In this document: positions 1-64,000 of the stretch, piece after piece
How the letters are laid out: every line of letters begins with the position of its first letter
Numbering within the stretch: the stretch's first letter is position 1
Assembly: GCA_022842065.1 (NCBI GenBank)
Contig: JALHQH010000007.1
Location: forward strand, 62,001 to 126,000
Reading direction: 5' to 3'
Origin: Caldilineaceae bacterium
GTDB lineage: Bacteria > Chloroflexota > Anaerolineae > Caldilineales > Caldilineaceae
DNA length: 64,000 nucleotides
The notes under the pieces: generated by a model
What the model was told of the DNA's origin: nothing
Database searches by the model: none
The model's input: the letters and a program-made list of their open reading frames with translations, nothing else
Translations under genes and position numbers: made by a program

Positions 1-603
1 CAAAGGGCTGGACGCTGGCGTCTGCTCTCTGTGATCTGTTTTGGGCTGGCCTGTGCCAGTAAACCGACCGCCTGGTTTTTTGCCCCCTTTTACGGCTTGC
101 TGCTGCTGGCCGATCAGCCAGGATTGCGTGCAGGGGTCTGGTTGGCCTTGCTCCGTCTCACGCCGCTCGCCTTGCGCCGCGTTTGGCCGGCACTAGCGGC
201 CTTTTTGCTGCTGATTGGCCCTTACCTGATCTGGGATGCGTTTGCTTTTTATGATGATGTCTGGCGGTGGAGCAACGGGCAAGGCGAACATGGGTACCAG
301 ATTTGGGGATGGGGGGCCAGCAACTTCGTTTTGCTCTTTGGTGGCCTGACTGACCGTTTTGCGCAGTGGCCCTTCTGGCGCCTGGAGTTAGTTTTGGCGC
401 TGCCGACCTTGCTCTGGTTTTTGCATCGCCAATTGCGCGTCAATACCTTAGCCAACGCGTGCTGGCACTACGGCGTCTTTCTCTTGATCTTCTTTTATGG
501 GAGCCGTTTTCTGAACGAGAATTACCTGGGGTACATCTTGGCCGTGCTTTTTGTGGCAATTATCCCGCTTTACAGTCGAGGGGGTGAAGGGGTGACGAGG
601 TGA
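1..603 (+). CDS. C-terminal part of a multi-pass membrane protein, GT-C glycosyltransferase-like (5' partial)
   Basis: The reading frame is open from the first base, so the N-terminus lies outside the window. About 200 visible residues contain several hydrophobic segments ([55 protein letters not shown]) with short polar loops. This topology and the motif [12 protein letters not shown] resemble the C-terminal half of integral-membrane GT-C type glycosyltransferases or DUF2029-like proteins. No catalytic motif is visible, so function is not assigned. The last residues (GGEGVTR) are encoded by the GGTGA-type repeat that continues into the intergenic region, so the repeat supplies the tail and the stop codon. 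Confidence 0.6.
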
Positions 604-806
604 AGGGGTGACAAGATGATACTATCTCCTGTCACCCTGTGATACTGTTGCACTATCTTACAACGGGATTCAAATCCCGGCCTGACAACGAGAAGCCGCC
701 GCAGCGGCTGAGAAAACGATCCTAGCCGCTGCGGCGGCTTCTCGCTGTTAGCAAGGGGTTTTAACCCCATTTCGTAAGATAGCGCAACAGTATCACCCTG
801 TCACCC
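604..806. repeat. Palindromic repeat element with GTGATACTGTTG terminal repeats
   Basis: The whole gap between two genes is a nested palindrome. Outer arms lie at 639-661 and 774-796 (23 nt, one mismatch), inner perfect 21-nt arms at 689-709 and 724-744, and two small palindromes (665-678 and 756-769) sit between them. GTGATACTGTTG and the preceding GGTGACA-type repeat recur at the ends of the element at 24841-25258. The right end touches the stop codon of the RpiR-type gene. It could act as a bidirectional terminator, and the conserved ends suggest a MITE-like origin. Confidence 0.75.
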
Positions 807-1676
807 TTAATCTTCGTCCTCTGCGCCTTCCAGATCACGTAGATCGGGTTGGGTCAGGAATTGGTAGGCCTGTTGGAATTCGGTAAGATGTTTGTCAACC
901 GAATTGGCATTGTCGCGACTGGCAATCTGAACTAAGGCCGCAAGGGCGGCAACCAGGGCGACGATACTGGGTAGTGGCCCGGCCACATCGGTTGGGGCAA
1001 AGATGACCCGATCCGAAACCCGATTGACTGGACTAGCGAGCGAACCAATAATGCCCAACGTGGTACAGCCCTTGAGGCGCGCCAATTCAAGCGACCGTGC
1101 CACATTGGAGCCGTAAGAGGTGGCACTAATCCCGATGACCAACGTGTTCGGGCTCACATTCATAAGGACGGCTGCCTTTTTGACCGCATCATTCGAGACA
1201 GCTTCGGCGGAAATGCCACGGTGGCGCAGTTGCTGAGCAGTTAACTCGGCTACCGCCTCGGCGTAGCCTTCCGCCACCAAAATGATGTGTTTGGCCCGCT
1301 CAAACATGTTGGCAATTTCTTCAATGTGTTCAGGCGGCATGTGGGTCAGCATCTGTTTTAGATTGTGCTGTTCATGCAACGTGCGGTCTTTGAAAACGCC
1401 GGCTGGATCAAGCCCCGAAAGCTCTTTGGGGCGATAGGACGCATAGATTTCTGACTTAACCTGGTCACGCACATCGTTGAGCAATTCGGGATAGCCGTTG
1501 TACCCGAGGCGTTGTGAAAAACGGACTACAGTTGTCGTATCAACACCAACCGCATACGCTAATTGCGCAGCAGTCATAAACGAAACTTCGTAGTAGTTAC
1601 TCATAATATAATCAGCCACTTTGCGGTAACTGCGGCTGAGATGGTCATAATACTCACGAATTTTTTCTCTATACAT
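807..1676 (-). CDS. MurR/RpiR family transcriptional regulator (HTH_6 + SIS)
   Basis: Regulator of about 289 residues. Residues 1-75 form an RpiR-type helix-turn-helix domain (YRKVADYIMSNYYEVSFMTA then VGVDTTTVVRFSQRLGY). Residues about 120-250 form a SIS sugar-phosphate binding domain (ILVAEGYAEAVAELTAQQLR, LVIGISATSYG, GCTTLGIIGS). Members of this family sense phosphorylated sugars and control sugar catabolic genes. The ATG at 1676 is preferred over an in-frame TTG at 1688, although the ribosome binding site is weak. The gene stands alone, with 450 bp of AT-rich DNA upstream, so its targets cannot be read from context; sugar genes begin about 3 kb away. The C-terminal tail is acidic (EGAEDED). 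Confidence 0.9.
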   Translation of the reverse strand: MYREKIREYYDHLSRSYRKVADYIMSNYYEVSFMTAAQLAYAVGVDTTTVVRFSQRLGYNGYPELLNDVRDQVKSEIYASYRPKELSGLDPAGVFKDRTLHEQHNLKQMLTHMPPEHIEEIANMFERAKHIILVAEGYAEAVAELTAQQLRHRGISAEAVSNDAVKKAAVLMNVSPNTLVIGISATSYGSNVARSLELARLKGCTTLGIIGSLASPVNRVSDRVIFAPTDVAGPLPSIVALVAALAALVQIASRDNANSVDKHLTEFQQAYQFLTQPDLRDLEGAEDED

Positions 1677-2132
1677 TGAATGTTCCAAATTCTAAGATAT
1701 TACTATTTATTAGGTATATAACAGAGCACAGGGTAAATAGGTACTGAACATTGTTAGATACTACACTAAGTATAACATTAATTTTGCATTTGTAAGTGAT
1801 GATTGCATCCATTCCTGCACTAGTTCATCGAAATTTGCAGGGTGGTATCACTTGCTATTAGCTGGTGATTCAGAAAAATACTTTCGACTTCGAACTATTC
1901 TCGCGGTTGGGGTAAACTGTGCGAGGTTTGGTTTCATCTACCGCTGCGAGCCTGAGTTTTTACAAAGTGCGTGTGCCGTTAGAAGCGAGTGTAGTCAATA
2001 AATTTAGCAGGGGGCTGCAGTGAGACCTAATGCACAGGATGAACACGACCGGTGAAGCAGAAGTGATAACATTTCGCTCAGTATACCCGAAACAATCAAA
2101 ACTGTCAAACTATTAAGCATAAATTGTCTTTA
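1677..2132. other. 456-bp AT-rich intergenic region
   Basis: Divergent region between the RpiR-type gene and the deacetylase gene. It is clearly AT-richer than its surroundings and probably holds both promoters. No open frame, hairpin terminator or convincing -35/-10 pair was found. Confidence 0.5.
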
Positions 2133-3515
2133 ATGAACAAAAGTATGACAACTTTGCACAAATACTTTACAAGCATGTTTTTTGTTAGCATTATCATGCT
2201 CTTTGCCCTCTTTGGCTTGCTGCTCAGTTGCCGCACCGCTGCGCCGTCTGCGCCGGCAACTGCTGACCGCCAAACGATTGAAGCCGTTGTTGCTCGCACC
2301 CCGGTCGTTGTGCAAACGCCGCAGCCGCGAGCCGGGTTGGTACCCCCCGCTGCCACCACCACTTTGTCACAAAGCACACCGGTTGCTACCGCGCCACTGA
2401 CGCCGACACAACTCTTTTTGGCCCCTGTGTTGCAAATGGCAGGGGGGCTGACGCCATTCACGATAACGCACCCGCCTACCGCCACAACGGTATTGGCTGA
2501 ATTGCTCTCGCAAACCACCGAAGTCCAAGCACGCGTCGCCGTTTCGATGGCAACAATGGCACGCACCCTGGCTGAAAGCGTCCAGCCGCCGTTGACAACG
2601 ACCGCGCCGTTAAGTCAGCCCCTTGTGCTCAGTGTCACGGCGCTGCTGAGCGACGCCCTCGCGCTCCCAGCTCCCACCATCGCACCGACTGCTTTTCCCC
2701 CAACCAACGTGCCCCCTGCGGTTGTACAGGATGCCCCGGCGTTGACCATGACCAATCCATTGACCCAGGTCTCACCCTATCCCGTGCCGGCCCCGCCGGC
2801 CCAATTGCCGGCGGATGGCGAAGTGCGGCGGGCCTATGTGCCGATTCTCATGTACCACTATCTCAGCGTGCCGCCGGCAAACACCGATATCTATCGCCGT
2901 GATCTCTCGATCGATCCTGAGCGCTTTGCCGCCCACCTTGATCGCTTACAGGCCGAAGGGTATACGACGATCTCGCTTTATGCCTTACATGCATACCTCA
3001 CCCAAGGCGCGCCCTTGCCGCCTAAACCGGTGGTCATCACCTTTGATGATGGCTATCGGGATAATTACGAAAATGCCTTGCCCTTGCTGACTGCGCGTAA
3101 GATGACGGCCACCTTTTTTATTGTGGTCGATTTTATCAATCGGGAGCGGCCTGAATATTTAAGCTGGGAGATGGTACGCGCCCTCCATGCGGCCGGCATG
3201 TCGGTCGAAGCGCATGGAATCGACCACACCACCTTGCGGGGCCGTTCTGCGGCTGATCTTGAATATCAAGCGCTCCGCAGCTACGAGACAATCCAGGATC
3301 GGATCGGCGTGCGCCCTCGCTTTATCTCTTACCCTGCCGGTGAATATGATGCGGCAACGATTACGATGTTTCAAAGTGCCGGCTACTGGGCCGGCTTTAC
3401 TACCGTCCAAGGGGCAACCCATCGTAGCGATGAACTCTTTACGTTGCGGCGCGTGCGTATGCGCAATACAACCACGGCGGATGAGTTAATCCGTCTGCTC
3501 ACCGCCGATTGGTGA
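2133..3515 (+). CDS. Polysaccharide deacetylase (NodB/CE4) lipoprotein
   Basis: Secreted CE4 deacetylase of about 460 residues. An N-terminal hydrophobic segment ends in LLLSC, a lipobox that predicts a lipid-anchored protein. About 200 residues of Thr/Pro/Ala-rich low complexity follow and act as a spacer. The NodB domain fills the C-terminal 230 residues. It has the metal-binding motif TFDDGYRDN, the HxxxH motif in AHGIDHTTL, and SYPAGEYD as motif 3. The family removes N- or O-acetyl groups from cell-wall or extracellular polysaccharides in a metal-dependent reaction. Start: an in-frame TTG lies at 2124, but the ATG at 2133 is more likely. The 3' end overlaps the convergent DUF309 gene by 30 bp. 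Confidence 0.9.
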   Translation: MNKSMTTLHKYFTSMFFVSIIMLFALFGLLLSCRTAAPSAPATADRQTIEAVVARTPVVVQTPQPRAGLVPPAATTTLSQSTPVATAPLTPTQLFLAPVLQMAGGLTPFTITHPPTATTVLAELLSQTTEVQARVAVSMATMARTLAESVQPPLTTTAPLSQPLVLSVTALLSDALALPAPTIAPTAFPPTNVPPAVVQDAPALTMTNPLTQVSPYPVPAPPAQLPADGEVRRAYVPILMYHYLSVPPANTDIYRRDLSIDPERFAAHLDRLQAEGYTTISLYALHAYLTQGAPLPPKPVVITFDDGYRDNYENALPLLTARKMTATFFIVVDFINRERPEYLSWEMVRALHAAGMSVEAHGIDHTTLRGRSAADLEYQALRSYETIQDRIGVRPRFISYPAGEYDAATITMFQSAGYWAGFTTVQGATHRSDELFTLRRVRMRNTTTADELIRLLTADW

Positions 3516-4346
3516 GTGGTCGGTAACGATGAGCTGTGGAAAACGGCTACGGTCAAATTCCGGTAGACCGGCCGGCCCTCGTTGCGCCACCTCGGCGTGA
3601 ATTGCGCTGGCTGCGCGCCGAAAACTTTGGAGATCGATGCCCTGACAGTGATCGGGCAAGGCGCGCAACTTGGGTAGCCCGCGGCGAAAAAGCTTTAAGG
3701 CCCCTCGCCAATTCTGCCGCTCGATGTGGAGGAATGCCACCCCCACCTGTAGGATCCCCTGGTACAGTTCACGGATCGGGCGTGGTTCGGCTAGCCATGC
3801 CGCTTCTAAATATTCATGTTGTTCAAAATATTCGCCGCGATTAAAGGCGGCTACGCCCTGGCGTGCCAACGGGCTTAGCTGATCAGCCCAACCCGCAGGA
3901 TAGATGGTGGGGGGGTGCAAATGCTGCGCGACCACTGTCACCACTTCGCTTAGCATGCGGCTGCGCGGCCAGGCCTGGTCGGCCCCAGCCTGGCGCGCCG
4001 CCTTTAAGGTTTCGCCATCCACATGGCTGCCAAAGGCATAAAGGGGGATCTGTCGGGTATGGGGTTGTAACTTGGCCTGCTGAATTGCCCTTTGCCATTC
4101 GCCCGCGACCTGTAGATCAACGAGCGCCAGCACGGGAAAATAATCCACCACTGCTGCCATAAATGCCGTTGCTGTCGCGACCGTAATCGGATACCCACCC
4201 TGGCCGCGAATCACATCTTCCAGGCGCGTAGCCAAGAAGAGATCGTCTGCCAAGCAGACAACCACCGGCTGCAACCAATCCCACGCCCCGGCTGCTTGCC
4301 CTGGCTGTTCCTGGGCGACCGCCATGCTCTCCATAAGTTCAGCCAT
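3486..4346 (-). CDS. DUF309 protein with N-terminal receiver-like domain
   Basis: 286 residues in two parts. Residues about 25-145 resemble a CheY-like receiver fold (VVVCLADDLFLATRLEDVI, VLALVDLQV, IPLYAFGSH), with an aspartate at the expected strand end but no clear active-site set. Residues about 160-250 are a DUF309 helical domain with the signature EYFEQHEYLEAAW followed by LYQGILQVGVAFLHI. DUF309 proteins are common in Chloroflexi, cyanobacteria and Firmicutes and have no proven activity. The fusion suggests a degenerate receiver controlling a helical effector domain, which is an inference. It is convergent with, and overlaps, the deacetylase gene. Confidence 0.8.
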   Translation of the reverse strand: MAELMESMAVAQEQPGQAAGAWDWLQPVVVCLADDLFLATRLEDVIRGQGGYPITVATATAFMAAVVDYFPVLALVDLQVAGEWQRAIQQAKLQPHTRQIPLYAFGSHVDGETLKAARQAGADQAWPRSRMLSEVVTVVAQHLHPPTIYPAGWADQLSPLARQGVAAFNRGEYFEQHEYLEAAWLAEPRPIRELYQGILQVGVAFLHIERQNWRGALKLFRRGLPKLRALPDHCQGIDLQSFRRAASAIHAEVAQRGPAGLPEFDRSRFPQLIVTDHSPIGGEQTD

Positions 4347-4609
4347 GATCTACCCCTTTTTCCACCGGCCGTTGCAACCGGTTTGCCAACCAATCGCAAC
4401 TTCGCCTGCATCCCATTTGCTGGCCATAAACCATAGCATATTTGGCGACCGCGCTCAAGTCTCGCTGCTTTACAATTAGCCCAGCCGCACAAAGTGAAAT
4501 TTACCCGTGACAGTTTGCACGCGTTGACAATTTCGGCCAGATCACATAGCATTTGCAAAGTTGCTCCCTGCACTCATCTAAAATTTGCCCGACAAAGAGA
4601 GAATTAATC

Positions 4610-5413
4610 ATGAGCCTACGCTTAGTGACACTCGCACAACTTGCCCATTTTCGTGATGAAGGATATGTGGTTTTTCCAACCTTTTTTGATCAAGCTGAAC
4701 TGGCCGCGATGTTGGCCGAACTCGCCCGCTTTAAGCAGGAGGGACTAGGCCGCAACGTCGCCACCGCCGGTGATGGGAAGACCCAATCAACGGCACAAAT
4801 TAACTATCAGATCATCCCGCTCAATGATAAGAGCACCCTCTTTCGCGCCTTTCCCTTTAATCCCAAGGTGGTGGCCGTGGTCGGAGAATTGATCGGCACC
4901 CCCTTTGTGCGCCAACTTGATCAGATCTTTCTCAAACCGGGGCGCACCGGCGCGGGCACCAGTTGGCACACCGACAACGCTTACTTTCAGATTAGCGATC
5001 CCACCAAAGGCGTCGGTATGTGGATCGCACTGCACGATGCCAACCTGGCTAACGGTACTCTGCATGTGATCCCGCGCAGCCATCTCGAAAGTTTTGTCCA
5101 CGCCCGCGACCTGGGCAGCGACCACCACATTACCTTCCAGGCCGACGACAGCCGCGCCGTACCGATTATCTTGCCGGCGGGCGGTGCCGTTTTCTTCAAC
5201 TATGGGATCGGCCACGGTACCAAAGCGAACAATACCGACCACGAGCGCGCCGGCCTGGCCTTTCACTTCCTCAACACAGACTATGCCAGCAACGCCCGGT
5301 TGGTTAATGGCCTGGTCCATGTTACTGGCCCCGATGCCACCGGCGGCGAACGCGAATACGGTACGCGGGTCGCCGATACCTGGGCAACCGAAGTGCAACG
5401 CCTGACCCAATAA
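4610..5413 (+). CDS. Phytanoyl-CoA dioxygenase (PhyH) family protein
   Basis: 267-residue Fe(II)/2-oxoglutarate-dependent oxygenase. The iron-binding facial triad is visible as H120 and D122 (SWHTDNAYF) and H202 (IGHGTK), with R213 placed to hold 2-oxoglutarate. Length matches bacterial PhyH proteins, which hydroxylate diverse small molecules; the substrate is not evident. The ATG at 4610 is chosen because AAAGAGAG lies just upstream, although the frame is open further back. It begins a same-strand run with the SDR (40 bp downstream) and the ApnL-like gene, so a role in oxidative breakdown of a plant-derived carbohydrate or related compound is plausible. Confidence 0.88.
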   Translation: MSLRLVTLAQLAHFRDEGYVVFPTFFDQAELAAMLAELARFKQEGLGRNVATAGDGKTQSTAQINYQIIPLNDKSTLFRAFPFNPKVVAVVGELIGTPFVRQLDQIFLKPGRTGAGTSWHTDNAYFQISDPTKGVGMWIALHDANLANGTLHVIPRSHLESFVHARDLGSDHHITFQADDSRAVPIILPAGGAVFFNYGIGHGTKANNTDHERAGLAFHFLNTDYASNARLVNGLVHVTGPDATGGEREYGTRVADTWATEVQRLTQ

Positions 5414-5453
5414 CCCAATCACGAATCACCCAAGCGCAACAGGAGAGGCGATT

Positions 5454-6215
5454 ATGCGTTTACAGGATAAAGTGGCAATTGTTACCGGCGGCGGGGCCGG
5501 CATGGGGCTGGCCGTGGCGCGTGCCTATGCCCGCGAGGGTGCCAAAGTTGTCATTGCCGAAATCAAAGCGGCCGATGGTGAGGCGGCGGTTAGAGAAATT
5601 AGCGCCGCTGGCGGCAGTGCCCACTTTGTCCAGACCGATGTGGCCAAAGCTGGTGACGTCGAAACCCTTGTCGCGCAAGCGGTCGCGCACTTTGGCGGGC
5701 TTGATATTCTCTACAACAACGCCGCCATTCAACTGGTGGGCCAGGATGCCCGCGCCCACGAGCTAAGCGAAGAGGTCTGGGATCGCACCTATAATGTCAA
5801 TATCCGCGGTGTCTGGCTGTGTGCCAAGTATGCCATCGCGGCTATGTTGCTGCGCGGTGGTGGCTCGATCATCAATGTGGCCTCGCCCACTGGCCTGGTT
5901 GGCTGCGCACCGGGGTACACCGCCTACAGTTCGAGCAAAGGCGCGGTCTATGGTTTGACGCGCGTCATGGCCGCCGACTATGCGCGCGACCGGATTCGGG
6001 TCAATGCCCTGGTACCGGGGCCGATTGAAACGCCACTCACCAAGACAATCTTCGCCGATCCGGCGACGCGTGAAAGTCTGATCAACGCCGTCCCCCTGGG
6101 GCGCTTAGGGCAACCGGAAGATGTGGTGGGGTTGGCCGTTTTTCTCGCGTCGGACGAGTCAGCTTATTGTACTGGGGGCAGCTTTATGGTTGATGGCGGG
6201 CAGACCGCGGTTTAA
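5454..6215 (+). CDS. SDR family NAD(P)-dependent oxidoreductase
   Basis: Classical short-chain dehydrogenase of 253 residues. TGGGAGMG at 11-18 binds the cofactor, NNAA follows near 88-91, the catalytic serine is in NVAS (144), and Y158/K162 form the YxxxK pair (YSSSK). The C-terminal MVDGG motif is typical. An acidic residue after the second strand (IAEI) favours NAD over NADP. AGGAGAGG precedes the ATG. Position between a PhyH dioxygenase and an ApnL-like lactonase suggests oxidation of a sugar or sugar lactone, but the substrate is inferred from context only. The stop codon TAA is the first part of an AATT-rich repeat. Confidence 0.92.
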   Translation: MRLQDKVAIVTGGGAGMGLAVARAYAREGAKVVIAEIKAADGEAAVREISAAGGSAHFVQTDVAKAGDVETLVAQAVAHFGGLDILYNNAAIQLVGQDARAHELSEEVWDRTYNVNIRGVWLCAKYAIAAMLLRGGGSIINVASPTGLVGCAPGYTAYSSSKGAVYGLTRVMAADYARDRIRVNALVPGPIETPLTKTIFADPATRESLINAVPLGRLGQPEDVVGLAVFLASDESAYCTGGSFMVDGGQTAV

Positions 6216-6252
6216 CAATTAATTGTCAATTGAGAATGGTGAATTGTTAATG
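6213..6252. repeat. AATTG-type inverted oligomer repeat at a stop codon
   Basis: Units resembling TTAACAATT, AATTGTCAATTGA and GAATTGTTAA follow in direct then inverted order, beginning inside the SDR stop codon. The same unit family recurs at 13571-13612. Confidence 0.6.
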
Positions 6253-6269
6253 AACAGAGGGTACTTCCC

Positions 6270-8240
6270 ATGAATAGCCTACCCACCAATGTCCTTTACT
6301 ATGGCAAAGCCGACCCACTCCCCGAACAAACTGCGCTGCGGGCCGGTCCCCTCACCATGCTCTATGAAAATGGTGATCTGCGTTATATCAAGCTGGGTGA
6401 CCACGAAATTGTGCGCCGGCTCTATGTGGCCATCCGCGATCGTAACTGGAACACGGCGGCCAATCAACTGAGCAATGTGCAGATGGATATCGGTGAGGAT
6501 CATTTCCAGATCAGCTACACCTGCACCAACCAACTGGCCGACATTGACTTTGTCTGGCACGGCACGCTAGTCGGCGCGACGGACGGGACGATAACCTGCA
6601 CGCTGGCCGGCCAGGCTCGTTCGACCTTTCTGCGCAACCGGATTGGCTTCTGCCTGCTCCATCCCCCCTCGATTGCCGGGGCCAAGGCGCGCATCAGCCA
6701 TGTTGATGGCAATACCGAAGAACACCACTTTCCCGTCCACATCGCGCCGCAACTGATTATCGACGGCATCATCAAGCCCGTCAGCCCTTTTGATGAGATG
6801 CGTGCGGTCGCCCATGAAGTGGCGCCCGGCCTTTGGGCCAAGGTCACTTTCAGCGGTGAAACCTTTGAAATGGAAGATCAGCGTAACTGGACCGATGCCT
6901 CCTACAAAACCTATGGCACCCCGCTGCGCCTGCCCTTCCCGGTGACGGTGGCACAAGGGACGAAAATTGAGCAGGCGGTAAAGATTGCTGTCACGGGGCA
7001 ATTGCCGGCCACGCTCCAGCATACACCGGTGGCGAATCAGCCGGCGGCCATCACCTTGACGGTTGGCAACCAACAAACGCCCTTGCCCAAGCTTGGGTTA
7101 GGGGTGGCGAGTCATGGGCAAGCGTTGCACGCTGGGGAAATTGAACGGCTACAGCGGTTACAACTGGCTCATCTGCGCGTCGATCTGCATTTGGCCGATC
7201 CTGCCCATCGCCAGGCACTCAGCCAGGCTACCGCCGAAGCCAAGACGCTCGGCCTCCAACTTGAGATCGCGATCCACCTCAGTGCCCAGGCTGAGGCTGA
7301 ATTGGCCGCGCTGGTCATGTTGCTAAACGAAATCCGGCCCCCTGTGGCCCGCTGGCTGATCTTCCGCCAGGGGGAAAAGACGACCACCGCGCCTTGGATT
7401 GCATTGGCGCGAACTCAGCTCGCATCCTACGACCCAACCGTACCCATGGGGGCCGGCACGAATGTCTATTTCACAGAGTTGAACAGCCGGCGACCGCCCA
7501 TTGATGTGCTTGATCTCGTCGCCTACAGCATCAATCCTCAAGTCCATGCCTTTGACAACGCATCGCTGGTCGAGACGCTGGCCGCACAAGCGACCACCGC
7601 GACCAGCGCGCGTCAATTCTGTGGCAAGCTGGGGTTGGTGATCAGCCCGATTACCTTGCAACCGCGCTTCAATCCGAATGCGACGGGGCCGGAAGCGCAA
7701 CCCGCGCCTGGTGCGTTACCACCCCAAGTCGATCCCCGGCAGCTGTCCCTCTTTGGGGCCGGCTGGACCTTGGGCAGCATCAAACAACTGGCCGAAACCG
7801 GCGAGGTTGAAAGTATCACCTACTACGAAACGACCGGCTGGCGCGGTGTGATGGAAAGTGCACAGGGGTCACCTTTGCCGGCGCAGTTTCCCTCACTGCC
7901 GGGTAGCGTCTTCCCGCTCTATCATCTCTTGGCGGATGTGGGTGAATTTGCCGGAGGCGAGGTTGTGCAGAGCAAATCGAGTGAACCACTAAAGGTCGAG
8001 GGCTTGGTACTGCAAAAAGCTGGGCACCGACGCGTACTGTTGGCGAATTTTACGGGGCAGGCACAGTGGGTTACATTGACCGGGTTGACCGGTAACGCCA
8101 CTCTGCGACGGTTGGATGGGGAAAATGTCGTGCAAGCGATGCTGGAACCAAAGGCTTATCGCGCCGGTCATCAACAATCAACCGAGCACGCCAATGATTT
8201 GACTTTGCCGCCCTTTGGGCTAATCTGTTTAGATTGCTGA
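6270..8240 (+). CDS. apnL: Probable D-apionate lactonase (ApnL-like), three-domain protein
   Basis: 656-residue protein with no signal peptide. The N-terminal part (about 1-250) is beta-rich with the conserved-looking stretches LRAGPLTMLYENGDLRYI and RSTFLRNRIGFCLLHP. The middle (about 270-530) alternates helix and strand like a TIM barrel. The C-terminal part contains a short beta region (VLLANFTG). This order matches my recollection of the D-apionate lactonase family, which hydrolyses D-apionolactone in apiose catabolism. No catalytic residue can be proved from sequence alone. Preceding SDR and PhyH genes are compatible with a sugar-acid pathway. If not ApnL, it is an uncharacterised member of the same superfamily. 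Confidence 0.58.
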   Translation: MNSLPTNVLYYGKADPLPEQTALRAGPLTMLYENGDLRYIKLGDHEIVRRLYVAIRDRNWNTAANQLSNVQMDIGEDHFQISYTCTNQLADIDFVWHGTLVGATDGTITCTLAGQARSTFLRNRIGFCLLHPPSIAGAKARISHVDGNTEEHHFPVHIAPQLIIDGIIKPVSPFDEMRAVAHEVAPGLWAKVTFSGETFEMEDQRNWTDASYKTYGTPLRLPFPVTVAQGTKIEQAVKIAVTGQLPATLQHTPVANQPAAITLTVGNQQTPLPKLGLGVASHGQALHAGEIERLQRLQLAHLRVDLHLADPAHRQALSQATAEAKTLGLQLEIAIHLSAQAEAELAALVMLLNEIRPPVARWLIFRQGEKTTTAPWIALARTQLASYDPTVPMGAGTNVYFTELNSRRPPIDVLDLVAYSINPQVHAFDNASLVETLAAQATTATSARQFCGKLGLVISPITLQPRFNPNATGPEAQPAPGALPPQVDPRQLSLFGAGWTLGSIKQLAETGEVESITYYETTGWRGVMESAQGSPLPAQFPSLPGSVFPLYHLLADVGEFAGGEVVQSKSSEPLKVEGLVLQKAGHRRVLLANFTGQAQWVTLTGLTGNATLRRLDGENVVQAMLEPKAYRAGHQQSTEHANDLTLPPFGLICLDC

Positions 8241-8302
8241 ACAGGCCAATCGCTGCGATACTAGGCCTGATGGGCCACGCAATGAAAAATTTTGCCACAG
8301 CA

Positions 8303-8347
8303 CACAGATAAACACAGATAGAAAAGAATCATCTGTGTTTATCTGTG
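8303..8347. terminator. Hairpin between convergent genes, 17-bp perfect stem
   Basis: Arms 8303-8319 and 8331-8347 pair perfectly around an 11-nt loop. Each arm is itself made of the ACACAGATA unit repeated in tandem. Placed between the ends of two convergent genes, it can terminate in both directions. Confidence 0.7.
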
Positions 8348-8352
8348 ACGAT

Positions 8353-9225
8353 TTACATGTCCGCCTGACTGGGCTGCGGTGCGTCGGGATCAATGCCATG
8401 TAATCGGAGGAGCGCGGCATAGTGCGCTGAACGCGTCCGCTCTAGATCTGCTGTCTGTACCACTTGATCGGCGCGCATTTGTTCCTGATCGGCGCGAATT
8501 CGCTCCTGTTCAGCCCTTTGGATCGCCAATTCAGCGCGTTCTCTTTCGGCGCGCAAATAGGGTGAAATGAAATGATTATAGACATCATCATCAACCAATT
8601 GCGGCGGTTCCGGCAAGTGATAAAGATCGGCCAGGCGAAATTGAAAACCCGGCAACACATGGGAGCGAATTACCCCATTGATGGGCTGAATCGGCACATA
8701 AACACCATCCGCGTTTAAGTGATAGCCGGCGCTTTCTTGCCCGCGTTTGTCCAGTATATAGTGTTCCTTTACCCCAGCTTCAGCATACTCTTGTCGTTTG
8801 GTAATAGTGTCTCGTATTACTTCTTGTTCTGTATAATCAGATAACGATTCAACACAAAGATCAAAGATGCCTCTATAGGAACGATCCTTGTCGCCTAATG
8901 GTACCGCGTTGGTATTCAAGACAATGGCCAAATCTGGCCTACGAATCGCAATTCGATTTATCAGCGCCAAACGAAAAGCAAACTTTAAGCCTATCAGGCG
9001 GCCGATGGGGTGAGCCAACAGAAAGCGATTAAGCAGGTCAAGAAACCAAAAGTAAAGCTGGGATTGCCCATAGGTTGTTGATGGCATTAATTCTAGACGA
9101 CCGTTATTCCATTCATAGCTAAAGTCGTGGTGCCGATAATAGGTTCGCCAATACTCCGCCTCGGAGACAGCTTTGCCATCCTCTGCGCTATCTGTTTGTT
9201 CTAATTCATCTTGTTGTGCCGACAT
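8353..9225 (-). CDS. Uma2 family (DUF820) endonuclease-like protein
   Basis: 290 residues. The Uma2 domain (about 20-210) shows the family pattern: YEWNNGRLELMP, then RRPDLAIVLN, DLCVESLS, KRQEYAEAGVKEHYILD. The PD and downstream acidic residue correspond to a PD-(D/E)XK nuclease core, although the biological role of Uma2 proteins is unknown. The C-terminal 80 residues are a charged heptad-like coiled coil (RAERERAELAIQRAEQERI). Uma2 genes are highly multiplied in Chloroflexi and cyanobacteria. The gene is single, without an obvious partner. The Shine-Dalgarno sequence is weak, so the start is likely but not certain. Confidence 0.85.
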   Translation of the reverse strand: MSAQQDELEQTDSAEDGKAVSEAEYWRTYYRHHDFSYEWNNGRLELMPSTTYGQSQLYFWFLDLLNRFLLAHPIGRLIGLKFAFRLALINRIAIRRPDLAIVLNTNAVPLGDKDRSYRGIFDLCVESLSDYTEQEVIRDTITKRQEYAEAGVKEHYILDKRGQESAGYHLNADGVYVPIQPINGVIRSHVLPGFQFRLADLYHLPEPPQLVDDDVYNHFISPYLRAERERAELAIQRAEQERIRADQEQMRADQVVQTADLERTRSAHYAALLRLHGIDPDAPQPSQADM

Positions 9226-9254
9226 ATGAGAGATGATCCCGTTATAATTATGAT

Positions 9255-9320
9255 GATTTAGGGCTTACACGCCGCTTCCGTTCGCCGCGGCAAAGGGAAG
9301 CGGCGTGTAAGCCCTAAATC
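9255..9320. terminator. 25-bp perfect inverted repeat, probable terminator/REP-like hairpin
   Basis: Arms 9255-9279 and 9296-9320 are exact complements around a 16-nt loop. It lies just after the HpaI-type aldolase gene in the direction of transcription. No strong U-run follows, so a repeat element is as likely as a terminator. Confidence 0.65.
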
Positions 9321-9328
9321 ACCAAATC

Positions 9329-10105
9329 TTACCCTTGGCCGCTTGGATTCGCCCGCAGCATCGTCATGTGTTGTTTGACGGCGGCGAGCCCAAAGCCCAG
9401 GGGGCTGCCCAGGTTGAGGAAGCGATAGCCCCAGCGGTACTTCTGTTGAATCTCGGCTGGATCAGCCAGCGTCGTGCCGATCACAATGCCGCTGCCGGCC
9501 AGTCGTTTGGGAATCTCCTGCATCATGTGCTGCACTTCTTCACACTGCATATCGGTGATCTTGCCCACTGAGGCGGACATATCCATCGGCCCGACCAGCA
9601 GCACATCAACGCCAGGGACCGCGGCAATTGCTTCAAGATTTTCGTACGCCTGGACACTTTCGATCTGCAGGATGAGCACCGTTTCGTCATTGGCCGTGCG
9701 GATTACATTGCCCCAATCCTCGCCGGCAATGTTGGGCCAGACGGGCGAAACGCCGCGCTGCCCAATCGGCGGATAGAAGGCGTATTGCACCGCGCGTTGG
9801 GCTTCTTCTGCGGTGTTAACCTGTGGTACCATGACGGCAACGGCCCCAATATCAAAGGCCTTTTTGATCAGGTGCGGATCATTCCAGGCGACGCGGATCA
9901 TCGGGGCAACGCCTTGCCGCCGTGCCATCACCGGCACTGTATCCAGCGACTCTACGCCATAGGGCGAGTGCTCGGTGTCGATCCAAAGGAAATCGATGCC
10001 CGTCTGGCAGGTCATGGTGGTGACCTGTGCCGAGAAAACGGGCAACGCGGTGCCCAAGACCAATTCGCCGGCTTTGAGTTTTTGCTTTAATGGATTCGGA
10101 TACAT
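9329..10105 (-). CDS. HpcH/HpaI aldolase family protein
   Basis: 258-residue class II aldolase of the HpaI/citrate-lyase beta fold. The catalytic histidine is H46 (IDTEHSPYG), R71 can bind pyruvate carboxylate, and E149 (LQIES) with D175 (VGPMDMSAS) are the metal ligands. The family cleaves 2-keto-3-deoxy sugar acids or 4-hydroxy-2-oxo acids to pyruvate and an aldehyde. The substrate is unknown here; nearby sugar dehydrogenases fit a keto-deoxy sugar acid. The ATG is followed by YPNPLKQKLKAGE, a typical family start. It is divergent from the flavin oxidase gene, with 176 bp between them. Confidence 0.92.
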   Translation of the reverse strand: MYPNPLKQKLKAGELVLGTALPVFSAQVTTMTCQTGIDFLWIDTEHSPYGVESLDTVPVMARRQGVAPMIRVAWNDPHLIKKAFDIGAVAVMVPQVNTAEEAQRAVQYAFYPPIGQRGVSPVWPNIAGEDWGNVIRTANDETVLILQIESVQAYENLEAIAAVPGVDVLLVGPMDMSASVGKITDMQCEEVQHMMQEIPKRLAGSGIVIGTTLADPAEIQQKYRWGYRFLNLGSPLGFGLAAVKQHMTMLRANPSGQG

Positions 10106-10281
10106 AATAACTAGGTTCCTCTTTCAGATGGCGCGCCGCGCCCACCGCGACCGCAATTTTCGATGTGCTCATTGCTGTTCTTGCCGCGACAATTCTTCCT
10201 CAACACGTGCGTGGTGGGCAGCGGATTGCGTGGTTAAATTAACAACAAGTCCCCATCATATCACAAGGAAAAGGAAACTGC

Positions 10282-11550
10282 ATGTGCCTCGAAACGCTTA
10301 TTATCGGTGCCGGCGCGGCCGGACTGGCGGCCGGCCGCAAACTGCATGACGCCGGCCAATCGATCTTATTATTGGAGGCCCGTGATCGGATCGGTGGGCG
10401 GATTTGGACTGATCACACCTTTGCCGATTTTCCAGTGGAGTGGGGCGCAGAGTTAATTCACGGTGAACATGCCGTCACCCACGAACTTGTCCAAGCGGCT
10501 AACTTTCACACCTTGCCGGCCCCGCGTAAACCATTGCTGCGTTGGGGCATGCCAGGGGGGGCGCGCCTGATCGCCGACCTCCCGCCGGCCCTACAGCAGC
10601 CCATCACGCGCCTGCTGGCCGCCTATGCGCAACTCCCCACGCAGGCCAACCTGGCGACCGACGAAGCGTTGGCTGATTATTTATATCGCCATGGCTTTAG
10701 CGCCGCAGAGATCGAAATGGCCGATGTGCTCTTTGCCCAAACCTGCTGCGCGCCGATCAGCACGCTGAGTTGTGCCGACCTCGTGCGTGAGATGACGGTC
10801 GATCATGCGGGGCTGGAAGAATTTCGGATCACCGAAGGCTATGATGCCTTGTTTGCCCACTATCGTCAGGGCCTCCCGCTGCAACTCAATACCCCCGTGC
10901 AGACCATTGCGTGGACTGATCATGGGGTCAGCGTGGTCACACCCACCGCAACTTTTCAGGCGCAACGCTGCCTCATCACTGTGCCGGTCAGCGTGTTGCA
11001 GGCTGGGCTGATCACCTTTGACCCACCGCTTAGCCCATCCAAACAGGCCGCGATTGCCGCCTTTCGCACCGCGGCTGCCACGAAACTCTGTTATCGTTTT
11101 CGCGAGCCACTGTGGGATGAATCACTCGCCTATATGATGCACACTGGCCTTGCGCCCCGCTGGTGGACTTCCGGTTATGGGCGCCCAGGGGCCGCGGTGC
11201 TCTGCTGCTTTGTCACCGCTGACCGTGCCACCCAGCTTGATGCCATGTCCGAAGCCGATGCGCTCCGCGTGGGGTTGGATGAGTTAGCCGAACTACTGGG
11301 ACGCACTGATCTACAGGAACACTGTATTGCCGCCAAACGGATCGCTTGGGCGCATGATCCCTATGCGCTGGGAGGCTATGCCCATCTGCCGCCTGGTGCC
11401 ACTGCTGCCCGCCCGATCCTGGCGCAACCGGAAAAGGATCGCCTCTTTTTTGCCGGCGAAGCAACCGCCTATGACAGCAACCCCCAGACCGTCCACGGTG
11501 CCCTCGAAAGTGGCTGGCGCGCCGCAAGTGAGATTTTGGCGTTAGTCTAG
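10282..11550 (+). CDS. Flavin monoamine oxidase family FAD-dependent oxidoreductase
   Basis: 422 residues. The Rossmann FAD motif GAGAAG is at 9-14, followed by LLLEARDRIGGRIW, the family second motif. The C-terminal FAD signature FFAGEATAYDSNPQTVHGAL starts near 389. Length and motifs fit the amine oxidase/polyamine oxidase family (PF01593), which oxidises primary or secondary amines with oxygen as acceptor. The specific amine cannot be told. AAGGAAAAGGAA precedes the ATG. The gene is followed by 148 bp before the epimerase gene. Confidence 0.9.
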   Translation: MCLETLIIGAGAAGLAAGRKLHDAGQSILLLEARDRIGGRIWTDHTFADFPVEWGAELIHGEHAVTHELVQAANFHTLPAPRKPLLRWGMPGGARLIADLPPALQQPITRLLAAYAQLPTQANLATDEALADYLYRHGFSAAEIEMADVLFAQTCCAPISTLSCADLVREMTVDHAGLEEFRITEGYDALFAHYRQGLPLQLNTPVQTIAWTDHGVSVVTPTATFQAQRCLITVPVSVLQAGLITFDPPLSPSKQAAIAAFRTAAATKLCYRFREPLWDESLAYMMHTGLAPRWWTSGYGRPGAAVLCCFVTADRATQLDAMSEADALRVGLDELAELLGRTDLQEHCIAAKRIAWAHDPYALGGYAHLPPGATAARPILAQPEKDRLFFAGEATAYDSNPQTVHGALESGWRAASEILALV

Positions 11551-11698
11551 GGCATACGCTCCCCCGCCGGCTGCGCCTGTCCAAGCCGGCGCGTAAACCA
11601 CCGTCGCCCCTGGCTTCCGGTCAAAATTTTGCATTTTTAGGCCAAGCTACTATACTGACTTTAATTCATTATGCCATGCACTGAAAAGGGAAAACCCT

Positions 11699-12727
11699 AT
11701 GAAAATCCTGATTATCGGCGGCACCGGACTTATCAGCACTTCGATTACGCGCCTGCTGTGGGAGCGGGGCATGCACGAAATTACACTCTTCAATCGGGGG
11801 CAGACCCCACCGCGGATTCCGCCTGGGATTAAAACCATCACCGGCGATCGGACTAACTTTGTCGATTTTGAGCGGCAGATCCAAGAGATTGGCCCCTTTG
11901 ATGTCGTCATTGATATGTGTTGTTATCTGCCGGATGAAGCGGAGAGTGTGGTCCACGCCCTCAGTGAACGGATTGGCCACTATATCTTTACCAGCACGGT
12001 TGATGTGTATAGCAAACCGGCGGCCCACTACCCGATTACCGAGGCGGCGGCCCGTAAACCAGCCCCTGCCTTTGCGTATGCCTATCATAAGGCGCAGTGC
12101 GAGGAGATCTTTCACGCCGCCCACAATAACAGCGACTTTATCGTCACCATCCTGCGTCCGGCTTATACCTATGGCGAAAGTCGCGGCATCCTGCACTCAT
12201 TAGGGGGGCGCACCACCTACCTTGATCGGATCCGCAAAGGTAAACCAATCATTGTCCACAATGACGGCCAATCGCGCTGGTCCGCGTGCCATGTCGATGA
12301 TGTCGCGCAGGCCTTTGTCAATACAATTGGCAATCAGCAGAGTTATGGGAATGCCTATCACCTTACTGGGGAAGAGCACCTGACCTGGGATCAATATCAT
12401 CAGCAGGTCGCCGTCGCCCTGGGCGCACCACCCCCCACCTTGATTCATATTCCAGCCTCGTTGCTGGCCCACAGTGTGCCCAAACTGGGGGCCTGGGCTG
12501 AATTGAACTTCCAATATAACAATGTCTTCGATAACAGCGCGGCCCACCGCGATCTGCACTTCCGTTATACGATTCCCTGGCAACAAGGGGTGCAGCGTAC
12601 TGTTGCCTGGCTGGATCAGCAGGGGCGTGTCGAAGATTGTGCTAATGAGCCGGAATATGATCGGATCATCGCTGCGTGGGAACAACATGGTGAGCAGATG
12701 GTCGAAGTATTGGCCGATTTACAGTAA
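11699..12727 (+). CDS. NAD-dependent epimerase/dehydratase family protein
   Basis: Extended SDR of 342 residues. GGTGLIS at 7-13 binds NAD(P), and Y127/K131 (YAYHK) are the catalytic pair. The protein resembles nucleotide-sugar epimerase-like and isoflavone-reductase-like members that lack a clear substrate signature. HVDDVAQAF near residue 200 is the usual family motif. The neighbouring downstream SDR is 44 bp away on the same strand, so the two are probably co-transcribed. The substrate is unknown. Confidence 0.88.
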   Translation: MKILIIGGTGLISTSITRLLWERGMHEITLFNRGQTPPRIPPGIKTITGDRTNFVDFERQIQEIGPFDVVIDMCCYLPDEAESVVHALSERIGHYIFTSTVDVYSKPAAHYPITEAAARKPAPAFAYAYHKAQCEEIFHAAHNNSDFIVTILRPAYTYGESRGILHSLGGRTTYLDRIRKGKPIIVHNDGQSRWSACHVDDVAQAFVNTIGNQQSYGNAYHLTGEEHLTWDQYHQQVAVALGAPPPTLIHIPASLLAHSVPKLGAWAELNFQYNNVFDNSAAHRDLHFRYTIPWQQGVQRTVAWLDQQGRVEDCANEPEYDRIIAAWEQHGEQMVEVLADLQ

Positions 12728-12771
12728 GTTAATCATTCCCTCTATCCTATGCTAGCGGTAAAGGCTGACAC

Positions 12772-13566
12772 GTGCAATCAATTCTTGAACGGCTCTTTTC
12801 CTTACAGGGTAAAACTGCGCTCATCACGGGTGCTACTGGTGGCATTGGTGAAGCCCTTGCCACTGCCTTTGCCCAAGCCGGGGCAACGGTGGGCATCAAT
12901 GGCCGTTCGCCCGACAAGGTCAGCGCGGCTTGTGACACGATTATCGCCCAAGGCGGACAAGCCCTGCCCCTGGTTGCCGATATTGGTGATGTCGCCGGCT
13001 GTCACGCCTTAATGGCCGATGCCCATGCCCAGTTGGGCCGGCTCGATATTCTAGTCAATTGTGCGGGGATGAATCGGCGCAAACCGATCGCCGAGGTGAC
13101 GGCCGATGATTGGGAGACGATTGTGGCTGTCAACCTGCGCAGTGCCTATTTTCTCTGTCAGGCGGCGCGACCGATCATGGCCGCACAGGGTGGCGGCAAG
13201 ATCATCAATATCGGGTCGCTGAACACGAGTTATGGGCTGGATGGGGTCTCGGTCTATGGCGCAACCAAAGCTGGCCTCGGGCAATTGACGCGCGTGATGG
13301 CGGTCGAGTGGGCGGTTGACAACATTCAAATCAACCTGCTCTCGCCCGGTTTTATCCGCACGCCGTTGACGGAAGCAGGGTTGTTGAAAAATGAGCGACG
13401 CAGCAAATGGTTACATGCGCGGATTCCGCTACGCCGCGCTGGAGAACCGGCGGATCTGGTTGGCGCGGCGATCTTGCTGGCTTCACCGGCGTCGGCGTAT
13501 ATGACCGGCTCAACGATTACCGTCGATGGTGGCTTTTTAGCGGGCGGCTCATGGGATCGGGATTAA
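12772..13566 (+). CDS. SDR family oxidoreductase (gluconate 5-dehydrogenase-like)
   Basis: 264 residues, starting at GTG 12772. GATGGIG at 20-26, NCAG at 96-99, S149, Y162 and K166 (YGATK) form the classical SDR active site. The N-terminal layout (LERLFSLQGKTALITGATGG) and LSPGFIRTPLT resemble gluconate 5-dehydrogenase and 2-keto-3-deoxygluconate oxidoreductase members, so a sugar acid or polyol is the likely substrate. The C-terminal TVDGGFLAGG is typical. No strong Shine-Dalgarno precedes the GTG, and no better start is available. Confidence 0.9.
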   Translation: MQSILERLFSLQGKTALITGATGGIGEALATAFAQAGATVGINGRSPDKVSAACDTIIAQGGQALPLVADIGDVAGCHALMADAHAQLGRLDILVNCAGMNRRKPIAEVTADDWETIVAVNLRSAYFLCQAARPIMAAQGGGKIINIGSLNTSYGLDGVSVYGATKAGLGQLTRVMAVEWAVDNIQINLLSPGFIRTPLTEAGLLKNERRSKWLHARIPLRRAGEPADLVGAAILLASPASAYMTGSTITVDGGFLAGGSWDRD

Positions 13567-13570
13567 ATTT

Positions 13571-13612
13571 GAAGCCATTAACAATTGTCAATTGATAATT
13601 GTTAATGGCTTC
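13571..13612. terminator. 16-bp inverted repeat (AATTG family) between convergent genes
   Basis: Arms 13571-13586 and 13597-13612 pair perfectly around a 10-nt loop. It lies 5 bp after the SDR stop codon and serves the convergent isomerase gene as well. Confidence 0.7.
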
Positions 13613-13656
13613 GGCGGTAAAGTAACTGTTGGCATTTGCTTCTGCCCCGGCACGTT

Positions 13657-14130
13657 CTACCGCGGCGTATTGCGATACTTCTCGTCCAACTTCTCCATCT
13701 TCTCCACCTTGGGCGCGGAACGGCCACCAGTGTATTCACTCTCCAGCCAGATGTCAATCAACTTTTTGGCGACCGCCGAACCCGTAATCTGCGCGCCCAT
13801 TGTGATCACTTGGGCGTTGTTGCTGGCAACCGCACGCTCGGCGGTATACGGGTCGTTGACACAAACCGCGCGCACCCCCGGCACCTTGTTGGCAACAATC
13901 GCCATGCCTGCGCCCGTGCCACAGACGAGCACCCCGCGCTCATATTTCCCCGCCGCAATCGTCTCCGCCAGACTCGCCCCCACATCCGGATAATCGACCG
14001 GTGCTTCACTTTCAACGCCCATGTCATCAACCGTATACCCCAACTCGCGCAGATAATCGCGCACCACATTCTTGAGCGGCAATCCAAAGTGATCCGCCCC
14101 CACCACAATCGGTGTACTTTTGGCTAGCAT
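13657..14130 (-). CDS. RpiB/LacA/LacB family sugar-phosphate isomerase
   Basis: 157 residues. The fold motifs GADHFG (11-16) and VCGTGAGMAIVANK (69-82) are those of ribose-5-phosphate isomerase B. C70 is the base that shuttles the proton between C1 and C2, and H14 helps open the ring. Family members also act on allose, galactose, erythrulose or apulose-type phosphates, so the substrate is not fixed by sequence. The neighbouring polyol-phosphate dehydrogenase and FGGY kinase on the same strand suggest a pentose/tetrose phosphate route. The 3' end faces the SDR gene across the 13571 hairpin. Confidence 0.92.
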   Translation of the reverse strand: MLAKSTPIVVGADHFGLPLKNVVRDYLRELGYTVDDMGVESEAPVDYPDVGASLAETIAAGKYERGVLVCGTGAGMAIVANKVPGVRAVCVNDPYTAERAVASNNAQVITMGAQITGSAVAKKLIDIWLESEYTGGRSAPKVEKMEKLDEKYRNTPR

Positions 14131-14151
14131 GTTTTTATTTCCTTTAGTTTT

Positions 14152-14340
14152 GAATTGGTAAATTGGTACATCAGTAAATCAGTAAATCGGTAAATCAGTA
14201 CATCGGTAAATCAGTACATCGGTAGATTGGTACATCGGCGGGGGTCCACTGGGCGCGCTACATCGGTACACACTTTTCTCGTCTCCCGTTTACTGACCCA
14301 CTGTCTACTGATTTACCGATGTACTGATGTACTGATCTAC
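14152..14340. repeat. Tandem then inverted oligomer cluster (GTAAATC/GTACATC units)
   Basis: The left block (14152-14273) repeats units such as GGTAAATCAGTACATC in direct order. The right block (14287-14340) carries the complementary units TACTGATTTACCGATG. The blocks can fold on each other. The right block runs into the coding region of the downstream dehydrogenase and supplies its last residues and stop codon. The same unit reappears at 35203-35238. Confidence 0.8.
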
Positions 14341-15594
14341 CTCCCCCCCCAACCCCAAATAATGTACCAGTTTACGCACGGTGAAGCGGTTGCGCAAATA
14401 GTGGCCGGCGGCGGCACCGGCGGTGACTTCGGCCTCGCTCAGCCCTAGTTCGGCAGCGGTGGTGGGACCACCCACTTGCTGTAACAGCGCGTGGAACATG
14501 GTTGACGCTGGCAGTTGCGCACCAATCGTTTGGATCGCTGGCCAGTGCTCCAAGATCCGTGCTTCTAAGTGATCAAACTGGGCTTCATCCATTGTGAGGA
14601 ACGGCTGCTGGATCTTGATGATATCGGGGGCCAGGGTGCCATACGCGGCTTCGATCTGCGCGATCTCAGCCCTGCGGTCGGGGAGGGTGAGCCCTTCCAG
14701 CCGGTCGGCGATCTCTGTGCGCGAGAGGCGACCCAATTGCTCGTAAAGTTGGGTGGCGAGGATTGTGGCAAAACCGACTTTGGCCCCATGTAGAATCGCC
14801 GGCCGCCCTTCGTGGAGCAGCTTCATCTCCCAATAGTGGGAATAGTGATGTTCGGTGCCTGAGGCCGGCCGTGAATCACCAAAGTCAAGCATACAGTAAC
14901 CCGACTCGACCAATGCGTCCATGAGGATCCGTATCCCCTCTGGCGTCGCGCTGGCAATTTCCGCAGCGTGATCAACACAATGCTGTGCGGCTCGCCGGGT
15001 CCGTTCGGCGATCTCGTCATCATACGGCTCATCCCAGAGCAGATGCCCCAGCCGAAAGTCGGCAATCGAGGTGAATTTGCCCAGCATATCGCCAAAACCC
15101 GCCGCGATCATTGCGCGTGGCGCACCGACCAACACGCTGAGATCGGCAAAGATCGCCCGCGGTGGCTGGCAGATTACCGTGACCTTGACGCCATCGATGA
15201 TCAGCGGCGCGCCAATCGAGGTAAAACCGTCGACCGAGGGCGCAGTGGGCATGCCAATAAAATCACTGTGCGTACGGTGGCTGACAAAACGGGTGATGTC
15301 GGTGAGGGTGCCCGACCCGACCGCAATCAAAGTGCGTCTTGCCCCATCGCTGTTGAGCAACACCCGGAAAACATGGTCGGCGTCCGCCACTGGCTCGGTC
15401 TCGTCAAAGTAGGTGCGTTTCACATCAAAGCCGGCGGCTTGGAGCGAAGCGCTCACACGTGCGCCCAGCACCTGTTCCGTGTTACGGTCAGAGACGACCA
15501 TAAACTGGTGAAGTTGATTTTCCTGGCAGAAAACAACCAGTTTTTCTACCGCCTGATTATCGATCACAACGGGATCGGCCCGCAATTTGGTCAT
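14305..15594 (-). CDS. sn-glycerol-1-phosphate dehydrogenase family protein (AraM/EgsA-like)
   Basis: 429 residues from ATG 15594, which has AGGAAC upstream; the frame is open for 43 more codons but those show no family similarity. The iron-containing alcohol dehydrogenase fold is seen in GSGTLTDITRF (93-103) and MPTAPSVDGFTS. Metal ligands are expected at the aspartate in SVDGF-type and at histidines in EHHYSHYWE and ILHGAKVG. AraM proteins reduce dihydroxyacetone phosphate to glycerol-1-phosphate with NADH. In this sugar context a related polyol phosphate could be the substrate. The last about 12 residues (VDQYISTSVNQ) are encoded by the repeat cluster and are probably a non-functional extension. 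Confidence 0.85.
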   Translation of the reverse strand: MTKLRADPVVIDNQAVEKLVVFCQENQLHQFMVVSDRNTEQVLGARVSASLQAAGFDVKRTYFDETEPVADADHVFRVLLNSDGARRTLIAVGSGTLTDITRFVSHRTHSDFIGMPTAPSVDGFTSIGAPLIIDGVKVTVICQPPRAIFADLSVLVGAPRAMIAAGFGDMLGKFTSIADFRLGHLLWDEPYDDEIAERTRRAAQHCVDHAAEIASATPEGIRILMDALVESGYCMLDFGDSRPASGTEHHYSHYWEMKLLHEGRPAILHGAKVGFATILATQLYEQLGRLSRTEIADRLEGLTLPDRRAEIAQIEAAYGTLAPDIIKIQQPFLTMDEAQFDHLEARILEHWPAIQTIGAQLPASTMFHALLQQVGGPTTAAELGLSEAEVTAGAAAGHYLRNRFTVRKLVHYLGLGGEVDQYISTSVNQ

Positions 15595-15901
15595 ACGTTT
15601 GAGTTCCTGAATTCTGTATAATACTCGTTCCACGCTCTGCGTGGAATGCTCCGGCGGGCGGCTCCGCGCCCTGGACGCCACCCAGCGGGTTCCCGGTCCA
15701 TTCTGGATTCCCACGCGGAGCATGGGAACCAGCCACCCTTCGTGTGTCTTCGTGGATCGTTTTTTTTACCCACTAACCCCTCCCTAACCCTCCCCAGCTT
15801 GGGGAGGGAACTTGGGTCTCCCAGCTAGATCCCCTCCCTTAGCAGAGGAGAGTTAGGGAGGGGTGGCTTGGGCGTTACCTTTTTTGTAATGCCTTCAATG
15901 T
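15595..15901. repeat. Intergenic region with two inverted repeat families
   Basis: This 307-bp gap holds two structures. At 15626-15732 is an imperfect inverted repeat of the CCACGCTCTGCGTGG type, with its partner GGAGCATGGGAACC. At 15776-15863, ACCCCTCCCTAAC pairs with GTTAGGGAGGGGT around a GGGGAGG-rich centre. Both types are common in intergenic DNA of Chloroflexi and cyanobacteria. No gene is seen. A TATTAT-like box lies close upstream of the dehydrogenase start. Confidence 0.6.
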
Positions 15902-17473
15902 TTAGCTGACTGCCAAACCAGCCTGTTTACGACTCATCCCCTGCATCAGATCTTTGAGTTGCGGGTAGGTCGCTTGATAATTTTCCACATAAAACTTGTA
16001 AGCCGCATGTCGCCCCTGATCCGGTTCGTAGCTGCCAATGATCGAGACCATTTGCGCGGCGGCACTGCTAAAATCGGGGTAAAGCCCTGCACCAACGGCT
16101 GCCACCATTGCCGATCCTAACAGGCTGGCTTCGGCATCCTGCCCAACATAGATGCGGCGGCCAGTGACATCAGCGTAGATTTGCATAAAAAGTGGACTGC
16201 GCGTCGCGCCACCGCTGGCAAAGATCCGTTCTACGGCAAAGCCTTGTTTGCCAAAGGTCTGTAGGATATCTTGGACCCCATAGGCAATTCCTTCCATCAG
16301 GGCGCGGAAGATGTGACCGCGCCTGTGGTTCAACGACAAGCCCCAGAGCGCGCCGCGCGCCAGCGAGTCGGTGTGCGGAGTGCGGTTGCCCTGAAAATAG
16401 TCGAGCATGATCAGCCCATCGGCGCCCGGCGGTGTGGTGGCTGCTTCCTGGTCGAGTAACTGGTAGACCGAAAGTCCCTTGGCCTGGGCTTCCTGTTCGG
16501 CTTCACCCATAAAATTACGTTTGAACCAAGAAAGGATGGCCCCTGTCGAAACCTGGCCCGCTTCCACCAGATTGAGTCCAGTCATCAGCGCGTTGGGAAA
16601 GCTGCCAAAGATGCCGGGGCAGTGAAATTCGCTGGCCGAGAGTGCCGAAAGGACATTCGAACTGCCCAAGATCATGCCCAGATCGCCGGGCTGGGTTACC
16701 CCTTGGCCAAGAATGCCGATAAAGGCATCGCCACCGCCGGTCACCACGGGGATGCCGACGGGTAGCCCCAATGCCGCGGCGGCACTGGGGCTGAGACCTG
16801 CCACGATTTCGCCCGCGCCCAGCACGGTTGCAGGCAACTTGGGACTGAGATCGGCCAGCCCAATGGCCGCAAAGAAATCCAGCGGCCAGCCGCCGCTTGG
16901 TGGATGATAGAACCAACGCTGGGTCACCGTGTTGCGATTCAAGGTGAAGCGCCCGGTCAACTGATAGGCAAGCCAGTCGGTGTACTCTAGCAGATAATCC
17001 ATCGCCACATAGCGCGCCGCGTCATGTTCCTTCAGCCAACACAGTTTGGGCGGCATCCATTCGGCATTGACACCGGCGAGACAATATTGCAGCGCCTGGT
17101 GACCGCTGGCGAAGATCTGGGCGGCTTGCTCGGCGGCGCGCACATCCATCCAGAGCAGTGCTCGCCCCAGGCTCTGACCATCTTTGCGCATGGGGATCAG
17201 CGTACAGGTGGTGGCGTCAGCGCTCAGCCCAACAATCTCGGCTGGGTTGAGCTGCGCACTTTGCACACAATCGCGTATGGCGCGCACCAGGCTTTGCCAC
17301 CACGCCGCCGGCTCTTGCTCGGCCCAACCGGGGTGAGGAAAGTAAGTTTTGTAAGGCTGGGTGCTTGTCGCGGCGATCTGGCCAAAGCGATCATAGAGCC
17401 GGGCCTTGAGGGCTTCGGTGCCCCCGTCAATCGCCAGCAGATAGGGTGGTTGATGTGGTTGGTCCGCAGTCAT
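15902..17473 (-). CDS. FGGY-family carbohydrate kinase
   Basis: 523 residues, the usual length for FGGY kinases. N-terminal LLAIDGGTEALKARLYD is the phosphate-1 ATP-binding motif, VTGGGDAFIGILGQG the second, and FASGGATRSPLFMQIYADV the adenosine motif. ADATTCTLIP and LLWMDVRAAEQ belong to the sugar-binding lobe. The family phosphorylates pentuloses, glycerol, erythritol and related polyols with ATP. Exact substrate is not deducible. The HAD phosphatase gene lies directly upstream with 2 bp between its stop and this ATG, so the two are translationally coupled. Confidence 0.93.
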   Translation of the reverse strand: MTADQPHQPPYLLAIDGGTEALKARLYDRFGQIAATSTQPYKTYFPHPGWAEQEPAAWWQSLVRAIRDCVQSAQLNPAEIVGLSADATTCTLIPMRKDGQSLGRALLWMDVRAAEQAAQIFASGHQALQYCLAGVNAEWMPPKLCWLKEHDAARYVAMDYLLEYTDWLAYQLTGRFTLNRNTVTQRWFYHPPSGGWPLDFFAAIGLADLSPKLPATVLGAGEIVAGLSPSAAAALGLPVGIPVVTGGGDAFIGILGQGVTQPGDLGMILGSSNVLSALSASEFHCPGIFGSFPNALMTGLNLVEAGQVSTGAILSWFKRNFMGEAEQEAQAKGLSVYQLLDQEAATTPPGADGLIMLDYFQGNRTPHTDSLARGALWGLSLNHRRGHIFRALMEGIAYGVQDILQTFGKQGFAVERIFASGGATRSPLFMQIYADVTGRRIYVGQDAEASLLGSAMVAAVGAGLYPDFSSAAAQMVSIIGSYEPDQGRHAAYKFYVENYQATYPQLKDLMQGMSRKQAGLAVS

Positions 17474-17475
17474 CT

Positions 17476-18291
17476 TTACACCACCAAGTCAGGCAACTCG
17501 CCCAGGTTGTTGATGATGTAATCGGGTGGCTGCGCCATTTGGGCAACATCGGCACGGGTCGCCACGCCAGTCAAGGTCACTGCCGTCACCATGCCGGCCT
17601 GTTGACCCATCAAAATATCGGTCTCCAGTCGATCCCCCACCATCATCACACGCGCCGCGGGTAATCCCAGTTGATCAATTGCGACCTGCATGGTCAGGGT
17701 TGAGGGTTTGCCGGCCAGCAATTCGAGCTTGCGCCCGGTCATGTGCTCCAGCGCGGCAATCGTGCCACCGGCATCGGGGATCGCCCCGCCGGGCATGGGG
17801 CAGCTTTTATCCGCATTGGTGGCAAAAAAACGGGCACCACGTAGCAGGGCTTGATAGGCCGTATTGAGCTTGCGGTAGTCGAGGGTGCGGTCAAAGGCGA
17901 CCACCACCGCGTCAATGCCGGTTGGATCGATCACATCTTGGGGATCTTGGCCCTCTAACTCTTCAATCACCTGTAGCCCGTGCGCACGTAGCTCATTGCG
18001 CAAGCTCGGTTCACCGATCACATAAAGTGTCAACCCTGCTTCGTGCTGGGCTAGATGATGGCCCAAAACATAGGCCGAGGTAATCACATCCTCAGGTGGG
18101 GTAGGGATGCCCAACCGGGTGAGTTTGGCCGCGTAGTTTTGGCGCGGCTCTAGCGGCTTGTTGCTAACAAAGAGGACCCGCTTGCCACGGCGGCGCAGTT
18201 CGGCAATGCCATCTATGCTGCCGGGCAGCGCGGCATCACCTAAATAAACCGTACCATCAAGGTCAAAGACAAAGCCGTCAACTGGATGCAC
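17476..18291 (-). CDS. HAD-IIA family hydrolase (NagD/phosphoglycolate phosphatase-like)
   Basis: 271 residues, beginning at GTG 18291. Motif I is FDLDGTVYLGD with nucleophile D10 and acid D12. Motif II is LFVSNKPLEPR, and motif III/IV is MVGDRLETDILMGQQAG. The C2-type cap between motifs II and III places it in class IIA with NagD and 4-nitrophenyl phosphatases, which remove phosphate from small metabolites. Coupling to the FGGY kinase suggests either dephosphorylation of a side product of that sugar pathway or phosphate recycling. Confidence 0.92.
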   Translation of the reverse strand: MHPVDGFVFDLDGTVYLGDAALPGSIDGIAELRRRGKRVLFVSNKPLEPRQNYAAKLTRLGIPTPPEDVITSAYVLGHHLAQHEAGLTLYVIGEPSLRNELRAHGLQVIEELEGQDPQDVIDPTGIDAVVVAFDRTLDYRKLNTAYQALLRGARFFATNADKSCPMPGGAIPDAGGTIAALEHMTGRKLELLAGKPSTLTMQVAIDQLGLPAARVMMVGDRLETDILMGQQAGMVTAVTLTGVATRADVAQMAQPPDYIINNLGELPDLVV

Positions 18292-18419
18292 TTGCGCAGC
18301 CTCTCACTTTCTTTTGTAGCTGTTGTCGGGTTGGGGTGGATATGCTAAGATAATGTACTTGAAAAGCAGCGTTCCTGCAATAATCACCATTGAAAACAAG
18401 CAACGAAAGTATCGTCGCA

Positions 18420-19328
18420 ATGGCAACTGGCGAAATCCAACGTCGTCCGACCTCGCTCGCTGAAATGAAAGCGCGCACCAAGGGAATGGGGACAGACGAG
18501 GGACGCAATCTCGGCCTCACTTTTCCCCTACAAGCCACAGATGTGGTCATCAGCCCTTATGGCAAATCGGGTACCACCTGGCTGCAGCAGATCGTCCATG
18601 GCCTGCGTACGCGCGGGGATATTGACTTTGATGATATCTCCAGGGTTGTGCCCTGGTTGGAAACGTCCACCGATTTAGGGCTTGACCTGCATGCGCCTCA
18701 ACGTGGCTACCCACGCGCCTTCAAGAGCCATCTCAACTGGTATGATATGCCCAAAGGCGGGCGCTACATTGTCGCAATGCGCAACCCCAAAGATGTACTG
18801 GTCTCCGGCTACCGTTTTATGGAAGGCTGGTTTTTCGAGCCGGGGTCGATTGACATTACCACCTGGGCGGCAGATTTTATGGCCAATCGCGAAAAGGGTG
18901 GCTACTGGCGCCATCTGCGCTCGTGGTGGGAAGGGCGCACTGAACCAAATGTGTTGCTGCTCTGCTACGAGGCGATGAGTGGGGATCTGCCGGGGACGGT
19001 ACGCAAGGTCGCCGATTTTATAGGGATCGACCTCGACGACGAGTTGCTGGCCCTGGTTGTCCGCCAATCCTCGCTCGATTTTATGCTCGCCCACAAAGAT
19101 CGCTTTGATGATCGGCTAATGCGGGAACACAGCGAACGGATTGCGCACCTGCCACCCGGCAGCGATTCCGCCAAAGTGCGCAAAGGGGAAGTTGGCTCAC
19201 ATTGGTATGAATTGCCCCAACCCGTGAGCGATGCCCTGGATCAGATCTGGCGCGAGGAGATCGAAGCGACGCTGGGTTTTCCCGACTATGACAGCTTTCG
19301 CGTTGCCTTGACTGCGCTGACGGCCTAA
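18420..19328 (+). CDS. Sulfotransferase domain-containing protein
   Basis: 302 residues from ATG 18420; an in-frame TTG at 18390 would add 10 residues. The PAPS 5'-phosphosulfate loop is SPYGKSGTTWLQQIV (K49), the 3'-phosphate-binding element RNPKDVLVSGYRF starts at R121, and RKGEVGSHW near the C-terminus matches the RKGxxGDWK motif. These mark a cytosolic sulfotransferase-like enzyme moving sulfate from PAPS to a hydroxyl or amine group. The acceptor is unknown. The stop codon overlaps that of the convergent DUF4058 gene by 4 bp. Confidence 0.92.
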   Translation: MATGEIQRRPTSLAEMKARTKGMGTDEGRNLGLTFPLQATDVVISPYGKSGTTWLQQIVHGLRTRGDIDFDDISRVVPWLETSTDLGLDLHAPQRGYPRAFKSHLNWYDMPKGGRYIVAMRNPKDVLVSGYRFMEGWFFEPGSIDITTWAADFMANREKGGYWRHLRSWWEGRTEPNVLLLCYEAMSGDLPGTVRKVADFIGIDLDDELLALVVRQSSLDFMLAHKDRFDDRLMREHSERIAHLPPGSDSAKVRKGEVGSHWYELPQPVSDALDQIWREEIEATLGFPDYDSFRVALTALTA

Positions 19329-20134
19329 AGTGTTTCACGCAAGGTTGCCCGCCACTGCGCCTGGGCTGCCGAAAGGGGTGGTGGTGGTGGATCTGCGCGA
19401 TAGTTCACTGACAGATCATAGGCGGCAAGATCATAGATCGTACTAAAGGCAGTTGCCAGGTCGAGGACAACATCGTCGTCTGGCGTACGTAGCGGCACCG
19501 GCACGACGGGTAAGGCGTCGGCCAACCCAAGCGCCCAAATGGTTGCACTGGCCGAACCAGCTCGCGTCAACGTAATGCGATAAGCACTCTCTGGAATACG
19601 GCTGTTGACAAGTGCGCGTTGGCCGCGGCGCAGCAGGTCGATCTCTACCAGATGGACATGGGCATCCCACAGTTGGCGGCGTTTTTCGCGATATTTGGTT
19701 AACCCTGGCTCGCGTTTGTTCACCGGTGACAAAATTTCGATGCTGGTCACTAACTGATTTTGGGCCGCATCAATCACCTGTACTGTTGCTACTCGCACAT
19801 CAACTTGGGCAAAGGTGATGGAAAGGGTTGCTGGTGTTACAGCCGGTGGTTCGGCGACCAGGACGCCGCCTGCTGCTGTCGATAGCGGCGGTCGTTTGGT
19901 GGGCGTGGGGCGGGCTGGGCTCTGGCGCAAAAGCACTTCGACATCGGGATACATAATGCCGATTTCAGCTTCAGGTACTTCATCGCGTATCACCTGCACT
20001 TCGATGCGCGCTACATAGCGTGGCCGCAAGCGCGGAGAAAGCTGATCACTGATCGCCGTCGCTAGACGATGATGGACATCCGGCCATAAATATCCTTCCA
20101 GGTATGGATCCATGCCGGGAAATGGTGATGGCAT
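19325..20134 (-). CDS. DUF4058 family protein (copy 1)
   Basis: 269 residues from ATG 20134, chosen because AAAGGAG lies 7 nt upstream and because the family begins MPSPFPGMDPYLE. Conserved blocks are MYPDVEVL, VTSIEILSPVNKR, HLVEIDLLRRG and the C-terminal YRADPPPPPL. The PD...E-x-K-like spacing recalls PD-(D/E)XK nucleases and Uma2 proteins, but no activity is known. DUF4058 is multiplied in cyanobacteria, Planctomycetes and Chloroflexi. A second copy lies at 23321-24109. Confidence 0.88.
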   Translation of the reverse strand: MPSPFPGMDPYLEGYLWPDVHHRLATAISDQLSPRLRPRYVARIEVQVIRDEVPEAEIGIMYPDVEVLLRQSPARPTPTKRPPLSTAAGGVLVAEPPAVTPATLSITFAQVDVRVATVQVIDAAQNQLVTSIEILSPVNKREPGLTKYREKRRQLWDAHVHLVEIDLLRRGQRALVNSRIPESAYRITLTRAGSASATIWALGLADALPVVPVPLRTPDDDVVLDLATAFSTIYDLAAYDLSVNYRADPPPPPLSAAQAQWRATLRETL

Positions 20135-20217
20135 TGCTTTGCTCCTTTTGCCAGGCAAACTGTCACTGATCGCTATTTTACCATAGACTGTTGATCAAAT
20201 CTAGCAAAGGAGTTTTT

Positions 20218-20571
20218 ATGCATGATCCCCGGCTCGACAGTGAGCGCAATATTTGGCTGGCAACGGTACGTCCCGATGGCCGCCCCCACCTCATCCCCAT
20301 CTGGTTTGTCTGGTTGAATGCGCACTTTTACCTCTGCACCGGCAAAGCATCGGTCAAAGGACGCAATCTACAGGCGAACCCCAATCTGGTTCTCGCCCTT
20401 GAGGATGGTGCCAAACCGCTGATCGCCGAGGGCACCGCGACCCTGCTCGATCCACCCTTCGCCCCCGAACTAGCCGCGGCCTTCCAAGCCAAATATGATT
20501 GGGACATGCGCCATTCGGACCAATATAATGTGGTCGTCGAAGTGACGCCACAGCGGTGTTTGCAATGGTGA
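20218..20571 (+). CDS. Pyridoxamine 5'-phosphate oxidase-fold (PPOX) protein
   Basis: 117 residues. The start at 20218 is fixed by AAAGGAG at 20206-20212. WLATVRPDGRPHLIPIWFVW followed by FYLCTGKASVKGRNLQANP is the split-barrel flavin/F420-binding pattern of the PPOX family. Short members like this often bind FMN, F420 or haem and act as reductases or oxidases of unknown substrate. It starts 83 bp from the divergent DUF4058 gene. Confidence 0.88.
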   Translation: MHDPRLDSERNIWLATVRPDGRPHLIPIWFVWLNAHFYLCTGKASVKGRNLQANPNLVLALEDGAKPLIAEGTATLLDPPFAPELAAAFQAKYDWDMRHSDQYNVVVEVTPQRCLQW

Positions 20572-20574
20572 AAA

Positions 20575-20673
20575 GTGGCAGGGTTGCAAGGTTGCAAGGC
20601 CGCAGGGTGGCAAAGTTGCACGCTTGTAACCCTGCCACTCTGCAACCTTGCAACCCTGCCACTCTGCAACCCT
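20575..20673. repeat. Tandem then inverted oligomer cluster (GGTTGCAA units)
   Basis: The left block 20575-20620 contains GTGGCAGGGTTGCAAGGTTG-type units in direct order. The right block 20623-20673 carries their complements (CTGCCACTCTGCAACCTTGC). It begins 4 bp after a stop codon and can form a long hairpin, acting as terminator of the PPOX gene. Confidence 0.8.
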
Positions 20674-20695
20674 CCACAAATCAACAAGGATCATC

Positions 20696-21970
20696 ATGGA
20701 CAGTACAATTCAGACTCAAATTGAAGCGGCGGTTGACGCGCTCTTTGCAGAACAGGTTGACTTTCTGCAACAGTTGGTCGCCATTCCTTCCCTGCGCGGG
20801 CAGGAAGCGCCCTGCCAGGATCTCGTCGCGGCGACCCTCCGCCGCTTTGGCTATGAAGTGGATCAATGGCAACTCAACATCGCCGATCTGCAGGACCATC
20901 CTGGTTTCTCGCCGGTGCTGTATACCAACTACGACCGCGCCTATAATGTGGTGGGCACCCATCGCCCCCGTCAACAAAGCGGCCGCTCGCTGATCTTGCA
21001 GGGCCATGTGGATGTCGTGCCCACGGGGCCGGTGGAAGGCTGGCAGACGCCGCCCTTCACCCCGACGATCGTTGATGGCTGGCTCTATGGCCGCGGGGCC
21101 GGTGACATGAAAAATGGCATTAGCGCCAATCTCTATGCGGTAGAAGCCCTCAAACGCGCCGGCTATCAACCAGCCGCGCCACTCTATCAGCAGTCGGTGA
21201 TCGAAGAGGAGTGTACCGGCAACGGCGCGCTGGCAACCATTGTGCGCGGCTACCGCGCCGACGGCGTGCTGATCACCGAGCCGCACCGCGAGCAACTGAT
21301 GACGGCCCAAGTCGGCGTGATCTGGGTGCAGGTGGAGCTCAACGTGGTGCCGCTCCATGCCGGCTATGCCAGCAGCACCTTCAATGTGATCGAAGCGTGT
21401 TTCCCGATCATGCAGGCGCTGCGCAAACTGGAGGCCGAGTGGAACACCAACAAGATGCCGTCGTTTGCGGATGTTGACTACCCAGTCAAGTTTGTGATAA
21501 CCAAAATTCAGGGGGGCGAATGGCCCTCCAGCACGCCCTCGCGTTGCAGTTTTGATGTGCGCATTGGCATCTACCCGGAGTGGAACGTGGCCGACTGCCA
21601 ACAACAGATCGAGCAGACGATCCGCGCAGCGGCTGCCGAGGACCCGATGCTCGCCCAGTTCCCGCCGACGATTCGCTGGCATGGATTCCTGTCGCCGGGT
21701 TATGTGCTGCCCGAAAATAGTGACGTCGAAGCTGCCCTGGCCAAAGCGCATACTGCCGTCTGCGCGACCCCGCTGCATCATCACAAGGGCACCGCGCTCA
21801 CCGACAGCCGCTTCTATGGTCTCTATCAGGATACCCCCTCGCTGGTTTATGGGGCGACGACCAAAAATAGCCACGGGTTTGATGAAGCGGTAAACCTCGA
21901 TAGTTTGCGCCGTGTGACCAAAGTGGTCGCCCTCTTTGTCGCCGAGTGGTGCGGCTTGGAAGCGTATTAA
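20696..21970 (+). CDS. ArgE/DapE-like M20 family deacylase
   Basis: 424 residues. Zinc ligands and catalytic residues of the M20 family are visible: H104 and D106 (QGHVDVVPTG), D137 (GRGAGDMKNG) and the glutamate pair at 170-171 (VIEEECTGNG). The C-terminal region has HHHKGTALTDSRFYG. The family hydrolyses N-acyl amino acids such as acetylornithine or succinyl-diaminopimelate. Other arginine or lysine genes are absent here, so the substrate is open. The following MFS gene starts 32 bp later, so export or uptake of the substrate is a reasonable guess. AAGGA at 20686 supports the start. Confidence 0.92.
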   Translation: MDSTIQTQIEAAVDALFAEQVDFLQQLVAIPSLRGQEAPCQDLVAATLRRFGYEVDQWQLNIADLQDHPGFSPVLYTNYDRAYNVVGTHRPRQQSGRSLILQGHVDVVPTGPVEGWQTPPFTPTIVDGWLYGRGAGDMKNGISANLYAVEALKRAGYQPAAPLYQQSVIEEECTGNGALATIVRGYRADGVLITEPHREQLMTAQVGVIWVQVELNVVPLHAGYASSTFNVIEACFPIMQALRKLEAEWNTNKMPSFADVDYPVKFVITKIQGGEWPSSTPSRCSFDVRIGIYPEWNVADCQQQIEQTIRAAAAEDPMLAQFPPTIRWHGFLSPGYVLPENSDVEAALAKAHTAVCATPLHHHKGTALTDSRFYGLYQDTPSLVYGATTKNSHGFDEAVNLDSLRRVTKVVALFVAEWCGLEAY

Positions 21971-22002
21971 AATTTATTCATAAGAACAGGCCAATCTATG
22001 TC

Positions 22003-23208
22003 ATGAAAGCATTGCTCACACGTAATCCAATCGTTCTACCGGTCTATGCCCCTACGCTGCTCCTCGCCGTCGGCAGCGGCCTGCTTACCCCCATTCTGCC
22101 ACTCTACGCCGTCTCCTTTGGCGCATCGTATGGTCTGGTTGGGCTGGTGCTGGGCAGCCGTGGCCTGGGCACGATCATCGGCGATATCCCGGCGGGGGTC
22201 TTGCTCAGCCGGTTGGGCCAACGCCGCTTAATGTTAATTGGCCTGGTGGTGATCGCGCTCTGTGGCTTGGCGATGAGTGCCGCGCAAGCGATCTGGATGT
22301 TAGTGCTCTTTGGTCTGCTCGAAGGGATCGGCGGCGCGCTCTGGAATATTTCGCGCCATGCCTATCTTACCGACGCCGCGCCGATGGGGCAACGGGGGCG
22401 CGCCATCGCGACCTTTGGTGGGATTTTTCGGACGGGCAATCTAGTGGGGCAGGCGTTAGGCGGGACATTGGCCGCCCTCTTTGGCCTGCGCGCCCCCTTT
22501 ATCTTTTACGCCGTGATCGCCGCGGTAACGCTGCTCTTTCCGCTCTTTTTTGGCGAAGATGGCGAGCGCCATCGCCAACACAAAGCGGGCCACGGCCATG
22601 TGGTTGGCCTGTGGAGCGTCGTGCGCGACAACTACAAAGTGCTGCTCTCGGCTGGGGTGGGGCAACTCTTTGCCCAGATGATCCGCTCTGGGCGCAACAT
22701 TGTGGTGCCCCTCTATGGGGCCGATGTGCTGGGGCTGAGCGTGCAGAGTGTGGGCTGGGTGATGAGCATCAGCTCGGCGGTCGATGCGCTGATGTTCTTC
22801 CCCGCCGGTGTGATCATGGATCGTTTTGGCCGCAAATATGCCTATGTCTCCTGTTTCCTGATCCAGGGTATTGGCATGGCGCTGATCCCTTTTACCGGCG
22901 GCTTTACTGCCCTGGTCTTTGCTACCAGTCTGATCGGCTTTGGCAATGGCCTGGGCTCAGGCACGATGATGACGCTGGGGGCCGATCTCGCCCCGCGCGA
23001 GGCAATGGGCGAATTCTTGGGCGTCTGGCGTTTGATCGGCGATAGTGGCTCGCTGGCGGGTCCCCTATTGGTTGGATCAGTGGCCGACCTGCTCAGCCTC
23101 ACCCCGGCCATTCTGGCAATTGGCGCGGTCGGTATTTTGGCAGCGAGTATCCTCGGCTTCTTTGTGCCGGAAACGTTAAAGCCACAGCCAGTGGCTGTTC
23201 CGCCCTAA
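22003..23208 (+). CDS. MFS transporter
   Basis: 401 residues with about 12 hydrophobic segments. After the second segment, the loop GDIPAGVLLSRLGQRRLM matches the MFS motif GxxxDRxGRR, and its copy in the second half is IMDRFGRKYAYVS. The central loop is rich in His and charged residues (GEDGERHRQHKAGHGH). Similarity is to drug and sugar efflux type MFS proteins. Substrate is unknown. It probably shares a transcript with the M20 deacylase. Confidence 0.92.
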   Translation: MKALLTRNPIVLPVYAPTLLLAVGSGLLTPILPLYAVSFGASYGLVGLVLGSRGLGTIIGDIPAGVLLSRLGQRRLMLIGLVVIALCGLAMSAAQAIWMLVLFGLLEGIGGALWNISRHAYLTDAAPMGQRGRAIATFGGIFRTGNLVGQALGGTLAALFGLRAPFIFYAVIAAVTLLFPLFFGEDGERHRQHKAGHGHVVGLWSVVRDNYKVLLSAGVGQLFAQMIRSGRNIVVPLYGADVLGLSVQSVGWVMSISSAVDALMFFPAGVIMDRFGRKYAYVSCFLIQGIGMALIPFTGGFTALVFATSLIGFGNGLGSGTMMTLGADLAPREAMGEFLGVWRLIGDSGSLAGPLLVGSVADLLSLTPAILAIGAVGILAASILGFFVPETLKPQPVAVPP

Positions 23209-23320
23209 GTAGCCGCGCTGTCTACTGAAATCTATCCTTACAAGTTGCAGAATGACGCTTCGCCATCTACATGCTATAATGCGTACATGAGCGAAGCGTC
23301 TTTGTTTTAAGGAGATTGTG

Positions 23321-24109
23321 ATGCCTTCTCCCTTTCCTGGTATGGATCCCTATATTGAAGCACCACGAATCTGGTCAGATTTTCATGGTGACCTGGCCGG
23401 TGAGATTCGGGCCGTGCTGAACCGCCAAATCAGGCCCAATTATTTTGCGGCACTCACGCCTTATGTCACTTACGAAACGATTGAAGTAAGCCAGAAAAAG
23501 AGCTACGGCATGTATCCCGATGTTGGCGTCTGGAAGCGTGCCCCTACTGGTGGTCCTGCCGTTGCCGTGGCCGAAGTTGCAGAGACCCAACCAGTCGAAA
23601 GTACGGTCTCGCTGGAACTGCCGTTGGAGTTGTTCCGTGTCGAAATTCGGACCACGGGCGAAGAATTGTTGATAACTTCCATCGAGATCCTTTCGCCGGT
23701 CAATAAGCAACGCGGCCATGACGCGCAGCTTGATTACTTGCGCAAACGCCGGGACCTGCTGCGTTCGGCGGCCCATTTGCTTGAAATCGACCTGTTGCGC
23801 GCCGGCGTGCGCCCGCCCTTGGCACAACCGGTGCCGCTTGCGCCTTACTACGTTATGTTAAGCCGTGCGACCAATCGGCCCCATGTTTCCGTCTGGCCGA
23901 TTCTGCTTACTGCGCGCCTGCCCGTTGTGCCCGTCCCACTGCTAGAGCCGGATCCCGATGTCTTTCTTGATTTGGGCGCAGTGGTCGCCTCCGTTTATGA
24001 ACGCGGTGGTTATGACGCCCGGATTGACTATCGCACGCCGCTGCCGCCGCCAACTTTGGACGAGCAAGACGCAGCTTGGGTTACACAACATCTCGCTGCG
24101 TTGCGCTAG
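23321..24109 (+). CDS. DUF4058 family protein (copy 2)
   Basis: 262 residues. GGAG lies 6 nt upstream of the ATG at 23321; the adjoining GTG at 23318 is less likely. Family blocks are MPSPFPGMDPYIE, MYPDVGVW, ITSIEILSPVNKQ, HLLEIDLLRAG and DYRTPLPPPTL. It is clearly paralogous to the protein encoded at 19325-20134 but diverged, with the same conserved acidic residues. No function is known. The response regulator gene follows after 39 bp. Confidence 0.88.
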   Translation: MPSPFPGMDPYIEAPRIWSDFHGDLAGEIRAVLNRQIRPNYFAALTPYVTYETIEVSQKKSYGMYPDVGVWKRAPTGGPAVAVAEVAETQPVESTVSLELPLELFRVEIRTTGEELLITSIEILSPVNKQRGHDAQLDYLRKRRDLLRSAAHLLEIDLLRAGVRPPLAQPVPLAPYYVMLSRATNRPHVSVWPILLTARLPVVPVPLLEPDPDVFLDLGAVVASVYERGGYDARIDYRTPLPPPTLDEQDAAWVTQHLAALR

Positions 24110-24148
24110 ATGCAAGGTGGATCTTGATTTTATGTATAGCTTACTTCT

Positions 24149-24823
24149 ATGAAAATTTTGGTTGTTGAAGATGATCTGCCGCTGGCAGATGTAATTTCAT
24201 TCACCTTGCGGCGGGCCGGCTTTACGGTGATCAATGCCTATAATGGGCAAAGTGCCGTTGAATTGTGGGCCGAAGAGCAACCAAGCTTGGTGTTGCTCGA
24301 TCTCAACCTGCCCAAACGCGATGGCATGTCAGTCTGTCGCCATATCCGCGCCCACGGCGATACCCCCATTATCATCCTCAGTGTGCGCAACAGCGACGAA
24401 ACCGTGGTCGAAGCACTGGAAGTTGGGGCAGATGACTATGTGGTCAAACCCTTTAGCACCAGCCAACTAGTGGCGCGCGTGCGCGCTGTGCTGCGCCGGA
24501 CCGGCACCACCCCTACCGCGGGCGTGCTCGAAAGCGCCGGTATACACTTTGATCGCTCGCGTAACGAAGTCCACCGGCCGGGGGCCGAACCACTACACCT
24601 GACCCCACTGGAAGCTCGCCTCTTAGAAGCGCTCATGATCAACCAGGGGCAAGTCCTCACCAATGACACCCTCATCACCACTGTCTGGGGGGCCGACGGC
24701 GCTGATCGCAGCATGTTAAAACAACTCGTCTACCGCCTGCGTACCAAACTCGAAAAAGAAACCACAAAACCGATCATCGAAACCATCCCCGGTATCGGTT
24801 ACACCTTCAGCGCAGCGGAATAG
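24149..24823 (+). CDS. OmpR/PhoB-family response regulator (orphan)
   Basis: 224 residues. The receiver domain (1-120) has the acidic pair in VVEDD, phospho-acceptor D51 ([12 protein letters not shown]), a serine at the switch position (ILSVRN) and K100 (VVKPFS). The winged-helix DNA-binding domain covers 125-222 ([41 protein letters not shown]). No histidine kinase gene lies nearby, so the partner is elsewhere. It is likely activated by phosphorylation and binds tandem sites; targets are not evident. Confidence 0.95.
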
Positions 24824-24840
24824 ATACGAGCGGGGGAGAC

Positions 24841-25258
24841 ACGAGACAAGGTGACAAGGTGATACTGTTGGCTAACTACACTGTGAATATCCAAAAAAAT
24901 ACAACAACAATTAATGTCGATTTCTGTGGCAAATATGGTAACCGATAGCTATAATGATAGCTTGTAGGCACCATTTGCGCAGGTCGCTACCGCTGTGGTA
25001 GGGGACCAACGCCTTATGTTGGCCTGGAAAGTTCTGCAATCACTTTATCGGTGACTGGTTCGCCCGCAAGCGGGTCAAAGTCGGCGGCCATTTAGGCATA
25101 AGTCGTTAGCCAACCGGCCACAACCTCGACCGTATCGCCAAAACATGTGCGTACTACCAGGCAGAAACTCTCAGGAATCGCCACAAATTATTGTCTAAAT
25201 TTATTTTTTTTCACATGACAATTGGCCAACAGTATCACCTTGTCACCCCGTCTCGTCG
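24841..25258. mobile_element. Possible non-autonomous element with terminal inverted repeats (418 bp)
   Basis: Arms 24853-24872 and 25225-25244 are perfect 20-nt complements, and similarity continues outward through GAGAC-rich DNA to about 30 nt. The terminal sequence GGTGACAAGGTGATACTGTT is the same family as the element at 604-806. The interior has no intact gene. On the minus strand (about 25010-25200) two short open runs separated by a stop (FVAIPESFCLVVRTCFGD and MAADFDPLAGEPVTDKVI) look like decayed coding sequence. The right end touches a stop codon. Confidence 0.55.
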
Positions 25259-25864
25259 CTAATCCAGCACCTGATAGGCCCACCAGATGCGCTGGGCAGC
25301 CGTGAAGAAGACGAGGAGCGCCATCATGGAAAAGAGCAGCGCAAGCTGGCCAGGGAGTAAATAAAAGAGAGTATAAAAGGCGATGGTTTCCGCCCCTTCG
25401 ACCAGGCCGGTCGGCATTTCCATGCTGGTCAGGCGGGTAACCGTCTGGCGGTGGCGCTTTTCTAATAAGGTCGCCAGTGTCGTCCACGAGATTGTGTTGA
25501 GCACGTAAGAGGCCAATAGGGCGATGCAGGCCCAAAGATTGGCTGTGGTCGGTAGGGCGGCGGCAAAGGCCAGGGGGACGGTGAGATAGATGATAAAATC
25601 AAGAAATAAGTCCAGATAGCCACCAAAATCACTTTGTTTATGATGTAGCCGCGCAATCAACCCATCAAGCCCATCCAAGATGCGATTGAGCGCCCAGAGC
25701 ACCAATCCCACCCAATATAATTGCGCCAGAATCGCCGCAACCGACCCCAGTCCCACAAAAAGTGCAATCACCGAAACCAAGTTGGGATGAATCCCGGCAA
25801 AGGCTGCCCCTGCCATGGGCGCAAGTAATCGATCCTTCTGACGACGCAGAAACGCATCTTGCAT
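25259..25864 (-). CDS. CDP-alcohol phosphatidyltransferase
   Basis: 201 residues with about six membrane segments. The complete signature D(x2)DG(x2)AR(x8)G(x3)D(x3)D is present: D64, D67, G68, A71, R72, G81, D85, D89. The enzyme joins a CDP-activated lipid to an alcohol with release of CMP at the membrane. The alcohol (glycerol phosphate, inositol phosphate or other) cannot be deduced. AGGAGG precedes the ATG. The gene is not in an obvious operon. The glycerol-1-phosphate dehydrogenase is more than 9 kb away. Confidence 0.93.
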   Translation of the reverse strand: MQDAFLRRQKDRLLAPMAGAAFAGIHPNLVSVIALFVGLGSVAAILAQLYWVGLVLWALNRILDGLDGLIARLHHKQSDFGGYLDLFLDFIIYLTVPLAFAAALPTTANLWACIALLASYVLNTISWTTLATLLEKRHRQTVTRLTSMEMPTGLVEGAETIAFYTLFYLLPGQLALLFSMMALLVFFTAAQRIWWAYQVLD

Positions 25865-26006
25865 GGAAGCCTCCTGTGTGGCATTAGCGTAATATTTTGT
25901 TTATTCAGCTCTGATTCGCGCGTCCCGACGACACACTGCGCTAGCACTATATGCGCAGTGCGTGTACGCCATCTGTAAGCGACTCTACACGCGCCACCTA
26001 ACCTGT

Positions 26007-26097
26007 GTGAAACGTGAAACGTAAAGCGTGAAACATAAAACGTGAAACGTGAAAGGTGAAACGTAACAGCCATCTCTCATGTTTTACGTTTCACTGG
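26007..26097. repeat. GTGAAAC heptamer cluster at the serS stop codon
   Basis: Seven or more GTGAAAC/GTAAAGC-type heptamers run from 26007 to 26066. An inverted copy (ATGTTTTACGTTTCAC) at 26079-26094 then ends 4 bp before the serS stop codon. It can fold as a terminator for serS. Confidence 0.78.
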
Positions 26098-27387
26098 TTA
26101 CGCCTTACCCCCAATCACCTCCATCCCCCCCATGTAGGGGCGCAGTACTGGGGGCACAACCACGGTCCCATCAGCCTGTTGATAGTTTTCTAGAATGGCG
26201 ATGACAATGCGTGGCAGCGCCAACCCGGAACCATTAAGCGTATGCACATATTCAGGCCGTTCGCCATCAGCCGGGCGATAGCGGATGTTGGCGCGGCGCG
26301 CTTGAAAGTCACGGAACCAAGAGCAGGAGCTGACTTCCAACCACTCACCACAGCCCGCGGCCCAGACCTCGAGATCATATTTCATGCAGGCGACAAAGGA
26401 GAGATCACCAGTGGCAATTGCCAGGCGGCGATAGGTCAACCCTAACCGTTCCAAAAGCACTTCGGCGTCGCGCGTCAAGGTTTCCAACTCGGCGCGGCCA
26501 TGGGCCGGCTCGACAAATTTGACCATCTCCACTTTCTGGAATTGGTGGACCCGCTTAATGCCACGCACATCTTTGCCGGCCGAAACCTTCTCACGGCGGA
26601 AACAAGGAGTAGAGGCCACTTGGTAAAGCGGCAGTTTGCCGGCCTCTATGATCTCGTCGCGATACATGTTCGTAATCGGCACTTCGGCCGTAGGAATGAA
26701 CCAGTAATCCTCTTCGGCATCGCGGTAGAGATTTTCGCCAAATTTGGGCAGATTGCCGGTCCCTTCCATACAATGCTCGCGTACCATAAAGGGGGGATAG
26801 ACCTCTTCATAGCCATGCTCAGTGGTATGCACATCAAGGAACCAGGTGGCCAGGGCCCGTTGCAAACGGGCGCCGGCCCCGCGCAACAGGTAGAAGCGGC
26901 TGCCCGCAATCTTCACCCCGCGCTCAACGTCAATGATGCCCAGCCGCTCGCCGATCTCCCAGTGCGCTTGCGGGGTGAAATCAAATTGGGGCATTTCCCC
27001 CCAGATCTGCTGGACGACATTGCCCGACTCATCGGGGGCAACCGGGACTTCAGGATCGGGTGGGTTGGGGATGCGCAACATGGCATCGCGAAATTCCGCT
27101 TCCACTTCGGTCAGGCGCACATCAATGGCAGTAATCTCCTCGCCAATCGTGCTCATGCGTGCCTTCAGCGCAGTGGCTTCGTCGCTCTTTTTATCGCGCA
27201 TGAGCAGCCCCACCTGCTTGGAGCCGCTGTTGCGTTCGGCGCGCAGCAGTTCCACCTTGGTCAGCAATTCACGGCGCTCTTCATCCAGGGTCAACGCCTT
27301 TTCCCACGGCGCGGTGGGATCATTCAATTTGCGCATTGCATCGGCCAGGGCCTCCCGATTTTCGCGCATCCAGCGAATGTCTAGCAT
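26098..27387 (-). CDS. serS: Serine--tRNA ligase
   Basis: 429 residues, normal for bacterial SerRS. It charges tRNA-Ser with serine in the cytoplasm. Start: ATG 27387 gives MLDIRWMRENREALADAMRK, the usual SerRS N-terminus, with GAGGAGTG upstream; the open frame further 5' is leader RNA. Residues 30-105 form the antiparallel coiled coil that binds the tRNA long arm. Class II motif 2 is FRREKVSAGKDVRGIKRVHQ, and motif 3 is GSGLALPRIVIAILENYQ. Expression is controlled by the T-box element upstream. The gene stands alone between repeat clusters. Confidence 0.98.
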   Translation of the reverse strand: MLDIRWMRENREALADAMRKLNDPTAPWEKALTLDEERRELLTKVELLRAERNSGSKQVGLLMRDKKSDEATALKARMSTIGEEITAIDVRLTEVEAEFRDAMLRIPNPPDPEVPVAPDESGNVVQQIWGEMPQFDFTPQAHWEIGERLGIIDVERGVKIAGSRFYLLRGAGARLQRALATWFLDVHTTEHGYEEVYPPFMVREHCMEGTGNLPKFGENLYRDAEEDYWFIPTAEVPITNMYRDEIIEAGKLPLYQVASTPCFRREKVSAGKDVRGIKRVHQFQKVEMVKFVEPAHGRAELETLTRDAEVLLERLGLTYRRLAIATGDLSFVACMKYDLEVWAAGCGEWLEVSSCSWFRDFQARRANIRYRPADGERPEYVHTLNGSGLALPRIVIAILENYQQADGTVVVPPVLRPYMGGMEVIGGKA

Positions 27388-27443
27388 AAGCACACACTCC
27401 TCTTCCTCATTTGACAGCTTTACCTTAAAAAGAAGTAACGATT

Positions 27444-27511
27444 CAGGTGCGTCGCACTGTCCAGAAAGCAGCGGATCGTACGATCGTCGCGTGGACAGTG
27501 CGACGCACCTG
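27444..27511. repeat. 20-bp inverted repeat with GTGCGTCGCACTG core in the serS leader
   Basis: Perfect arms lie at 27444-27463 and 27492-27511, with a second small palindrome in the loop (GATCGTACGATC). The core matches the internal hairpin of the 133-bp element found at 27897 and 46170. It lies between the T-box terminator and the serS start codon, so it is part of the transcribed leader. Confidence 0.8.
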
Positions 27512-27523
27512 ATCACAAAAAGA

Positions 27524-27755
27524 AAAAGCCCTCTCATCCATGTCAGGACGAGAGGGCGTTCGTGGTGCCACCTGATTTCGCAGACCGGCGTGCGACAGAG
27601 CCGCAAGTCTACCTCAAACACGCTAACGGGTGTGAACCGCCCCGCCATTGGGGGACACCGCCAGCCGGCCATGCCCACCGTTCCTACGGGGAACTCCAGA
27701 GCTGCTCACCTACCCTTGGTCTATCGCCTCGCAGCAACCGGCGACTCTCTGGTAG
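27524..27755 (-). promoter_or_regulatory. T-box riboswitch (transcriptional) upstream of serS
   Basis: Read on the minus strand, the leader starts with AGAGAG at 27750 and a TCGCC/GGCGA hairpin, as in Stem I. It ends with the T-box sequence CAGGTGGCACCACG (27574-27561). The terminator stem pairs 27557-27546 with 27539-27528 and is followed by a U-run (TTTTTCTTTTT). The antiterminator would pair the T-box with the 5' arm of the terminator. Uncharged tRNA-Ser should bind and allow transcription of serS. Stem I looks short. An AGC triplet before CTCTGGAG is a possible specifier, but this is not certain. Confidence 0.88.
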
Positions 27756-27896
27756 AACAATGCGGTAGGTTATGATCTCTATCAGTGTTGTTGACTAATT
27801 GTTCGTGTATTGGGCAAGTCCTGGTGTAAACGCAGACTTAACCGTGCTATTATCATAGCATAGGCATGTGCGGTCGTCAACCCTCAGGCCCCGAAA

Positions 27897-28029
27897 GGGT
27901 GTATCTCACTGTGGAGGCGAGTTTCCGCTCCCGCTCGTGTGCGTCGCACTGGTCAGATGAGATCTGGTCAACGAAACAACGTTTGACCAGTGCGACGCAC
28001 ACAGGTCGCACCCAAACTAAGCTGCGTCC
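27897..28029. mobile_element. 133-bp palindromic mobile element, copy 1
   Basis: This element has the same length and sequence as the one at 46170-46302 and lies in the opposite orientation. It has imperfect terminal repeats beginning GGG, and an internal hairpin of about 20-bp arms around GTGTGCGTCGCACTGGTCA. It is flanked by CCCCGAAA at 27889-27896 and 28030-28037, a probable 8-bp target duplication. A further GGGTGTATC directly after the right flank may be the stump of another copy. No coding capacity. Confidence 0.8.
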
Positions 28030-28093
28030 CCCCGAAAGGGTGTATCCCCGCAAAGGGGCCAAAAGGTGAAGAGCACCGGGCACAGCATTTAGC

Positions 28094-28852
28094 CTAAGCG
28101 TTGGTCGGCAATTGACGCAGGATCGTTTGCACCTGGGTCAATAATGGGGAACGGGCCGCGTTGTTGAGCCAAAGCAAGGGCATTGTCGCGCCTGCCGTTG
28201 CGGGTCCCGGTCCAGCAAGACCGTAAAAGAGAATGGCGCTGAGGGCGTGATATTGTTTCAAAAATTCGCCTAGCGTGCGTAGGCGGCTATGGGTCAGCAA
28301 CGCTGGATCACCGGCGGCACTGCGGGCCTGCAATTGTTTCATCACTTCATCGACGTTGATCCCAGCCAGGAGGTGGGGATCAAGCCCAATCAGCAACAGA
28401 TTCTGCGCACCGGTTTGGACTTGATGCAGTTTGCCGGTAATGACATAAAGCACCTTGCGTTGGTGCGCTTCGAGTGGTGCAGAGATAAGTGCCACGGGGT
28501 CAGTTTCCTCGCCACCGGTGGCACGGATACGCGTGACCTCGACATAGAAGTGGGTTTTGGTCGTAAAGCTGACGGTAAAGTCTGGGCTAGGCGCGCTACG
28601 CAGCCCCTGCTCTTCATAGGCAAGCTGAAAGCGCTTTTCTTGCAACAGCCAGCGCGCGCTGGACAGTTCAAACAGCAGATCCTGCAACGTTTCTGTCTCG
28701 CTCACACCACGCAGTTTGGCACGAATTTTGGTTTGGTAGCGCTCAGCAAAGGTACGGAAACGGCGGGACGTGCGAAACCAGTGGCGAAACATCGGGGTCA
28801 ATCCGTGCGGATCATCACCCAGCAACTGAGATACTAACTCATCAATTGACAT
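28094..28852 (-). CDS. Uncharacterised protein, possible PD-(D/E)XK nuclease fold
   Basis: 252 residues, family not recognised. Residues 55-110 show E62 (LLFELSSARWLLQ), PD at 90-91 (SPDFTVSF) and E105 in FYVEVTRIR. This order of helix glutamate, PD and E-V-T is reminiscent of PD-(D/E)XK nucleases with a changed lysine. The rest is mixed alpha/beta with no membrane segment. It begins 17 bp after the hepT gene and on the same strand, so it is probably part of the toxin-antitoxin operon. A role in defence or nucleic-acid cleavage is inference only. Confidence 0.6.
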   Translation of the reverse strand: MSIDELVSQLLGDDPHGLTPMFRHWFRTSRRFRTFAERYQTKIRAKLRGVSETETLQDLLFELSSARWLLQEKRFQLAYEEQGLRSAPSPDFTVSFTTKTHFYVEVTRIRATGGEETDPVALISAPLEAHQRKVLYVITGKLHQVQTGAQNLLLIGLDPHLLAGINVDEVMKQLQARSAAGDPALLTHSRLRTLGEFLKQYHALSAILFYGLAGPGPATAGATMPLLWLNNAARSPLLTQVQTILRQLPTNA

Positions 28853-28869
28853 GCGCTACTTAATTTTTA

Positions 28870-29289
28870 TCAGAAGAGTTCCTGCTGCCCGAGAATCTGC
28901 TGTGTAAAGCGTTGAAAATCCACCAAATGATTTTCGATAATATCAACAACCTTGGCCAAATCAAGTCGGTGATACTCATGGACAGCAATATTGCGAAAAC
29001 CGACCATGCGACCTAACTGTTCCGCCAGTTCGAGTTTGATGACACCGGCTTGGCCAAGTAAAAGAAAACTCTCTTTGCTATTCTGCGGTATACCTAGCTG
29101 CTGTTTACGGACAAGATAGTTGGCCAAATCTAATGCCTGCTCAGCAGCACGCATCAGGTTAAGCACGATTATATCCTGCTTATCGAAATCGTCTACAAAG
29201 GCAAGTTCGGTCTCACGTGCATAGGCAGTGCGGACACGTTTCAAACAACGCTGAATGCTGGCTGCTTTGTTGAGGATGACATCATCCAT
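28870..29289 (-). CDS. hepT: HepT-like HEPN ribonuclease toxin (DUF86)
   Basis: 139 residues from ATG 29289, helical throughout. The HEPN active-site motif RX4HXY is R99-NIAV-H104-E-Y106. HepT cleaves RNA and is silenced by its partner nucleotidyltransferase MntA, which adds AMP units to the tyrosine of this motif. The antitoxin gene is immediately upstream and overlaps by 8 bp, which is the usual MntA-HepT order. All key residues are present, so the pair is probably functional. Confidence 0.9.
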   Translation of the reverse strand: MDDVILNKAASIQRCLKRVRTAYARETELAFVDDFDKQDIIVLNLMRAAEQALDLANYLVRKQQLGIPQNSKESFLLLGQAGVIKLELAEQLGRMVGFRNIAVHEYHRLDLAKVVDIIENHLVDFQRFTQQILGQQELF

Positions 29290-29704
29290 AGACGATCCCA
29301 GTTTCCCGAATGGCAGCAATGATTTCCGCCCGTTCTTCGTTTAGCTTTTGGTAGAGCGAAAGTGTGCGCCCTTCGTACTCATCACAGCTTTGGGGATCAG
29401 GACAATAAATCCGTTGGCCCGTTCGCAAAATTTGGATCTGGAAGACAGTCGATGCTTGGGAGAAGTTGATCAAATCCACAGGGCGTTCAACCAAATCCAT
29501 TAGTTGTTCTTGTAGCTGCCACCACAGTGTGTGCGCAGTGGTGAATGAGCGGTAAGGTAGCAACACAGCCACATCCAGATCACTCGGTTCCTGCACCGTG
29601 TTATCGACGTAGGAACCAAAAAGATAAATGGCTTGTGTATCCGGCAGCAAGGTGAGAATTTCCTCGACCAATCGCGTGGGTTCAATCCGATCTCTGTTGT
29701 TCAT
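29282..29704 (-). CDS. mntA: MntA-type nucleotidyltransferase antitoxin
   Basis: 140 residues. The minimal nucleotidyltransferase motif GSX10DXD is complete: G30, S31, D42 and D44 in LFGSYVDN and PSDLDVAVLL. MntA-like proteins transfer AMP to HepT and thereby block the toxin. Length and gene order match the family. No promoter is identified in the 46 bp to the ABC transporter gene. Alternative annotation as a generic aminoglycoside-type transferase is less likely, given the overlapping hepT. Confidence 0.9.
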   Translation of the reverse strand: MNNRDRIEPTRLVEEILTLLPDTQAIYLFGSYVDNTVQEPSDLDVAVLLPYRSFTTAHTLWWQLQEQLMDLVERPVDLINFSQASTVFQIQILRTGQRIYCPDPQSCDEYEGRTLSLYQKLNEERAEIIAAIRETGIVYG

Positions 29705-29750
29705 AGCAGCTAACCTACCATGCTTTTAACAATTCAGCAAGCATGGTGAA

Positions 29751-30668
29751 CTAGCGTCCACCAAAGCCACTCAGGGTCACGCCTTCAACAAAGTAGCGTT
29801 GGGCGGCGAAGAAGATGATCACCATCGGCGCGAGCATAAAGGTGCCGGTGGCAAAGACCAATTCCCAGTTGGTGGCATAGGCCGAATCATTCATGGCGCG
29901 GATGCCAACGGCCAGAGTCCAAGTTGCCGGTTTGAGGTAGATAAGCGGTTCGAGGAACTCGTTGTAGAATTGCATAAAGGTGAGGATCAGCACGGTAATC
30001 AACACCGGCTTGCTCAGCGGCACAAAGATCTGCCAGAGGATGCGCAGGCTGCTCGCCCCATCGATCCGGGCCGCATCTTCCAATTCCACGGGAATGCCCA
30101 GGAAGAATTGACGGATCAGGAAAACGTAGAGGCCGTTGGTGGCGAAAAAGGTGGGCACAATCAGCGGTAGGAAGGAACCAATCCACGGCCCCGGCCAGCG
30201 AAAGACATAGCTGAACATGAGAAAACGGGGCACAATCAAGATAATACCGGGCAACATCATCGTCGCCAGCAGCAGGCCAAAGAAGAAGTTACGCCCCGGC
30301 CAGCGCAAGCGGCTAAAGCTAAAAGCCACCAGCGCCGAAGAGGCCAACACGCCCAACACGGCAAAGACACAGACGATCATCGTGTTCCAGAAGTAGAGCA
30401 TGATCGGCGCGCGATCAAAGGCGGTGGCGTAATTTTCCCAGCGTGGGGTGCGCGGCAGCCATTCAATCGGGATCACAAAGATCTCGGTTGATGCCTTGAG
30501 CGAGGAGGAGATCATCCAGAGCACCGGCACCAATGACATCAGCGCCAGCAGGATCAGCAGCAGATGCACCCCCATGCGCTGTAACCAATCGGTCCGTTGC
30601 CGTTGGCGTTTTTGGGCCGCGGCATGCGCGGCGGCCTCTAGGGAAGTAGCACGAATGGTCGTGGTCAT
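29751..30668 (-). CDS. Carbohydrate ABC transporter permease (MalG-like)
   Basis: 305 residues from ATG 30668. Six membrane segments are visible, and the EAA loop that docks the ATPase is VELEDAARIDGASSLRILWQIFVPL. The N-terminus is basic and cytoplasmic. Its start overlaps the stop of the upstream MalF-like gene by 4 bp (ATGA), so the two permeases are translated together. No ATPase gene follows, so a shared MsmX/UgpC-type ATPase elsewhere is likely. Substrate is unknown. Confidence 0.93.
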   Translation of the reverse strand: MTTTIRATSLEAAAHAAAQKRQRQRTDWLQRMGVHLLLILLALMSLVPVLWMISSSLKASTEIFVIPIEWLPRTPRWENYATAFDRAPIMLYFWNTMIVCVFAVLGVLASSALVAFSFSRLRWPGRNFFFGLLLATMMLPGIILIVPRFLMFSYVFRWPGPWIGSFLPLIVPTFFATNGLYVFLIRQFFLGIPVELEDAARIDGASSLRILWQIFVPLSKPVLITVLILTFMQFYNEFLEPLIYLKPATWTLAVGIRAMNDSAYATNWELVFATGTFMLAPMVIIFFAAQRYFVEGVTLSGFGGR

Positions 30669-31582
30669 GTGGCATCGTTCTCGTAATAGACCCAACGGCC
30701 GGAAAAGCGGAATTGCACAATCGTCAGCAGGATGATCACGACAAAGAGCACCCACGAGACCGCGGCGGCATAGCCGATCTTGCTGTACTCGAAGGCATTG
30801 CGATAGATGTAGAGGACCATGAAGAGGGTGGCATCTTGCGGACCGCCTTTAGTCATGATCAGGGCCGGCGCAAAGACTTGGAAGTTGCCGATCACACCCA
30901 CGATCAGGTTAAAAAAGATCACCGGCGTCAGGATCGGGACGGTCACATGCCAGAATTTGCGCCAGGGGCCGGCCCCATCCAGGGCCGCCGCTTCTAGCAG
31001 CGCGGTGGGCACATTTTGCAGGCCGGCCAGAAAGATCACCATCTGCGTGCCCATCACCCAGATGCGCATAAAGACAAAGGCAGGGATGGCCAAGGCTGGT
31101 TCAAAGAGCCAGGCACGCGGGGCAAAGCCAAACCAGCCGATCACCTCGTTGACAATGCCAAAGTCCGGGTGGTAGGCGCGCTGCCAAATGAAGGCGCTGA
31201 CGACAATCGGCACGATCACCGGCATGTAAAGGGCGGTGCGATAGAAGTTGCGGCCCCGAATCGGCTGATTTAAGAGCACGGCACAGCCAAAGGCCAGTGC
31301 CAACTGCAAGGGCACACTGGCAAAGGCATAATAGGCCGTGTTCCAGAGCGACTGCCAAACCTTCGGATCAGCCAAAACTTGCGTCACATTGTCCATCCCC
31401 ACCCAACGCGGCGGGGCGAGCAAGTTGTAGCGCTGAAAGTTCAGCACCAGCGCCCAACCCATGGGAAAGGCGACAAAGACCAGAAAGCCGATCAAAAAAG
31501 GCGCGGCAAAGAGGTAGCCCTCAATGATTTCACGGCGGCGAAAAGGGGAGGTATGAGGGCGCGGGACCGGAATGGTGCTCAT
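30665..31582 (-). CDS. Carbohydrate ABC transporter permease (MalF/UgpA-like)
   Basis: 305 residues with six membrane segments. The EAA loop is ALLEAAALDGAGPWRKFWHVTV. Members form the channel of sugar importers together with a MalG-like partner, which is encoded next with a 4-bp overlap. The binding-protein gene is 81 bp upstream and is separated by a long hairpin. N-terminal TSPFRRREIIEGYLFAAPFL is typical of UgpA/MalF proteins in Chloroflexi. Confidence 0.94.
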   Translation of the reverse strand: MSTIPVPRPHTSPFRRREIIEGYLFAAPFLIGFLVFVAFPMGWALVLNFQRYNLLAPPRWVGMDNVTQVLADPKVWQSLWNTAYYAFASVPLQLALAFGCAVLLNQPIRGRNFYRTALYMPVIVPIVVSAFIWQRAYHPDFGIVNEVIGWFGFAPRAWLFEPALAIPAFVFMRIWVMGTQMVIFLAGLQNVPTALLEAAALDGAGPWRKFWHVTVPILTPVIFFNLIVGVIGNFQVFAPALIMTKGGPQDATLFMVLYIYRNAFEYSKIGYAAAVSWVLFVVIILLTIVQFRFSGRWVYYENDAT

Positions 31583-31617
31583 GCTGGTTCTCTACATCTT
31601 TCCAAGGAAGCGCTTGT

Positions 31618-31656
31618 GCAATCAGCGCTAAATGCCCGGCATTTAGCGCTGATTGC
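31618..31656. promoter_or_regulatory. 39-bp near-continuous palindrome between binding-protein and permease genes
   Basis: Arms 31618-31636 and 31638-31656 pair perfectly about one central base. There is no U-run. In this position such hairpins partly stop transcription or protect the upstream mRNA, so that more binding protein than permease is made. A dimeric regulator could also bind, since the core CAGCGCT is symmetric. Confidence 0.65.
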
Positions 31657-31663
31657 CAAAACC

Positions 31664-33070
31664 TTAGGCCCGATTCGCCCAGTAATCATCCAACAAGGCT
31701 TGCACCCCTTCATCGACCATCGGCAGCACATCCGCCGCGCTGGCAGTGCCTGCCAGCAGCGGATCCCAGCCAACGGGTTTGACCACTTCGTTCCAGAATT
31801 GCGAACGGGGCATACCGCTGATCACGTCGGCTTCGCCGGTGGCAAAGGCGGTGAGGAAGGCCGCCGTATTGGTCAGGCCATGATTCTCCTGGACCTTGGG
31901 CGCCCAGAAGCTTTCGACCAGGCTGACGTTGTTAGGCACGCGACCGGTAATTTCAGAGAAGGTCTGCTGCCCTTCCTCACCACACATATATTTCACCAAT
32001 TCCCAGGCGGGATCGATGGGGGCGTTGTTGAAGATCACCACCCCTTCGGCCCAACCGCGGTGGGGGCGGCTGCCATCGGCCTGTTTCGGCATCAAGACCA
32101 CGTCAAACTCGACAGCGGCCCCTTGGTCACGCAGTTCGGGCGTGACCATGCGCGGGAACCACCAAGGCCCTTCGTACTTCATCGCCGACTGGCCGGCTTC
32201 AATGCCACCAGACCCCGCATCCAGATCAGCCGGTTTGGGGCTGATCCCCATGGTGTGGTAGAAGTCACTGGCGACTAGTTGGATAATTTCCGCAATTTCG
32301 GGCTGGTTGAACTGCGAGGTCTTGGGATCGACGAGTGAGTCGAACTCTTGCGCACCAGTACCGCGGATCCAGTGAATGTCGCGGAACCAGTTACCATTTG
32401 ATTGATAACCCCATTGCTTCTTGTCGCCGTCGGTCTTCGTCAACTGTTCAGCGATGCTCACAAAATCTTCAAAGGTCCACTCATCGGTGGGGTAAGGAAT
32501 ACCGGCTTCGTCAAAGGGGGCCTTGGCATAGAACATCACCATCATCGCCATCTGAGTGGGGATGAGGAAGGTGTCGCCATTGCGCTCGGTGTATTGGCGC
32601 ACGGCTTCGCTCTCGGCCCAAGCATAGTTGAAATCATCACGCTCGCGCAGGGCGTTGACGCCGGCGATCACCTGGTTGTCCGCAAAGAGCTGATAGCCCC
32701 ACCCCTGCATGGAAGCAATACTGGGGTTGCTGCCACCGGCATATTGAGTCTGCAACGCCGCGTAGTAGCTCTCATCGTTGGGTAGGAAGACGGCATCAAT
32801 GGTTACATCAGGGTTTTGCGCCATATAGGCGTCGGCCAGCGCGGCAAATGCTTGTTGATCGCTTTCGCCAAAGGCCATCACACTCAGTTCGGCACCGGCG
32901 GCGGCGGGGGCACTGCCGGCGCCGGCCGGTTCGCTACCAGCGGATGGGGCGACCGGCGTGGGGCAGGCGGTCAACAACAGTGACGTGGCGGCACCGGCAC
33001 CGGCCAGTTGCAAAAAGTGGCGACGCGAAAGACGCTGACGCAGTTGGGGGTTGGGTTGGGGTTGGTTCAT
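31664..33070 (-). CDS. Sugar ABC transporter substrate-binding lipoprotein
   Basis: 468 residues. The twin-arginine motif SRRHFLQLAG (R16, R17) is followed by a lipobox LLTAC with C36, so the protein is probably Tat-exported and lipid-anchored. A Gly/Ala/Ser-rich linker and a family 1 extracellular solute-binding fold follow (AFGESDQQAFAALADAYMAQ, IASMQGWGYQLFADNQVI, SAMKYEGPWWFPRM, AWELVKYMCGEEGQQ). AGGAGGAACC precedes the ATG. It delivers a sugar or oligosaccharide to the permeases downstream. The specific ligand is not deducible. Confidence 0.95.
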   Translation of the reverse strand: MNQPQPNPQLRQRLSRRHFLQLAGAGAATSLLLTACPTPVAPSAGSEPAGAGSAPAAAGAELSVMAFGESDQQAFAALADAYMAQNPDVTIDAVFLPNDESYYAALQTQYAGGSNPSIASMQGWGYQLFADNQVIAGVNALRERDDFNYAWAESEAVRQYTERNGDTFLIPTQMAMMVMFYAKAPFDEAGIPYPTDEWTFEDFVSIAEQLTKTDGDKKQWGYQSNGNWFRDIHWIRGTGAQEFDSLVDPKTSQFNQPEIAEIIQLVASDFYHTMGISPKPADLDAGSGGIEAGQSAMKYEGPWWFPRMVTPELRDQGAAVEFDVVLMPKQADGSRPHRGWAEGVVIFNNAPIDPAWELVKYMCGEEGQQTFSEITGRVPNNVSLVESFWAPKVQENHGLTNTAAFLTAFATGEADVISGMPRSQFWNEVVKPVGWDPLLAGTASAADVLPMVDEGVQALLDDYWANRA

Positions 33071-33382
33071 GGTTCCTCCTGGTTACGCAAAATTGATAAG
33101 AAAGAATAAACAAGTCTCTATGCGTAGCGCAGCCAGACAGGCCGTATCGTCACACACAGAGATTTGTCTAATTCGTGTATCGTGACCAAAATGGTGCGCC
33201 AAGCCGTGGCGCAGCGCTGTCTATAGCACGGTCTGGGCCGGTTTGTCAAAGCGCACAACGCCACTGGTCTAGCGAAAGCGCTTGGTGGTACGGCTCATCT
33301 CACCACCACCGATCACCAACTGGTAGGCTTGGGGAACTGGCGCTGCGGAGTCAAGAGTGATCCGATATAGTATTATGAAAGG
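33071..33382. promoter_or_regulatory. Intergenic region with a possible LacI-type operator
   Basis: 312 bp upstream of the ABC operon. The symmetric core AAGCGCTT at 33276-33283 lies in a CGAAAGCGCTTGG context and resembles LacI/GalR-family operators. It is about 200 bp from the start codon. No clear -35/-10 pair or open frame was found. Confidence 0.3.
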
Positions 33383-34489
33383 TTACTGCCAGATAAAGCG
33401 CCGCACGCCACTGGCTGGGCTGGCGGCTTCAATCATCATTTGGCCATCGGCACCCGTCTTCACACGGGCAAGCGAAACCTGCCAGGCATAGTCAGCACGC
33501 GTACCGGTTGCAGGGGCAAATTCCGGCCCCAATCGATAGCTGGTTGATTTGGTCCAGATCGTGGGAAAACGCTGGGCATCGGGCGTTTCGGGGTAGATGA
33601 GCAGGACATACCATTCATTGGGGGCAAGCACATCCACACTGATCCAACGAAAGAGCACCGCTTCCTCACGAGTGATAATACTCTGATCCGGCGGACCGAT
33701 TAAGCGTGGTTCGACATAGATGGTTTCAGCGGTAGGGGTGGTTGACTGCGTTGTCGTCGTTGTGGTGACAACATTCTCAGCTGCGCTGGTCAACACTTCG
33801 CTGGGTGGCTCACGCAGGGGGACGGTTAACTGATCGCCAGGCCGGATAATTGCGTTGGCGGCTAAATTATTCGTGGTCAGAATCTCTTCGACCGTGCTGC
33901 CAAAGTTTACCGCGATGGAGACAATGGTGTCACCGGAACGTACGGTATATTGGAAACGTGTCGTTGGCCCCGCGGCTGCGGCATTGGCAGGCACTGTTTG
34001 CAGGACCGGGATAATTAACACATCACCGGCGCGGATCAACGCATCGGCAAGATTATTGGCACTCTGGATCTCTTCGACCGTGACCGCATACTCACCAGCA
34101 ATCGAGAGTAAGGTCTCGCCGGTTAAGACTTGGTGGCGGATGAAAGTTGTGGTTGGCGCAATCGGGGTAGGCGTCGCGGTTGGCAAGGCGGCCGGCGTGG
34201 GTGATTCGCCCGGCGTTAGCAGTGGTAGTTGATCGGCCCCAATCGTCTCCCCAGCCGCAAGCGGCAATTCCTGGGGGGGACGGCTGCCAACCTGCCACCA
34301 AAGCACCAGGACAGCCACCACCGCCAATACCAAGAGGGCATCAACAATGGCAATGCGCTGCCGACGCCTGGGCGTAATGCGCAGGTCGTGGCCACACATA
34401 AAGCAGCTTTCGGCATCGCGTGCAACACGCGTACCGCAGTTGGGGCAACGCCGCTCGGCGGCGGCTGGGGAAAGTTGTTCACGAGCCAT
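33383..34489 (-). CDS. Membrane-anchored LysM protein with N-terminal zinc ribbon
   Basis: 368 residues. A zinc ribbon (C15, C18, C29, C32) is followed by a basic stretch and one membrane segment at about 48-66. After a Pro/Thr-rich linker come two LysM domains, near 118-161 (VLTGETLLSIAGEYAVTVEE) and 180-224 (YTVRSGDTIVSIAVNFGSTV). The C-terminal 90 residues form a beta-rich domain of unknown type (FRWISVDVLAPNEWYVLLIY). The protein probably sits in the membrane with the LysM parts outside, binding peptidoglycan or a similar glycan. Zinc-ribbon plus LysM proteins are frequent in Chloroflexi. Confidence 0.88.
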   Translation of the reverse strand: MAREQLSPAAAERRCPNCGTRVARDAESCFMCGHDLRITPRRRQRIAIVDALLVLAVVAVLVLWWQVGSRPPQELPLAAGETIGADQLPLLTPGESPTPAALPTATPTPIAPTTTFIRHQVLTGETLLSIAGEYAVTVEEIQSANNLADALIRAGDVLIIPVLQTVPANAAAAGPTTRFQYTVRSGDTIVSIAVNFGSTVEEILTTNNLAANAIIRPGDQLTVPLREPPSEVLTSAAENVVTTTTTTQSTTPTAETIYVEPRLIGPPDQSIITREEAVLFRWISVDVLAPNEWYVLLIYPETPDAQRFPTIWTKSTSYRLGPEFAPATGTRADYAWQVSLARVKTGADGQMMIEAASPASGVRRFIWQ

Positions 34490-34562
34490 ACAATCAATTA
34501 TAGCATCAGGTCGAGTAGGATGCGAAAGTTGATGGGGCAGTAATTAGCAAAGTAAATAAAAA

Positions 34563-34589
34563 AGGGCAAGCTTGTGGTACGCTTGCCCT
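34563..34589 (-). terminator. Rho-independent terminator of the cytochrome c gene
   Basis: Arms 34563-34571 and 34581-34589 form a 9-bp GC-rich stem with a 9-nt loop. Read on the minus strand it is followed by seven T residues. Confidence 0.85.
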
Positions 34590-34617
34590 ACATTTTTATA
34601 TAATTTTACTAAAATCG

Positions 34618-35175
34618 TTATGGTTGACCATTTTGTGCCAACAAATAAGCCACCATATCACCCAGTTGTTGCACACTCATCGTTTGGCCAAAGTTCTGCG
34701 GCATGATGTTAGCCGGATACCCCTCTACAACATGCTCATTCGGGGCAATAATGCTGTGGTAGAGATAGAATGCTGGACTTTCACCAGCAACCCGCACCAC
34801 AGCCGTATCACCCATATTGTGCCAGGTTGGGCCCGGGCGCACTTCATTGGGATCTAATGCGTGGCAACCAATACAGGCAAAGGTCAAGGCCAGTGTTTCG
34901 CCGTTGGCTGGGGTCGCATTCGTAACGGCCTGCAACACATCATCCGGCAAACCGGCAGTAACCTGTTCGGCCGGCAACTCGGCCAACTTCGGTGGCACGG
35001 CGGTCGGTGCAACGACAACCTCACCGGCAGACTGCGCGAGAACCAGCCGCGCGCCCAGATCCGGCGAAATAATTTCACGTTCGGCATCCGGGGAACAGCC
35101 CATAGCCAACACGCAAACAACAGAAAACGATAGGGCAAGCACTGTCAAACGCAGACGAGGTGCAAGGGAATTCAT
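34618..35175 (-). CDS. c-type cytochrome lipoprotein
   Basis: 185 residues from ATG 35175, preceded by GGAGG. The lipobox LAMGC (C27) predicts lipid anchoring outside the membrane. A single haem motif CIGCH (101-105) and a distal methionine in IMPQNFGQTM give a low-spin His/Met class I cytochrome c. It probably carries electrons at the outer face of the cytoplasmic membrane. No oxidase or reductase gene is adjacent, so the partner is unknown. The gene ends at a strong terminator. Confidence 0.92.
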   Translation of the reverse strand: MNSLAPRLRLTVLALSFSVVCVLAMGCSPDAEREIISPDLGARLVLAQSAGEVVVAPTAVPPKLAELPAEQVTAGLPDDVLQAVTNATPANGETLALTFACIGCHALDPNEVRPGPTWHNMGDTAVVRVAGESPAFYLYHSIIAPNEHVVEGYPANIMPQNFGQTMSVQQLGDMVAYLLAQNGQP

Positions 35176-35499
35176 CCATACCTCCACAGGCACTGAAAAT
35201 AAGTAAATCGGTAGATAAGTAAATCGGTATAGGTCAATTTTCCGAACGTACTAATGTACTTCGGGTCGAAGTTTATATTCGGATTGTAAAATTGTTATTC
35301 AAAACAAGCACAACACAGCTGGCATTCTCACTGGTTAGCCATCACTTACCTTGCCAATTGCGCTTACAGTTATAGGCAACAGGCATATTTTGTTAGTGTA
35401 ACACACGGGGCTGATCTCGGCAATTTGCCACAACTCTGCGCAATAATTCACAATCACTGACGACCTTTGGCTTTGCGCCCACTTCGTGATCGTCGGGTA
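35176..35499. repeat. Intergenic region with GTAAATCGGTA repeats
   Basis: Near the cytochrome start, 35203-35238 contains AAGTAAATCGGTA twice, the same unit as in the cluster at 14152-14340. The remaining 260 bp is AT-rich and holds no open frame or strong hairpin. Confidence 0.5.
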
Positions 35500-37419
35500 T
35501 TAGCTTCTGCGCAACCAGACCATCATCTCGCCAATGCCACGGTGGGCCCAGGCATAGTAGGGAATAAATTGTAAAGAGTGCGCAAGCGCAGTGCTGCGGA
35601 TGACGGTTACGCCACCAAGCAGATCAGGGACAAAGGTGGGGGTCAATGGCGCATCGTCGGGCAGAACGGCAGCCAGTACATGGCCACCGTTATCAATCGC
35701 CTCGGCACAGTAGACCAACGGCCCGCGCTCGATTGCTACTTTCCCCTGATTTTCAGTGACAGCCACATGGCTGACGACCCGGCGCGGCGTCATGGGCAGC
35801 GTTAATGTGATCTGGTCTCCCGGTTGCCAGGTGCGGGTGAGCAGCGCATAGCCCTTTTCTATCGTCAGCTCCGCCGCGGTCCCGTTGACCGTGATGGTCA
35901 CCGGCGCAGGGTTATCACTGTCCAGATAATGGTAGAGATCACTCGGCACCGGCTCGCCTTGCGCCCAGCCAGGGATGCGCAGACAGAGCGTAAACGCGGT
36001 CAGCGCTTGTGGCTGGAGGGTGACTTGGATGGTGCCGTCCCAGGGATAGTTGGTCTGCTGGCTGATCTGGACTTGGTTGCCGCCCACCGTCAGCGTGGCA
36101 CTGCTACCCATGTAGAGGTTGACATAGAGCCGATCTGCCTGTTGCGCATAGAGGTAGCCGCCCAAGGAGGGGAAGACACGCACGACATTGGTGGGGCAGC
36201 AGGAACAGTTAAACCAGCCCAGGCGCACCAACGAATCATCGCGGTTAAATTTATACGCGCCATCAAAGCTGAGCGGGTTGACATAGAAGAAACGATCACC
36301 GCTAAAAGCCACCCCCGGCAAAAAGCCATTGTAGAGCGAACGTTCCAACACGTCGATATATTTGGCGTCGCCGTGCAGTTGGAACATGCGTTGGTTCCAA
36401 TAAATATTAGCAATCGCCGCACAAGTTTCGTTGTAGGCAGTGGCGTTGGGCAACTCATAGTTTGCGCCAAACGCTTCGCCGTGATGGCGGGCACCGATCC
36501 CGCCGGTGATGTAAAACTTCTTACCCACCACATTTTCCCAAAGGCGGTCGATGGCATCAATGTAGGCTTGTTCGCCGGTCAACGCCGCCACATCGGCCAT
36601 CCCGCTGTACATATAGACGGCGCGCACGGCATGGCCCACCGCTTCAGCCTGCTCGACTACGGGCAGATGATCCTGCATATAACCCTGATCCTCAAAGTTA
36701 ACAAAAGGTTGACGACCATTGTAATGACCGCGCTCATCAAGGAAGAACTTGGCCAGTTGTAGATAACGTTCCGCTCCCGTCACCCCATAAAGCTTGACCA
36801 GCCCCATCTCGATCTCCTGGTGGCCAGGCACATCGCGGCGCTTGTCCGGGCCAAAGGTGCGGTCGACCAGGTCGGCATTTTTCAGGGCAATGTCGAGCAA
36901 GCTGCGTTTGCCGGTGGCGCGATAGTGGGCTACCGCCGCTTCGTACAGATGCCCAACGTTGTAGAGTTCGTGGTTAACGCGCAGGTGCGACCAACGGGTC
37001 AGTCCTTCGCGGTCGGCGCGCAATTTTTCAGGGGTGCCATTGCGCTCGGCAATTGTGCGCGCAGTGTAGAGATACCCATCGGCCTCTTGGGCCGCGCCAA
37101 TCCGTTCAATCAGCTCATCCAGGTAAGCGTCCAGTGCCGGATCGGGGTGCAGATGCAAGGAAAAGGCCGCACCTTCGATGATTTTGAAGACATCAGAATC
37201 ATTAAAAAAGATCCCTTCATGGTCGCCAGCCAGGCGGCCGGCAGCCTTGTCAAAGTTGGTCAGCCGGCCGGTTTCGTCGCTCTTTTGGAAGTCGTAGCCA
37301 ATCGTCACCGTGCGGTTGGTTTCAATGCGCGGCGACCAAAAGGGGTCAGCAATCGTCACGCTGGTAAAGGGCACCGCCTCGTAGGCATAGCGCGAGGTCG
37401 GGGCAGTAGCGGTTGTCAT
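35500..37419 (-). CDS. Glycoside hydrolase family 127 (beta-L-arabinofuranosidase)
   Basis: 639 residues from ATG 37419, with GGAG 6 nt upstream. Active-site residues known from GH127 enzymes such as HypBA1 are present: E331 and C333 (YNETCAAIANIY), and C405, C407, C408 (FNCSCCPTNVVRVFPSLGG). These cysteines hold zinc, and one acts as nucleophile. The enzyme removes beta-L-arabinofuranose from plant glycans or glycoproteins. No signal peptide is present, so it works inside the cell after uptake. Its ATG overlaps the stop of the acetyltransferase gene (ATGA), which makes them one operon. The importer at 29751-33070 could supply the substrate. Confidence 0.95.
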   Translation of the reverse strand: MTTATAPTSRYAYEAVPFTSVTIADPFWSPRIETNRTVTIGYDFQKSDETGRLTNFDKAAGRLAGDHEGIFFNDSDVFKIIEGAAFSLHLHPDPALDAYLDELIERIGAAQEADGYLYTARTIAERNGTPEKLRADREGLTRWSHLRVNHELYNVGHLYEAAVAHYRATGKRSLLDIALKNADLVDRTFGPDKRRDVPGHQEIEMGLVKLYGVTGAERYLQLAKFFLDERGHYNGRQPFVNFEDQGYMQDHLPVVEQAEAVGHAVRAVYMYSGMADVAALTGEQAYIDAIDRLWENVVGKKFYITGGIGARHHGEAFGANYELPNATAYNETCAAIANIYWNQRMFQLHGDAKYIDVLERSLYNGFLPGVAFSGDRFFYVNPLSFDGAYKFNRDDSLVRLGWFNCSCCPTNVVRVFPSLGGYLYAQQADRLYVNLYMGSSATLTVGGNQVQISQQTNYPWDGTIQVTLQPQALTAFTLCLRIPGWAQGEPVPSDLYHYLDSDNPAPVTITVNGTAAELTIEKGYALLTRTWQPGDQITLTLPMTPRRVVSHVAVTENQGKVAIERGPLVYCAEAIDNGGHVLAAVLPDDAPLTPTFVPDLLGGVTVIRSTALAHSLQFIPYYAWAHRGIGEMMVWLRRS

Positions 37420-37997
37420 CGAATTCTCCATTGTTCAGGTGTATAAGGCCATTGTAATTGGGTACAAATTGTTTGCCAGCGCGCCGCCACGCCCGCAATC
37501 TCGACACCATGCGCCGCAAGCAAAGGCACATAGCCCAGCCGCAGGTAGCCTTTTAGCGCCGGCAGCCGCCAATCTTCGGTATAGAGATGAAGCTGGTCAT
37601 AGCCCATGACCAGCAGCCGGGCCGTGACCGCGGCCGCAACAGCCATCCCCAACCCCTTGCCCCGATGCGCAGGGTCGCTGGCAACCCAGCCCAGCTCACC
37701 GCCAAAGGGCAGTTCATCCTCGTGGCTATGTAAACCCATCGCCGTCGCCACGATCTGAGCAGTCGCCTGGTCGATGGCCATAAACCAGCTTTGGGGTAGG
37801 ATGCGTGCTTTCCAAGGAGCGAGCTTTGCATCATCCCAGCCGGGCCAACCAGCCAGTGCCATCACCGCATAGAAGCGCGCTTCGTCGCTGGGTTGATAGG
37901 TGCGCAAGGTATAGCCAACAGGCAAGCGCGGGGTGGGTGGTGTGGTCAATCGCGCCCGCGGCCAAACCATGTGTAGTTGTGGCTCTGCTATCGTCAT
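37416..37997 (-). CDS. GNAT family N-acetyltransferase
   Basis: 193 residues from ATG 37997 (AGGAAG upstream). The acetyl-CoA loop is WVASDPAHRGKGLGMAVAAAV, and the C-terminal LHLYTEDWRLPALKGYLRLGY is the usual GNAT end. The substrate is unknown. It is translationally coupled to the GH127 gene downstream, suggesting a joint role in handling imported arabinose-containing compounds, which is inference only. Confidence 0.9.
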   Translation of the reverse strand: MTIAEPQLHMVWPRARLTTPPTPRLPVGYTLRTYQPSDEARFYAVMALAGWPGWDDAKLAPWKARILPQSWFMAIDQATAQIVATAMGLHSHEDELPFGGELGWVASDPAHRGKGLGMAVAAAVTARLLVMGYDQLHLYTEDWRLPALKGYLRLGYVPLLAAHGVEIAGVAARWQTICTQLQWPYTPEQWRIR

Positions 37998-38127
37998 AAC
38001 ACTTCCTGATGATGTTGGGTCAAGTTTGATCACCGGCAAAGGATGCAGGCACAGCGATGCAGTATACCTGGAGGGGCAATCGACTGTCAATCAATCGGCC
38101 CCAGGATGATCCACGAAGGAACAGGCT

Positions 38128-38191
38128 GACAACTTCTGTCAGCTTCTGTCAGCAATTGCCTCTTGACTTTATGTCATTTTCACACTAAGAT
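38128..38191 (+). promoter_or_regulatory. Sigma-70 promoter with upstream direct repeats
   Basis: TTGACT (38163-38168) and TAAGAT (38186-38191) are separated by 17 bp. Two copies of CTTCTGTCAG directly upstream (38130-38152), with GCTGACA partly inverted, may be a regulator site. The promoter reads into the J-domain pseudokinase gene. Confidence 0.65.
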
Positions 38192-38258
38192 AGTTAGTGT
38201 ACAAAATACACCAAACCAAAATAGATGCCCCAAGTAGACCAATGGAAAGGAGAAGTTG

Positions 38259-39338
38259 ATGACGGTAAACAAGCTGTGGCAACAACTGCGCACTGCACCC
38301 GATTGGCAAAGCGCCCTCCAGCCACTCGCACAGCACTCACCTAGCGGGCTAAAACAGCGTTATCGCGAATTGGCAGCATTGGTTCATCCGGACAGCCATC
38401 CGACCCAACAGGCCCAGGCCGTAGAAGCGTTTCAGTTGTTGCAACAGTGGTATGCGGTCGCCCAAAGCGCGCTGAACCAGAGCGCGGACACGTCAAGCCT
38501 CGAAATCACAGCGAGAACTGGCCACTATCGCAGCAACGGCACGCCATACGCCGGCGATCTCAGTGAGCTCTATAGGGCCACCGATCTAGCGACGAATAGG
38601 TCAATCAGTGTGCTACTCAAAGTTGTCCGCCACGCACAGAATAATGATCTGCTGCGAGCAGAGGGCAAAGCAATGCGGCAGATCGACCGTGCGCTGGCCG
38701 GCAAACCTTTACGTGCGCACTTCCCCACCTTGATCGACCAGGTGCAGTTACGGGGCCAAGCGGGTGAGTTACGTATCGTGAACATTTTGCGCCACGAAAA
38801 GGACTATTTTTCCCTGGCCCAAGTCCTACACCAGTACCCAACCGGGATCGCAGCCGCCGACGCAGCGTGGATCTACAAACGGCTGTTGGCCGCCTTGGCA
38901 GTAACGCATGACCTGGGGCTGGTTCACGGGGCGGTGACACTGGATCATCTGTTGATCCGACCAAGTGACCACAATGGCCTGTTAGTCGATTGGTGTTACA
39001 GCGTGCCAAGTGGTGAAGTGATCAAAGCCGTGAGTCCGGCCCACCGCAGCGATCTGCCGCCGGAAGTGTTGGCAAAGGCCCCGGCCAGTGCCGCCACCGA
39101 TCTTTACATGGCCGCAGGTGTCATGACCAGGCTGCTGGGTGGCGACCCAACACACGGTGAATTTCCAACCACAGTCCCGAAGGCGATCCAAGCGTTCCTT
39201 CAAAGTTGTCTGATTATGGCGCCCCACCGGCGACCAAACAACGCCTGGGAACTCTTTGATGATTTCGACACGATTTTGCAGCGGCTATATGGGCCACCCA
39301 ACTTTCGCCCCTTTCCGCCAATGCCAACAGACGAATAA
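38259..39338 (+). CDS. J-domain/pseudokinase fusion protein
   Basis: 359 residues; AAAGGAG at 38246-38252 sets the ATG at 38259. Residues 25-75 look like a J domain with HPD at 43-45 (YRELAALVHPDSHP), which would stimulate an Hsp70. Residues about 90-345 follow a protein kinase pattern: VLLKVV (K121), HGAVTLDHLLI (223-233) and VDWCY (243-247) stand for the lysine, catalytic loop and DFG. The catalytic aspartate (HRD) is an alanine and the metal asparagine a histidine, so it is probably inactive as a kinase. PPEVLAKAPASAATDLYMAA fits the activation-segment end. It heads a four-gene same-strand run with a VWA protein. Confidence 0.75.
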   Translation: MTVNKLWQQLRTAPDWQSALQPLAQHSPSGLKQRYRELAALVHPDSHPTQQAQAVEAFQLLQQWYAVAQSALNQSADTSSLEITARTGHYRSNGTPYAGDLSELYRATDLATNRSISVLLKVVRHAQNNDLLRAEGKAMRQIDRALAGKPLRAHFPTLIDQVQLRGQAGELRIVNILRHEKDYFSLAQVLHQYPTGIAAADAAWIYKRLLAALAVTHDLGLVHGAVTLDHLLIRPSDHNGLLVDWCYSVPSGEVIKAVSPAHRSDLPPEVLAKAPASAATDLYMAAGVMTRLLGGDPTHGEFPTTVPKAIQAFLQSCLIMAPHRRPNNAWELFDDFDTILQRLYGPPNFRPFPPMPTDE

Positions 39339-39397
39339 CCAACCAACTAACCAACTCTCAATTGTGAATTTTTTAGCACCGAGGAGATAGAACAAAC

Positions 39398-40393
39398 ATG
39401 GGATACTCAAATTGGAGTGACGCAGCGTACCAGACCCGCCAAACCTTCCGCAAGAAGAGCAAACAGAGCGCTTTTACCTATGACCAACAGGTGCGGGCCA
39501 GTGGCGTGCAACAGGCGCACAAGGAGATGAACCCCTTTGGCGTTACCCGCGAGAGCCGTGATAGTGCCCAACATCCTGACTCAGTGGCGGTTGGGGTGAT
39601 CTTTGATGTTACCGGTTCGATGGGGACGGTGCCGCGCGTCTTGCAGACCAAATTGGGCAAATTGATGCGCCTGCTGGTACAAAAGGGCTATCTGGCCCAC
39701 CCGCAGATGCTTTTTGGGGCGGTTGGCGATGCCTACTGTGATCGCGTGCCCCTGCAGATCGGCCAGTTTGAATCCGGCCTGGAGATGGATGATGACCTGG
39801 GCAAGATCTTCTTGGAAGGCGGCGGCGGCGGCCAGGTGCATGAGACCTATGAACTGGCACTTTATTTTATGGCGCGTCACACCGCGATTGACTGTTTCGA
39901 CAAGCGGGGCAAAAAAGGCTATCTCTTCACGATTGGCGATGAAAAGCCCTACGCCGTCGTCCAACGCCAACAGGTGCAGCAGTTGATCGGCGACCGCATC
40001 AAGCAGGATGTGCCGGTCGAAACCATTGTCGCCGAGGTGGAACGGCGCTATGAGTACTTTCACATCATTCCCAGCAACACTACCCATGGCCGCAGTGCCG
40101 AGGTCCAAGAGAGTTGGCGGGCCTTACTGGGCGAACGGGTGCTGCTGCTGGAAGATGAAGGGGCGGTCTGTGAGACGATTGCGCTGGCCATTGGTATCTG
40201 CGAAGGCACCCTCTACGACCTGGATCAAGGCATCGACGATCTGACGGACAGCGAAGATGATCGCGCCGCCACCACCGCGGCGGCCACCGCCCTTACCCGT
40301 TTTGTCCGGGTGCAAGGGCCGGCCATCCCCGTGGTTGCCGGACAGTTGCCGAGCCGCGTTATGGTCGCAACCAGGGATGACGGTCGGTTATAA
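39398..40393 (+). CDS. VWA (von Willebrand factor A) domain protein
   Basis: 331 residues with GAGGAG before the ATG. No signal peptide, so it is cytoplasmic. The MIDAS metal motif DVTGSMG is at 70-76 in a typical VWA strand (VAVGVIFDVTGSMG). A conserved-looking N-terminal segment (WSDAAYQTRQTFRKKSKQSAF) precedes it, and KKGYLFTIGDEKPYAVV and YEYFHIIPSNTTHGRS follow. Such soluble VWA proteins often act as metal-dependent scaffolds with kinases or AAA ATPases. It lies 59 bp after the J-domain pseudokinase gene, suggesting that they form a complex. Confidence 0.88.
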   Translation: MGYSNWSDAAYQTRQTFRKKSKQSAFTYDQQVRASGVQQAHKEMNPFGVTRESRDSAQHPDSVAVGVIFDVTGSMGTVPRVLQTKLGKLMRLLVQKGYLAHPQMLFGAVGDAYCDRVPLQIGQFESGLEMDDDLGKIFLEGGGGGQVHETYELALYFMARHTAIDCFDKRGKKGYLFTIGDEKPYAVVQRQQVQQLIGDRIKQDVPVETIVAEVERRYEYFHIIPSNTTHGRSAEVQESWRALLGERVLLLEDEGAVCETIALAIGICEGTLYDLDQGIDDLTDSEDDRAATTAAATALTRFVRVQGPAIPVVAGQLPSRVMVATRDDGRL

Positions 40394-40479
40394 AGCGACG
40401 ACTGACAGCCGACCACTGACGACGGAGACGGGGCGAAGCCCCTGCGGGGGTGCGGCCTAAGCAAGGGGCGAGTCGCACT

Positions 40480-40545
40480 ACGTCCCCGGCACAGGCGAAA
40501 AATTGGTTCGTCTGCGGACCATTTCCTCGCCTGTGCCGGGGACGT
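40480..40545. repeat. 19-bp inverted repeat (GTCCCCGGCACAGGC type)
   Basis: Arms 40480-40498 and 40527-40545 are perfect complements. It lies between the VWA and PurA-like genes and may attenuate transcription between them. No U-run follows. Confidence 0.7.
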
Positions 40546-40605
40546 TTACCCCAAATTTGGGACACACCCCGCCACTGCCGCCACTAGACAAGGAGCAAAT
40601 AACCA

Positions 40606-41937
40606 ATGACCAGCCAACAAGCATTTTTAACCGTTGATTTAGGGTTTGGCGATGCGGGGAAGGGGTCGATTGTTGACTGCTTAACCCGTACCGAGGGTGC
40701 CCACACCGTGATCCGCTACAATGGCGGCGCACAGGCCGGTCATCGCGTGGTCGAGTTGGCGGGGGATGGGACCGGCCGTGAACATGTCTTTGCCCAATTT
40801 GGCAGCGGCACCCTGGCCGGCGCAACGACCCACCTCTCGCGCTACATGCTGCTCGATCCGCTGGCGATGCTGGCGGAGGAAGCACATCTGCAAAGCATCG
40901 GGATCAGCGATGCCTTTGCGCGCACCACGATTGATGCTGGCGCGCTGGTGATTACCCCTTTCCAGCGTGCGATCAATCGACTACGCGAATTAAGTAGAGG
41001 GAACGGACGGCACGGCAGTTGTGGCATGGGCATTGGTGAAACGATGACTGATTTTCTCGCACATAACAATCAGGTGCTCTTTGCCGGTGACCTGTGCAAC
41101 CCAAACCAGCTGCACACCAAGCTCGCCTTCGTCCGTGAGATCAACCTGGCCAAGCTAGCAACGCTGCCGACACTGGACCAAGCGGATGAGCAGATCGCGA
41201 CAGAATTAGAATGGCTCACCGATCCCGATTGGGCCGATTGGCTGCTGCCCGCTTATGCTGACTTCAGTGGTGTCGCCCAAATCGTCGAAGCAAATTATCT
41301 GCCGGCGTTGTTACAACAGCCAGGGACAGTCATCTTCGAAGGCGCGCAAGGGGTATTGCTCGATGAATGGCGCGGCTTTCATCCCTACACGACGTGGAGT
41401 ACCACCACGCTGGCCAATGCTAATCAGCTATTGGCCGCAGCAAATTATCGCGGCAAAGTCACCCGGATTGGCATTACCCGTGCCTATAGCACCCGCCACG
41501 GTGCCGGCCCCTTTGTCACCGAAGATCCCCAGTGGACAGCGCAATTGCCCGATGCCTGTAACCAAACCGGGGCGTGGCAACAGGGCTTCCGCGTCGGGCC
41601 GCTTGACCTGGTGCTTTTGCGTTATGCGGCAGAGGTTGTTGGTGGGCTGGACTATCTGGCGGTCACTTGCCTGGATCGGTTGGCAACGCTGCCTGTATAT
41701 CAGGTCTGTCGCCAGTATGAGGATCATGGCACAATCATCGAACGCATTCCCCCAGCAGCACAAACGGATGATTTGGCCTATCAGGAGCGCTTGACCGCGC
41801 AATTGTTTCACTGCCGGCCGCGGTTAGAGGAGGTCAGCAGTGAAGCGGCACTCCTGGCGGCAATTACAGGGGCAACCAATCTGCCAATCGGCATTCGATC
41901 AAGCGGACCAACGGCGTCAGCAAAGCAGCTATGGTAG
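40606..41937 (+). CDS. Divergent adenylosuccinate synthetase-like protein
   Basis: 443 residues; AAGGAG precedes the ATG. It has the PurA fold motifs in altered form: DLGFGDAGKGSIVD (11-24) instead of QWGDEGKGKIVD, YNGGAQAGHRV with H46, EGAQGVLLDEWRGF, GITRAYSTRHGAGPF and RVGPLDLVLLRYA. Catalytic D16, K19 and H46 are kept, so a GTP-dependent ligation of aspartate to a purine-like or other oxo group is possible. Altered P-loop residues and no pur genes nearby argue for a specialised paralogue rather than the housekeeping enzyme. It lies between the VWA and asparaginase genes on the same strand. Confidence 0.8.
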   Translation: MTSQQAFLTVDLGFGDAGKGSIVDCLTRTEGAHTVIRYNGGAQAGHRVVELAGDGTGREHVFAQFGSGTLAGATTHLSRYMLLDPLAMLAEEAHLQSIGISDAFARTTIDAGALVITPFQRAINRLRELSRGNGRHGSCGMGIGETMTDFLAHNNQVLFAGDLCNPNQLHTKLAFVREINLAKLATLPTLDQADEQIATELEWLTDPDWADWLLPAYADFSGVAQIVEANYLPALLQQPGTVIFEGAQGVLLDEWRGFHPYTTWSTTTLANANQLLAAANYRGKVTRIGITRAYSTRHGAGPFVTEDPQWTAQLPDACNQTGAWQQGFRVGPLDLVLLRYAAEVVGGLDYLAVTCLDRLATLPVYQVCRQYEDHGTIIERIPPAAQTDDLAYQERLTAQLFHCRPRLEEVSSEAALLAAITGATNLPIGIRSSGPTASAKQLW

Positions 41938-41998
41938 AATCGTGACGATACAAGTTGGCTACCTTGTCCCAACGGGACACCTGACCTGAGGAGCAACC

Positions 41999-42976
41999 AT
42001 GACAACGCCACATCTCCATATTATCACCACCGGCGGCACGATCGCGGCCTCCGCTTCCGGTATGCTCACCGCTGCCGATCTGTTGGCAACGATTCCCGAT
42101 CTCGCCACCATTGGGGCGGTCACGGTTGAGTCCTTTGTCAACATCGGGTCGAGCCTGATGACGCCGGAGCACTGGCAGCAACTAGCGCTACGCATCAATA
42201 CCCTCTGGACAGAACGGCCCGACTTGAGCGGGATCGTCGTCACCCACGGCACCGATACACTGGAAGAGAGCGCCTATTTTCTGCACTTGACCAGCGGCGA
42301 TGCGCGCCCCATTGTGGTGACCGGGGCCATGCGTAGCGCCAACGCGCTCAGCGCCGATGGCCCGGCTAATTTGCGCGCCGCGCTTGTCGTTGCCGCGGCC
42401 GCTAGTGCACGGGAACGAGGTACCATGGTGGTCATGAACGATGAAATTCACCCGGCGCGTGAAGTAACCAAGCGGGACACGCTGCGCGTCGATAGCTTTT
42501 CCGCTGGCGCAGGTGGCGTGTTAGGTACCGTTTATGGCAGTACCATCCACTGGTTGTGCCAAGCAACACGATCAACGACGCAACCACCGTTTGTGGTTAC
42601 GCCGAATCAGCCATTGCCCCGTGTGGAGATTATCTACAGTTACGCCGGCGCCGATGGGCGGTTGATTGAAAACGCGGTGGCAAGTGGGGCACGGGGAATT
42701 GTCATCGCCGCTTTTGGTAGTGGGCGGCTCCCCCAGGGCCAGATCGACGCCATCCAGCGCGTGCTGGCACAGGGGATGATCGTGGTGATCAGTAGCCGTG
42801 TGGCCAGTGGCCCCGTCGAGGTAAATTACCAGCACAATCTGGCCGCATCGGCAACCGATCACGGCGTCATCCTGGCCGGTGACTTAAATCCGCAAAAAGC
42901 GCGGGTGCTGTTGTTGCTGGCCTTGACCCAGACCACCGATCCCCAGGCAATTCAGGCGATCTTTGCGGCGGATTAG
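41999..42976 (+). CDS. L-asparaginase (type I/II family)
   Basis: 325 residues; GAGGAGCAACC precedes the ATG. Both threonine motifs are present: TTGGTIA (10-16) and THGTDTLEES (81-90, with T84 and D85). DEIHPAREVTKRDTLR carries the catalytic lysine. The enzyme hydrolyses asparagine to aspartate and ammonia. No signal peptide, so it is cytoplasmic. It follows the PurA-like gene by 61 bp. Aspartate made here is the substrate that PurA-type enzymes use, which may explain the pairing. Confidence 0.94.
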   Translation: MTTPHLHIITTGGTIAASASGMLTAADLLATIPDLATIGAVTVESFVNIGSSLMTPEHWQQLALRINTLWTERPDLSGIVVTHGTDTLEESAYFLHLTSGDARPIVVTGAMRSANALSADGPANLRAALVVAAAASARERGTMVVMNDEIHPAREVTKRDTLRVDSFSAGAGGVLGTVYGSTIHWLCQATRSTTQPPFVVTPNQPLPRVEIIYSYAGADGRLIENAVASGARGIVIAAFGSGRLPQGQIDAIQRVLAQGMIVVISSRVASGPVEVNYQHNLAASATDHGVILAGDLNPQKARVLLLLALTQTTDPQAIQAIFAAD

Positions 42977-42996
42977 CGAGCGTCAGATAATAGCAC

Positions 42997-43046
42997 TTTG
43001 TAGGGGCGGCCCCTTGCGGGCGCCCGCAAGGGGCCGCCCCTACAAA
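42997..43046. terminator. 50-bp perfect palindrome between convergent genes
   Basis: The two halves 42997-43021 and 43022-43046 are exact complements without a spacer (core GGGGCGGCCCCTTGCGGGC). It lies between the asparaginase and ABC-2 permease stop codons. It may terminate both and belongs to a type common in Chloroflexi. Confidence 0.75.
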
Positions 43047-43082
43047 ATACCAACCGTATTTGCGTTCTCTGTAAGGGCCACG

Positions 43083-43892
43083 CTAGACCAGATCTCGGCG
43101 GCCAAAGCTGACGATAGCACCGCAACCACCTAGCACCACCCAGCCAATCAGCACCGCCACCCCAAGGGGATCTACCCGACCGGTCGCTACCACTTCCTGC
43201 GGGAAATAGTAGTGCCAGGGATTCAACAGGCCAAGGGGCGAGTTCGCCACCTGGGGAATCACATCAAGGACAAAGGCTATCAGCGTCCAGGCGGAACCAA
43301 AAGCACCAGCCAGATCAGTGCGCCCGGTGCGGCTGGAAATCCAAAGCGCGCCCGCCCCTAGCGCGCCAAAAAGCAACCATGCCAACCCAGCTACCAGCAG
43401 ATAGCGGCCAAAAGGTAAAACGCCAGCCAACGTCGTCACCGCGCCAAGCCACAGCCCGCACCAGGCAACCAGCACGATCAGCCCTGTGCCAATCAGCAAC
43501 TCACCCAGCTTGCCAACCACCAGCGACCAGCGCGCGACCGGCCGACTCAAGAGCAGGTAAGCGGATCCCGTCTCGACGGCCCCGGCCAAGGCATCAGTCG
43601 CCCTGGTCACCACAAAAGCCGAACCCAACCCCAGAAAAATCGGGTGAAACCAGCTAAAAGCGAGATAATCCTGCACGCCAAAACCAGCCTGCAAATTGGG
43701 GGCCAGTTTCAACAGTGTGCGCAACCCCGGCGGGAAAGTCTGTACGGCACTCTGCACCGTCGCCATCCCCCCAATCGCCGGAAAACTCACGGCCACCAGC
43801 CAATGAAAAAAGCCCGCCGCCAGGGCAAAGGCCAGCAGCGACCCCCGTTTATTACGCAGCGTCGCCCAGGTAATCGTTAAAGCTGCCCCCAT
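43083..43892 (-). CDS. ABC-2 type transporter permease
   Basis: 269 residues with about six membrane segments (LLAFALAAGFFHWLVAV, LIVLVAWCGLWLGAV, YLLVAGLAWLLFGALGAGAL, VAVLIGWVVLGGCGAIV). The SAYLLLSRPVARWSLVVGK stretch is typical of ABC-2 exporters of the NatB/EcsB kind. It partners the ATPase gene 114 bp upstream. Exported substrate is unknown. Confidence 0.88.
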   Translation of the reverse strand: MGAALTITWATLRNKRGSLLAFALAAGFFHWLVAVSFPAIGGMATVQSAVQTFPPGLRTLLKLAPNLQAGFGVQDYLAFSWFHPIFLGLGSAFVVTRATDALAGAVETGSAYLLLSRPVARWSLVVGKLGELLIGTGLIVLVAWCGLWLGAVTTLAGVLPFGRYLLVAGLAWLLFGALGAGALWISSRTGRTDLAGAFGSAWTLIAFVLDVIPQVANSPLGLLNPWHYYFPQEVVATGRVDPLGVAVLIGWVVLGGCGAIVSFGRRDLV

Positions 43893-44006
43893 CCACCACG
43901 CCCCTGTCTACTGATCACCCCACCCCCGACCCCTCCCCGACATCAAGGAGGGGAGATAATGCCCGCCACTGCCCGCCGGTGAGGTTGGTAGGGGCGGGCG
44001 GCGAAG

Positions 44007-44924
44007 TTATGCTACCGATTTACCACGCCCACCATAATAACCCAAAAAGAGTTGCTCCAGCGACGGCGGCTCGATCAGCAGATCGGTCACCGGCAGGCAC
44101 GCGAGCAGCGCCAACAAGGGTGATAACTCGGCAATGCCAAACCGCCAAAGCGGCCCCTCGCCGCTGAGATCGGTCACCGTGGGTAATGCGGCCAACTGGG
44201 TGCCGATCTCCTGCGTGCCGGCGGCCAGGGTCAACGTGACGCGGCGCGCCAACTGCGTGCGTAAGGCGGCCATCTGTTCCACGGCAACCAATTGCCCCGC
44301 GCGAATCAGGGCCACACGGTCACAAAGTTCTTCGACTTCGCTGAGCACATGGGAGGAAAAGAAGAGGGTTGCTCCTCTCGCTTTGGCGGCCTGGAGTAGC
44401 CCAAAGAGCGACCGTTTTGCCAGCGGATCGAGCGCCTCGGTCGGCTCGTCCAGCACCAGCAGATCAGGCCGATGTTGTAGTCCTTGCACGAGGTTGACCT
44501 TCTGCCGTGTCCCTCGCGAAAGGCGACCAAGCGGCCGGCGCAAGTCAGCAGGACGTAGTTCCAGCGTCTCCAACAAAACCGCGCGATCCACTGGTGGTTG
44601 ACCTTGTAAGGCGGCCAGATCATCCAGCAGCCGTTCGCCCGTTGCCGCGGGATCCAGCCCGGCCACATCGGGGACAAAGCCCAGCCGTTGGCGCGCCCGT
44701 TTTGCCTGTGCGGGATCGGCCATATCGTAGCCAAGCAGCCGGACCGTGCCTTGGGTCGGGCGCAAGAAACCCATCAGCAGCCGGATCGTGGTGGTTTTGC
44801 CCGCGCCGTTGGGACCAAGAAAACCGAGCACGTCGCCCCTGTTCACGGTTAAGTGCAGGTCATGCACCGCTTGGGCCGACCCGTAACTTTTGCTCACATG
44901 GGCAAGTTCAATCGCAGGGTTCAT
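44007..44924 (-). CDS. ABC transporter ATP-binding protein
   Basis: 305 residues from ATG 44924. Walker A is GPNGAGKT (37-44), the signature is LSRGTRQK, and Walker B is LLVLDEPTEALDPL, followed by the switch histidine in FFSSHVLSEVEELCD. The C-terminal 80 residues are the extra domain seen in ABC-2 ATPases. It energises the permease encoded next. The start overlaps the fdhD stop codon by 4 bp (ATGA). That makes it the tail of the formate dehydrogenase operon by position, though a functional link is not obvious. Confidence 0.93.
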   Translation of the reverse strand: MNPAIELAHVSKSYGSAQAVHDLHLTVNRGDVLGFLGPNGAGKTTTIRLLMGFLRPTQGTVRLLGYDMADPAQAKRARQRLGFVPDVAGLDPAATGERLLDDLAALQGQPPVDRAVLLETLELRPADLRRPLGRLSRGTRQKVNLVQGLQHRPDLLVLDEPTEALDPLAKRSLFGLLQAAKARGATLFFSSHVLSEVEELCDRVALIRAGQLVAVEQMAALRTQLARRVTLTLAAGTQEIGTQLAALPTVTDLSGEGPLWRFGIAELSPLLALLACLPVTDLLIEPPSLEQLFLGYYGGRGKSVA

Positions 44925-45781
44925 GAGGTCGTCAGTGGGCATGGTTCAGGGAGGATAATGCGCTCAACACCGGTGTAAATGTTAAAGCGGTCGCCGCGCA
45001 AAAAGCCGATGAGGGTGATGCCAAAGTGCTCAGCCAATTCAACTGCCAGGCTGCTCGGTGCGGAAACAGCACAGAAGATCGACGCGCCGGCGACACGGCA
45101 CTTTTGGAGCAGTTCATAACTGGCGCGACCACTGACCAGGATCAGCTTATCGTGGAAGGGCAACGCCTGGTTGAGCACGCCCCAGCCTATCAACTTGTCC
45201 AGGGCATTGTGGCGACCCACATCTTCGCGGGCGACAACCAGTTCGCCGGTGGCCGTAAAGAGTGCGGCGGCGTGCAGGCCACCAGTGCTATCAAAAAGTT
45301 TCTGGGCTTGGCGCAGCGTGGCAGGTAAGGTGGTAAGCAGTGCCGGCGTCACTTGGAGATCGGTGGTCAACGGGGGCAGGTTGCGTTGGCTCAGGTCATC
45401 GAGCATGGTTTTGCCGCAGACACCACAGGCGCTTGTGGTGAAAAAATGGCGATCCAGTTGGTGCAGCTCAGGCAATTGCGCGGCAGCCAGGTTGACACGC
45501 AACAGATTGTACTCCTGCAACGCTTGCTGGCCATCGACACAGTAGATCATCTGGGTAATGTCAGCTTTGGCCTGAATCACCCCTTCGTTGTAGAGAAAAC
45601 CGGCGGCCAGTTCGTAGTCATTGCCAGGGGTGCGCATGGTGATCGCCACCGTCTGCTGCTTTGCACCGGCGCGCAACTGGATTTCGAGCGGTTCTTCGGT
45701 GGCGACATAATCACTTTTGCGATGCACCTGGCCATTGTCAACGGTCCAGATGCGTCGTTTAGCTTTGTTGAAGCGCGTCAT
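44921..45781 (-). CDS. fdhD: Formate dehydrogenase accessory sulfurtransferase FdhD
   Basis: 286 residues. FdhD passes sulfur from IscS to the molybdenum or tungsten cofactor of formate dehydrogenase and is needed for its activity. The CxxC motif is C119/C122 in TSACGVCGK. Other family blocks are GNDYELAAGFLYNEGVI, EDVGRHNALDKLIG and SGRASYELLQKC. It lies downstream of fdhA on the same strand, separated by the DUF2442 gene, which matches its role. Confidence 0.97.
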   Translation of the reverse strand: MTRFNKAKRRIWTVDNGQVHRKSDYVATEEPLEIQLRAGAKQQTVAITMRTPGNDYELAAGFLYNEGVIQAKADITQMIYCVDGQQALQEYNLLRVNLAAAQLPELHQLDRHFFTTSACGVCGKTMLDDLSQRNLPPLTTDLQVTPALLTTLPATLRQAQKLFDSTGGLHAAALFTATGELVVAREDVGRHNALDKLIGWGVLNQALPFHDKLILVSGRASYELLQKCRVAGASIFCAVSAPSSLAVELAEHFGITLIGFLRGDRFNIYTGVERIILPEPCPLTTS

Positions 45782-45794
45782 AAGGTTATGCCGC

Positions 45795-46058
45795 TCAAAG
45801 CACAGGCGCGAGGCTTAGCGCGTGGACTACTTCAAAGCCATTGTCCAGCGCTTCCCAGTACACCGCATAGCCACCGGGTTCAATTGACCAGTTTGCGCGT
45901 TGTTCTGGGGTAGCTTTTGCCAGCCAACGCAACCAGGGAATCTGTTCGAAGGGCAGCAAGATCATGCGGCCGTCGGTGAGATGGAGATGCAAAGCATTGC
46001 CCTCAAAATCGACACGCCGTGCACCCACTTGATCAACTGCTACCGCGAAAGTGTTCAT
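45795..46058 (-). CDS. DUF2442 domain-containing protein
   Basis: 87 residues. The family pattern is seen in RVDFEGNALHLHLTDGRMIL, LPFEQIPWLRWLAKATPEQR and NWSIEPGGYAVYWEALDNGF. DUF2442 proteins are small and usually encoded next to DUF4160 proteins; the pair is suspected to be a toxin-antitoxin-like or regulatory module, without proof. Here the DUF4160 partner survives only as a fragment that overlaps this start by 26 bp. Confidence 0.88.
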   Translation of the reverse strand: MNTFAVAVDQVGARRVDFEGNALHLHLTDGRMILLPFEQIPWLRWLAKATPEQRANWSIEPGGYAVYWEALDNGFEVVHALSLAPVL

Positions 46059-46155
46059 GCCAAGCCTCCAACAACCTACGCTGATTTTCTTTGGTCAGCT
46101 GTACAATCCGATTCAATTCAGTACGATTATACCCGCGATTGTATTCAACCTCAAG
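46033..46155 (-). pseudogene. 3' remnant of a DUF4160 gene
   Basis: About 40 codons read VEYNRGYNRTELNRIV and ENQRRLLEAWHEHF, which is the C-terminal signature of DUF4160 proteins (GFxxxELxRI...LLEAWHEYF). The N-terminal half with the expected HxH-type strand region is missing. The frame upstream is formed by the 133-bp element at 46170-46302, and beyond that lies fdhA. The gene was therefore cut off at its 5' side, before or together with the arrival of the element. Its stop overlaps the start of DUF2442, the normal order for an intact pair. Confidence 0.75.
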
Positions 46156-46169
46156 GGTGTTTAGCCAGC

Positions 46170-46302
46170 GGGAGCAGCTTAGTTTGGGGGCAAGCTGTGT
46201 GCGTCGCACTGGTCGTACACGATCGGGTCGACGAAACAACGCTTGACCAGTGCGACGCACACGAGTGGGAACAGAAACTCGCCCCCAAAGTGAGATACAC
46301 CC
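46170..46302. mobile_element. 133-bp palindromic mobile element, copy 2
   Basis: Opposite orientation to copy 1 at 27897. It is flanked by TAGCCAGC at 46162-46169 and 46303-46310. The terminal repeats are imperfect (GGGxGxAxCTxAxTTTGGGG). The centre is a hairpin with GTGTGCGTCGCACTGGTC arms. Without the element the fdhA end would read GCTGGCTAA; after insertion the stop became TAG, partly made by the element. Confidence 0.82.
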
Positions 46303-48386
46303 TAGCCAGCTAACGGCTCGACGCGCACCGGGCAGACCTTTAACTCCGCGGTCTGGGTCACCGGGTCATAGCCAGAGCCGGTGAGCAGGTTGACCGGCAC
46401 ATCGTTAAAGGCAAAACTGGTAAAGACGGTGCCGCGTGGCGAGCGATTGGTCGCTTTCACTTTGACCGTGACCGCGCCGCGGCGACTGCTCAACCGGGCC
46501 CAGCCACCATCCGCCAGACCCCAGGCGGCGACATTGTCGGGATGTACTTCCAGCGTTTCTTCCGGTACAAAGTAGTCAATCCCCTGGGAACGGCCGGTCT
46601 GGGTGCGGGTGTGATAGGTCTGTAAGCGCCGGCCAGTCGTCAACCAGACGGGATAGTCATCATCAATCATTTCGGCGGGATCACGATAGGTAATCACTTT
46701 GAAGAGACCGCGGCCGTTGCTAAATTCATTCTCGTGCAGGCGCGGCGTACCAGGGTGACCCTTGTAGGGCACCGGCCATTGGTAGTGGCCATCAGCCACC
46801 AGATCCCAATCGACACCGGCATAGTTGGGAGCAATGGTGCACAGCTCATTAAAGACATCCCTTGCCGAATCATATTCAAAACCAGGGATGCCCATGCGGT
46901 TGGCCAGCGCGCTAATGATCCACCAGTCGGGTTTGGCTTGCCCCTGGGGGGTCACCGCCCGGCGCACGCGCTGGATACGCCGCTCCGAATTGGTAAAGGT
47001 GCCATCGGTCTCGCCCCAGGCGGTGGCAGGCAAGACGACATGGGCCAATTCGGCAGTCTCAGTCAGGAAAATATCGATCACCACCAAGTGTTCTAAACTA
47101 CGTAAGGCATGTTCACCGTGGGCGCGGTTGGGATCGGAAACCACCGTGTTTTCGCCATCGATCAACATGGCAAAGATACTTTCACCGGCGAGATCGAGGG
47201 CAGTTACCTTGGTAATGCCCTGTTCCCAATCCATCGTGCGGCCGTAAAGCCGGCTGAAGTTGGCCTGCACAGCCGGGTCAGCCAAGGATTGATAGCCGGG
47301 GTAGGCATCGGGTGCGGCACCCCCATCACCGGCCCCTTGGATATTATTTTGCCCGCGCATGGGGTTGATGCCACCGCCCTCAATGCCCAGGTTGCCGGTC
47401 ATCAGCGCCAGGTTACAAAGACTTTGCACATTATCGACGCCGCAGATATGTTCGGTGATGCCAAGGGTATAAAAGATCGCGGCTTTGTTGGCGGAACCAT
47501 ACCAGACCGCGGCCGTTTCAATATCTTTGGCCGGGACACCAGTGATGGTCGCTGCCCATTGCGGGGTAAACTGTTTGACATGATCCAAGAATTCAGCGCT
47601 GCCGGCCGTCCGGGTGGCCATAAATGCCTGGTCAACCAGCCCTTCGCGCGCGATCACATGGGCCATGCCTAGCAGCAGCGCCACATCCGAGCCGACGCGT
47701 AGGGGCAAGTAGAGATGGGCCAGTTCGGCCAGTTTGATCCGCCGCGGGTCGGCTACGATCAGCTTGGCCCCATGCGCGATGGCTTTCTTCAAAAAGGTAG
47801 CCGCCACCGGATGACACTCGGTCATGTTGGTGCCGATACAGAAGGCTAACTCGGTCTTTGCCATATCACTGTATGGATTTGACATCCCCGCACGCCCAAT
47901 CGTTGTCGCCAGACCGGCGAGTGTGGGGGCGTGTCAAGCACGGCTACAGTTGTCGATATAGTGGGTGCCAAAGCCGGCGCGGATAAACTTTTGCATCAAG
48001 TAATCGGCTTCGGTCGGCGTGCGCCCGGAGGCAATACCGTAAATGGCGTGGCGACCATGTTTTTCAGCGACCTGTTGGAAACCACTGGCCGCTACTGCCA
48101 GCGCCTCGTCCCAAGTGGTTTCATGCAATTTGCCATCCCCGCGCCTGACCAGTGGCTGTTTGAGCCGATCCGGATGCTGGACATAGTCATAAGCAAATTG
48201 CCCTTTAACACAGAGCGCGCCGTGGTTGGACGGCCCATCCATCGCCGGTTGGATGCCGATAATGCGGTCGTCCTTGGACAAAATATCCAGCGCACAGCCG
48301 ACGCCACAATAGCCGCAGACCGAACGAGTTTTTTTGATGCCGGCCTGGTGGAGAGGGATTTGTTTGAGATCGGTTAGGGTTGTCAT
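46302..48386 (-). CDS. fdhA: Selenocysteine-containing formate dehydrogenase catalytic subunit
   Basis: 694 residues when the in-frame UGA at 47936-47934 is read as selenocysteine (Sec151, in NCSRA-U-HAPTLAGLA). This is the position of the active-site Cys/Sec of formate dehydrogenases, followed by H152. N-terminal C24, C27, C31 and C59 bind a 4Fe-4S cluster, and GALCVKG holds K61. The rest carries the bis-MGD cofactor (TGNLGIEGGGINPMRGQNN, LPATAWGETDGTFTNSERR, TGRRLQTYHTRTQTGRS). It oxidises formate to CO2. Electrons pass through the ferredoxin-like subunit to the NuoEF fusion and NAD. GGAGACCCT precedes the ATG. Automated callers would split it at the UGA into two genes of 150 and 527 codons. 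Confidence 0.95.
47891..47936 (-). promoter_or_regulatory. UGA selenocysteine codon and bacterial SECIS hairpin in fdhA
   Basis: On the minus strand UGA (47936-47934) is followed at once by a 7-bp lower stem CACGCCC/GGGCGTG (47933-47927 with 47897-47891). Above it is a 5-bp upper stem TCGCC/GGCGA closing a GGTCT loop (47915-47911). The GGUCU loop sequence and the 18-nt distance from UGA are as in Escherichia coli fdhF. SelB is expected to bind it. Confidence 0.93.
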
Positions 48387-48401
48387 AGGGTCTCCAAAAT
48401 A

Positions 48402-48502
48402 ATTAATTGAAAATGGAAAATAATTAATGTTTAATGCGTGGGTAACGAAATTGGATGCGCAGCGGCGACATTAATCATTAACCGTTTTCAATTTTCAATT
48501 AA
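48402..48502. repeat. AATT-rich inverted oligomer cluster between fdhA and its ferredoxin-like subunit
   Basis: Left units TTAATTGAAAATGG and TAATTAATG (48402-48437) face complementary units CATTAATCATTAACC and TTTTCAATTTTCAATTAA (48469-48502). The right end includes the stop codon of the upstream gene. A leaky terminator here could lower fdhA expression. Confidence 0.65.
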
Positions 48503-49170
48503 CCATTGCGTAGTGCTTTCTTGTCACCGAGGGCACCGGTGGGGCAGGTTTGTACACATTGGCCACAAAAGGTACAGGCCGATTCCTTGAGCAGGCCATC
48601 AAATTCAACCGTGATCTGGGTATGGAAGCCGCGGTTTTTAATGCTGATGGCGTAGTCCCCTTCCTGCTCGGCGCAGACGCGCACACAGCGATAGCAGGAG
48701 ATGCAGAGATCATAGTCGCGCAACAAGAAAGGGTTGGTGTCGTCGGGTCGACTCGTGCCAGAGTGGGCACCTTGAAAGCGACCGGTGCGCGCGCCATAGC
48801 GATCAACCAGCGTGGTCAACTCCTGTGACGCATAGCTGCGCAGTGGGCTAACATCAAGCAGTGGATTTTCTGATGCCACCAGTTCCAACAACGTCTTACG
48901 ATAAAAGTCAACCTGTTCAGTAGAGGTATTGACCTCCATGCCGATCACTGCCGGGGTTGTACATGCGGCGACTGGGTTGCGCTGGCCGCGTACCGCCACC
49001 ACACAAAGGCGACAGGCACCAAAAGGTTTGAGGCGGGGATCGTAGCAGAGCGTAGGAATAAAGGTTCCCTGCCGCGCGGCGACATCATAGATCGTCTCGC
49101 CCAGCATAAAGGTGACGGTCTCCCCGTCCAGGGTCATGATCAGGTCGGTCGGTGGTGGTTCAGCAGTCAT
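48499..49170 (-). CDS. Formate dehydrogenase ferredoxin-like subunit (detached N-terminus of FdhA)
   Basis: 223 residues. An N-terminal 2Fe-2S ferredoxin domain has C42, C53, C56 and C70 (LCYDPRLKPFGACRLC). Two 4Fe-4S motifs follow: DLCISCYRCVRVC and CTFCGQCVQTCP. In NAD-linked formate dehydrogenases this region is fused to the N-terminus of the alpha subunit; here it is a separate gene. The His-Cys motif that usually binds an extra 4Fe-4S cluster between the domains is absent (ELVASENPLLDVSPL). It should pass electrons from FdhA to the NuoEF-like subunit. Confidence 0.9.
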   Translation of the reverse strand: MTAEPPPTDLIMTLDGETVTFMLGETIYDVAARQGTFIPTLCYDPRLKPFGACRLCVVAVRGQRNPVAACTTPAVIGMEVNTSTEQVDFYRKTLLELVASENPLLDVSPLRSYASQELTTLVDRYGARTGRFQGAHSGTSRPDDTNPFLLRDYDLCISCYRCVRVCAEQEGDYAISIKNRGFHTQITVEFDGLLKESACTFCGQCVQTCPTGALGDKKALRNG

Positions 49171-49253
49171 AAGCGGTTGCCGGTTCAGTTGAGATGGGTG
49201 CCATTAACGACAGGAAAAAAGCGATCGTGGGGGTTGGCGATCTCGGTCATGCG

Positions 49254-50528
49254 TTAGGTAACCTTCAGGTTTTCCTGGCTATAGTGTAAATACAATTTTT
49301 CCGTCACTGCACGCTTGGTACGCATCACCGCCTCATAAATATCTTCAAACGAAGTATAGAGCGGCGTGATGCCAAAGCGAATGTTGTCCGGGGCGCGGAA
49401 GTCGGGCAGAACGCCCAACTCGTTGATCAGCGCCTGGTCGATGCGCCAGGCATCGGGATGCCCCAGAGAAATGTGCGAACCGCGCACGGCAGCCTCGCGT
49501 GGGGTGTTCAGCGTAAAACCAAGCCCGGCCAGTTCTTGCGCCCAGAGGTCGATCATGTATGCCGTCTGCTGGCGCGACTTGGCGCGCACGCGGTCGATGC
49601 CGGCTGCCAGCAGCAGGTCAATCCCCGGCTCAATTGCCAGGGTGGAAAGGATCGGTGGAGTACCGGTAAGAAAGTGAGCCAGCCCTGCCCCCCGTTCATA
49701 GTCCAGCCCAAAGTTAAACATATTCGCTTGCCCCATCCAGCCCTGGATCGGGTTGGTGAGCAATGACTGCAGATCACTACGCACATAGAGAAAGGCCGGC
49801 GCGCCAGGGCCACCATTGAGATATTTGTAGGTGCAACCAATTGCCAGATCAGTGTGAGCACGGCCCAGGTTGACGGCCACCGACCCAGCGGCGTGGCTCA
49901 GATCCCAGAGGACGAGCGCGCCTTTGCAGTGGGCTAGCTCGGTCATCGCGGCCATGTCATAGGTGTAGGCGCTTTTGAAAACGGTGTGGCTCAGCGTCAG
50001 CAGCGCCGTTTTTTCGTCAATTGCCTGGGCGAGCGCTTCGACCGGGCCGTGAATCCCATCTGGTGAGGGGACGACCTCAATCTGATATTCCGGCCCCAGC
50101 AATTGGCAGATACCCTGTAACGCGTAGAGATCAGAGGGGAAGTTGAGATCATCAGTGACAATTTTGTGCCGTCCCGGTTGGGCGCGCAGCGCGGCAACCG
50201 CGAGTTTAAAGAGATTTACCGTCGTTGAATCCGCCACTGTGACTTCACCGGGCGCGGCCCCCAGCAGTTGCCCAATCTTGTCGCCAATCCGCGTCGGGGC
50301 GTCGATCCAACCTTCGTTCCAACTGCGGATGAGGCGGTTACCCCACTGCCGTTCGATGCTATCTTTTAACAAGGCGACCGTGGCATGAGCAAGCCGCCCC
50401 AGCGAGTTGCCGTCGAGATAGATCAGGTCGGGATCGTCAACGACAAAACGCTGCCGAAAGTGGGCCAGTTCATCCCCAGCATCCAGGGCGCGGGCATCAG
50501 TGAGCGTTGCGAGTGTGCGTTCAGCCAC
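49254..50528 (-). CDS. kynU: Kynureninase
   Basis: 424 residues, beginning at GTG 50528. It is a PLP enzyme of fold type I that cleaves kynurenine to anthranilate and alanine. LYLDGNSLGRL-type motif (IYLDGNSLGRL), SHTVFKSAYTYDM, WDLSHAAGSVAVNL and CTYKYLNGGPGAPAF with the PLP lysine are all present. The C-terminal FRAPDNIRFGITPLYTS is diagnostic. The AGGAG of its ribosome site lies in the end of the upstream nuoEF-like gene, 3 bp away, so translation is coupled. Placing it inside a formate dehydrogenase operon fits with formate being released one step earlier in tryptophan catabolism. Confidence 0.96.
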   Translation of the reverse strand: MAERTLATLTDARALDAGDELAHFRQRFVVDDPDLIYLDGNSLGRLAHATVALLKDSIERQWGNRLIRSWNEGWIDAPTRIGDKIGQLLGAAPGEVTVADSTTVNLFKLAVAALRAQPGRHKIVTDDLNFPSDLYALQGICQLLGPEYQIEVVPSPDGIHGPVEALAQAIDEKTALLTLSHTVFKSAYTYDMAAMTELAHCKGALVLWDLSHAAGSVAVNLGRAHTDLAIGCTYKYLNGGPGAPAFLYVRSDLQSLLTNPIQGWMGQANMFNFGLDYERGAGLAHFLTGTPPILSTLAIEPGIDLLLAAGIDRVRAKSRQQTAYMIDLWAQELAGLGFTLNTPREAAVRGSHISLGHPDAWRIDQALINELGVLPDFRAPDNIRFGITPLYTSFEDIYEAVMRTKRAVTEKLYLHYSQENLKVT

Positions 50529-50531
50529 CGT

Positions 50532-52214
50532 TTACTCCTGTGAATTTGCAAAAAGTTGATCGGCCACTTGGGCCGGGAAAAAACGGATCAGACTCTCGAC
50601 CACCAACGGTGCCGCTACCCCCAACCCGCAAGCACTCACCGCCTTCATCGTTTGGCTAATGTCATCGACCTCGCGCTGCCACAGGATCGGATCAGCAGGG
50701 CCATTGTCGCTTAGCCGTTCCGTGAGCCGTTGCGTGCCGATGCGGCAGGGGAAACACTTACCGCACGACTCATGGGCAAAGAAGCTCATCGCGTTGTGCG
50801 CGGCCGCGACCATGTTACGGCTGTCATCAAAGACGATCATCCCCGCCGCGCCCAACATCGAGCCGTAGCTGCGAATGCTCGGCTCATCAATCGTCGCCTG
50901 TTCCAGCGCGTCGCCGGCTAGGAAACCACCAGAGAGACCAGCCATCGTGACGGCTTGGATCGTGCGCCCCGCCACTGGCCCGCCTGCCCAGTCGTAGAGC
51001 AATGTTTTGAGCGGCAAGCCAAAGGGCACTTCATAGTTACCGGGCCGCTGCACGTCACCGGAGAGGCTGATCACTTTGGTGCCGGCATGATCGCCCAATC
51101 CCAGTCCATGATACCACGTGGGGTCACGGCGCAAAATTTGGGGGACGGAGGCCAGCGTCTCCACATTGTTGACTGCCGTGGGCAGATTTTCAAAGCCGTG
51201 GGTCACCGGATAGGGCGGGCGGTTGCGCGGGAAGGGGTGTTTGCCTTCCAGGCTGTTGAGCAATGAACCTTCCTCGCCGCAGATATAAGCCCCTGCGCCG
51301 CGGCGAATGTAGAGATCAAAACTCAGGTCGCTACCCAGGATATTTGGCCCGAGTAAGTTCGCCGCATACGCAGCATCAAGGGCGGCTTGCAGTGTGGCCA
51401 GGGTGTGGGGATATTCGTAACGTAGATAGATAAAGCCACGCGTCGCCCCGGTGGCATAAGCGGCAATCGTCATCCCTTCGATCAGGGCGAAGGGGTCGTG
51501 ATCAAGCACCGCCCGATCCTTGAAACAGCCCGGTTCGCCTTCATCGGCGTTACAGACAATCGTTTTGGGTGTATCTGTTGCTTCGGCAACTGCCTTCCAC
51601 TTGAGACCAGTCGGGAAACCAGCCCCACCACGGCCAGCCAGTTTACTCTGGCGGATATGTTCAACCACATCGGCGGGTTGCATTTGAGTTAGGGCACGCT
51701 GCAATCCAATATAGCCTGCGGTAGCACGATAGCCAACAAGGGTCGCGCGTGCAGGCTGACGAATGGCGTGGAAGACACACTCCTCGATCCCACCAGGATT
51801 GGGCGGTGGCAAGGGCGTTGGGGGTTCGATTAACGTCCCATCGGGTTGACCCACCAGATAGTGATGACCACGAAGGACCGGAATCGGCTCATCACAGCGA
51901 CCAGCACAGGGCATGGGGGTCGCCCCTTGATCTGCCAGTGTGGCCAGCAATTCCGACCCGCCGCGTAACGAACAGACTGGACCAGTGCAAACGCGTGGCG
52001 CGTGCAACCCGCCCGTTTCTCGCGCAAAGTGATGATAAAAGGTGACCGTGCCGTAGAGATCAGCAATGGGGATGCGCAACGTCTGGGCAATCAGCCGCAG
52101 TGCCGGTTCGGCAAGATAGCCATCACGGTCGTGAAAGGCATGGAGCAGTGGCAAGAGCGGTGCCGGTTGATCCTGCCAGCGGGCAAGCACTTCTTGGTCG
52201 GTTGGTCGGTTCAT
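50532..52214 (-). CDS. NAD-dependent formate dehydrogenase NuoE-NuoF fusion subunit
   Basis: 560 residues. Residues 1-130 are a NuoE/FdsG domain with the 2Fe-2S cysteines C76, C81, C103 and C107 (VCTGPVC, CAGRC). Residues about 160-550 are NuoF/FdsB: GRGGAGFPTGLKW for FMN, CNADEGEPGCFKDR and GAGAYICGEEGSLLNSLEG for NADH. The 4Fe-4S motif is ESCGKCFPCRIGT, plus a cysteine in SACGLG. It passes electrons from the iron-sulfur chain to NAD. The fusion of two normally separate subunits is unusual but keeps all cofactors. First gene of the operon with kynU, the ferredoxin-like gene, fdhA and fdhD. Confidence 0.93.
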   Translation of the reverse strand: MNRPTDQEVLARWQDQPAPLLPLLHAFHDRDGYLAEPALRLIAQTLRIPIADLYGTVTFYHHFARETGGLHAPRVCTGPVCSLRGGSELLATLADQGATPMPCAGRCDEPIPVLRGHHYLVGQPDGTLIEPPTPLPPPNPGGIEECVFHAIRQPARATLVGYRATAGYIGLQRALTQMQPADVVEHIRQSKLAGRGGAGFPTGLKWKAVAEATDTPKTIVCNADEGEPGCFKDRAVLDHDPFALIEGMTIAAYATGATRGFIYLRYEYPHTLATLQAALDAAYAANLLGPNILGSDLSFDLYIRRGAGAYICGEEGSLLNSLEGKHPFPRNRPPYPVTHGFENLPTAVNNVETLASVPQILRRDPTWYHGLGLGDHAGTKVISLSGDVQRPGNYEVPFGLPLKTLLYDWAGGPVAGRTIQAVTMAGLSGGFLAGDALEQATIDEPSIRSYGSMLGAAGMIVFDDSRNMVAAAHNAMSFFAHESCGKCFPCRIGTQRLTERLSDNGPADPILWQREVDDISQTMKAVSACGLGVAAPLVVESLIRFFPAQVADQLFANSQE

Positions 52215-52333
52215 AGGTAATTCGATCGGTTCAGCCCATACAGTTCAGTCGGCAAAGTTCACTCAATTCAGCAGGTGGGAAAGGTGTTCCGATTATCCTT
52301 TACCTGGCAATTTTTGTCAATGGCTACGGGCTG

Positions 52334-52388
52334 CAGAACCGTTAGCGGCAGCGCACAGGATAGCCATCCCCTGCCGCTAACGGTTCTG
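52334..52388. repeat. 18-bp inverted repeat in a divergent promoter region
   Basis: Arms 52334-52351 and 52371-52388 (CAGAACCGTTAGCGGCAG) pair perfectly. It lies between divergent genes, so it is not a gene-end terminator. It may be a repeat element or regulator site. Confidence 0.6.
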
Positions 52389-52412
52389 AAAACCGCCATC
52401 TTATCACCGCGT

Positions 52413-52483
52413 TGTAACACAACCTGTAGCACTTTCTGTAACGGTTAGTTGCTGTTGATGATGGCGGGAATGTGGTGAAATAG
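52413..52483 (+). promoter_or_regulatory. Promoter with three heptamers at 12-bp spacing (site A)
   Basis: TGTAACA, TGTAGCA and TGTAACG start at 52413, 52425 and 52437. Exactly 37 bp after the third start lies GGTGAAATAG (52474). Site B at 58741 has the same layout. Downstream is the cupin gene at 52543. Confidence 0.7.
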
Positions 52484-52542
52484 GGCTATCAAACAACGCA
52501 GACGCAGTGAAGCTAAAACGAGGAAATAAAAGGAGCAGCGAC

Positions 52543-53019
52543 ATGGAAATAGAGTACGATCCAACACCCACCGCACGTGTCATTGGTACCGGCGACGGGA
52601 GCACCATTTCCATCGCTGGGGTGACAGTCACCATGAAAGTAACCGGTGCGGAAACGGGCGGAGCCTGTACGATTTTTGAATCGAACATCCACCCTCATTT
52701 TGTGGGGTATGAGCCTTATGGGCACGTCAACGCTACCGCCATCTATTACGTGACCAGTGGCATACTGGCCTTTACCATCGGCCAAGAAACGGTGATGGTG
52801 CGCAGTGGCAGTTTTGTGATGGTGCCCCCTGGCGAAATCCACAAATTCTGGAATCCAACGGCCACACCGGCCACTTGTCTGACCTATCTTTGTCCGGCCG
52901 GCTTTGAACATTATCTCATGGCATTGGCTGCCTTGGCGGATGGCAATGTCCAGTGGTCGCAACCTGATCTACGCAAGGTGACGACCGTCGGCACCACGTA
53001 TGACCTTTGTTTTGAGTAA
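52543..53019 (+). CDS. Cupin domain-containing protein
   Basis: 158 residues; AAAGGAG sets the ATG at 52543. The cupin barrel shows GYEPYGHVNATAIYYVTSG for motif 1 and VRSGSFVMVPPGEIHKFWNP for motif 2. The typical GX5HXH of motif 1 is incomplete (a single histidine), so metal binding is uncertain. Role is unknown: small cupins act as sugar-binding, dioxygenase or stress proteins. It is transcribed from the triple-heptamer promoter and is followed by a small membrane protein gene after 22 bp. Confidence 0.85.
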   Translation: MEIEYDPTPTARVIGTGDGSTISIAGVTVTMKVTGAETGGACTIFESNIHPHFVGYEPYGHVNATAIYYVTSGILAFTIGQETVMVRSGSFVMVPPGEIHKFWNPTATPATCLTYLCPAGFEHYLMALAALADGNVQWSQPDLRKVTTVGTTYDLCFE

Positions 53020-53041
53020 ACCAAAAAAAGGGAAACCAACC

Positions 53042-53284
53042 ATGAACACAACCCACCCACAGCTGCTGATGGATCAGAATCGTGACCATTGGCAGCGGCT
53101 ACAAAAAACAGCGGCACAAGATCGACTGTTGCTGCAAATCCGCAAGGAAAACCGCGAAGCGGCCCATGGTCTGAAAAACAGTGACTTGTACACTGAGCGC
53201 ACATTGAATGCCTGGCGACGGCGCTGGCAGCAACTGCTGGTCGGGATTGGTTTGATGGCGACCTTGCTGCTGATGAGATCATAG
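53042..53284 (+). CDS. Small single-span membrane protein, unknown
   Basis: 80 residues from ATG 53042. Charged helical N-terminal part (RDHWQRLQKTAAQDRLLLQI) and one C-terminal hydrophobic segment (LLVGIGLMATLLLM) that ends almost at the last residue. This is the layout of a tail-anchored protein with the bulk in the cytoplasm. No family recognised. It lies 22 bp after the cupin gene and is probably co-transcribed. Confidence 0.6.
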   Translation: MNTTHPQLLMDQNRDHWQRLQKTAAQDRLLLQIRKENREAAHGLKNSDLYTERTLNAWRRRWQQLLVGIGLMATLLLMRS

Positions 53285-53589
53285 GCGTCAAGCGCGCAAT
53301 TGCAACGATTGGTTCAACTGGATCGCGGTTTGCAAGTTAGTTATACGCAAAGCAGATTGAAAAACCGAGTTTTTCGCTTGATGTAGCAAAACCCAGCGTA
53401 CCTGCGCAAGTCAGCAGAACGGCCATGAAAAACTCGGTTTTTGCTCCTGCACGTAGTCTAGTTGGTTGGATCGTTGTCGCAATTTGTTGCTGTTGCGATA
53501 CCCGGTTTTGGCGTAAAATATGCCCGCATTAATGTAGTACAATTTAACTGCCATGCTGGCTGATTTGCCAGCACTAGAAGGAGTTTACT
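53285..53589. repeat. Intergenic region with AAAAACCGAGTTTTT inverted repeats
   Basis: Arms at 53359-53375 and 53427-53442 are complementary over 16 bp, 51 bp apart. Each arm is also a weak hairpin. The rest of the 305 bp is the promoter region of the next gene; GAAGGAG lies at its end. Confidence 0.6.
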
Positions 53590-54705
53590 GTGATTAAGAT
53601 GCCACGCAGCATCCTCGTTGGGCTAGTCGGCTTGAGCCTGCTCTGCCTAGTGTGGACAGCCAACCAAAGCGTATTCGCCCAAAACGGCACCAATGACAGT
53701 AGTGGTGCCAACGCCATCTATTTACCCATGATCGCAAGCGGCCCGGCGGCTAGCACGCAGATGCCAACGCCCACAGCAACCCCGACCACCGAGGAGAACC
53801 CGACTACAACGCCGACGGTTACACCGACGACAACACCGATCAGCAGCCCAACCGCAGAACCAGTGACGCTGCCGGCGGCGCTTGTGGCAACTTGGTACAG
53901 CGGCAATGCACCCTTGAATGACTTTTACAATCCGCAAACCGGCGAATGGCGCGCGGTCAATGGGCTGGGGCAGATGGTCGAGTTTGCCGCCAATGGCGTC
54001 TACACCTACACCGGTTTTCTGCGCTTCCAAACCGGGGCCTGCCGCAGCGAGGTCTCGACCTTTAAACAGGGGACAGCAACCACCGCTGGCGAAGCGCTGA
54101 TGCTAACCCCCATTCATGTCAAAACCCGTACGGTCATCGTCTGTGGTAGCAGCAACGAAAACATCACCGACGGCCCCTATGACCCGATCACGCAACAGTG
54201 GCAGGTCGATGATGGGGCCAATGGGCATGAGCAGCTGACGATTGGCATCGCCGCCGAGGCAACGAGCTATTACAAGGCCGGCCTAGTCAACTCGCTGGTG
54301 GGCGTCTGGCAGAACGAGGCCTTTAACGCAGCCAGCTTCTACGACCCCGCCACCGACACCTTTGATCTGGTAAGCCCGGAAGGCATGTGGTTCGACTTTG
54401 GTGCTGATGGCACCTATCGCTATGGGGAACGCAATCATGGCGATGGGGGTGCGCAAGGGTGTGTCAATCAGTGGTGGATCTACCAGGCAGGCACCTACCA
54501 CATCGTCGGCGGCCGCATCACGATCAGCCCAGCGTCCGGCGTGGTGCGCCAGCAGAATTCGTGCGCACCGACCCAGCCAACACAAGAACCTTGGTTAGAC
54601 GAAGTGCGCGATTACACCTGGCTCTACCGCGACCGTACGACTGCGATCAAGCTGGTGCTGATTCCATTATCACCTTTTGTCGAGTTTATTTTTACCCGTC
54701 CATAA
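53590..54705 (+). CDS. Secreted protein with two similar beta-rich domains, unknown
   Basis: 371 residues, GTG start 5 bp after AGAAGGAG. The signal peptide (ILVGLVGLSLLCLVWTANQ) ends near VFAQ. A short block IYLPMIASG is followed by a Pro/Thr linker (PTPTATPTTEENPTTTPTV). Two related domains follow, starting LVATWYSGNAP and LVGVWQNEAF; each has a FYxPxT repeat and an FxxxGxYxY strand (FAANGVYTYTG, FGADGTYRYGE). This suggests a lipocalin-like or similar barrel, but no family is recognised. The following dihaem cytochrome gene is 30 bp away, so a common operon is likely. Confidence 0.7.
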   Translation: MIKMPRSILVGLVGLSLLCLVWTANQSVFAQNGTNDSSGANAIYLPMIASGPAASTQMPTPTATPTTEENPTTTPTVTPTTTPISSPTAEPVTLPAALVATWYSGNAPLNDFYNPQTGEWRAVNGLGQMVEFAANGVYTYTGFLRFQTGACRSEVSTFKQGTATTAGEALMLTPIHVKTRTVIVCGSSNENITDGPYDPITQQWQVDDGANGHEQLTIGIAAEATSYYKAGLVNSLVGVWQNEAFNAASFYDPATDTFDLVSPEGMWFDFGADGTYRYGERNHGDGGAQGCVNQWWIYQAGTYHIVGGRITISPASGVVRQQNSCAPTQPTQEPWLDEVRDYTWLYRDRTTAIKLVLIPLSPFVEFIFTRP

Positions 54706-54735
54706 ACGAAACAATTACGCAAAAAGGATTTCCCA

Positions 54736-55656
54736 ATGAGCAACAGTCTAAAGAAGATTTTCAAATGGATTGGGCTGGCCGTAGGGACGGTGATTGGCCT
54801 GCTCCTGGTTGCGCTGGTCGCCATCTATCTGCTCAGCAGCCTGCGCCTCAACAAAACGTACACAATTCCCAGCGCCGCATTGACCATCTCCACCGATGCG
54901 GCAACCCTGGCCGAAGGACAACGGCAATTTTCGACCCGTGGCTGTATAGATTGCCACGGCTCCGACGGTGGGGGCAAAATGGTAGTCGACGACCCGTTGG
55001 TTGGCACGGTCATGGCGAGTAATTTGACCAGTGGGATAGGCGGTGTGGCCGGCCAATATCAAACCAGTAGGGATTGGGAGTGGGCGATTCGGCACGGGGT
55101 TGGTGCAGATGGCAAACCCCTGGTGATCATGCCTTCACAGGAATACTACCCCATGAACGACAGTGATTTAGGGGCGCTGATCGCTTACATTCAAGCATTG
55201 CCGCCGGTTGCACACGAAGTGACTGCGATTACCGTTGGTCCATTGGGACGCATTTTACACGTTGTCGGTCTGGTCACCCTGCTGCCGGCCGAAGTGATCG
55301 ATCACAATGCGCCGCGGCCCGCAGTCGTTGCGAAAGGCGCGACCAAGGAATATGGCGAATACCTGGCCAAGACTTGCACCGGCTGTCATGGTGCGACCTT
55401 GTCCGGCGGCCCCATGCCTGGCGTGCCGGCCGCAGCGCCTTATCCACGCAACCTGACGCCCCATCTGGAAACCGGGCTGGGCAAGTGGCAGGAAGCCGAC
55501 TTTGTGCAGGCAATTCGCACCGGCATGCGTCCGGATGGCTCACCTTTGGCTGCGAGCATGCCGTGGCAGGCCTTTAGCGCCATGACCGATGAAGAATTGA
55601 GCGCACTTTGGCTTTATTTACAATCGGTGCCGGCCAAACCCTATGGCAATCGGTAA
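54736..55656 (+). CDS. Membrane-anchored dihaem c-type cytochrome
   Basis: 306 residues. An uncleaved N-terminal membrane anchor (IGLAVGTVIGLLLVALVAIYLL) is followed by two cytochrome c domains with CIDCH and CTGCH. Downstream methionines (VIMPSQEYYPM, ASMPWQAFSAM) are candidate distal ligands. The arrangement resembles cytochrome subunits of alcohol or sorbitol dehydrogenases and ThiosoxA-like carriers, usually with three haems; here there are two. It transfers electrons on the outer face of the membrane. The partner enzyme is not visible. Confidence 0.92.
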   Translation: MSNSLKKIFKWIGLAVGTVIGLLLVALVAIYLLSSLRLNKTYTIPSAALTISTDAATLAEGQRQFSTRGCIDCHGSDGGGKMVVDDPLVGTVMASNLTSGIGGVAGQYQTSRDWEWAIRHGVGADGKPLVIMPSQEYYPMNDSDLGALIAYIQALPPVAHEVTAITVGPLGRILHVVGLVTLLPAEVIDHNAPRPAVVAKGATKEYGEYLAKTCTGCHGATLSGGPMPGVPAAAPYPRNLTPHLETGLGKWQEADFVQAIRTGMRPDGSPLAASMPWQAFSAMTDEELSALWLYLQSVPAKPYGNR

Positions 55657-55717
55657 CAAGCCCCAAGAAGACGCGAAGGAAACCTTGGTTCGCCAGGCGT
55701 GTAGGTAGTGTAGTACG

Positions 55718-55758
55718 CATCCCTCGCAAGTACCCGCCACGGGTACTTGCGAGGGATG
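55718..55758. terminator. 19-bp hairpin between convergent genes
   Basis: Arms 55718-55736 and 55740-55758 pair perfectly over a 3-nt loop. It lies between the cytochrome and regulator stop codons and can terminate both. Confidence 0.75.
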
Positions 55759-55760
55759 TG

Positions 55761-58652
55761 CTACAGGTCGGCGGCAAAATAAGCGCTGGCCTGGTTGAGC
55801 AATTCCTGATCAGGTAGCCGTGTCCCTGCGGCAATCTGGGCGGCCAACGACGCCTGCATGTCAGGCGGCAAAGTGGTCACCAGTTGGGCTAATTCTGCTC
55901 CGGCAACCTGTGTAAACCAAGTTGACTGCTGGACAAAAGCACTTTGGCGCAAGGCCACAATCAGTGGCAGCGCAAGCGCAACGGCCCCTTCATCAAAAGC
56001 AAGCAGCGCCAGAATCGGTAAGACTGTCTGCACGGCGTTAAAACCACCAGTCTGCTGGACCAGTTGCACGGTTTCGCTAACTAACTGACGGGCCAGCTGT
56101 GGTTGCCCTTGCGCCCGCAGCACATAGAGTTGTACCGCCATTGCCCAACTCAACTCATCGGGATGGGCGATGGTGCGGTAGCGGGCAATGGCGGTGTTAA
56201 TGCTGGCATCAGCTGCGGTCAGCTTGCCCTGGACCAATTGTGCGCTCGCCAGCAACAACTGGCCCAGGGCACCATCGCGGACATAACCAAGTCGAGCAGC
56301 GAGGGCCAGCCCTTCCTGAGAACGCGCAATAGCCTCGGCATCGTTCCCCAGATGGAGCGCGGCAAAACCAAGCAAAATCGTATTATGGACCATGTAATTG
56401 TGGTCGCCAACCGCTGTGCTGAGGCCAAGTGCGCGCTGCCATGCGGCGTGCCCATCATGAAAGCGACCACAAAAGGTGAGGACCACCCCAAGGTTGGTCA
56501 GAACGCTCGATGTTTTAGCCGGCTGGCGCGTCGCTTCGGCGGACGCGAGCGCCGCGCGGAAATGGGGTTCCGCTTCGGCAAAATGGCCCTGGTAGGTGAG
56601 GGTGAGGGCCAACCGTTCCATCGCCCCGATCAGCACCAGTTGATCACCGTGCCGGCGGCCAATGGCGATAGCTTCTTCGACCAGTGCAATCGCTTCGATA
56701 TAGTTGCCGGTGAAATGCATGATCTGGCTCAAACGGACCAGATTTTTGGCAAGATAGTGTGCCGTGCCGTGCCGGCGGTAGAGTGCCACACATTTTTGCT
56801 GCAACGCGCTGGCCCGTTCATAGTTACCGACGGTAATGAAGAGAAAGAGGGCATATTCACTCAGCAACATCGCCTGTGCGGGCAACACATCGTAGCCAGT
56901 CGCGGCCAACGTGGTCAAGCGCAGCTGGAGATCAGTAAAAAACGCTTCTCCACCGGGGACTTGGCCGATCTGAAGATAGAAACAGCCAACCCAGATCATC
57001 ACCTCACAAGTCAGATAAGCCACTTCGGCGGCGTTCGGCTGGCTGAGCGGTTGGGCCGCTAATGTGTTAGCAGTGGCTTGAAAGAGCGCCAACCCTTCAT
57101 GATAGCGGCTACGCCATAAAAAGGTTTCGCCCAACCGGTTGATCATCTGCTGCACCAGCGTATAGCGACCAGCATCAAGGGCAAAGTGCCAAGCGCTGCG
57201 AATATTATCGAGTTCCTGCTCGAGTTGGGCCAGCACGGCCATCTGCTGCACCCCTGCGGTTGTGACCTGTTGCATGGCGGCCAGACCAGCAAAGTAGGTG
57301 GCGTGGCGGACGTGAACGACATGCGCCTGTTCGCCATCCAGCGCCAGTTGTTGCGCGGCGTATTGACGCGTAAGCTCGTGAAGATCGTAGCGGGCCTGCT
57401 CCGAACCTTCCCCCATCCGCCGCACCAATGATTTGTCAATTAGGGCAGCAAGAATGGGCAGCGTGGCGTCGGCCACAGCCCGCGCGGCGGCGCGACTACA
57501 GCCGCCCCGAAACACCGACATCGCCGCCAGCACCCGCTGTTCTGCGACCGTCAATAAGGCCCACGAGTGATCCAAGACGGCACGCATACTGTGGTGGCGC
57601 GTCGGCATGTCACGGTCAGCCAGCACGAGAAAATCAATACTCCGCTGTAACTCTTCAGCGATCTCCTGACAACGGAGCATGCGCACCCAGGTCGCGGCCA
57701 ATTCAAGCGCTAATGGCATCCCATCAACGAGCTGACAGATCAGGCTAACGGCCGCCTGATTCTCGGCGTTGAGGATAAAGTTACCATCGATCTGCTGGGC
57801 ACGCGCCAGAAAGAGTAAGACGGCAGCCGCCTGTTGCAGTTCAGCCGTGGCCGCAGGCAAGGTCAGGCCGCCGAGTTCAAAGCTACGTTCGCCACTCAAC
57901 CGCAGTCGCTCGCGCGAAGTCACCAGCAGTTGCAGACCGGGGAGGCGCAACCATTCATTGACCCAATGCGTGCTCTGCTCGTTACCCTCGCCCAACAGAT
58001 GCTCAAAATTATCCAGCACGAGTAAGAGCTGGCGCGGGGCCAGATAAGCCAACAACTGTTCCTGCGTATCGCGTGCCCCCTGCAAGGTCAGTCCCAAGGC
58101 ATCGGCCACCGCGCTCGGCAGTTGATGCGCATGTTGCAAGGGCGCGAGGGAGACAAAAACAACCCCATCAGGGAAGGCGTCCACCACGCTGTTCGCTGTT
58201 GTCAGCGCCAGTTGCGTCTTGCCCATCCCCCCGGCACCCAGCACAGTGACCAGCCGCGCCTGCTCAACCAGTAACAGGTGATGGAGCGCGTTGAGTTCAC
58301 CGGCGCGTCCGATCAGGATGGTAAAAGCAGGTGGCCGATGGGGCGTAAGGGCAGGCAAGCTGTCAGTCGCCATTGGTGCGGGCGCAACGGGCGGGGCAGG
58401 CGCATCGGTTAGCAGGCTGTTGCGCGCAAGTTGAATAAATTGGGTGCGCTCATCAGCCGGTACGTTGAGCAATGTGGCCAGATGCTCCGCCATTTCCACC
58501 GAGGGACGGCGCCGACCGCTTTCAAAGAAACGAATCGTCTGGACCGAGCAGCTCGCCAGCTCTGCCAGCCCTTCTTGCGTGAGATCCAACTGGCGGCGCA
58601 GCCGTTTGAGCCGCTCGCCAAAGGAGGTTGATCGTTCAAGTTCGGTTTGCAT
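55761..58652 (-). CDS. XRE-family regulator with NB-ARC ATPase and TPR domains
   Basis: 963 residues from ATG 58652. Residues 10-70 are an XRE helix-turn-helix (LKRLRRQLDLTQEGLAELAS, SVQTIRFFESGRRRPS). Residues about 105-440 are a STAND/NB-ARC ATPase with P-loop GAGGMGKT (139-146), Walker B LLLVLDNFEHLL and LLVTSRERLRLSGE. The remainder is TPR repeats (AEPHFRAALASAEATRQPAK, HDGHAAWQRALGLSTAVGDH). Such proteins sense a signal through the repeats, oligomerise with ATP and bind DNA. It lies divergent from the repeat-protein gene, and the heptamer promoter is between them, so that promoter is a candidate target. No ribosome site precedes the ATG. Confidence 0.92.
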   Translation of the reverse strand: MQTELERSTSFGERLKRLRRQLDLTQEGLAELASCSVQTIRFFESGRRRPSVEMAEHLATLLNVPADERTQFIQLARNSLLTDAPAPPVAPAPMATDSLPALTPHRPPAFTILIGRAGELNALHHLLLVEQARLVTVLGAGGMGKTQLALTTANSVVDAFPDGVVFVSLAPLQHAHQLPSAVADALGLTLQGARDTQEQLLAYLAPRQLLLVLDNFEHLLGEGNEQSTHWVNEWLRLPGLQLLVTSRERLRLSGERSFELGGLTLPAATAELQQAAAVLLFLARAQQIDGNFILNAENQAAVSLICQLVDGMPLALELAATWVRMLRCQEIAEELQRSIDFLVLADRDMPTRHHSMRAVLDHSWALLTVAEQRVLAAMSVFRGGCSRAAARAVADATLPILAALIDKSLVRRMGEGSEQARYDLHELTRQYAAQQLALDGEQAHVVHVRHATYFAGLAAMQQVTTAGVQQMAVLAQLEQELDNIRSAWHFALDAGRYTLVQQMINRLGETFLWRSRYHEGLALFQATANTLAAQPLSQPNAAEVAYLTCEVMIWVGCFYLQIGQVPGGEAFFTDLQLRLTTLAATGYDVLPAQAMLLSEYALFLFITVGNYERASALQQKCVALYRRHGTAHYLAKNLVRLSQIMHFTGNYIEAIALVEEAIAIGRRHGDQLVLIGAMERLALTLTYQGHFAEAEPHFRAALASAEATRQPAKTSSVLTNLGVVLTFCGRFHDGHAAWQRALGLSTAVGDHNYMVHNTILLGFAALHLGNDAEAIARSQEGLALAARLGYVRDGALGQLLLASAQLVQGKLTAADASINTAIARYRTIAHPDELSWAMAVQLYVLRAQGQPQLARQLVSETVQLVQQTGGFNAVQTVLPILALLAFDEGAVALALPLIVALRQSAFVQQSTWFTQVAGAELAQLVTTLPPDMQASLAAQIAAGTRLPDQELLNQASAYFAADL

Positions 58653-58658
58653 GGGAGT

Positions 58659-58688
58659 AGTATAACAAAACGAACGGGCGGCTGACAA
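58659..58688 (-). promoter_or_regulatory. Promoter giving a probably leaderless regulator mRNA
   Basis: On the minus strand TTGTCA (58688-58683) and TATACT (58664-58659) are 18 bp apart. The ATG begins 7 nt after the -10 box, which is where transcription should start, and no ribosome binding site exists. Confidence 0.55.
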
Positions 58689-58740
58689 CTGCTCAATCGG
58701 GATAGCCCATCCGTTAAAACGGGTTGGGACAGCCGGGCAG

Positions 58741-58811
58741 TGTAAAGCTTATTGTAACACTTCTTGTAACAGTTGGTTGCTGTCAATTAGGGTCACGCTA
58801 TGGTGAAATAG
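58741..58811 (+). promoter_or_regulatory. Promoter with three heptamers at 12-bp spacing (site B)
   Basis: TGTAAAG, TGTAACA and TGTAACA start at 58741, 58753 and 58765. GGTGAAATAG starts at 58802, 37 bp after the last heptamer, exactly as in site A. It lies between the XRE/NB-ARC regulator gene and the 959-residue protein gene. Confidence 0.75.
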
Positions 58812-58901
58812 AACCAGCCAACTGCTCCCCTACGCGGTTCGCTTTACGGCTTACCAGCACCCATTTATGGGTATCCATTTCGTTAGCATAGGGAACTTAA
58901 A

Positions 58902-61781
58902 ATGAAAAGCTATCCACAAAGTTGTCGTACCGTTCTGAACATTTTCACGCTTTTTGCACTGTTGATCACGGCCATATTGGCACCGCTGCGTGTTCACGCA
59001 GCTGCACCAACTCAGCTGACCCCAACCACCGTCACCGCCACGGGCTGGGACACCCGCTTTGGTATGCCCGGCGTTGAGGGCAAGGTAACGGCGGTTGCGG
59101 TCGCCGACAATGGTGATGTCTTTGTCGGCGGCGACTTCACCGAGGCCGGCGGCATGGCGGCCCAACACATTGCGCGCTGGGATGGCAGCAGTTGGCAGGC
59201 GCTAGGCGATGGCATTAGCGGTGATGTCACGGCCCTGGCGGTTGACGGCACCGATCTCTACGTCGGCGGTGATTTTGAAGTGGCCGGCAGCGTGATGACC
59301 AACGGGATTGCGCGCTGGGATGGGGCCAACTGGTTCACCGTGGGCGATGGCACCGGTGTGGCCGATGATTACTTTGGCACACCCGAGCGCGGCGAAGTCT
59401 ATGCCATGCTCATTAGCGACGGCAAACTCTACATCGGTGGTGATTTCGTCGCCGTGGATGGGGTAACGGCCAACAGTGTCGCCGCCTGGGACGGCACCGC
59501 CTGGCAAGGTTTAGGCAGCGGCATGGGCGAGTTGGATTGGGAAGGCAAATTCGCGCCCGAGGCCGAAGTCTATGCGCTGGCGACCGATGGCACCACGCTC
59601 TATGCCGGCGGCGAATTTCTGATTGCTGGTGACGTGACGGCCAACTCGATTGCCCAGTGGGACGGCAATAACTGGTCGGCGCTGGGTAGTGGCGTAACCA
59701 TGACCGATGGTAATGGGAATCCGCAATTTGGTAGCGTGCGGGCCTTGGCGGTCAACGGCGGGACGCTCTATGCCGGTGGTTGGTTTGATAAAGCCAATGG
59801 CAAAGCGGCCAACCACATTGCCCAGTGGCAGAACAACAGTTGGAGCGCGTTAGGTGTCGGCGTGCGCGCCGAAGAGCATGCCACCGAACCACAGGTACGG
59901 GCTTTGGCAGTAGTAGGAAACACGCTCTACGTTGGTGGTCGTTTTGTCGGTGCCGGCAACCAGAACATCGACCTGATTGCGCAATGGGCCAACAACAGTT
60001 GGGCCGCAGTCGGCATGGGCATCACCAATGGCGACCATGATTACGTCAATGTCTTGGTCCCTGGTCTGGCCGGCGACCTCTATATCGGTGGCGCTTTCCG
60101 CATTGCTGGTGAGCAGCGGGTTGATAATATTGCCCAGTGGCAGAATGAGGATTGGCACACCCTGGGCAGCGGTCTGCTGGAGAATGAATATGGTGATGGC
60201 CCCGCCAATCCCTATGCGATTGCGGTGGATGATGCAGGTCGGATATTTGTGGGTGGCGAGTTTGCGGTGGCCGGCGGCGTGCGGCTGAGCAACCTGGCCA
60301 TGTGGGATGGCAGGGGTTGGGTAGCGATTGGCAACGCTAACGCGCGGGTACGCGACATGGTCATCGCCGAGGGGGCGCTCTATGTGGTCGGTGAATTTAC
60401 CCAGATCGGCAACCTGGCCGCCAGCCATGTCGCCCGGCTCGATCTCAACACGTTGACTTGGTCGGCATTGGGTGCGGGCATTAACGACAATGTCTATGCG
60501 GTTGATTATGCCGATGGCATCCTCTATGTCGGCGGGGCCTTTAAGAGCGCCGGCAATGTGACAGCTGAAGATGTCGCCATGTGGGATGGCGCGGCCTGGC
60601 ATCCTTTTGGCACGAAGGCGCGCATCTTCGAGGTTGGCGACCGTGGCAACGAAGTCGGCACCTATGTCAATGATTTAAAGATTCATGGCGACAGCGTCTT
60701 TATCGCCGGCCACTTCCAGGTGATCCAATATGGCACCAACACCGCCGACCTGAGCAGCTTTCAGGTAGTGCATAACCTCGTCGAGTGGCAGTCAAGCACG
60801 GACAGTTGGTTCTACCTGGGCGATGCGGCGCAGCGAGGGGTTACCTTTAATGGCTACAGTGGTTATAGCATTGATGCCGAAAGTCTGGCGATTGTGGGCA
60901 ATGAGCTCTATGTCGGTGGTAGCTTTAACCAGGCCGGTGGCTTAACCGCCGCCAGCCTCGCCCGTTGGGACATGGCCGCCGAGGCGTGGGTTTCGCTCAA
61001 CACCAGCCTGGGCGGCAGTACGGATGAAACCAAGGTGTTGGCCTTGGCCGCCTATGGCGCGGATCTCTTTGTCGGCGGCAACTTCCTGAGCGCCGGCAAT
61101 AGTACCGTAAATTTCGTCGCTAAGCTTGATACTGAGACGGACATCTGGTCCGACCTGGATGGTGGCGTCAAGTGGTACAACGACCGCTACACCAAAGTGA
61201 TGGCGCTGACGGTGGATGAGACGGGGGTCTACATCGGTGGCGACTTTGATAAGGCGGGTGGCTTATCCGCCACGGGCTTTGCCCGTTGGACAGGTGGGTT
61301 AGATGGCGGGGCCAATGTGACGCCCGAAGCCGGCGGTGAGGTTGCTGGGCCCAACGGCTTGACGATCAACTTTCCGGCGGGGGCGGTGAACCAACCGAGT
61401 ATTGCCAGAGTATCGTTGTTGGTTGGTGTCCCCCAACCTTTGCCAACTGGACAGGCTGCGCTCTATAGCTTTCGCGGCACCGCAGCAACCTTGGGCGGGC
61501 AAGCGGTGGCGCAGTTTGCCAAAGCCTACACCTTGCGGGTGCCCTACACCGACGCCCAACTAGCAGCGCTAGGGATCACCGACCCGACCACGTTAAATCT
61601 GCTCTACTGGAATGGGACGGCATGGACCGGCCTGTTACCCTGCGGCGGCTGTAACATCGACACAGCGAACAAGACAGTGATTGTCACTGCTGCGCACTTC
61701 AGCGATTTCGCGCTGGTCGGGCCGTCGACAGTGGTGACACCGGTAGCGAAGTTGGTTTTCTTGCCGGTGGTGGTGCGGTAG
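58902..61781 (+). CDS. Large secreted beta-propeller-like repeat protein
   Basis: 959 residues with a signal peptide ending near RVHAAAP. At least a dozen repeats of about 50 residues follow the pattern LYVGGDFxxAGxxxAxxIAxWDG then WxALGxG (for example FVGGDFTEAGGMAAQHIARW). They are expected to form one or more propellers. A C-terminal domain (EAGGEVAGPNGLTINFPAGA) resembles ZU5-like beta domains. The last residues are AKLVFLPVVVR, a tail type seen on other exported Chloroflexi proteins. No catalytic motif is visible. It probably acts at the cell surface in adhesion or binding. Expression starts from the triple-heptamer promoter. Confidence 0.85.
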   Translation: MKSYPQSCRTVLNIFTLFALLITAILAPLRVHAAAPTQLTPTTVTATGWDTRFGMPGVEGKVTAVAVADNGDVFVGGDFTEAGGMAAQHIARWDGSSWQALGDGISGDVTALAVDGTDLYVGGDFEVAGSVMTNGIARWDGANWFTVGDGTGVADDYFGTPERGEVYAMLISDGKLYIGGDFVAVDGVTANSVAAWDGTAWQGLGSGMGELDWEGKFAPEAEVYALATDGTTLYAGGEFLIAGDVTANSIAQWDGNNWSALGSGVTMTDGNGNPQFGSVRALAVNGGTLYAGGWFDKANGKAANHIAQWQNNSWSALGVGVRAEEHATEPQVRALAVVGNTLYVGGRFVGAGNQNIDLIAQWANNSWAAVGMGITNGDHDYVNVLVPGLAGDLYIGGAFRIAGEQRVDNIAQWQNEDWHTLGSGLLENEYGDGPANPYAIAVDDAGRIFVGGEFAVAGGVRLSNLAMWDGRGWVAIGNANARVRDMVIAEGALYVVGEFTQIGNLAASHVARLDLNTLTWSALGAGINDNVYAVDYADGILYVGGAFKSAGNVTAEDVAMWDGAAWHPFGTKARIFEVGDRGNEVGTYVNDLKIHGDSVFIAGHFQVIQYGTNTADLSSFQVVHNLVEWQSSTDSWFYLGDAAQRGVTFNGYSGYSIDAESLAIVGNELYVGGSFNQAGGLTAASLARWDMAAEAWVSLNTSLGGSTDETKVLALAAYGADLFVGGNFLSAGNSTVNFVAKLDTETDIWSDLDGGVKWYNDRYTKVMALTVDETGVYIGGDFDKAGGLSATGFARWTGGLDGGANVTPEAGGEVAGPNGLTINFPAGAVNQPSIARVSLLVGVPQPLPTGQAALYSFRGTAATLGGQAVAQFAKAYTLRVPYTDAQLAALGITDPTTLNLLYWNGTAWTGLLPCGGCNIDTANKTVIVTAAHFSDFALVGPSTVVTPVAKLVFLPVVVR

Positions 61782-61805
61782 AGTTTGAGAAGTGCACAAT
61801 TAGAA

Positions 61806-61842
61806 AGCCAGTTGCCATGCAAAGAGCAACTGGCTTTTTTAT
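61806..61842 (+). terminator. Rho-independent terminator of the repeat-protein gene
   Basis: 10-bp stem 61806-61815/61826-61835 (AGCCAGTTGC) followed by TTTTTATT. Confidence 0.92.
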
Positions 61843-61850
61843 TGCAACAT

Positions 61851-62255
61851 CTACCGAATCTTCCAGATTGGCGACGCTGCCCACCGTATTGGAAAGCCCA
61901 TTGCAGAGCGAGGGATATCAGCATATTGATCAAGCAGAGCGAAGAGTCGTTTGTGCCATTCACTTTGGGGTGCAATCTCTTGCAATAGGAAACGTGAAAG
62001 CGTTAAGATTGCAAAGACACGGGTATTGTCTATTGAAATCGGTTGGTGCCAATCTGGATGATGGCGTTGTGCTGGAATTTTGGGCCGAATCGCTAATTCA
62101 CGATTCCACAAACGCGCATGGTGTGCACATAAATTCCGAATGTAATGGAGCGTAAATAGCCATGACTCAAGCACCGGGGGATATAGATTGAAGCAATAAG
62201 CTATACGTTGCTGTTCAGCGCGATCCAGATAGCGAAAGAAAGTATAGGTTCCATC
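61851..62255 (-). pseudogene. C-terminal remnant of an AbiF/AbiD-type (Abi_2) HEPN protein
   Basis: About 134 codons match the C-terminal part of Abi_2 family proteins: LESWLFTLHYIRNLCAHHAR, LWNRELAIRPKIP, then NTRVFAILTLSRFLLQEIAP, SEWHKRLFALLDQY and MGFPIRWAASPIWK. RNLCAHHARLWNR carries the R-x4-H HEPN ribonuclease motif. Full-length family members are about 300 residues, and the N-terminal half is missing; no ATG with a ribosome site precedes the homologous part. A promoter and a short hairpin RNA lie directly upstream. AbiF-type proteins have been reported as toxins held by an upstream non-coding RNA. This is probably a deletion derivative of such a system, not an intact one. Confidence 0.65.
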
Positions 62256-62315
62256 AAAAAGAAAACCCGCCACATTTGAGCTTGCTCCGAAGAGTAGAGG
62301 CTTGGCGGGTATACT
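62256..62315 (-). ncRNA. Possible small RNA ending in a terminator, upstream of the AbiF remnant
   Basis: From the promoter at 62349-62322 a transcript would start near 62315. It would end after about 60 nt at a CCCGCCA/TGGCGGG stem (62309-62303 with 62272-62266) followed by TTTTCTTTTT. It has no open frame. Its size and place fit an antitoxin-type RNA or an attenuator leader. Confidence 0.45.
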
Positions 62316-62321
62316 GTTTTT

Positions 62322-62349
62322 AGTATAGACCAATTTGACACTTTGTCAA
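62322..62349 (-). promoter_or_regulatory. Strong promoter with overlapping operator-like palindrome
   Basis: On the minus strand TTGACA (62349-62344) and TATACT (62327-62322) have 16-bp spacing. The -35 box is half of the palindrome TTGACAAAGTGTCAA (62349-62335), and TATACT-N6-AGTATA spans the start site. Both suggest repressor control. Confidence 0.6.
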
Positions 62350-62453
62350 GGGGCCGCCGAGAAATTTTTCTTGATTTATATGCCAAATCTGAAAGCTATT
62401 ATACGACAAAGACAGAAAAGGAAAAAGAAAAACTGTTACTTAAGATAGGTTCA

Positions 62454-62496
62454 TAAAAAAGACTGGCTACCCTGGAAAAGGGTAGCCAGTCTTTTT
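62454..62496. terminator. Bidirectional terminator with 19-bp stem
   Basis: Arms 62454-62472 and 62478-62496 are perfect complements with A and T runs at the ends, so it works on both strands. It ends the small membrane protein gene transcribed on the minus strand. Confidence 0.92.
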
Positions 62497-62526
62497 TATT
62501 TCTATCGCGATGAACGTTTACTCTTT

Positions 62527-62817
62527 TTACACCGAAGCGATATCAAGCACCAGCCGACCGGTCTGGTCAATGGCGTGGGCCTTGCTGGTGTTGCGTGATT
62601 GGCTAGAGGCGACGACCGCAGGAAAATGAACGTAATCTTGGGCCGGGTAAACGGGATAACGATCATCCTGGCGTACGGCCGGATTATAGTCCCAATCCAG
62701 ATCAGCGCCGGTGTATGGTTCGAGTTTTTCAACAACCAGCACAAAATACATCACGACTAACATGGTTCCTGTCATCCAAGCCAGCGCTGTCAGTAATAGT
62801 AAGTTGTTGAGTAACAT
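62527..62817 (-). CDS. Small membrane protein, unknown
   Basis: 96 residues. One hydrophobic segment (LLLLTALAWMTGTMLVVMYFVLVV) forms an N-terminal membrane anchor. A Tyr- and Asp-rich polar tail follows (LDWDYNPAVRQDDRYPVYPA). No family recognised. The gene stands alone with its own terminator. Upstream there are three GGTAACA heptamers, so it may be regulated. The coding assignment rests on the clear start, anchor and terminator. Confidence 0.6.
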   Translation of the reverse strand: MLLNNLLLLTALAWMTGTMLVVMYFVLVVEKLEPYTGADLDWDYNPAVRQDDRYPVYPAQDYVHFPAVVASSQSRNTSKAHAIDQTGRLVLDIASV

Positions 62818-62962
62818 GAGCTTTCTCCTCTATCGCCTAAATTCTGATTGACTGAATCATTGACTGAGTCATTGACTGTGTCATCAGCCATTTATTTAGT
62901 CGTTACCCTGTGACCGCTGTCCAGTGTAGTAACGTTGGGTTAAGCTCAGTATATCCCTAGGC

Positions 62963-63003
62963 GGTAACAGGCGGAATGCCAGAGCGGTAACAGATCGGTA
63001 ACA
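62963..63003. promoter_or_regulatory. Three GGTAACA heptamers
   Basis: GGTAACA occurs at 62963, 62986 and 62997 (spacing 23 and 11 bp, close to two and one helical turns). It lies between the sulfatase stop codon and the small membrane protein gene, about 150 bp upstream of the latter. It resembles the TGTAACA sites A and B but in the opposite orientation to the gene. Confidence 0.4.
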
Positions 63004-63016
63004 AAGTCAGCTATTT

Positions 63017-64000
63017 TCACCCAACATACGCTTCCAGCCCCAGGCGGACATATTGTTCCAGCGGGGCATCGTTGGCCTGCATGCGCGCCACCATCAGCTT
63101 GATCATGCGCTCCTCCAAGGCCGGATCTTGCAGTGGGTGTTGCTGCTGGGGGTCAGTAGCCAGATCAAAGAGCAAATGGCCAAAATCATGAGCACGGACC
63201 CAACTCTGGGCCGGGGTTTTGAGCAGCCCCATGCCTTTGGTAAAGGAGAAGGGTTCGACGAAGGTTGCGCCCTGTAATTCTTCCGCAATAAAGCGCCGCC
63301 GCATGCGAGTGGGCATCAAGGTGTATTCATGCAACGGCGCGTTGTCCGGGTGGACCGGGGCGCGCATATAGACATAACGCCCATCGCTCACATTAACGTG
63401 GCCGCCATGAATCCCAAAGAGCACCGCCTCACGGGTCGGTGCGCCCGTGGCGACGGCCTCACGCAGGGGCTTCCCTTCCATCTGGGTCGGCAGCCCCACG
63501 CCAAAGAAATCGAGCAAGGTAGCCGGCAGATCGATCATTTGCGCCAAGCTATCGACCGCCGTGTTCCGCCGTTGACTGCGTGGATCCCAAATAAAAAGCG
63601 GGGTGCGCGCCAACTCGGCATACCAGGGCTGGACCACCTTCGCCCACCACTCATGTTCACCGAGCAAAAAGCCATGGTCGGTGCAGACGATTAGCATAGT
63701 ATCGTCCCAGAGGTTCAACTCATCCAGGAGATCAAGCACCTTGCCCAAATAGTCGTCACACATGGAGAGCAGCGCGGCATATTCATAGCGCATGTGCTGC
63801 ACCGCCTCTGGCGACTCTGTCACCCGGCTGTAGGGCGGCCAATCAAAGTGAGGGCCGGTATATTCGTGGGGATAGAGATCTTTGTATTGCTGTTGGGTGA
63901 AGAACGGCTCGTGGGGATCAAAGGTTTCGATTTGCAGGAACCACTGATCCGCCCCGGCGTTGGTGCGGATAAACTCTAGCCCATTTTTAAAGGTGCGCGG
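63017..64000 (-). CDS. Sulfatase (alkaline phosphatase superfamily), 5' partial
   Basis: The last 327 residues of a sulfatase; the start lies beyond the window. MRYEYAALLSMCDDYLGKVL and DTMLIVCTDHGFLLGEHEWW contain the metal-binding DH pair typical of arylsulfatases. YAELARTPLFIWDP, MIDLPATLLDFFGV and YMRAPVHPDN are further family blocks. The catalytic cysteine (CxPxR), which is turned into formylglycine, is in the missing part. The C-terminus (LFDLATDPQQQHPL) is usual for the family. The enzyme removes sulfate from sulfated sugars or related esters. Exact substrate is unknown. Confidence 0.93.
   Translation of the reverse strand, partial: PRTFKNGLEFIRTNAGADQWFLQIETFDPHEPFFTQQQYKDLYPHEYTGPHFDWPPYSRVTESPEAVQHMRYEYAALLSMCDDYLGKVLDLLDELNLWDDTMLIVCTDHGFLLGEHEWWAKVVQPWYAELARTPLFIWDPRSQRRNTAVDSLAQMIDLPATLLDFFGVGLPTQMEGKPLREAVATGAPTREAVLFGIHGGHVNVSDGRYVYMRAPVHPDNAPLHEYTLMPTRMRRRFIAEELQGATFVEPFSFTKGMGLLKTPAQSWVRAHDFGHLLFDLATDPQQQHPLQDPALEERMIKLMVARMQANDAPLEQYVRLGLEAYVG

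Follow-up and report, generated by a model that had tools for sequence, protein, structure and literature searches.

Results

A formate dehydrogenase reading frame divided by a single TGA codon

On a contig of a Caldilineaceae bacterium (JALHQH010000007.1), an open reading frame for a formate dehydrogenase is divided by a TGA codon, raising the question whether this codon ends translation or is decoded as selenocysteine (Sec). The window, i.e. the whole stretch of DNA analyzed here, is 64,000 nt long, and all positions are window coordinates. A preliminary description of this DNA had joined two adjacent minus-strand frames (46302-47933 and 47937-48386) into one gene, and the coordinates bear this out exactly. 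The only internal stop in the frame 48386-46302 is the TGA at 47936-47934. When it is taken as Sec, translation gives a 694-aa protein in which Sec is residue 151. The two features are as follows.

46302-48386, minus strand: fdhA, formate dehydrogenase alpha subunit, a molybdopterin oxidoreductase with one [4Fe-4S] domain, 694 aa (translation, TIGR01591, Pfam)
47934-47936, minus strand: in-frame UGA, predicted to encode selenocysteine, residue 151, corresponding to residue 140 of E. coli FdhF (translation, relatives, alignment)

The joined FdhA scores 733.5 bits against the curated family profile TIGR01591 (cut-off 666.25) over residues 23-689 and contains three Pfam domains (PF04879, PF00384, and PF01568), all of them molybdopterin oxidoreductase domains. 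Alignment with E. coli FdhF, which the preliminary description had proposed as a check, places the UGA codon opposite Sec140. In this alignment, Cys24, Cys27, Cys31, Cys59, Lys61, Sec/Cys151, His152, Arg344, and Gln346 are invariant (8/8 sequences). We take the four Cys to be the cluster cysteines, and Lys61, Sec/Cys151-His152, Arg344, and Gln346 to be catalytic residues. The residues directly after the UGA are HAPTLAGLA, as previously read. Further on, the motif GRAGM at residues 164-168, where 45/50 sequences have GRGAM, was considered as a possible sequence error, but this was rejected because homolog P0005 has GRAGM too.

An in-frame ATG is found at 47885, after 16 intervening codons, and the UGA could in principle terminate a first protein while the downstream part restarts at this ATG as a second one. 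Database records lend this some support. The five entries that were opened start 11-17 residues after the UGA position, four of them at this ATG (17 codons on) and one six residues earlier. Two separate proteins would, however, cut the active site, with loss of residue 151 and of residues 152-167, which include His152, Ala157, Leu159, and Gly164 (invariant in 8/8), and would leave the conserved hairpin described below without an explanation. We therefore consider this arrangement very unlikely.

The TGA codon is kept in close relatives

We scanned 84,980 species genomes, which yielded 148 confirmed relatives, and took the best 80 loci. Codon 151 could be read in 78/80 loci (L044 and L046 have no alignment across it, and the codon of L030 was read from its own sequence) and is TGA in 48 and Cys (TGC/TGT) in 30. 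TGA is present in all 47 readable relatives with 67-79% identity, and in a Desulfovibrio locus at 44%, whereas all 30 Cys relatives show 45% identity or less. Because TGA is kept at the same codon in these 47 relatives and in the one at 44%, the UGA is not an error.

The same data bear on the possibility that we are looking at a pseudogene or at a sequencing or assembly error, in which case the UGA would be a true or false nonsense codon in a broken gene. One stop dividing an otherwise intact frame is what such a scenario predicts. It is nevertheless very improbable, since the 48 loci that share this TGA carry titles of several phyla and come from many assemblies. Moreover, comparison with seven relatives suggests purifying selection on either side of the UGA (dN 0.13-0.27), with dS near or at saturation (roughly 1.5 or higher, or so saturated that no value could be computed). 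Finally, we looked at the order to which G019 belongs (G019 is the genome that carries L034, titled Caldilineaceae). There, the gene was found in 34/46 genomes at E 1e-200 or better, two of the matches being partial, and all 34 gene-bearing genomes have exactly one TGA each.

More broadly, among the first 100 matches listed in a 400-genome sample of Chloroflexota, counted by eye, 29 contain exactly one in-frame TGA anywhere, one contains a TAA, and 70 are stop-free. A formate dehydrogenase with an in-frame TGA is thus not rare in Chloroflexota. The nearest relative of the window gene is in L001 (79-80% identity). A quick tree was built from the window and 58/80 loci, omitting most of the distant gammaproteobacterial loci. 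It places the window FdhA with five Chloroflexota sequences (SH-aLRT 99), with long outgroup branches flagged. Relatives with 67-73% identity are found in loci titled Poribacteria, Planctomycetota, Gemmatimonadetes, Latescibacterota, Verrucomicrobia, and Acidobacteriota, a cross-phylum spread to which bin contamination or transfer could contribute. Searching viral contigs with the joined FdhA confirmed no relative. A blastn search of plasmids with the operon returned 116 records, none of which has 80% of the query at a single site; those listed, 20 in number, cover 4-5% each.

A hairpin with a conserved, covarying upper stem follows the UGA

The preliminary description had placed a two-part hairpin with a GGUCU loop directly after the UGA, at the same 18-nt distance as in E. 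coli fdhF. When folded, the minus strand downstream of the UGA indeed forms a 7-bp stem (CACGCCC/GGGCGUG) and a 5-bp stem (UCGCC/GGCGA) around GGUCU. The spacing also agrees, as GGTCT starts at nt 22, counted from the T of TGA, in fdhF of E. coli K-12 as well as here. The elements are as follows.

47906-47920, minus strand: apical SECIS hairpin, 5-bp stem with the GGUCU loop at 47915-47911 (pairing 50/50, covariation; SECIS_3 below cut-off)
47891-47933, minus strand: span of the lower 7-bp stem, arms 47933-47927 and 47897-47891, partly conserved (fold, pair counts)

The fold energy is ordinary (z -0.98, with 34/200 shuffles as stable or better), and folding energy was dropped as evidence for the hairpin. 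A 2-kb search with the Rfam model SECIS_3 gives a match of 42.3 bits (E 9.4e-8). This is less than the curated cut-off of 63, and the match does not appear in a gathering-threshold Rfam scan of the whole window. It is conservation, and not energy or Rfam score, that raises the hairpin above chance. We compared 50 TGA sequences (the window, 48 loci, and a second copy in L052). Each of the five upper-stem pairs forms in 50/50, and the loop is GGTCT in 49/50 and GGTTT in 1/50. In contrast, pairs 5-45 and 8-42 of the lower stem form in only 17/50 and 14/50, respectively, the remaining five forming in 46-50 of 50. The upper part of the proposed structure is therefore kept throughout, whereas two of the seven lower pairs are not, and the lower stem was ruled out as a conserved element at these two pairs.

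Two of the upper-stem pairs covary. Pair 18-30 is C-G in 35 sequences, T-A in 11, and G-C in four, whereas pair 21-27 is C-G in 48 and T-A in two; both pairs occupy third-codon positions on both sides. When synonymous codons were permuted between sequences, ignoring kinship, the observed pairing was reached in 0/5000 and 4/5000 trials. The rarer pair types fall in separate parts of the tree. T-A at pair 18-30 occurs in ten rows of a group of Poribacteria, Planctomycetota, Gemmatimonadota and kin, plus L038, and G-C occurs in L007, L016, and both L052 copies; L020, placed within the T-A group, carries C-G. Among the 30 Cys relatives, pairs 18-30 and 21-27 form in three and 15, respectively.

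Relatives encode the selenocysteine machinery

No tRNA was found within the 64 kb of the window. Matches over cut-off for the Sec machinery were counted in 20 genomes picked among those behind the close loci. All 20 encode selA, selB, and selD, and 18/20 have a tRNA-Sec over cut-off. The two without one (G003 and G007) are possibly incomplete bins. ARAGORN called tRNA-SeC(tca) in 8/8 loci retrieved from the first tRNA-Sec search, and in 4/6 loci retrieved from a further one, with the sub-cut-off matches in G445 and G356 being tRNA-Ser. It also called tRNA-SeC(tca) for the weakest accepted match (G001, 49.5 bits). A tRNA-Sec match near 47 bits is weak evidence alone, because not only the E. coli and M. 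jannaschii controls but also Caulobacter, Thermus, and Thermotoga passed the cut-off. For selB, only E. coli and M. jannaschii did among the controls.

In the order of G019, selB is present in 42/46 genomes, including all 34 that bear the fdhA gene. The four selB-less genomes (G434, G445, G446, and G449) are all without fdhA, and eight genomes have selB and no fdhA gene. Fisher's exact test, calculated by hand and ignoring kinship and bin completeness, gives p = 495/163185 = 0.003. As a separate observation, selD has one internal TGA of its own in 19/20 relative genomes, the one without being G001, source of the nearest locus (L001).

Reassignment of UGA genome-wide, or its decoding as another residue, is scarcely credible, for even though UGA terminators seem rare in the window (2/30 hand-picked long ORFs end in TGA), the adjoining fdhD is among the ORFs that end in TGA, codon 151 is Cys in all 30 non-TGA relatives read, the hairpin covaries, and relatives carry the Sec machinery with tRNA-Sec(UCA). 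Taken together, the family score, the active-site alignment, the kept TGA, the covarying hairpin, and the Sec machinery of relatives argue strongly, with a probability that we put at about 0.96, for a selenocysteine-containing formate dehydrogenase in which UGA is decoded as Sec151, as originally proposed. Known families are our basis for inferring that Sec is really inserted in this organism, as well as for the metal, the acceptor of the electrons, and which way the reaction runs.

The gene neighborhood points to a soluble NAD(P)-linked enzyme

Five genes on the same strand adjoin fdhA. A NuoE-NuoF fusion, a kynureninase, and a HoxU-like protein are encoded upstream, and a DUF2442 protein and FdhD are encoded downstream.

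50532-52214, minus strand: diaphorase, NuoE-NuoF fusion, 560 aa (family profiles, Pfam)
49254-50528, minus strand: kynureninase, between the diaphorase and Fe-S subunit genes (TIGR01814, 259 bits, cut-off 246.4)
48499-49170, minus strand: iron-sulfur subunit resembling HoxU and the NuoG N terminus, 223 aa (family profiles, Pfam, structure search)
45795-46058, minus strand: DUF2442 protein, 87 aa, between fdhA and fdhD (Pfam)
44921-45781, minus strand: fdhD, formate dehydrogenase accessory sulfurtransferase (NF001943, 301.3 bits, cut-off 269; TIGR00129, 178.5 bits, cut-off 140.9)

In the 49 close loci (L001-L047, L051, and L080), NuoEF and HoxU are both encoded upstream of FdhA and on its strand in 40/49, and HoxU accompanies FdhA in 45/49, with several contigs incomplete. 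In a structure search, the joined FdhA matches residues 252-932 of chain 6tg9_A, which we take to be FdsA of Rhodobacter FdsABG, and the HoxU-like protein matches residues 26-246. Because the two proteins match successive parts of one chain, the arrangement amounts to an FdsA divided over two genes, together with a fused diaphorase. The enzyme is most likely a soluble NAD(P)-linked formate dehydrogenase, an assignment in which acceptor and direction are inferred.

Three known systems are useful comparisons. Like FdsA, a soluble NAD+-dependent formate dehydrogenase, the present enzyme has both modules and an adjoining NuoE/NuoF-type diaphorase. FdsA is one chain, whereas here each module has a gene of its own (48499-49170 for the Fe-S module, 46302-48386 for the catalytic one) and NuoE is fused to NuoF. 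The enzyme is thus FdsABG-like in its working but is not filed under FdsA, because its Fe-S and catalytic modules are on two genes. E. coli FdhF (1aa6, 1fdo, and 2iv2) shares Sec at the aligned site, the active-site residues, and the GGUCU loop at an identical distance. It is part of formate hydrogenlyase and differs in its sequence (37% identity) and in the NuoEF- and HoxU-like gene neighbors found here. The best-scoring solved chain is the FdhF subunit of HDCR (7qv7_S), which matches across the catalytic fold with 580 bits. HDCR is coupled to a hydrogenase, whereas a Pfam scan of 44 window proteins listed no hydrogenase catalytic domain.

Several other features of the locus were observed. 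The HoxU-like gene and fdhA are separated by A+T-rich DNA (48387-48498), directly before the fdhA start, with a 71% match to its own reverse complement. Just downstream of fdhA, 46190-46300 is a short repeat with self-complementary arms, copies of which at other sites of the window (27899-28004, 27937-28002, and 27447-27508) are 73-88% alike; it looks like a small mobile or REP-like element. In the nearest relative, a 4.6-kb stretch (L001:5354-10000; GC 0.51) with an 882-aa frame on the opposite strand parts the hoxU-like gene from fdhA. A c-di-GMP-I-GGC riboswitch match antisense to fdhA (46401-46487, plus strand), with 20.4 bits against a cut-off of 59, is probably due to chance, and an abiF RNA match (RF03085, 62265-62309, minus strand) is marginal (37.2 bits, cut-off 37).

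A kynureninase gene lies within the operon

The kynureninase gene, which starts 3 bp after the diaphorase gene and ends 83 bp before the HoxU-like gene, is the one oddity of this operon. None of the 80 related loci has a kynureninase in that slot, and none is found there in L106-L108. The sole kynureninase match among the 80 loci (L027, 22% identity) is on the other strand. The same slot is occupied by a frame resembling an aldo-keto reductase, named by eye, in L106 and by a BKACE enzyme in L027.

The operon might serve to oxidize formate that the breakdown of tryptophan sets free from N-formylkynurenine; the Sec formate dehydrogenase would convert it to CO2 and feed NADH, and the slot may recruit whichever pathway yields formate or reductant. 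Such a tryptophan-to-formate link is chemically sensible. We consider it improbable and speculative, because the Pfam scan of 44 window proteins listed neither tryptophan dioxygenase nor formamidase and because no kynureninase turned up in the operons of relatives. The only paper found that joins kynureninase, formate dehydrogenase, and operon concerns quinolones.

Discussion

The locus is best read as a single gene for a Sec-containing formate dehydrogenase, and by analogy with known systems its expression and working can be outlined. SelB carrying Sec-tRNA-Sec would bind the GGUCU-capped hairpin just 3' of the UGA, and decoding of the UGA as Sec151 would yield the 694-residue catalytic subunit. 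Sec would ligate Mo or W in the molybdopterin site, with FdhD supplying the sulfido ligand. Electrons from formate would then pass via the [4Fe-4S] cluster to the HoxU-like Fe-S subunit, the NuoEF-like diaphorase, and finally NAD(P)+.

Selenoproteins had been described as sparsely reported in this phylum, which is true in one respect, as two wide-ranging surveys (PMC13188914 and PMC5029168) contain no word beginning with "chloroflex" in their main texts. It does not hold in another, as the trait is not rare and Sec formate dehydrogenases have already been reported in Chloroflexi. In the parts of these papers available, they are described in Anaerolineales single cells (PMC4959059), in work on deep-sea Chloroflexi (PMC5736913), and in RBG-2 (PMC3971608). 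According to the same parts, these enzymes share with the present one the phylum and an active-site Sec, and some are NAD-linked FdhAB. They come from subsurface or sediment lineages with Wood-Ljungdahl genes. The available parts of PMC5649159 report SelA and SelB in most sponge-symbiont bins, and Caldilineaceae bins 5 and 34 listed there have accession prefixes in common with L031 and L045. An excerpt of PMC5029168 names formate dehydrogenase, with SelD, as most widespread. The accessible portions of PMC7117926, PMC12013277, PMC5330540, and PMC5424206 contain nothing on a Sec formate dehydrogenase in Chloroflexi.

There is nothing new in the mechanism, and we make no claim that the gene family is undescribed. 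This is ordinary biology, well supported. The main gain is a correct annotation. A gene split by a stop is easily missed by automatic annotation. The loci, titled as several phyla, also provide a clean SECIS set with third-codon covariation. Finally, because the best 120 of 7989 database homologs are all stored as fragments of 514-546 aa, covering 73-78% of the joined FdhA query (full-length records may exist beyond these 120), formate metabolism and selenium use are probably under-recorded in this bacterial order.
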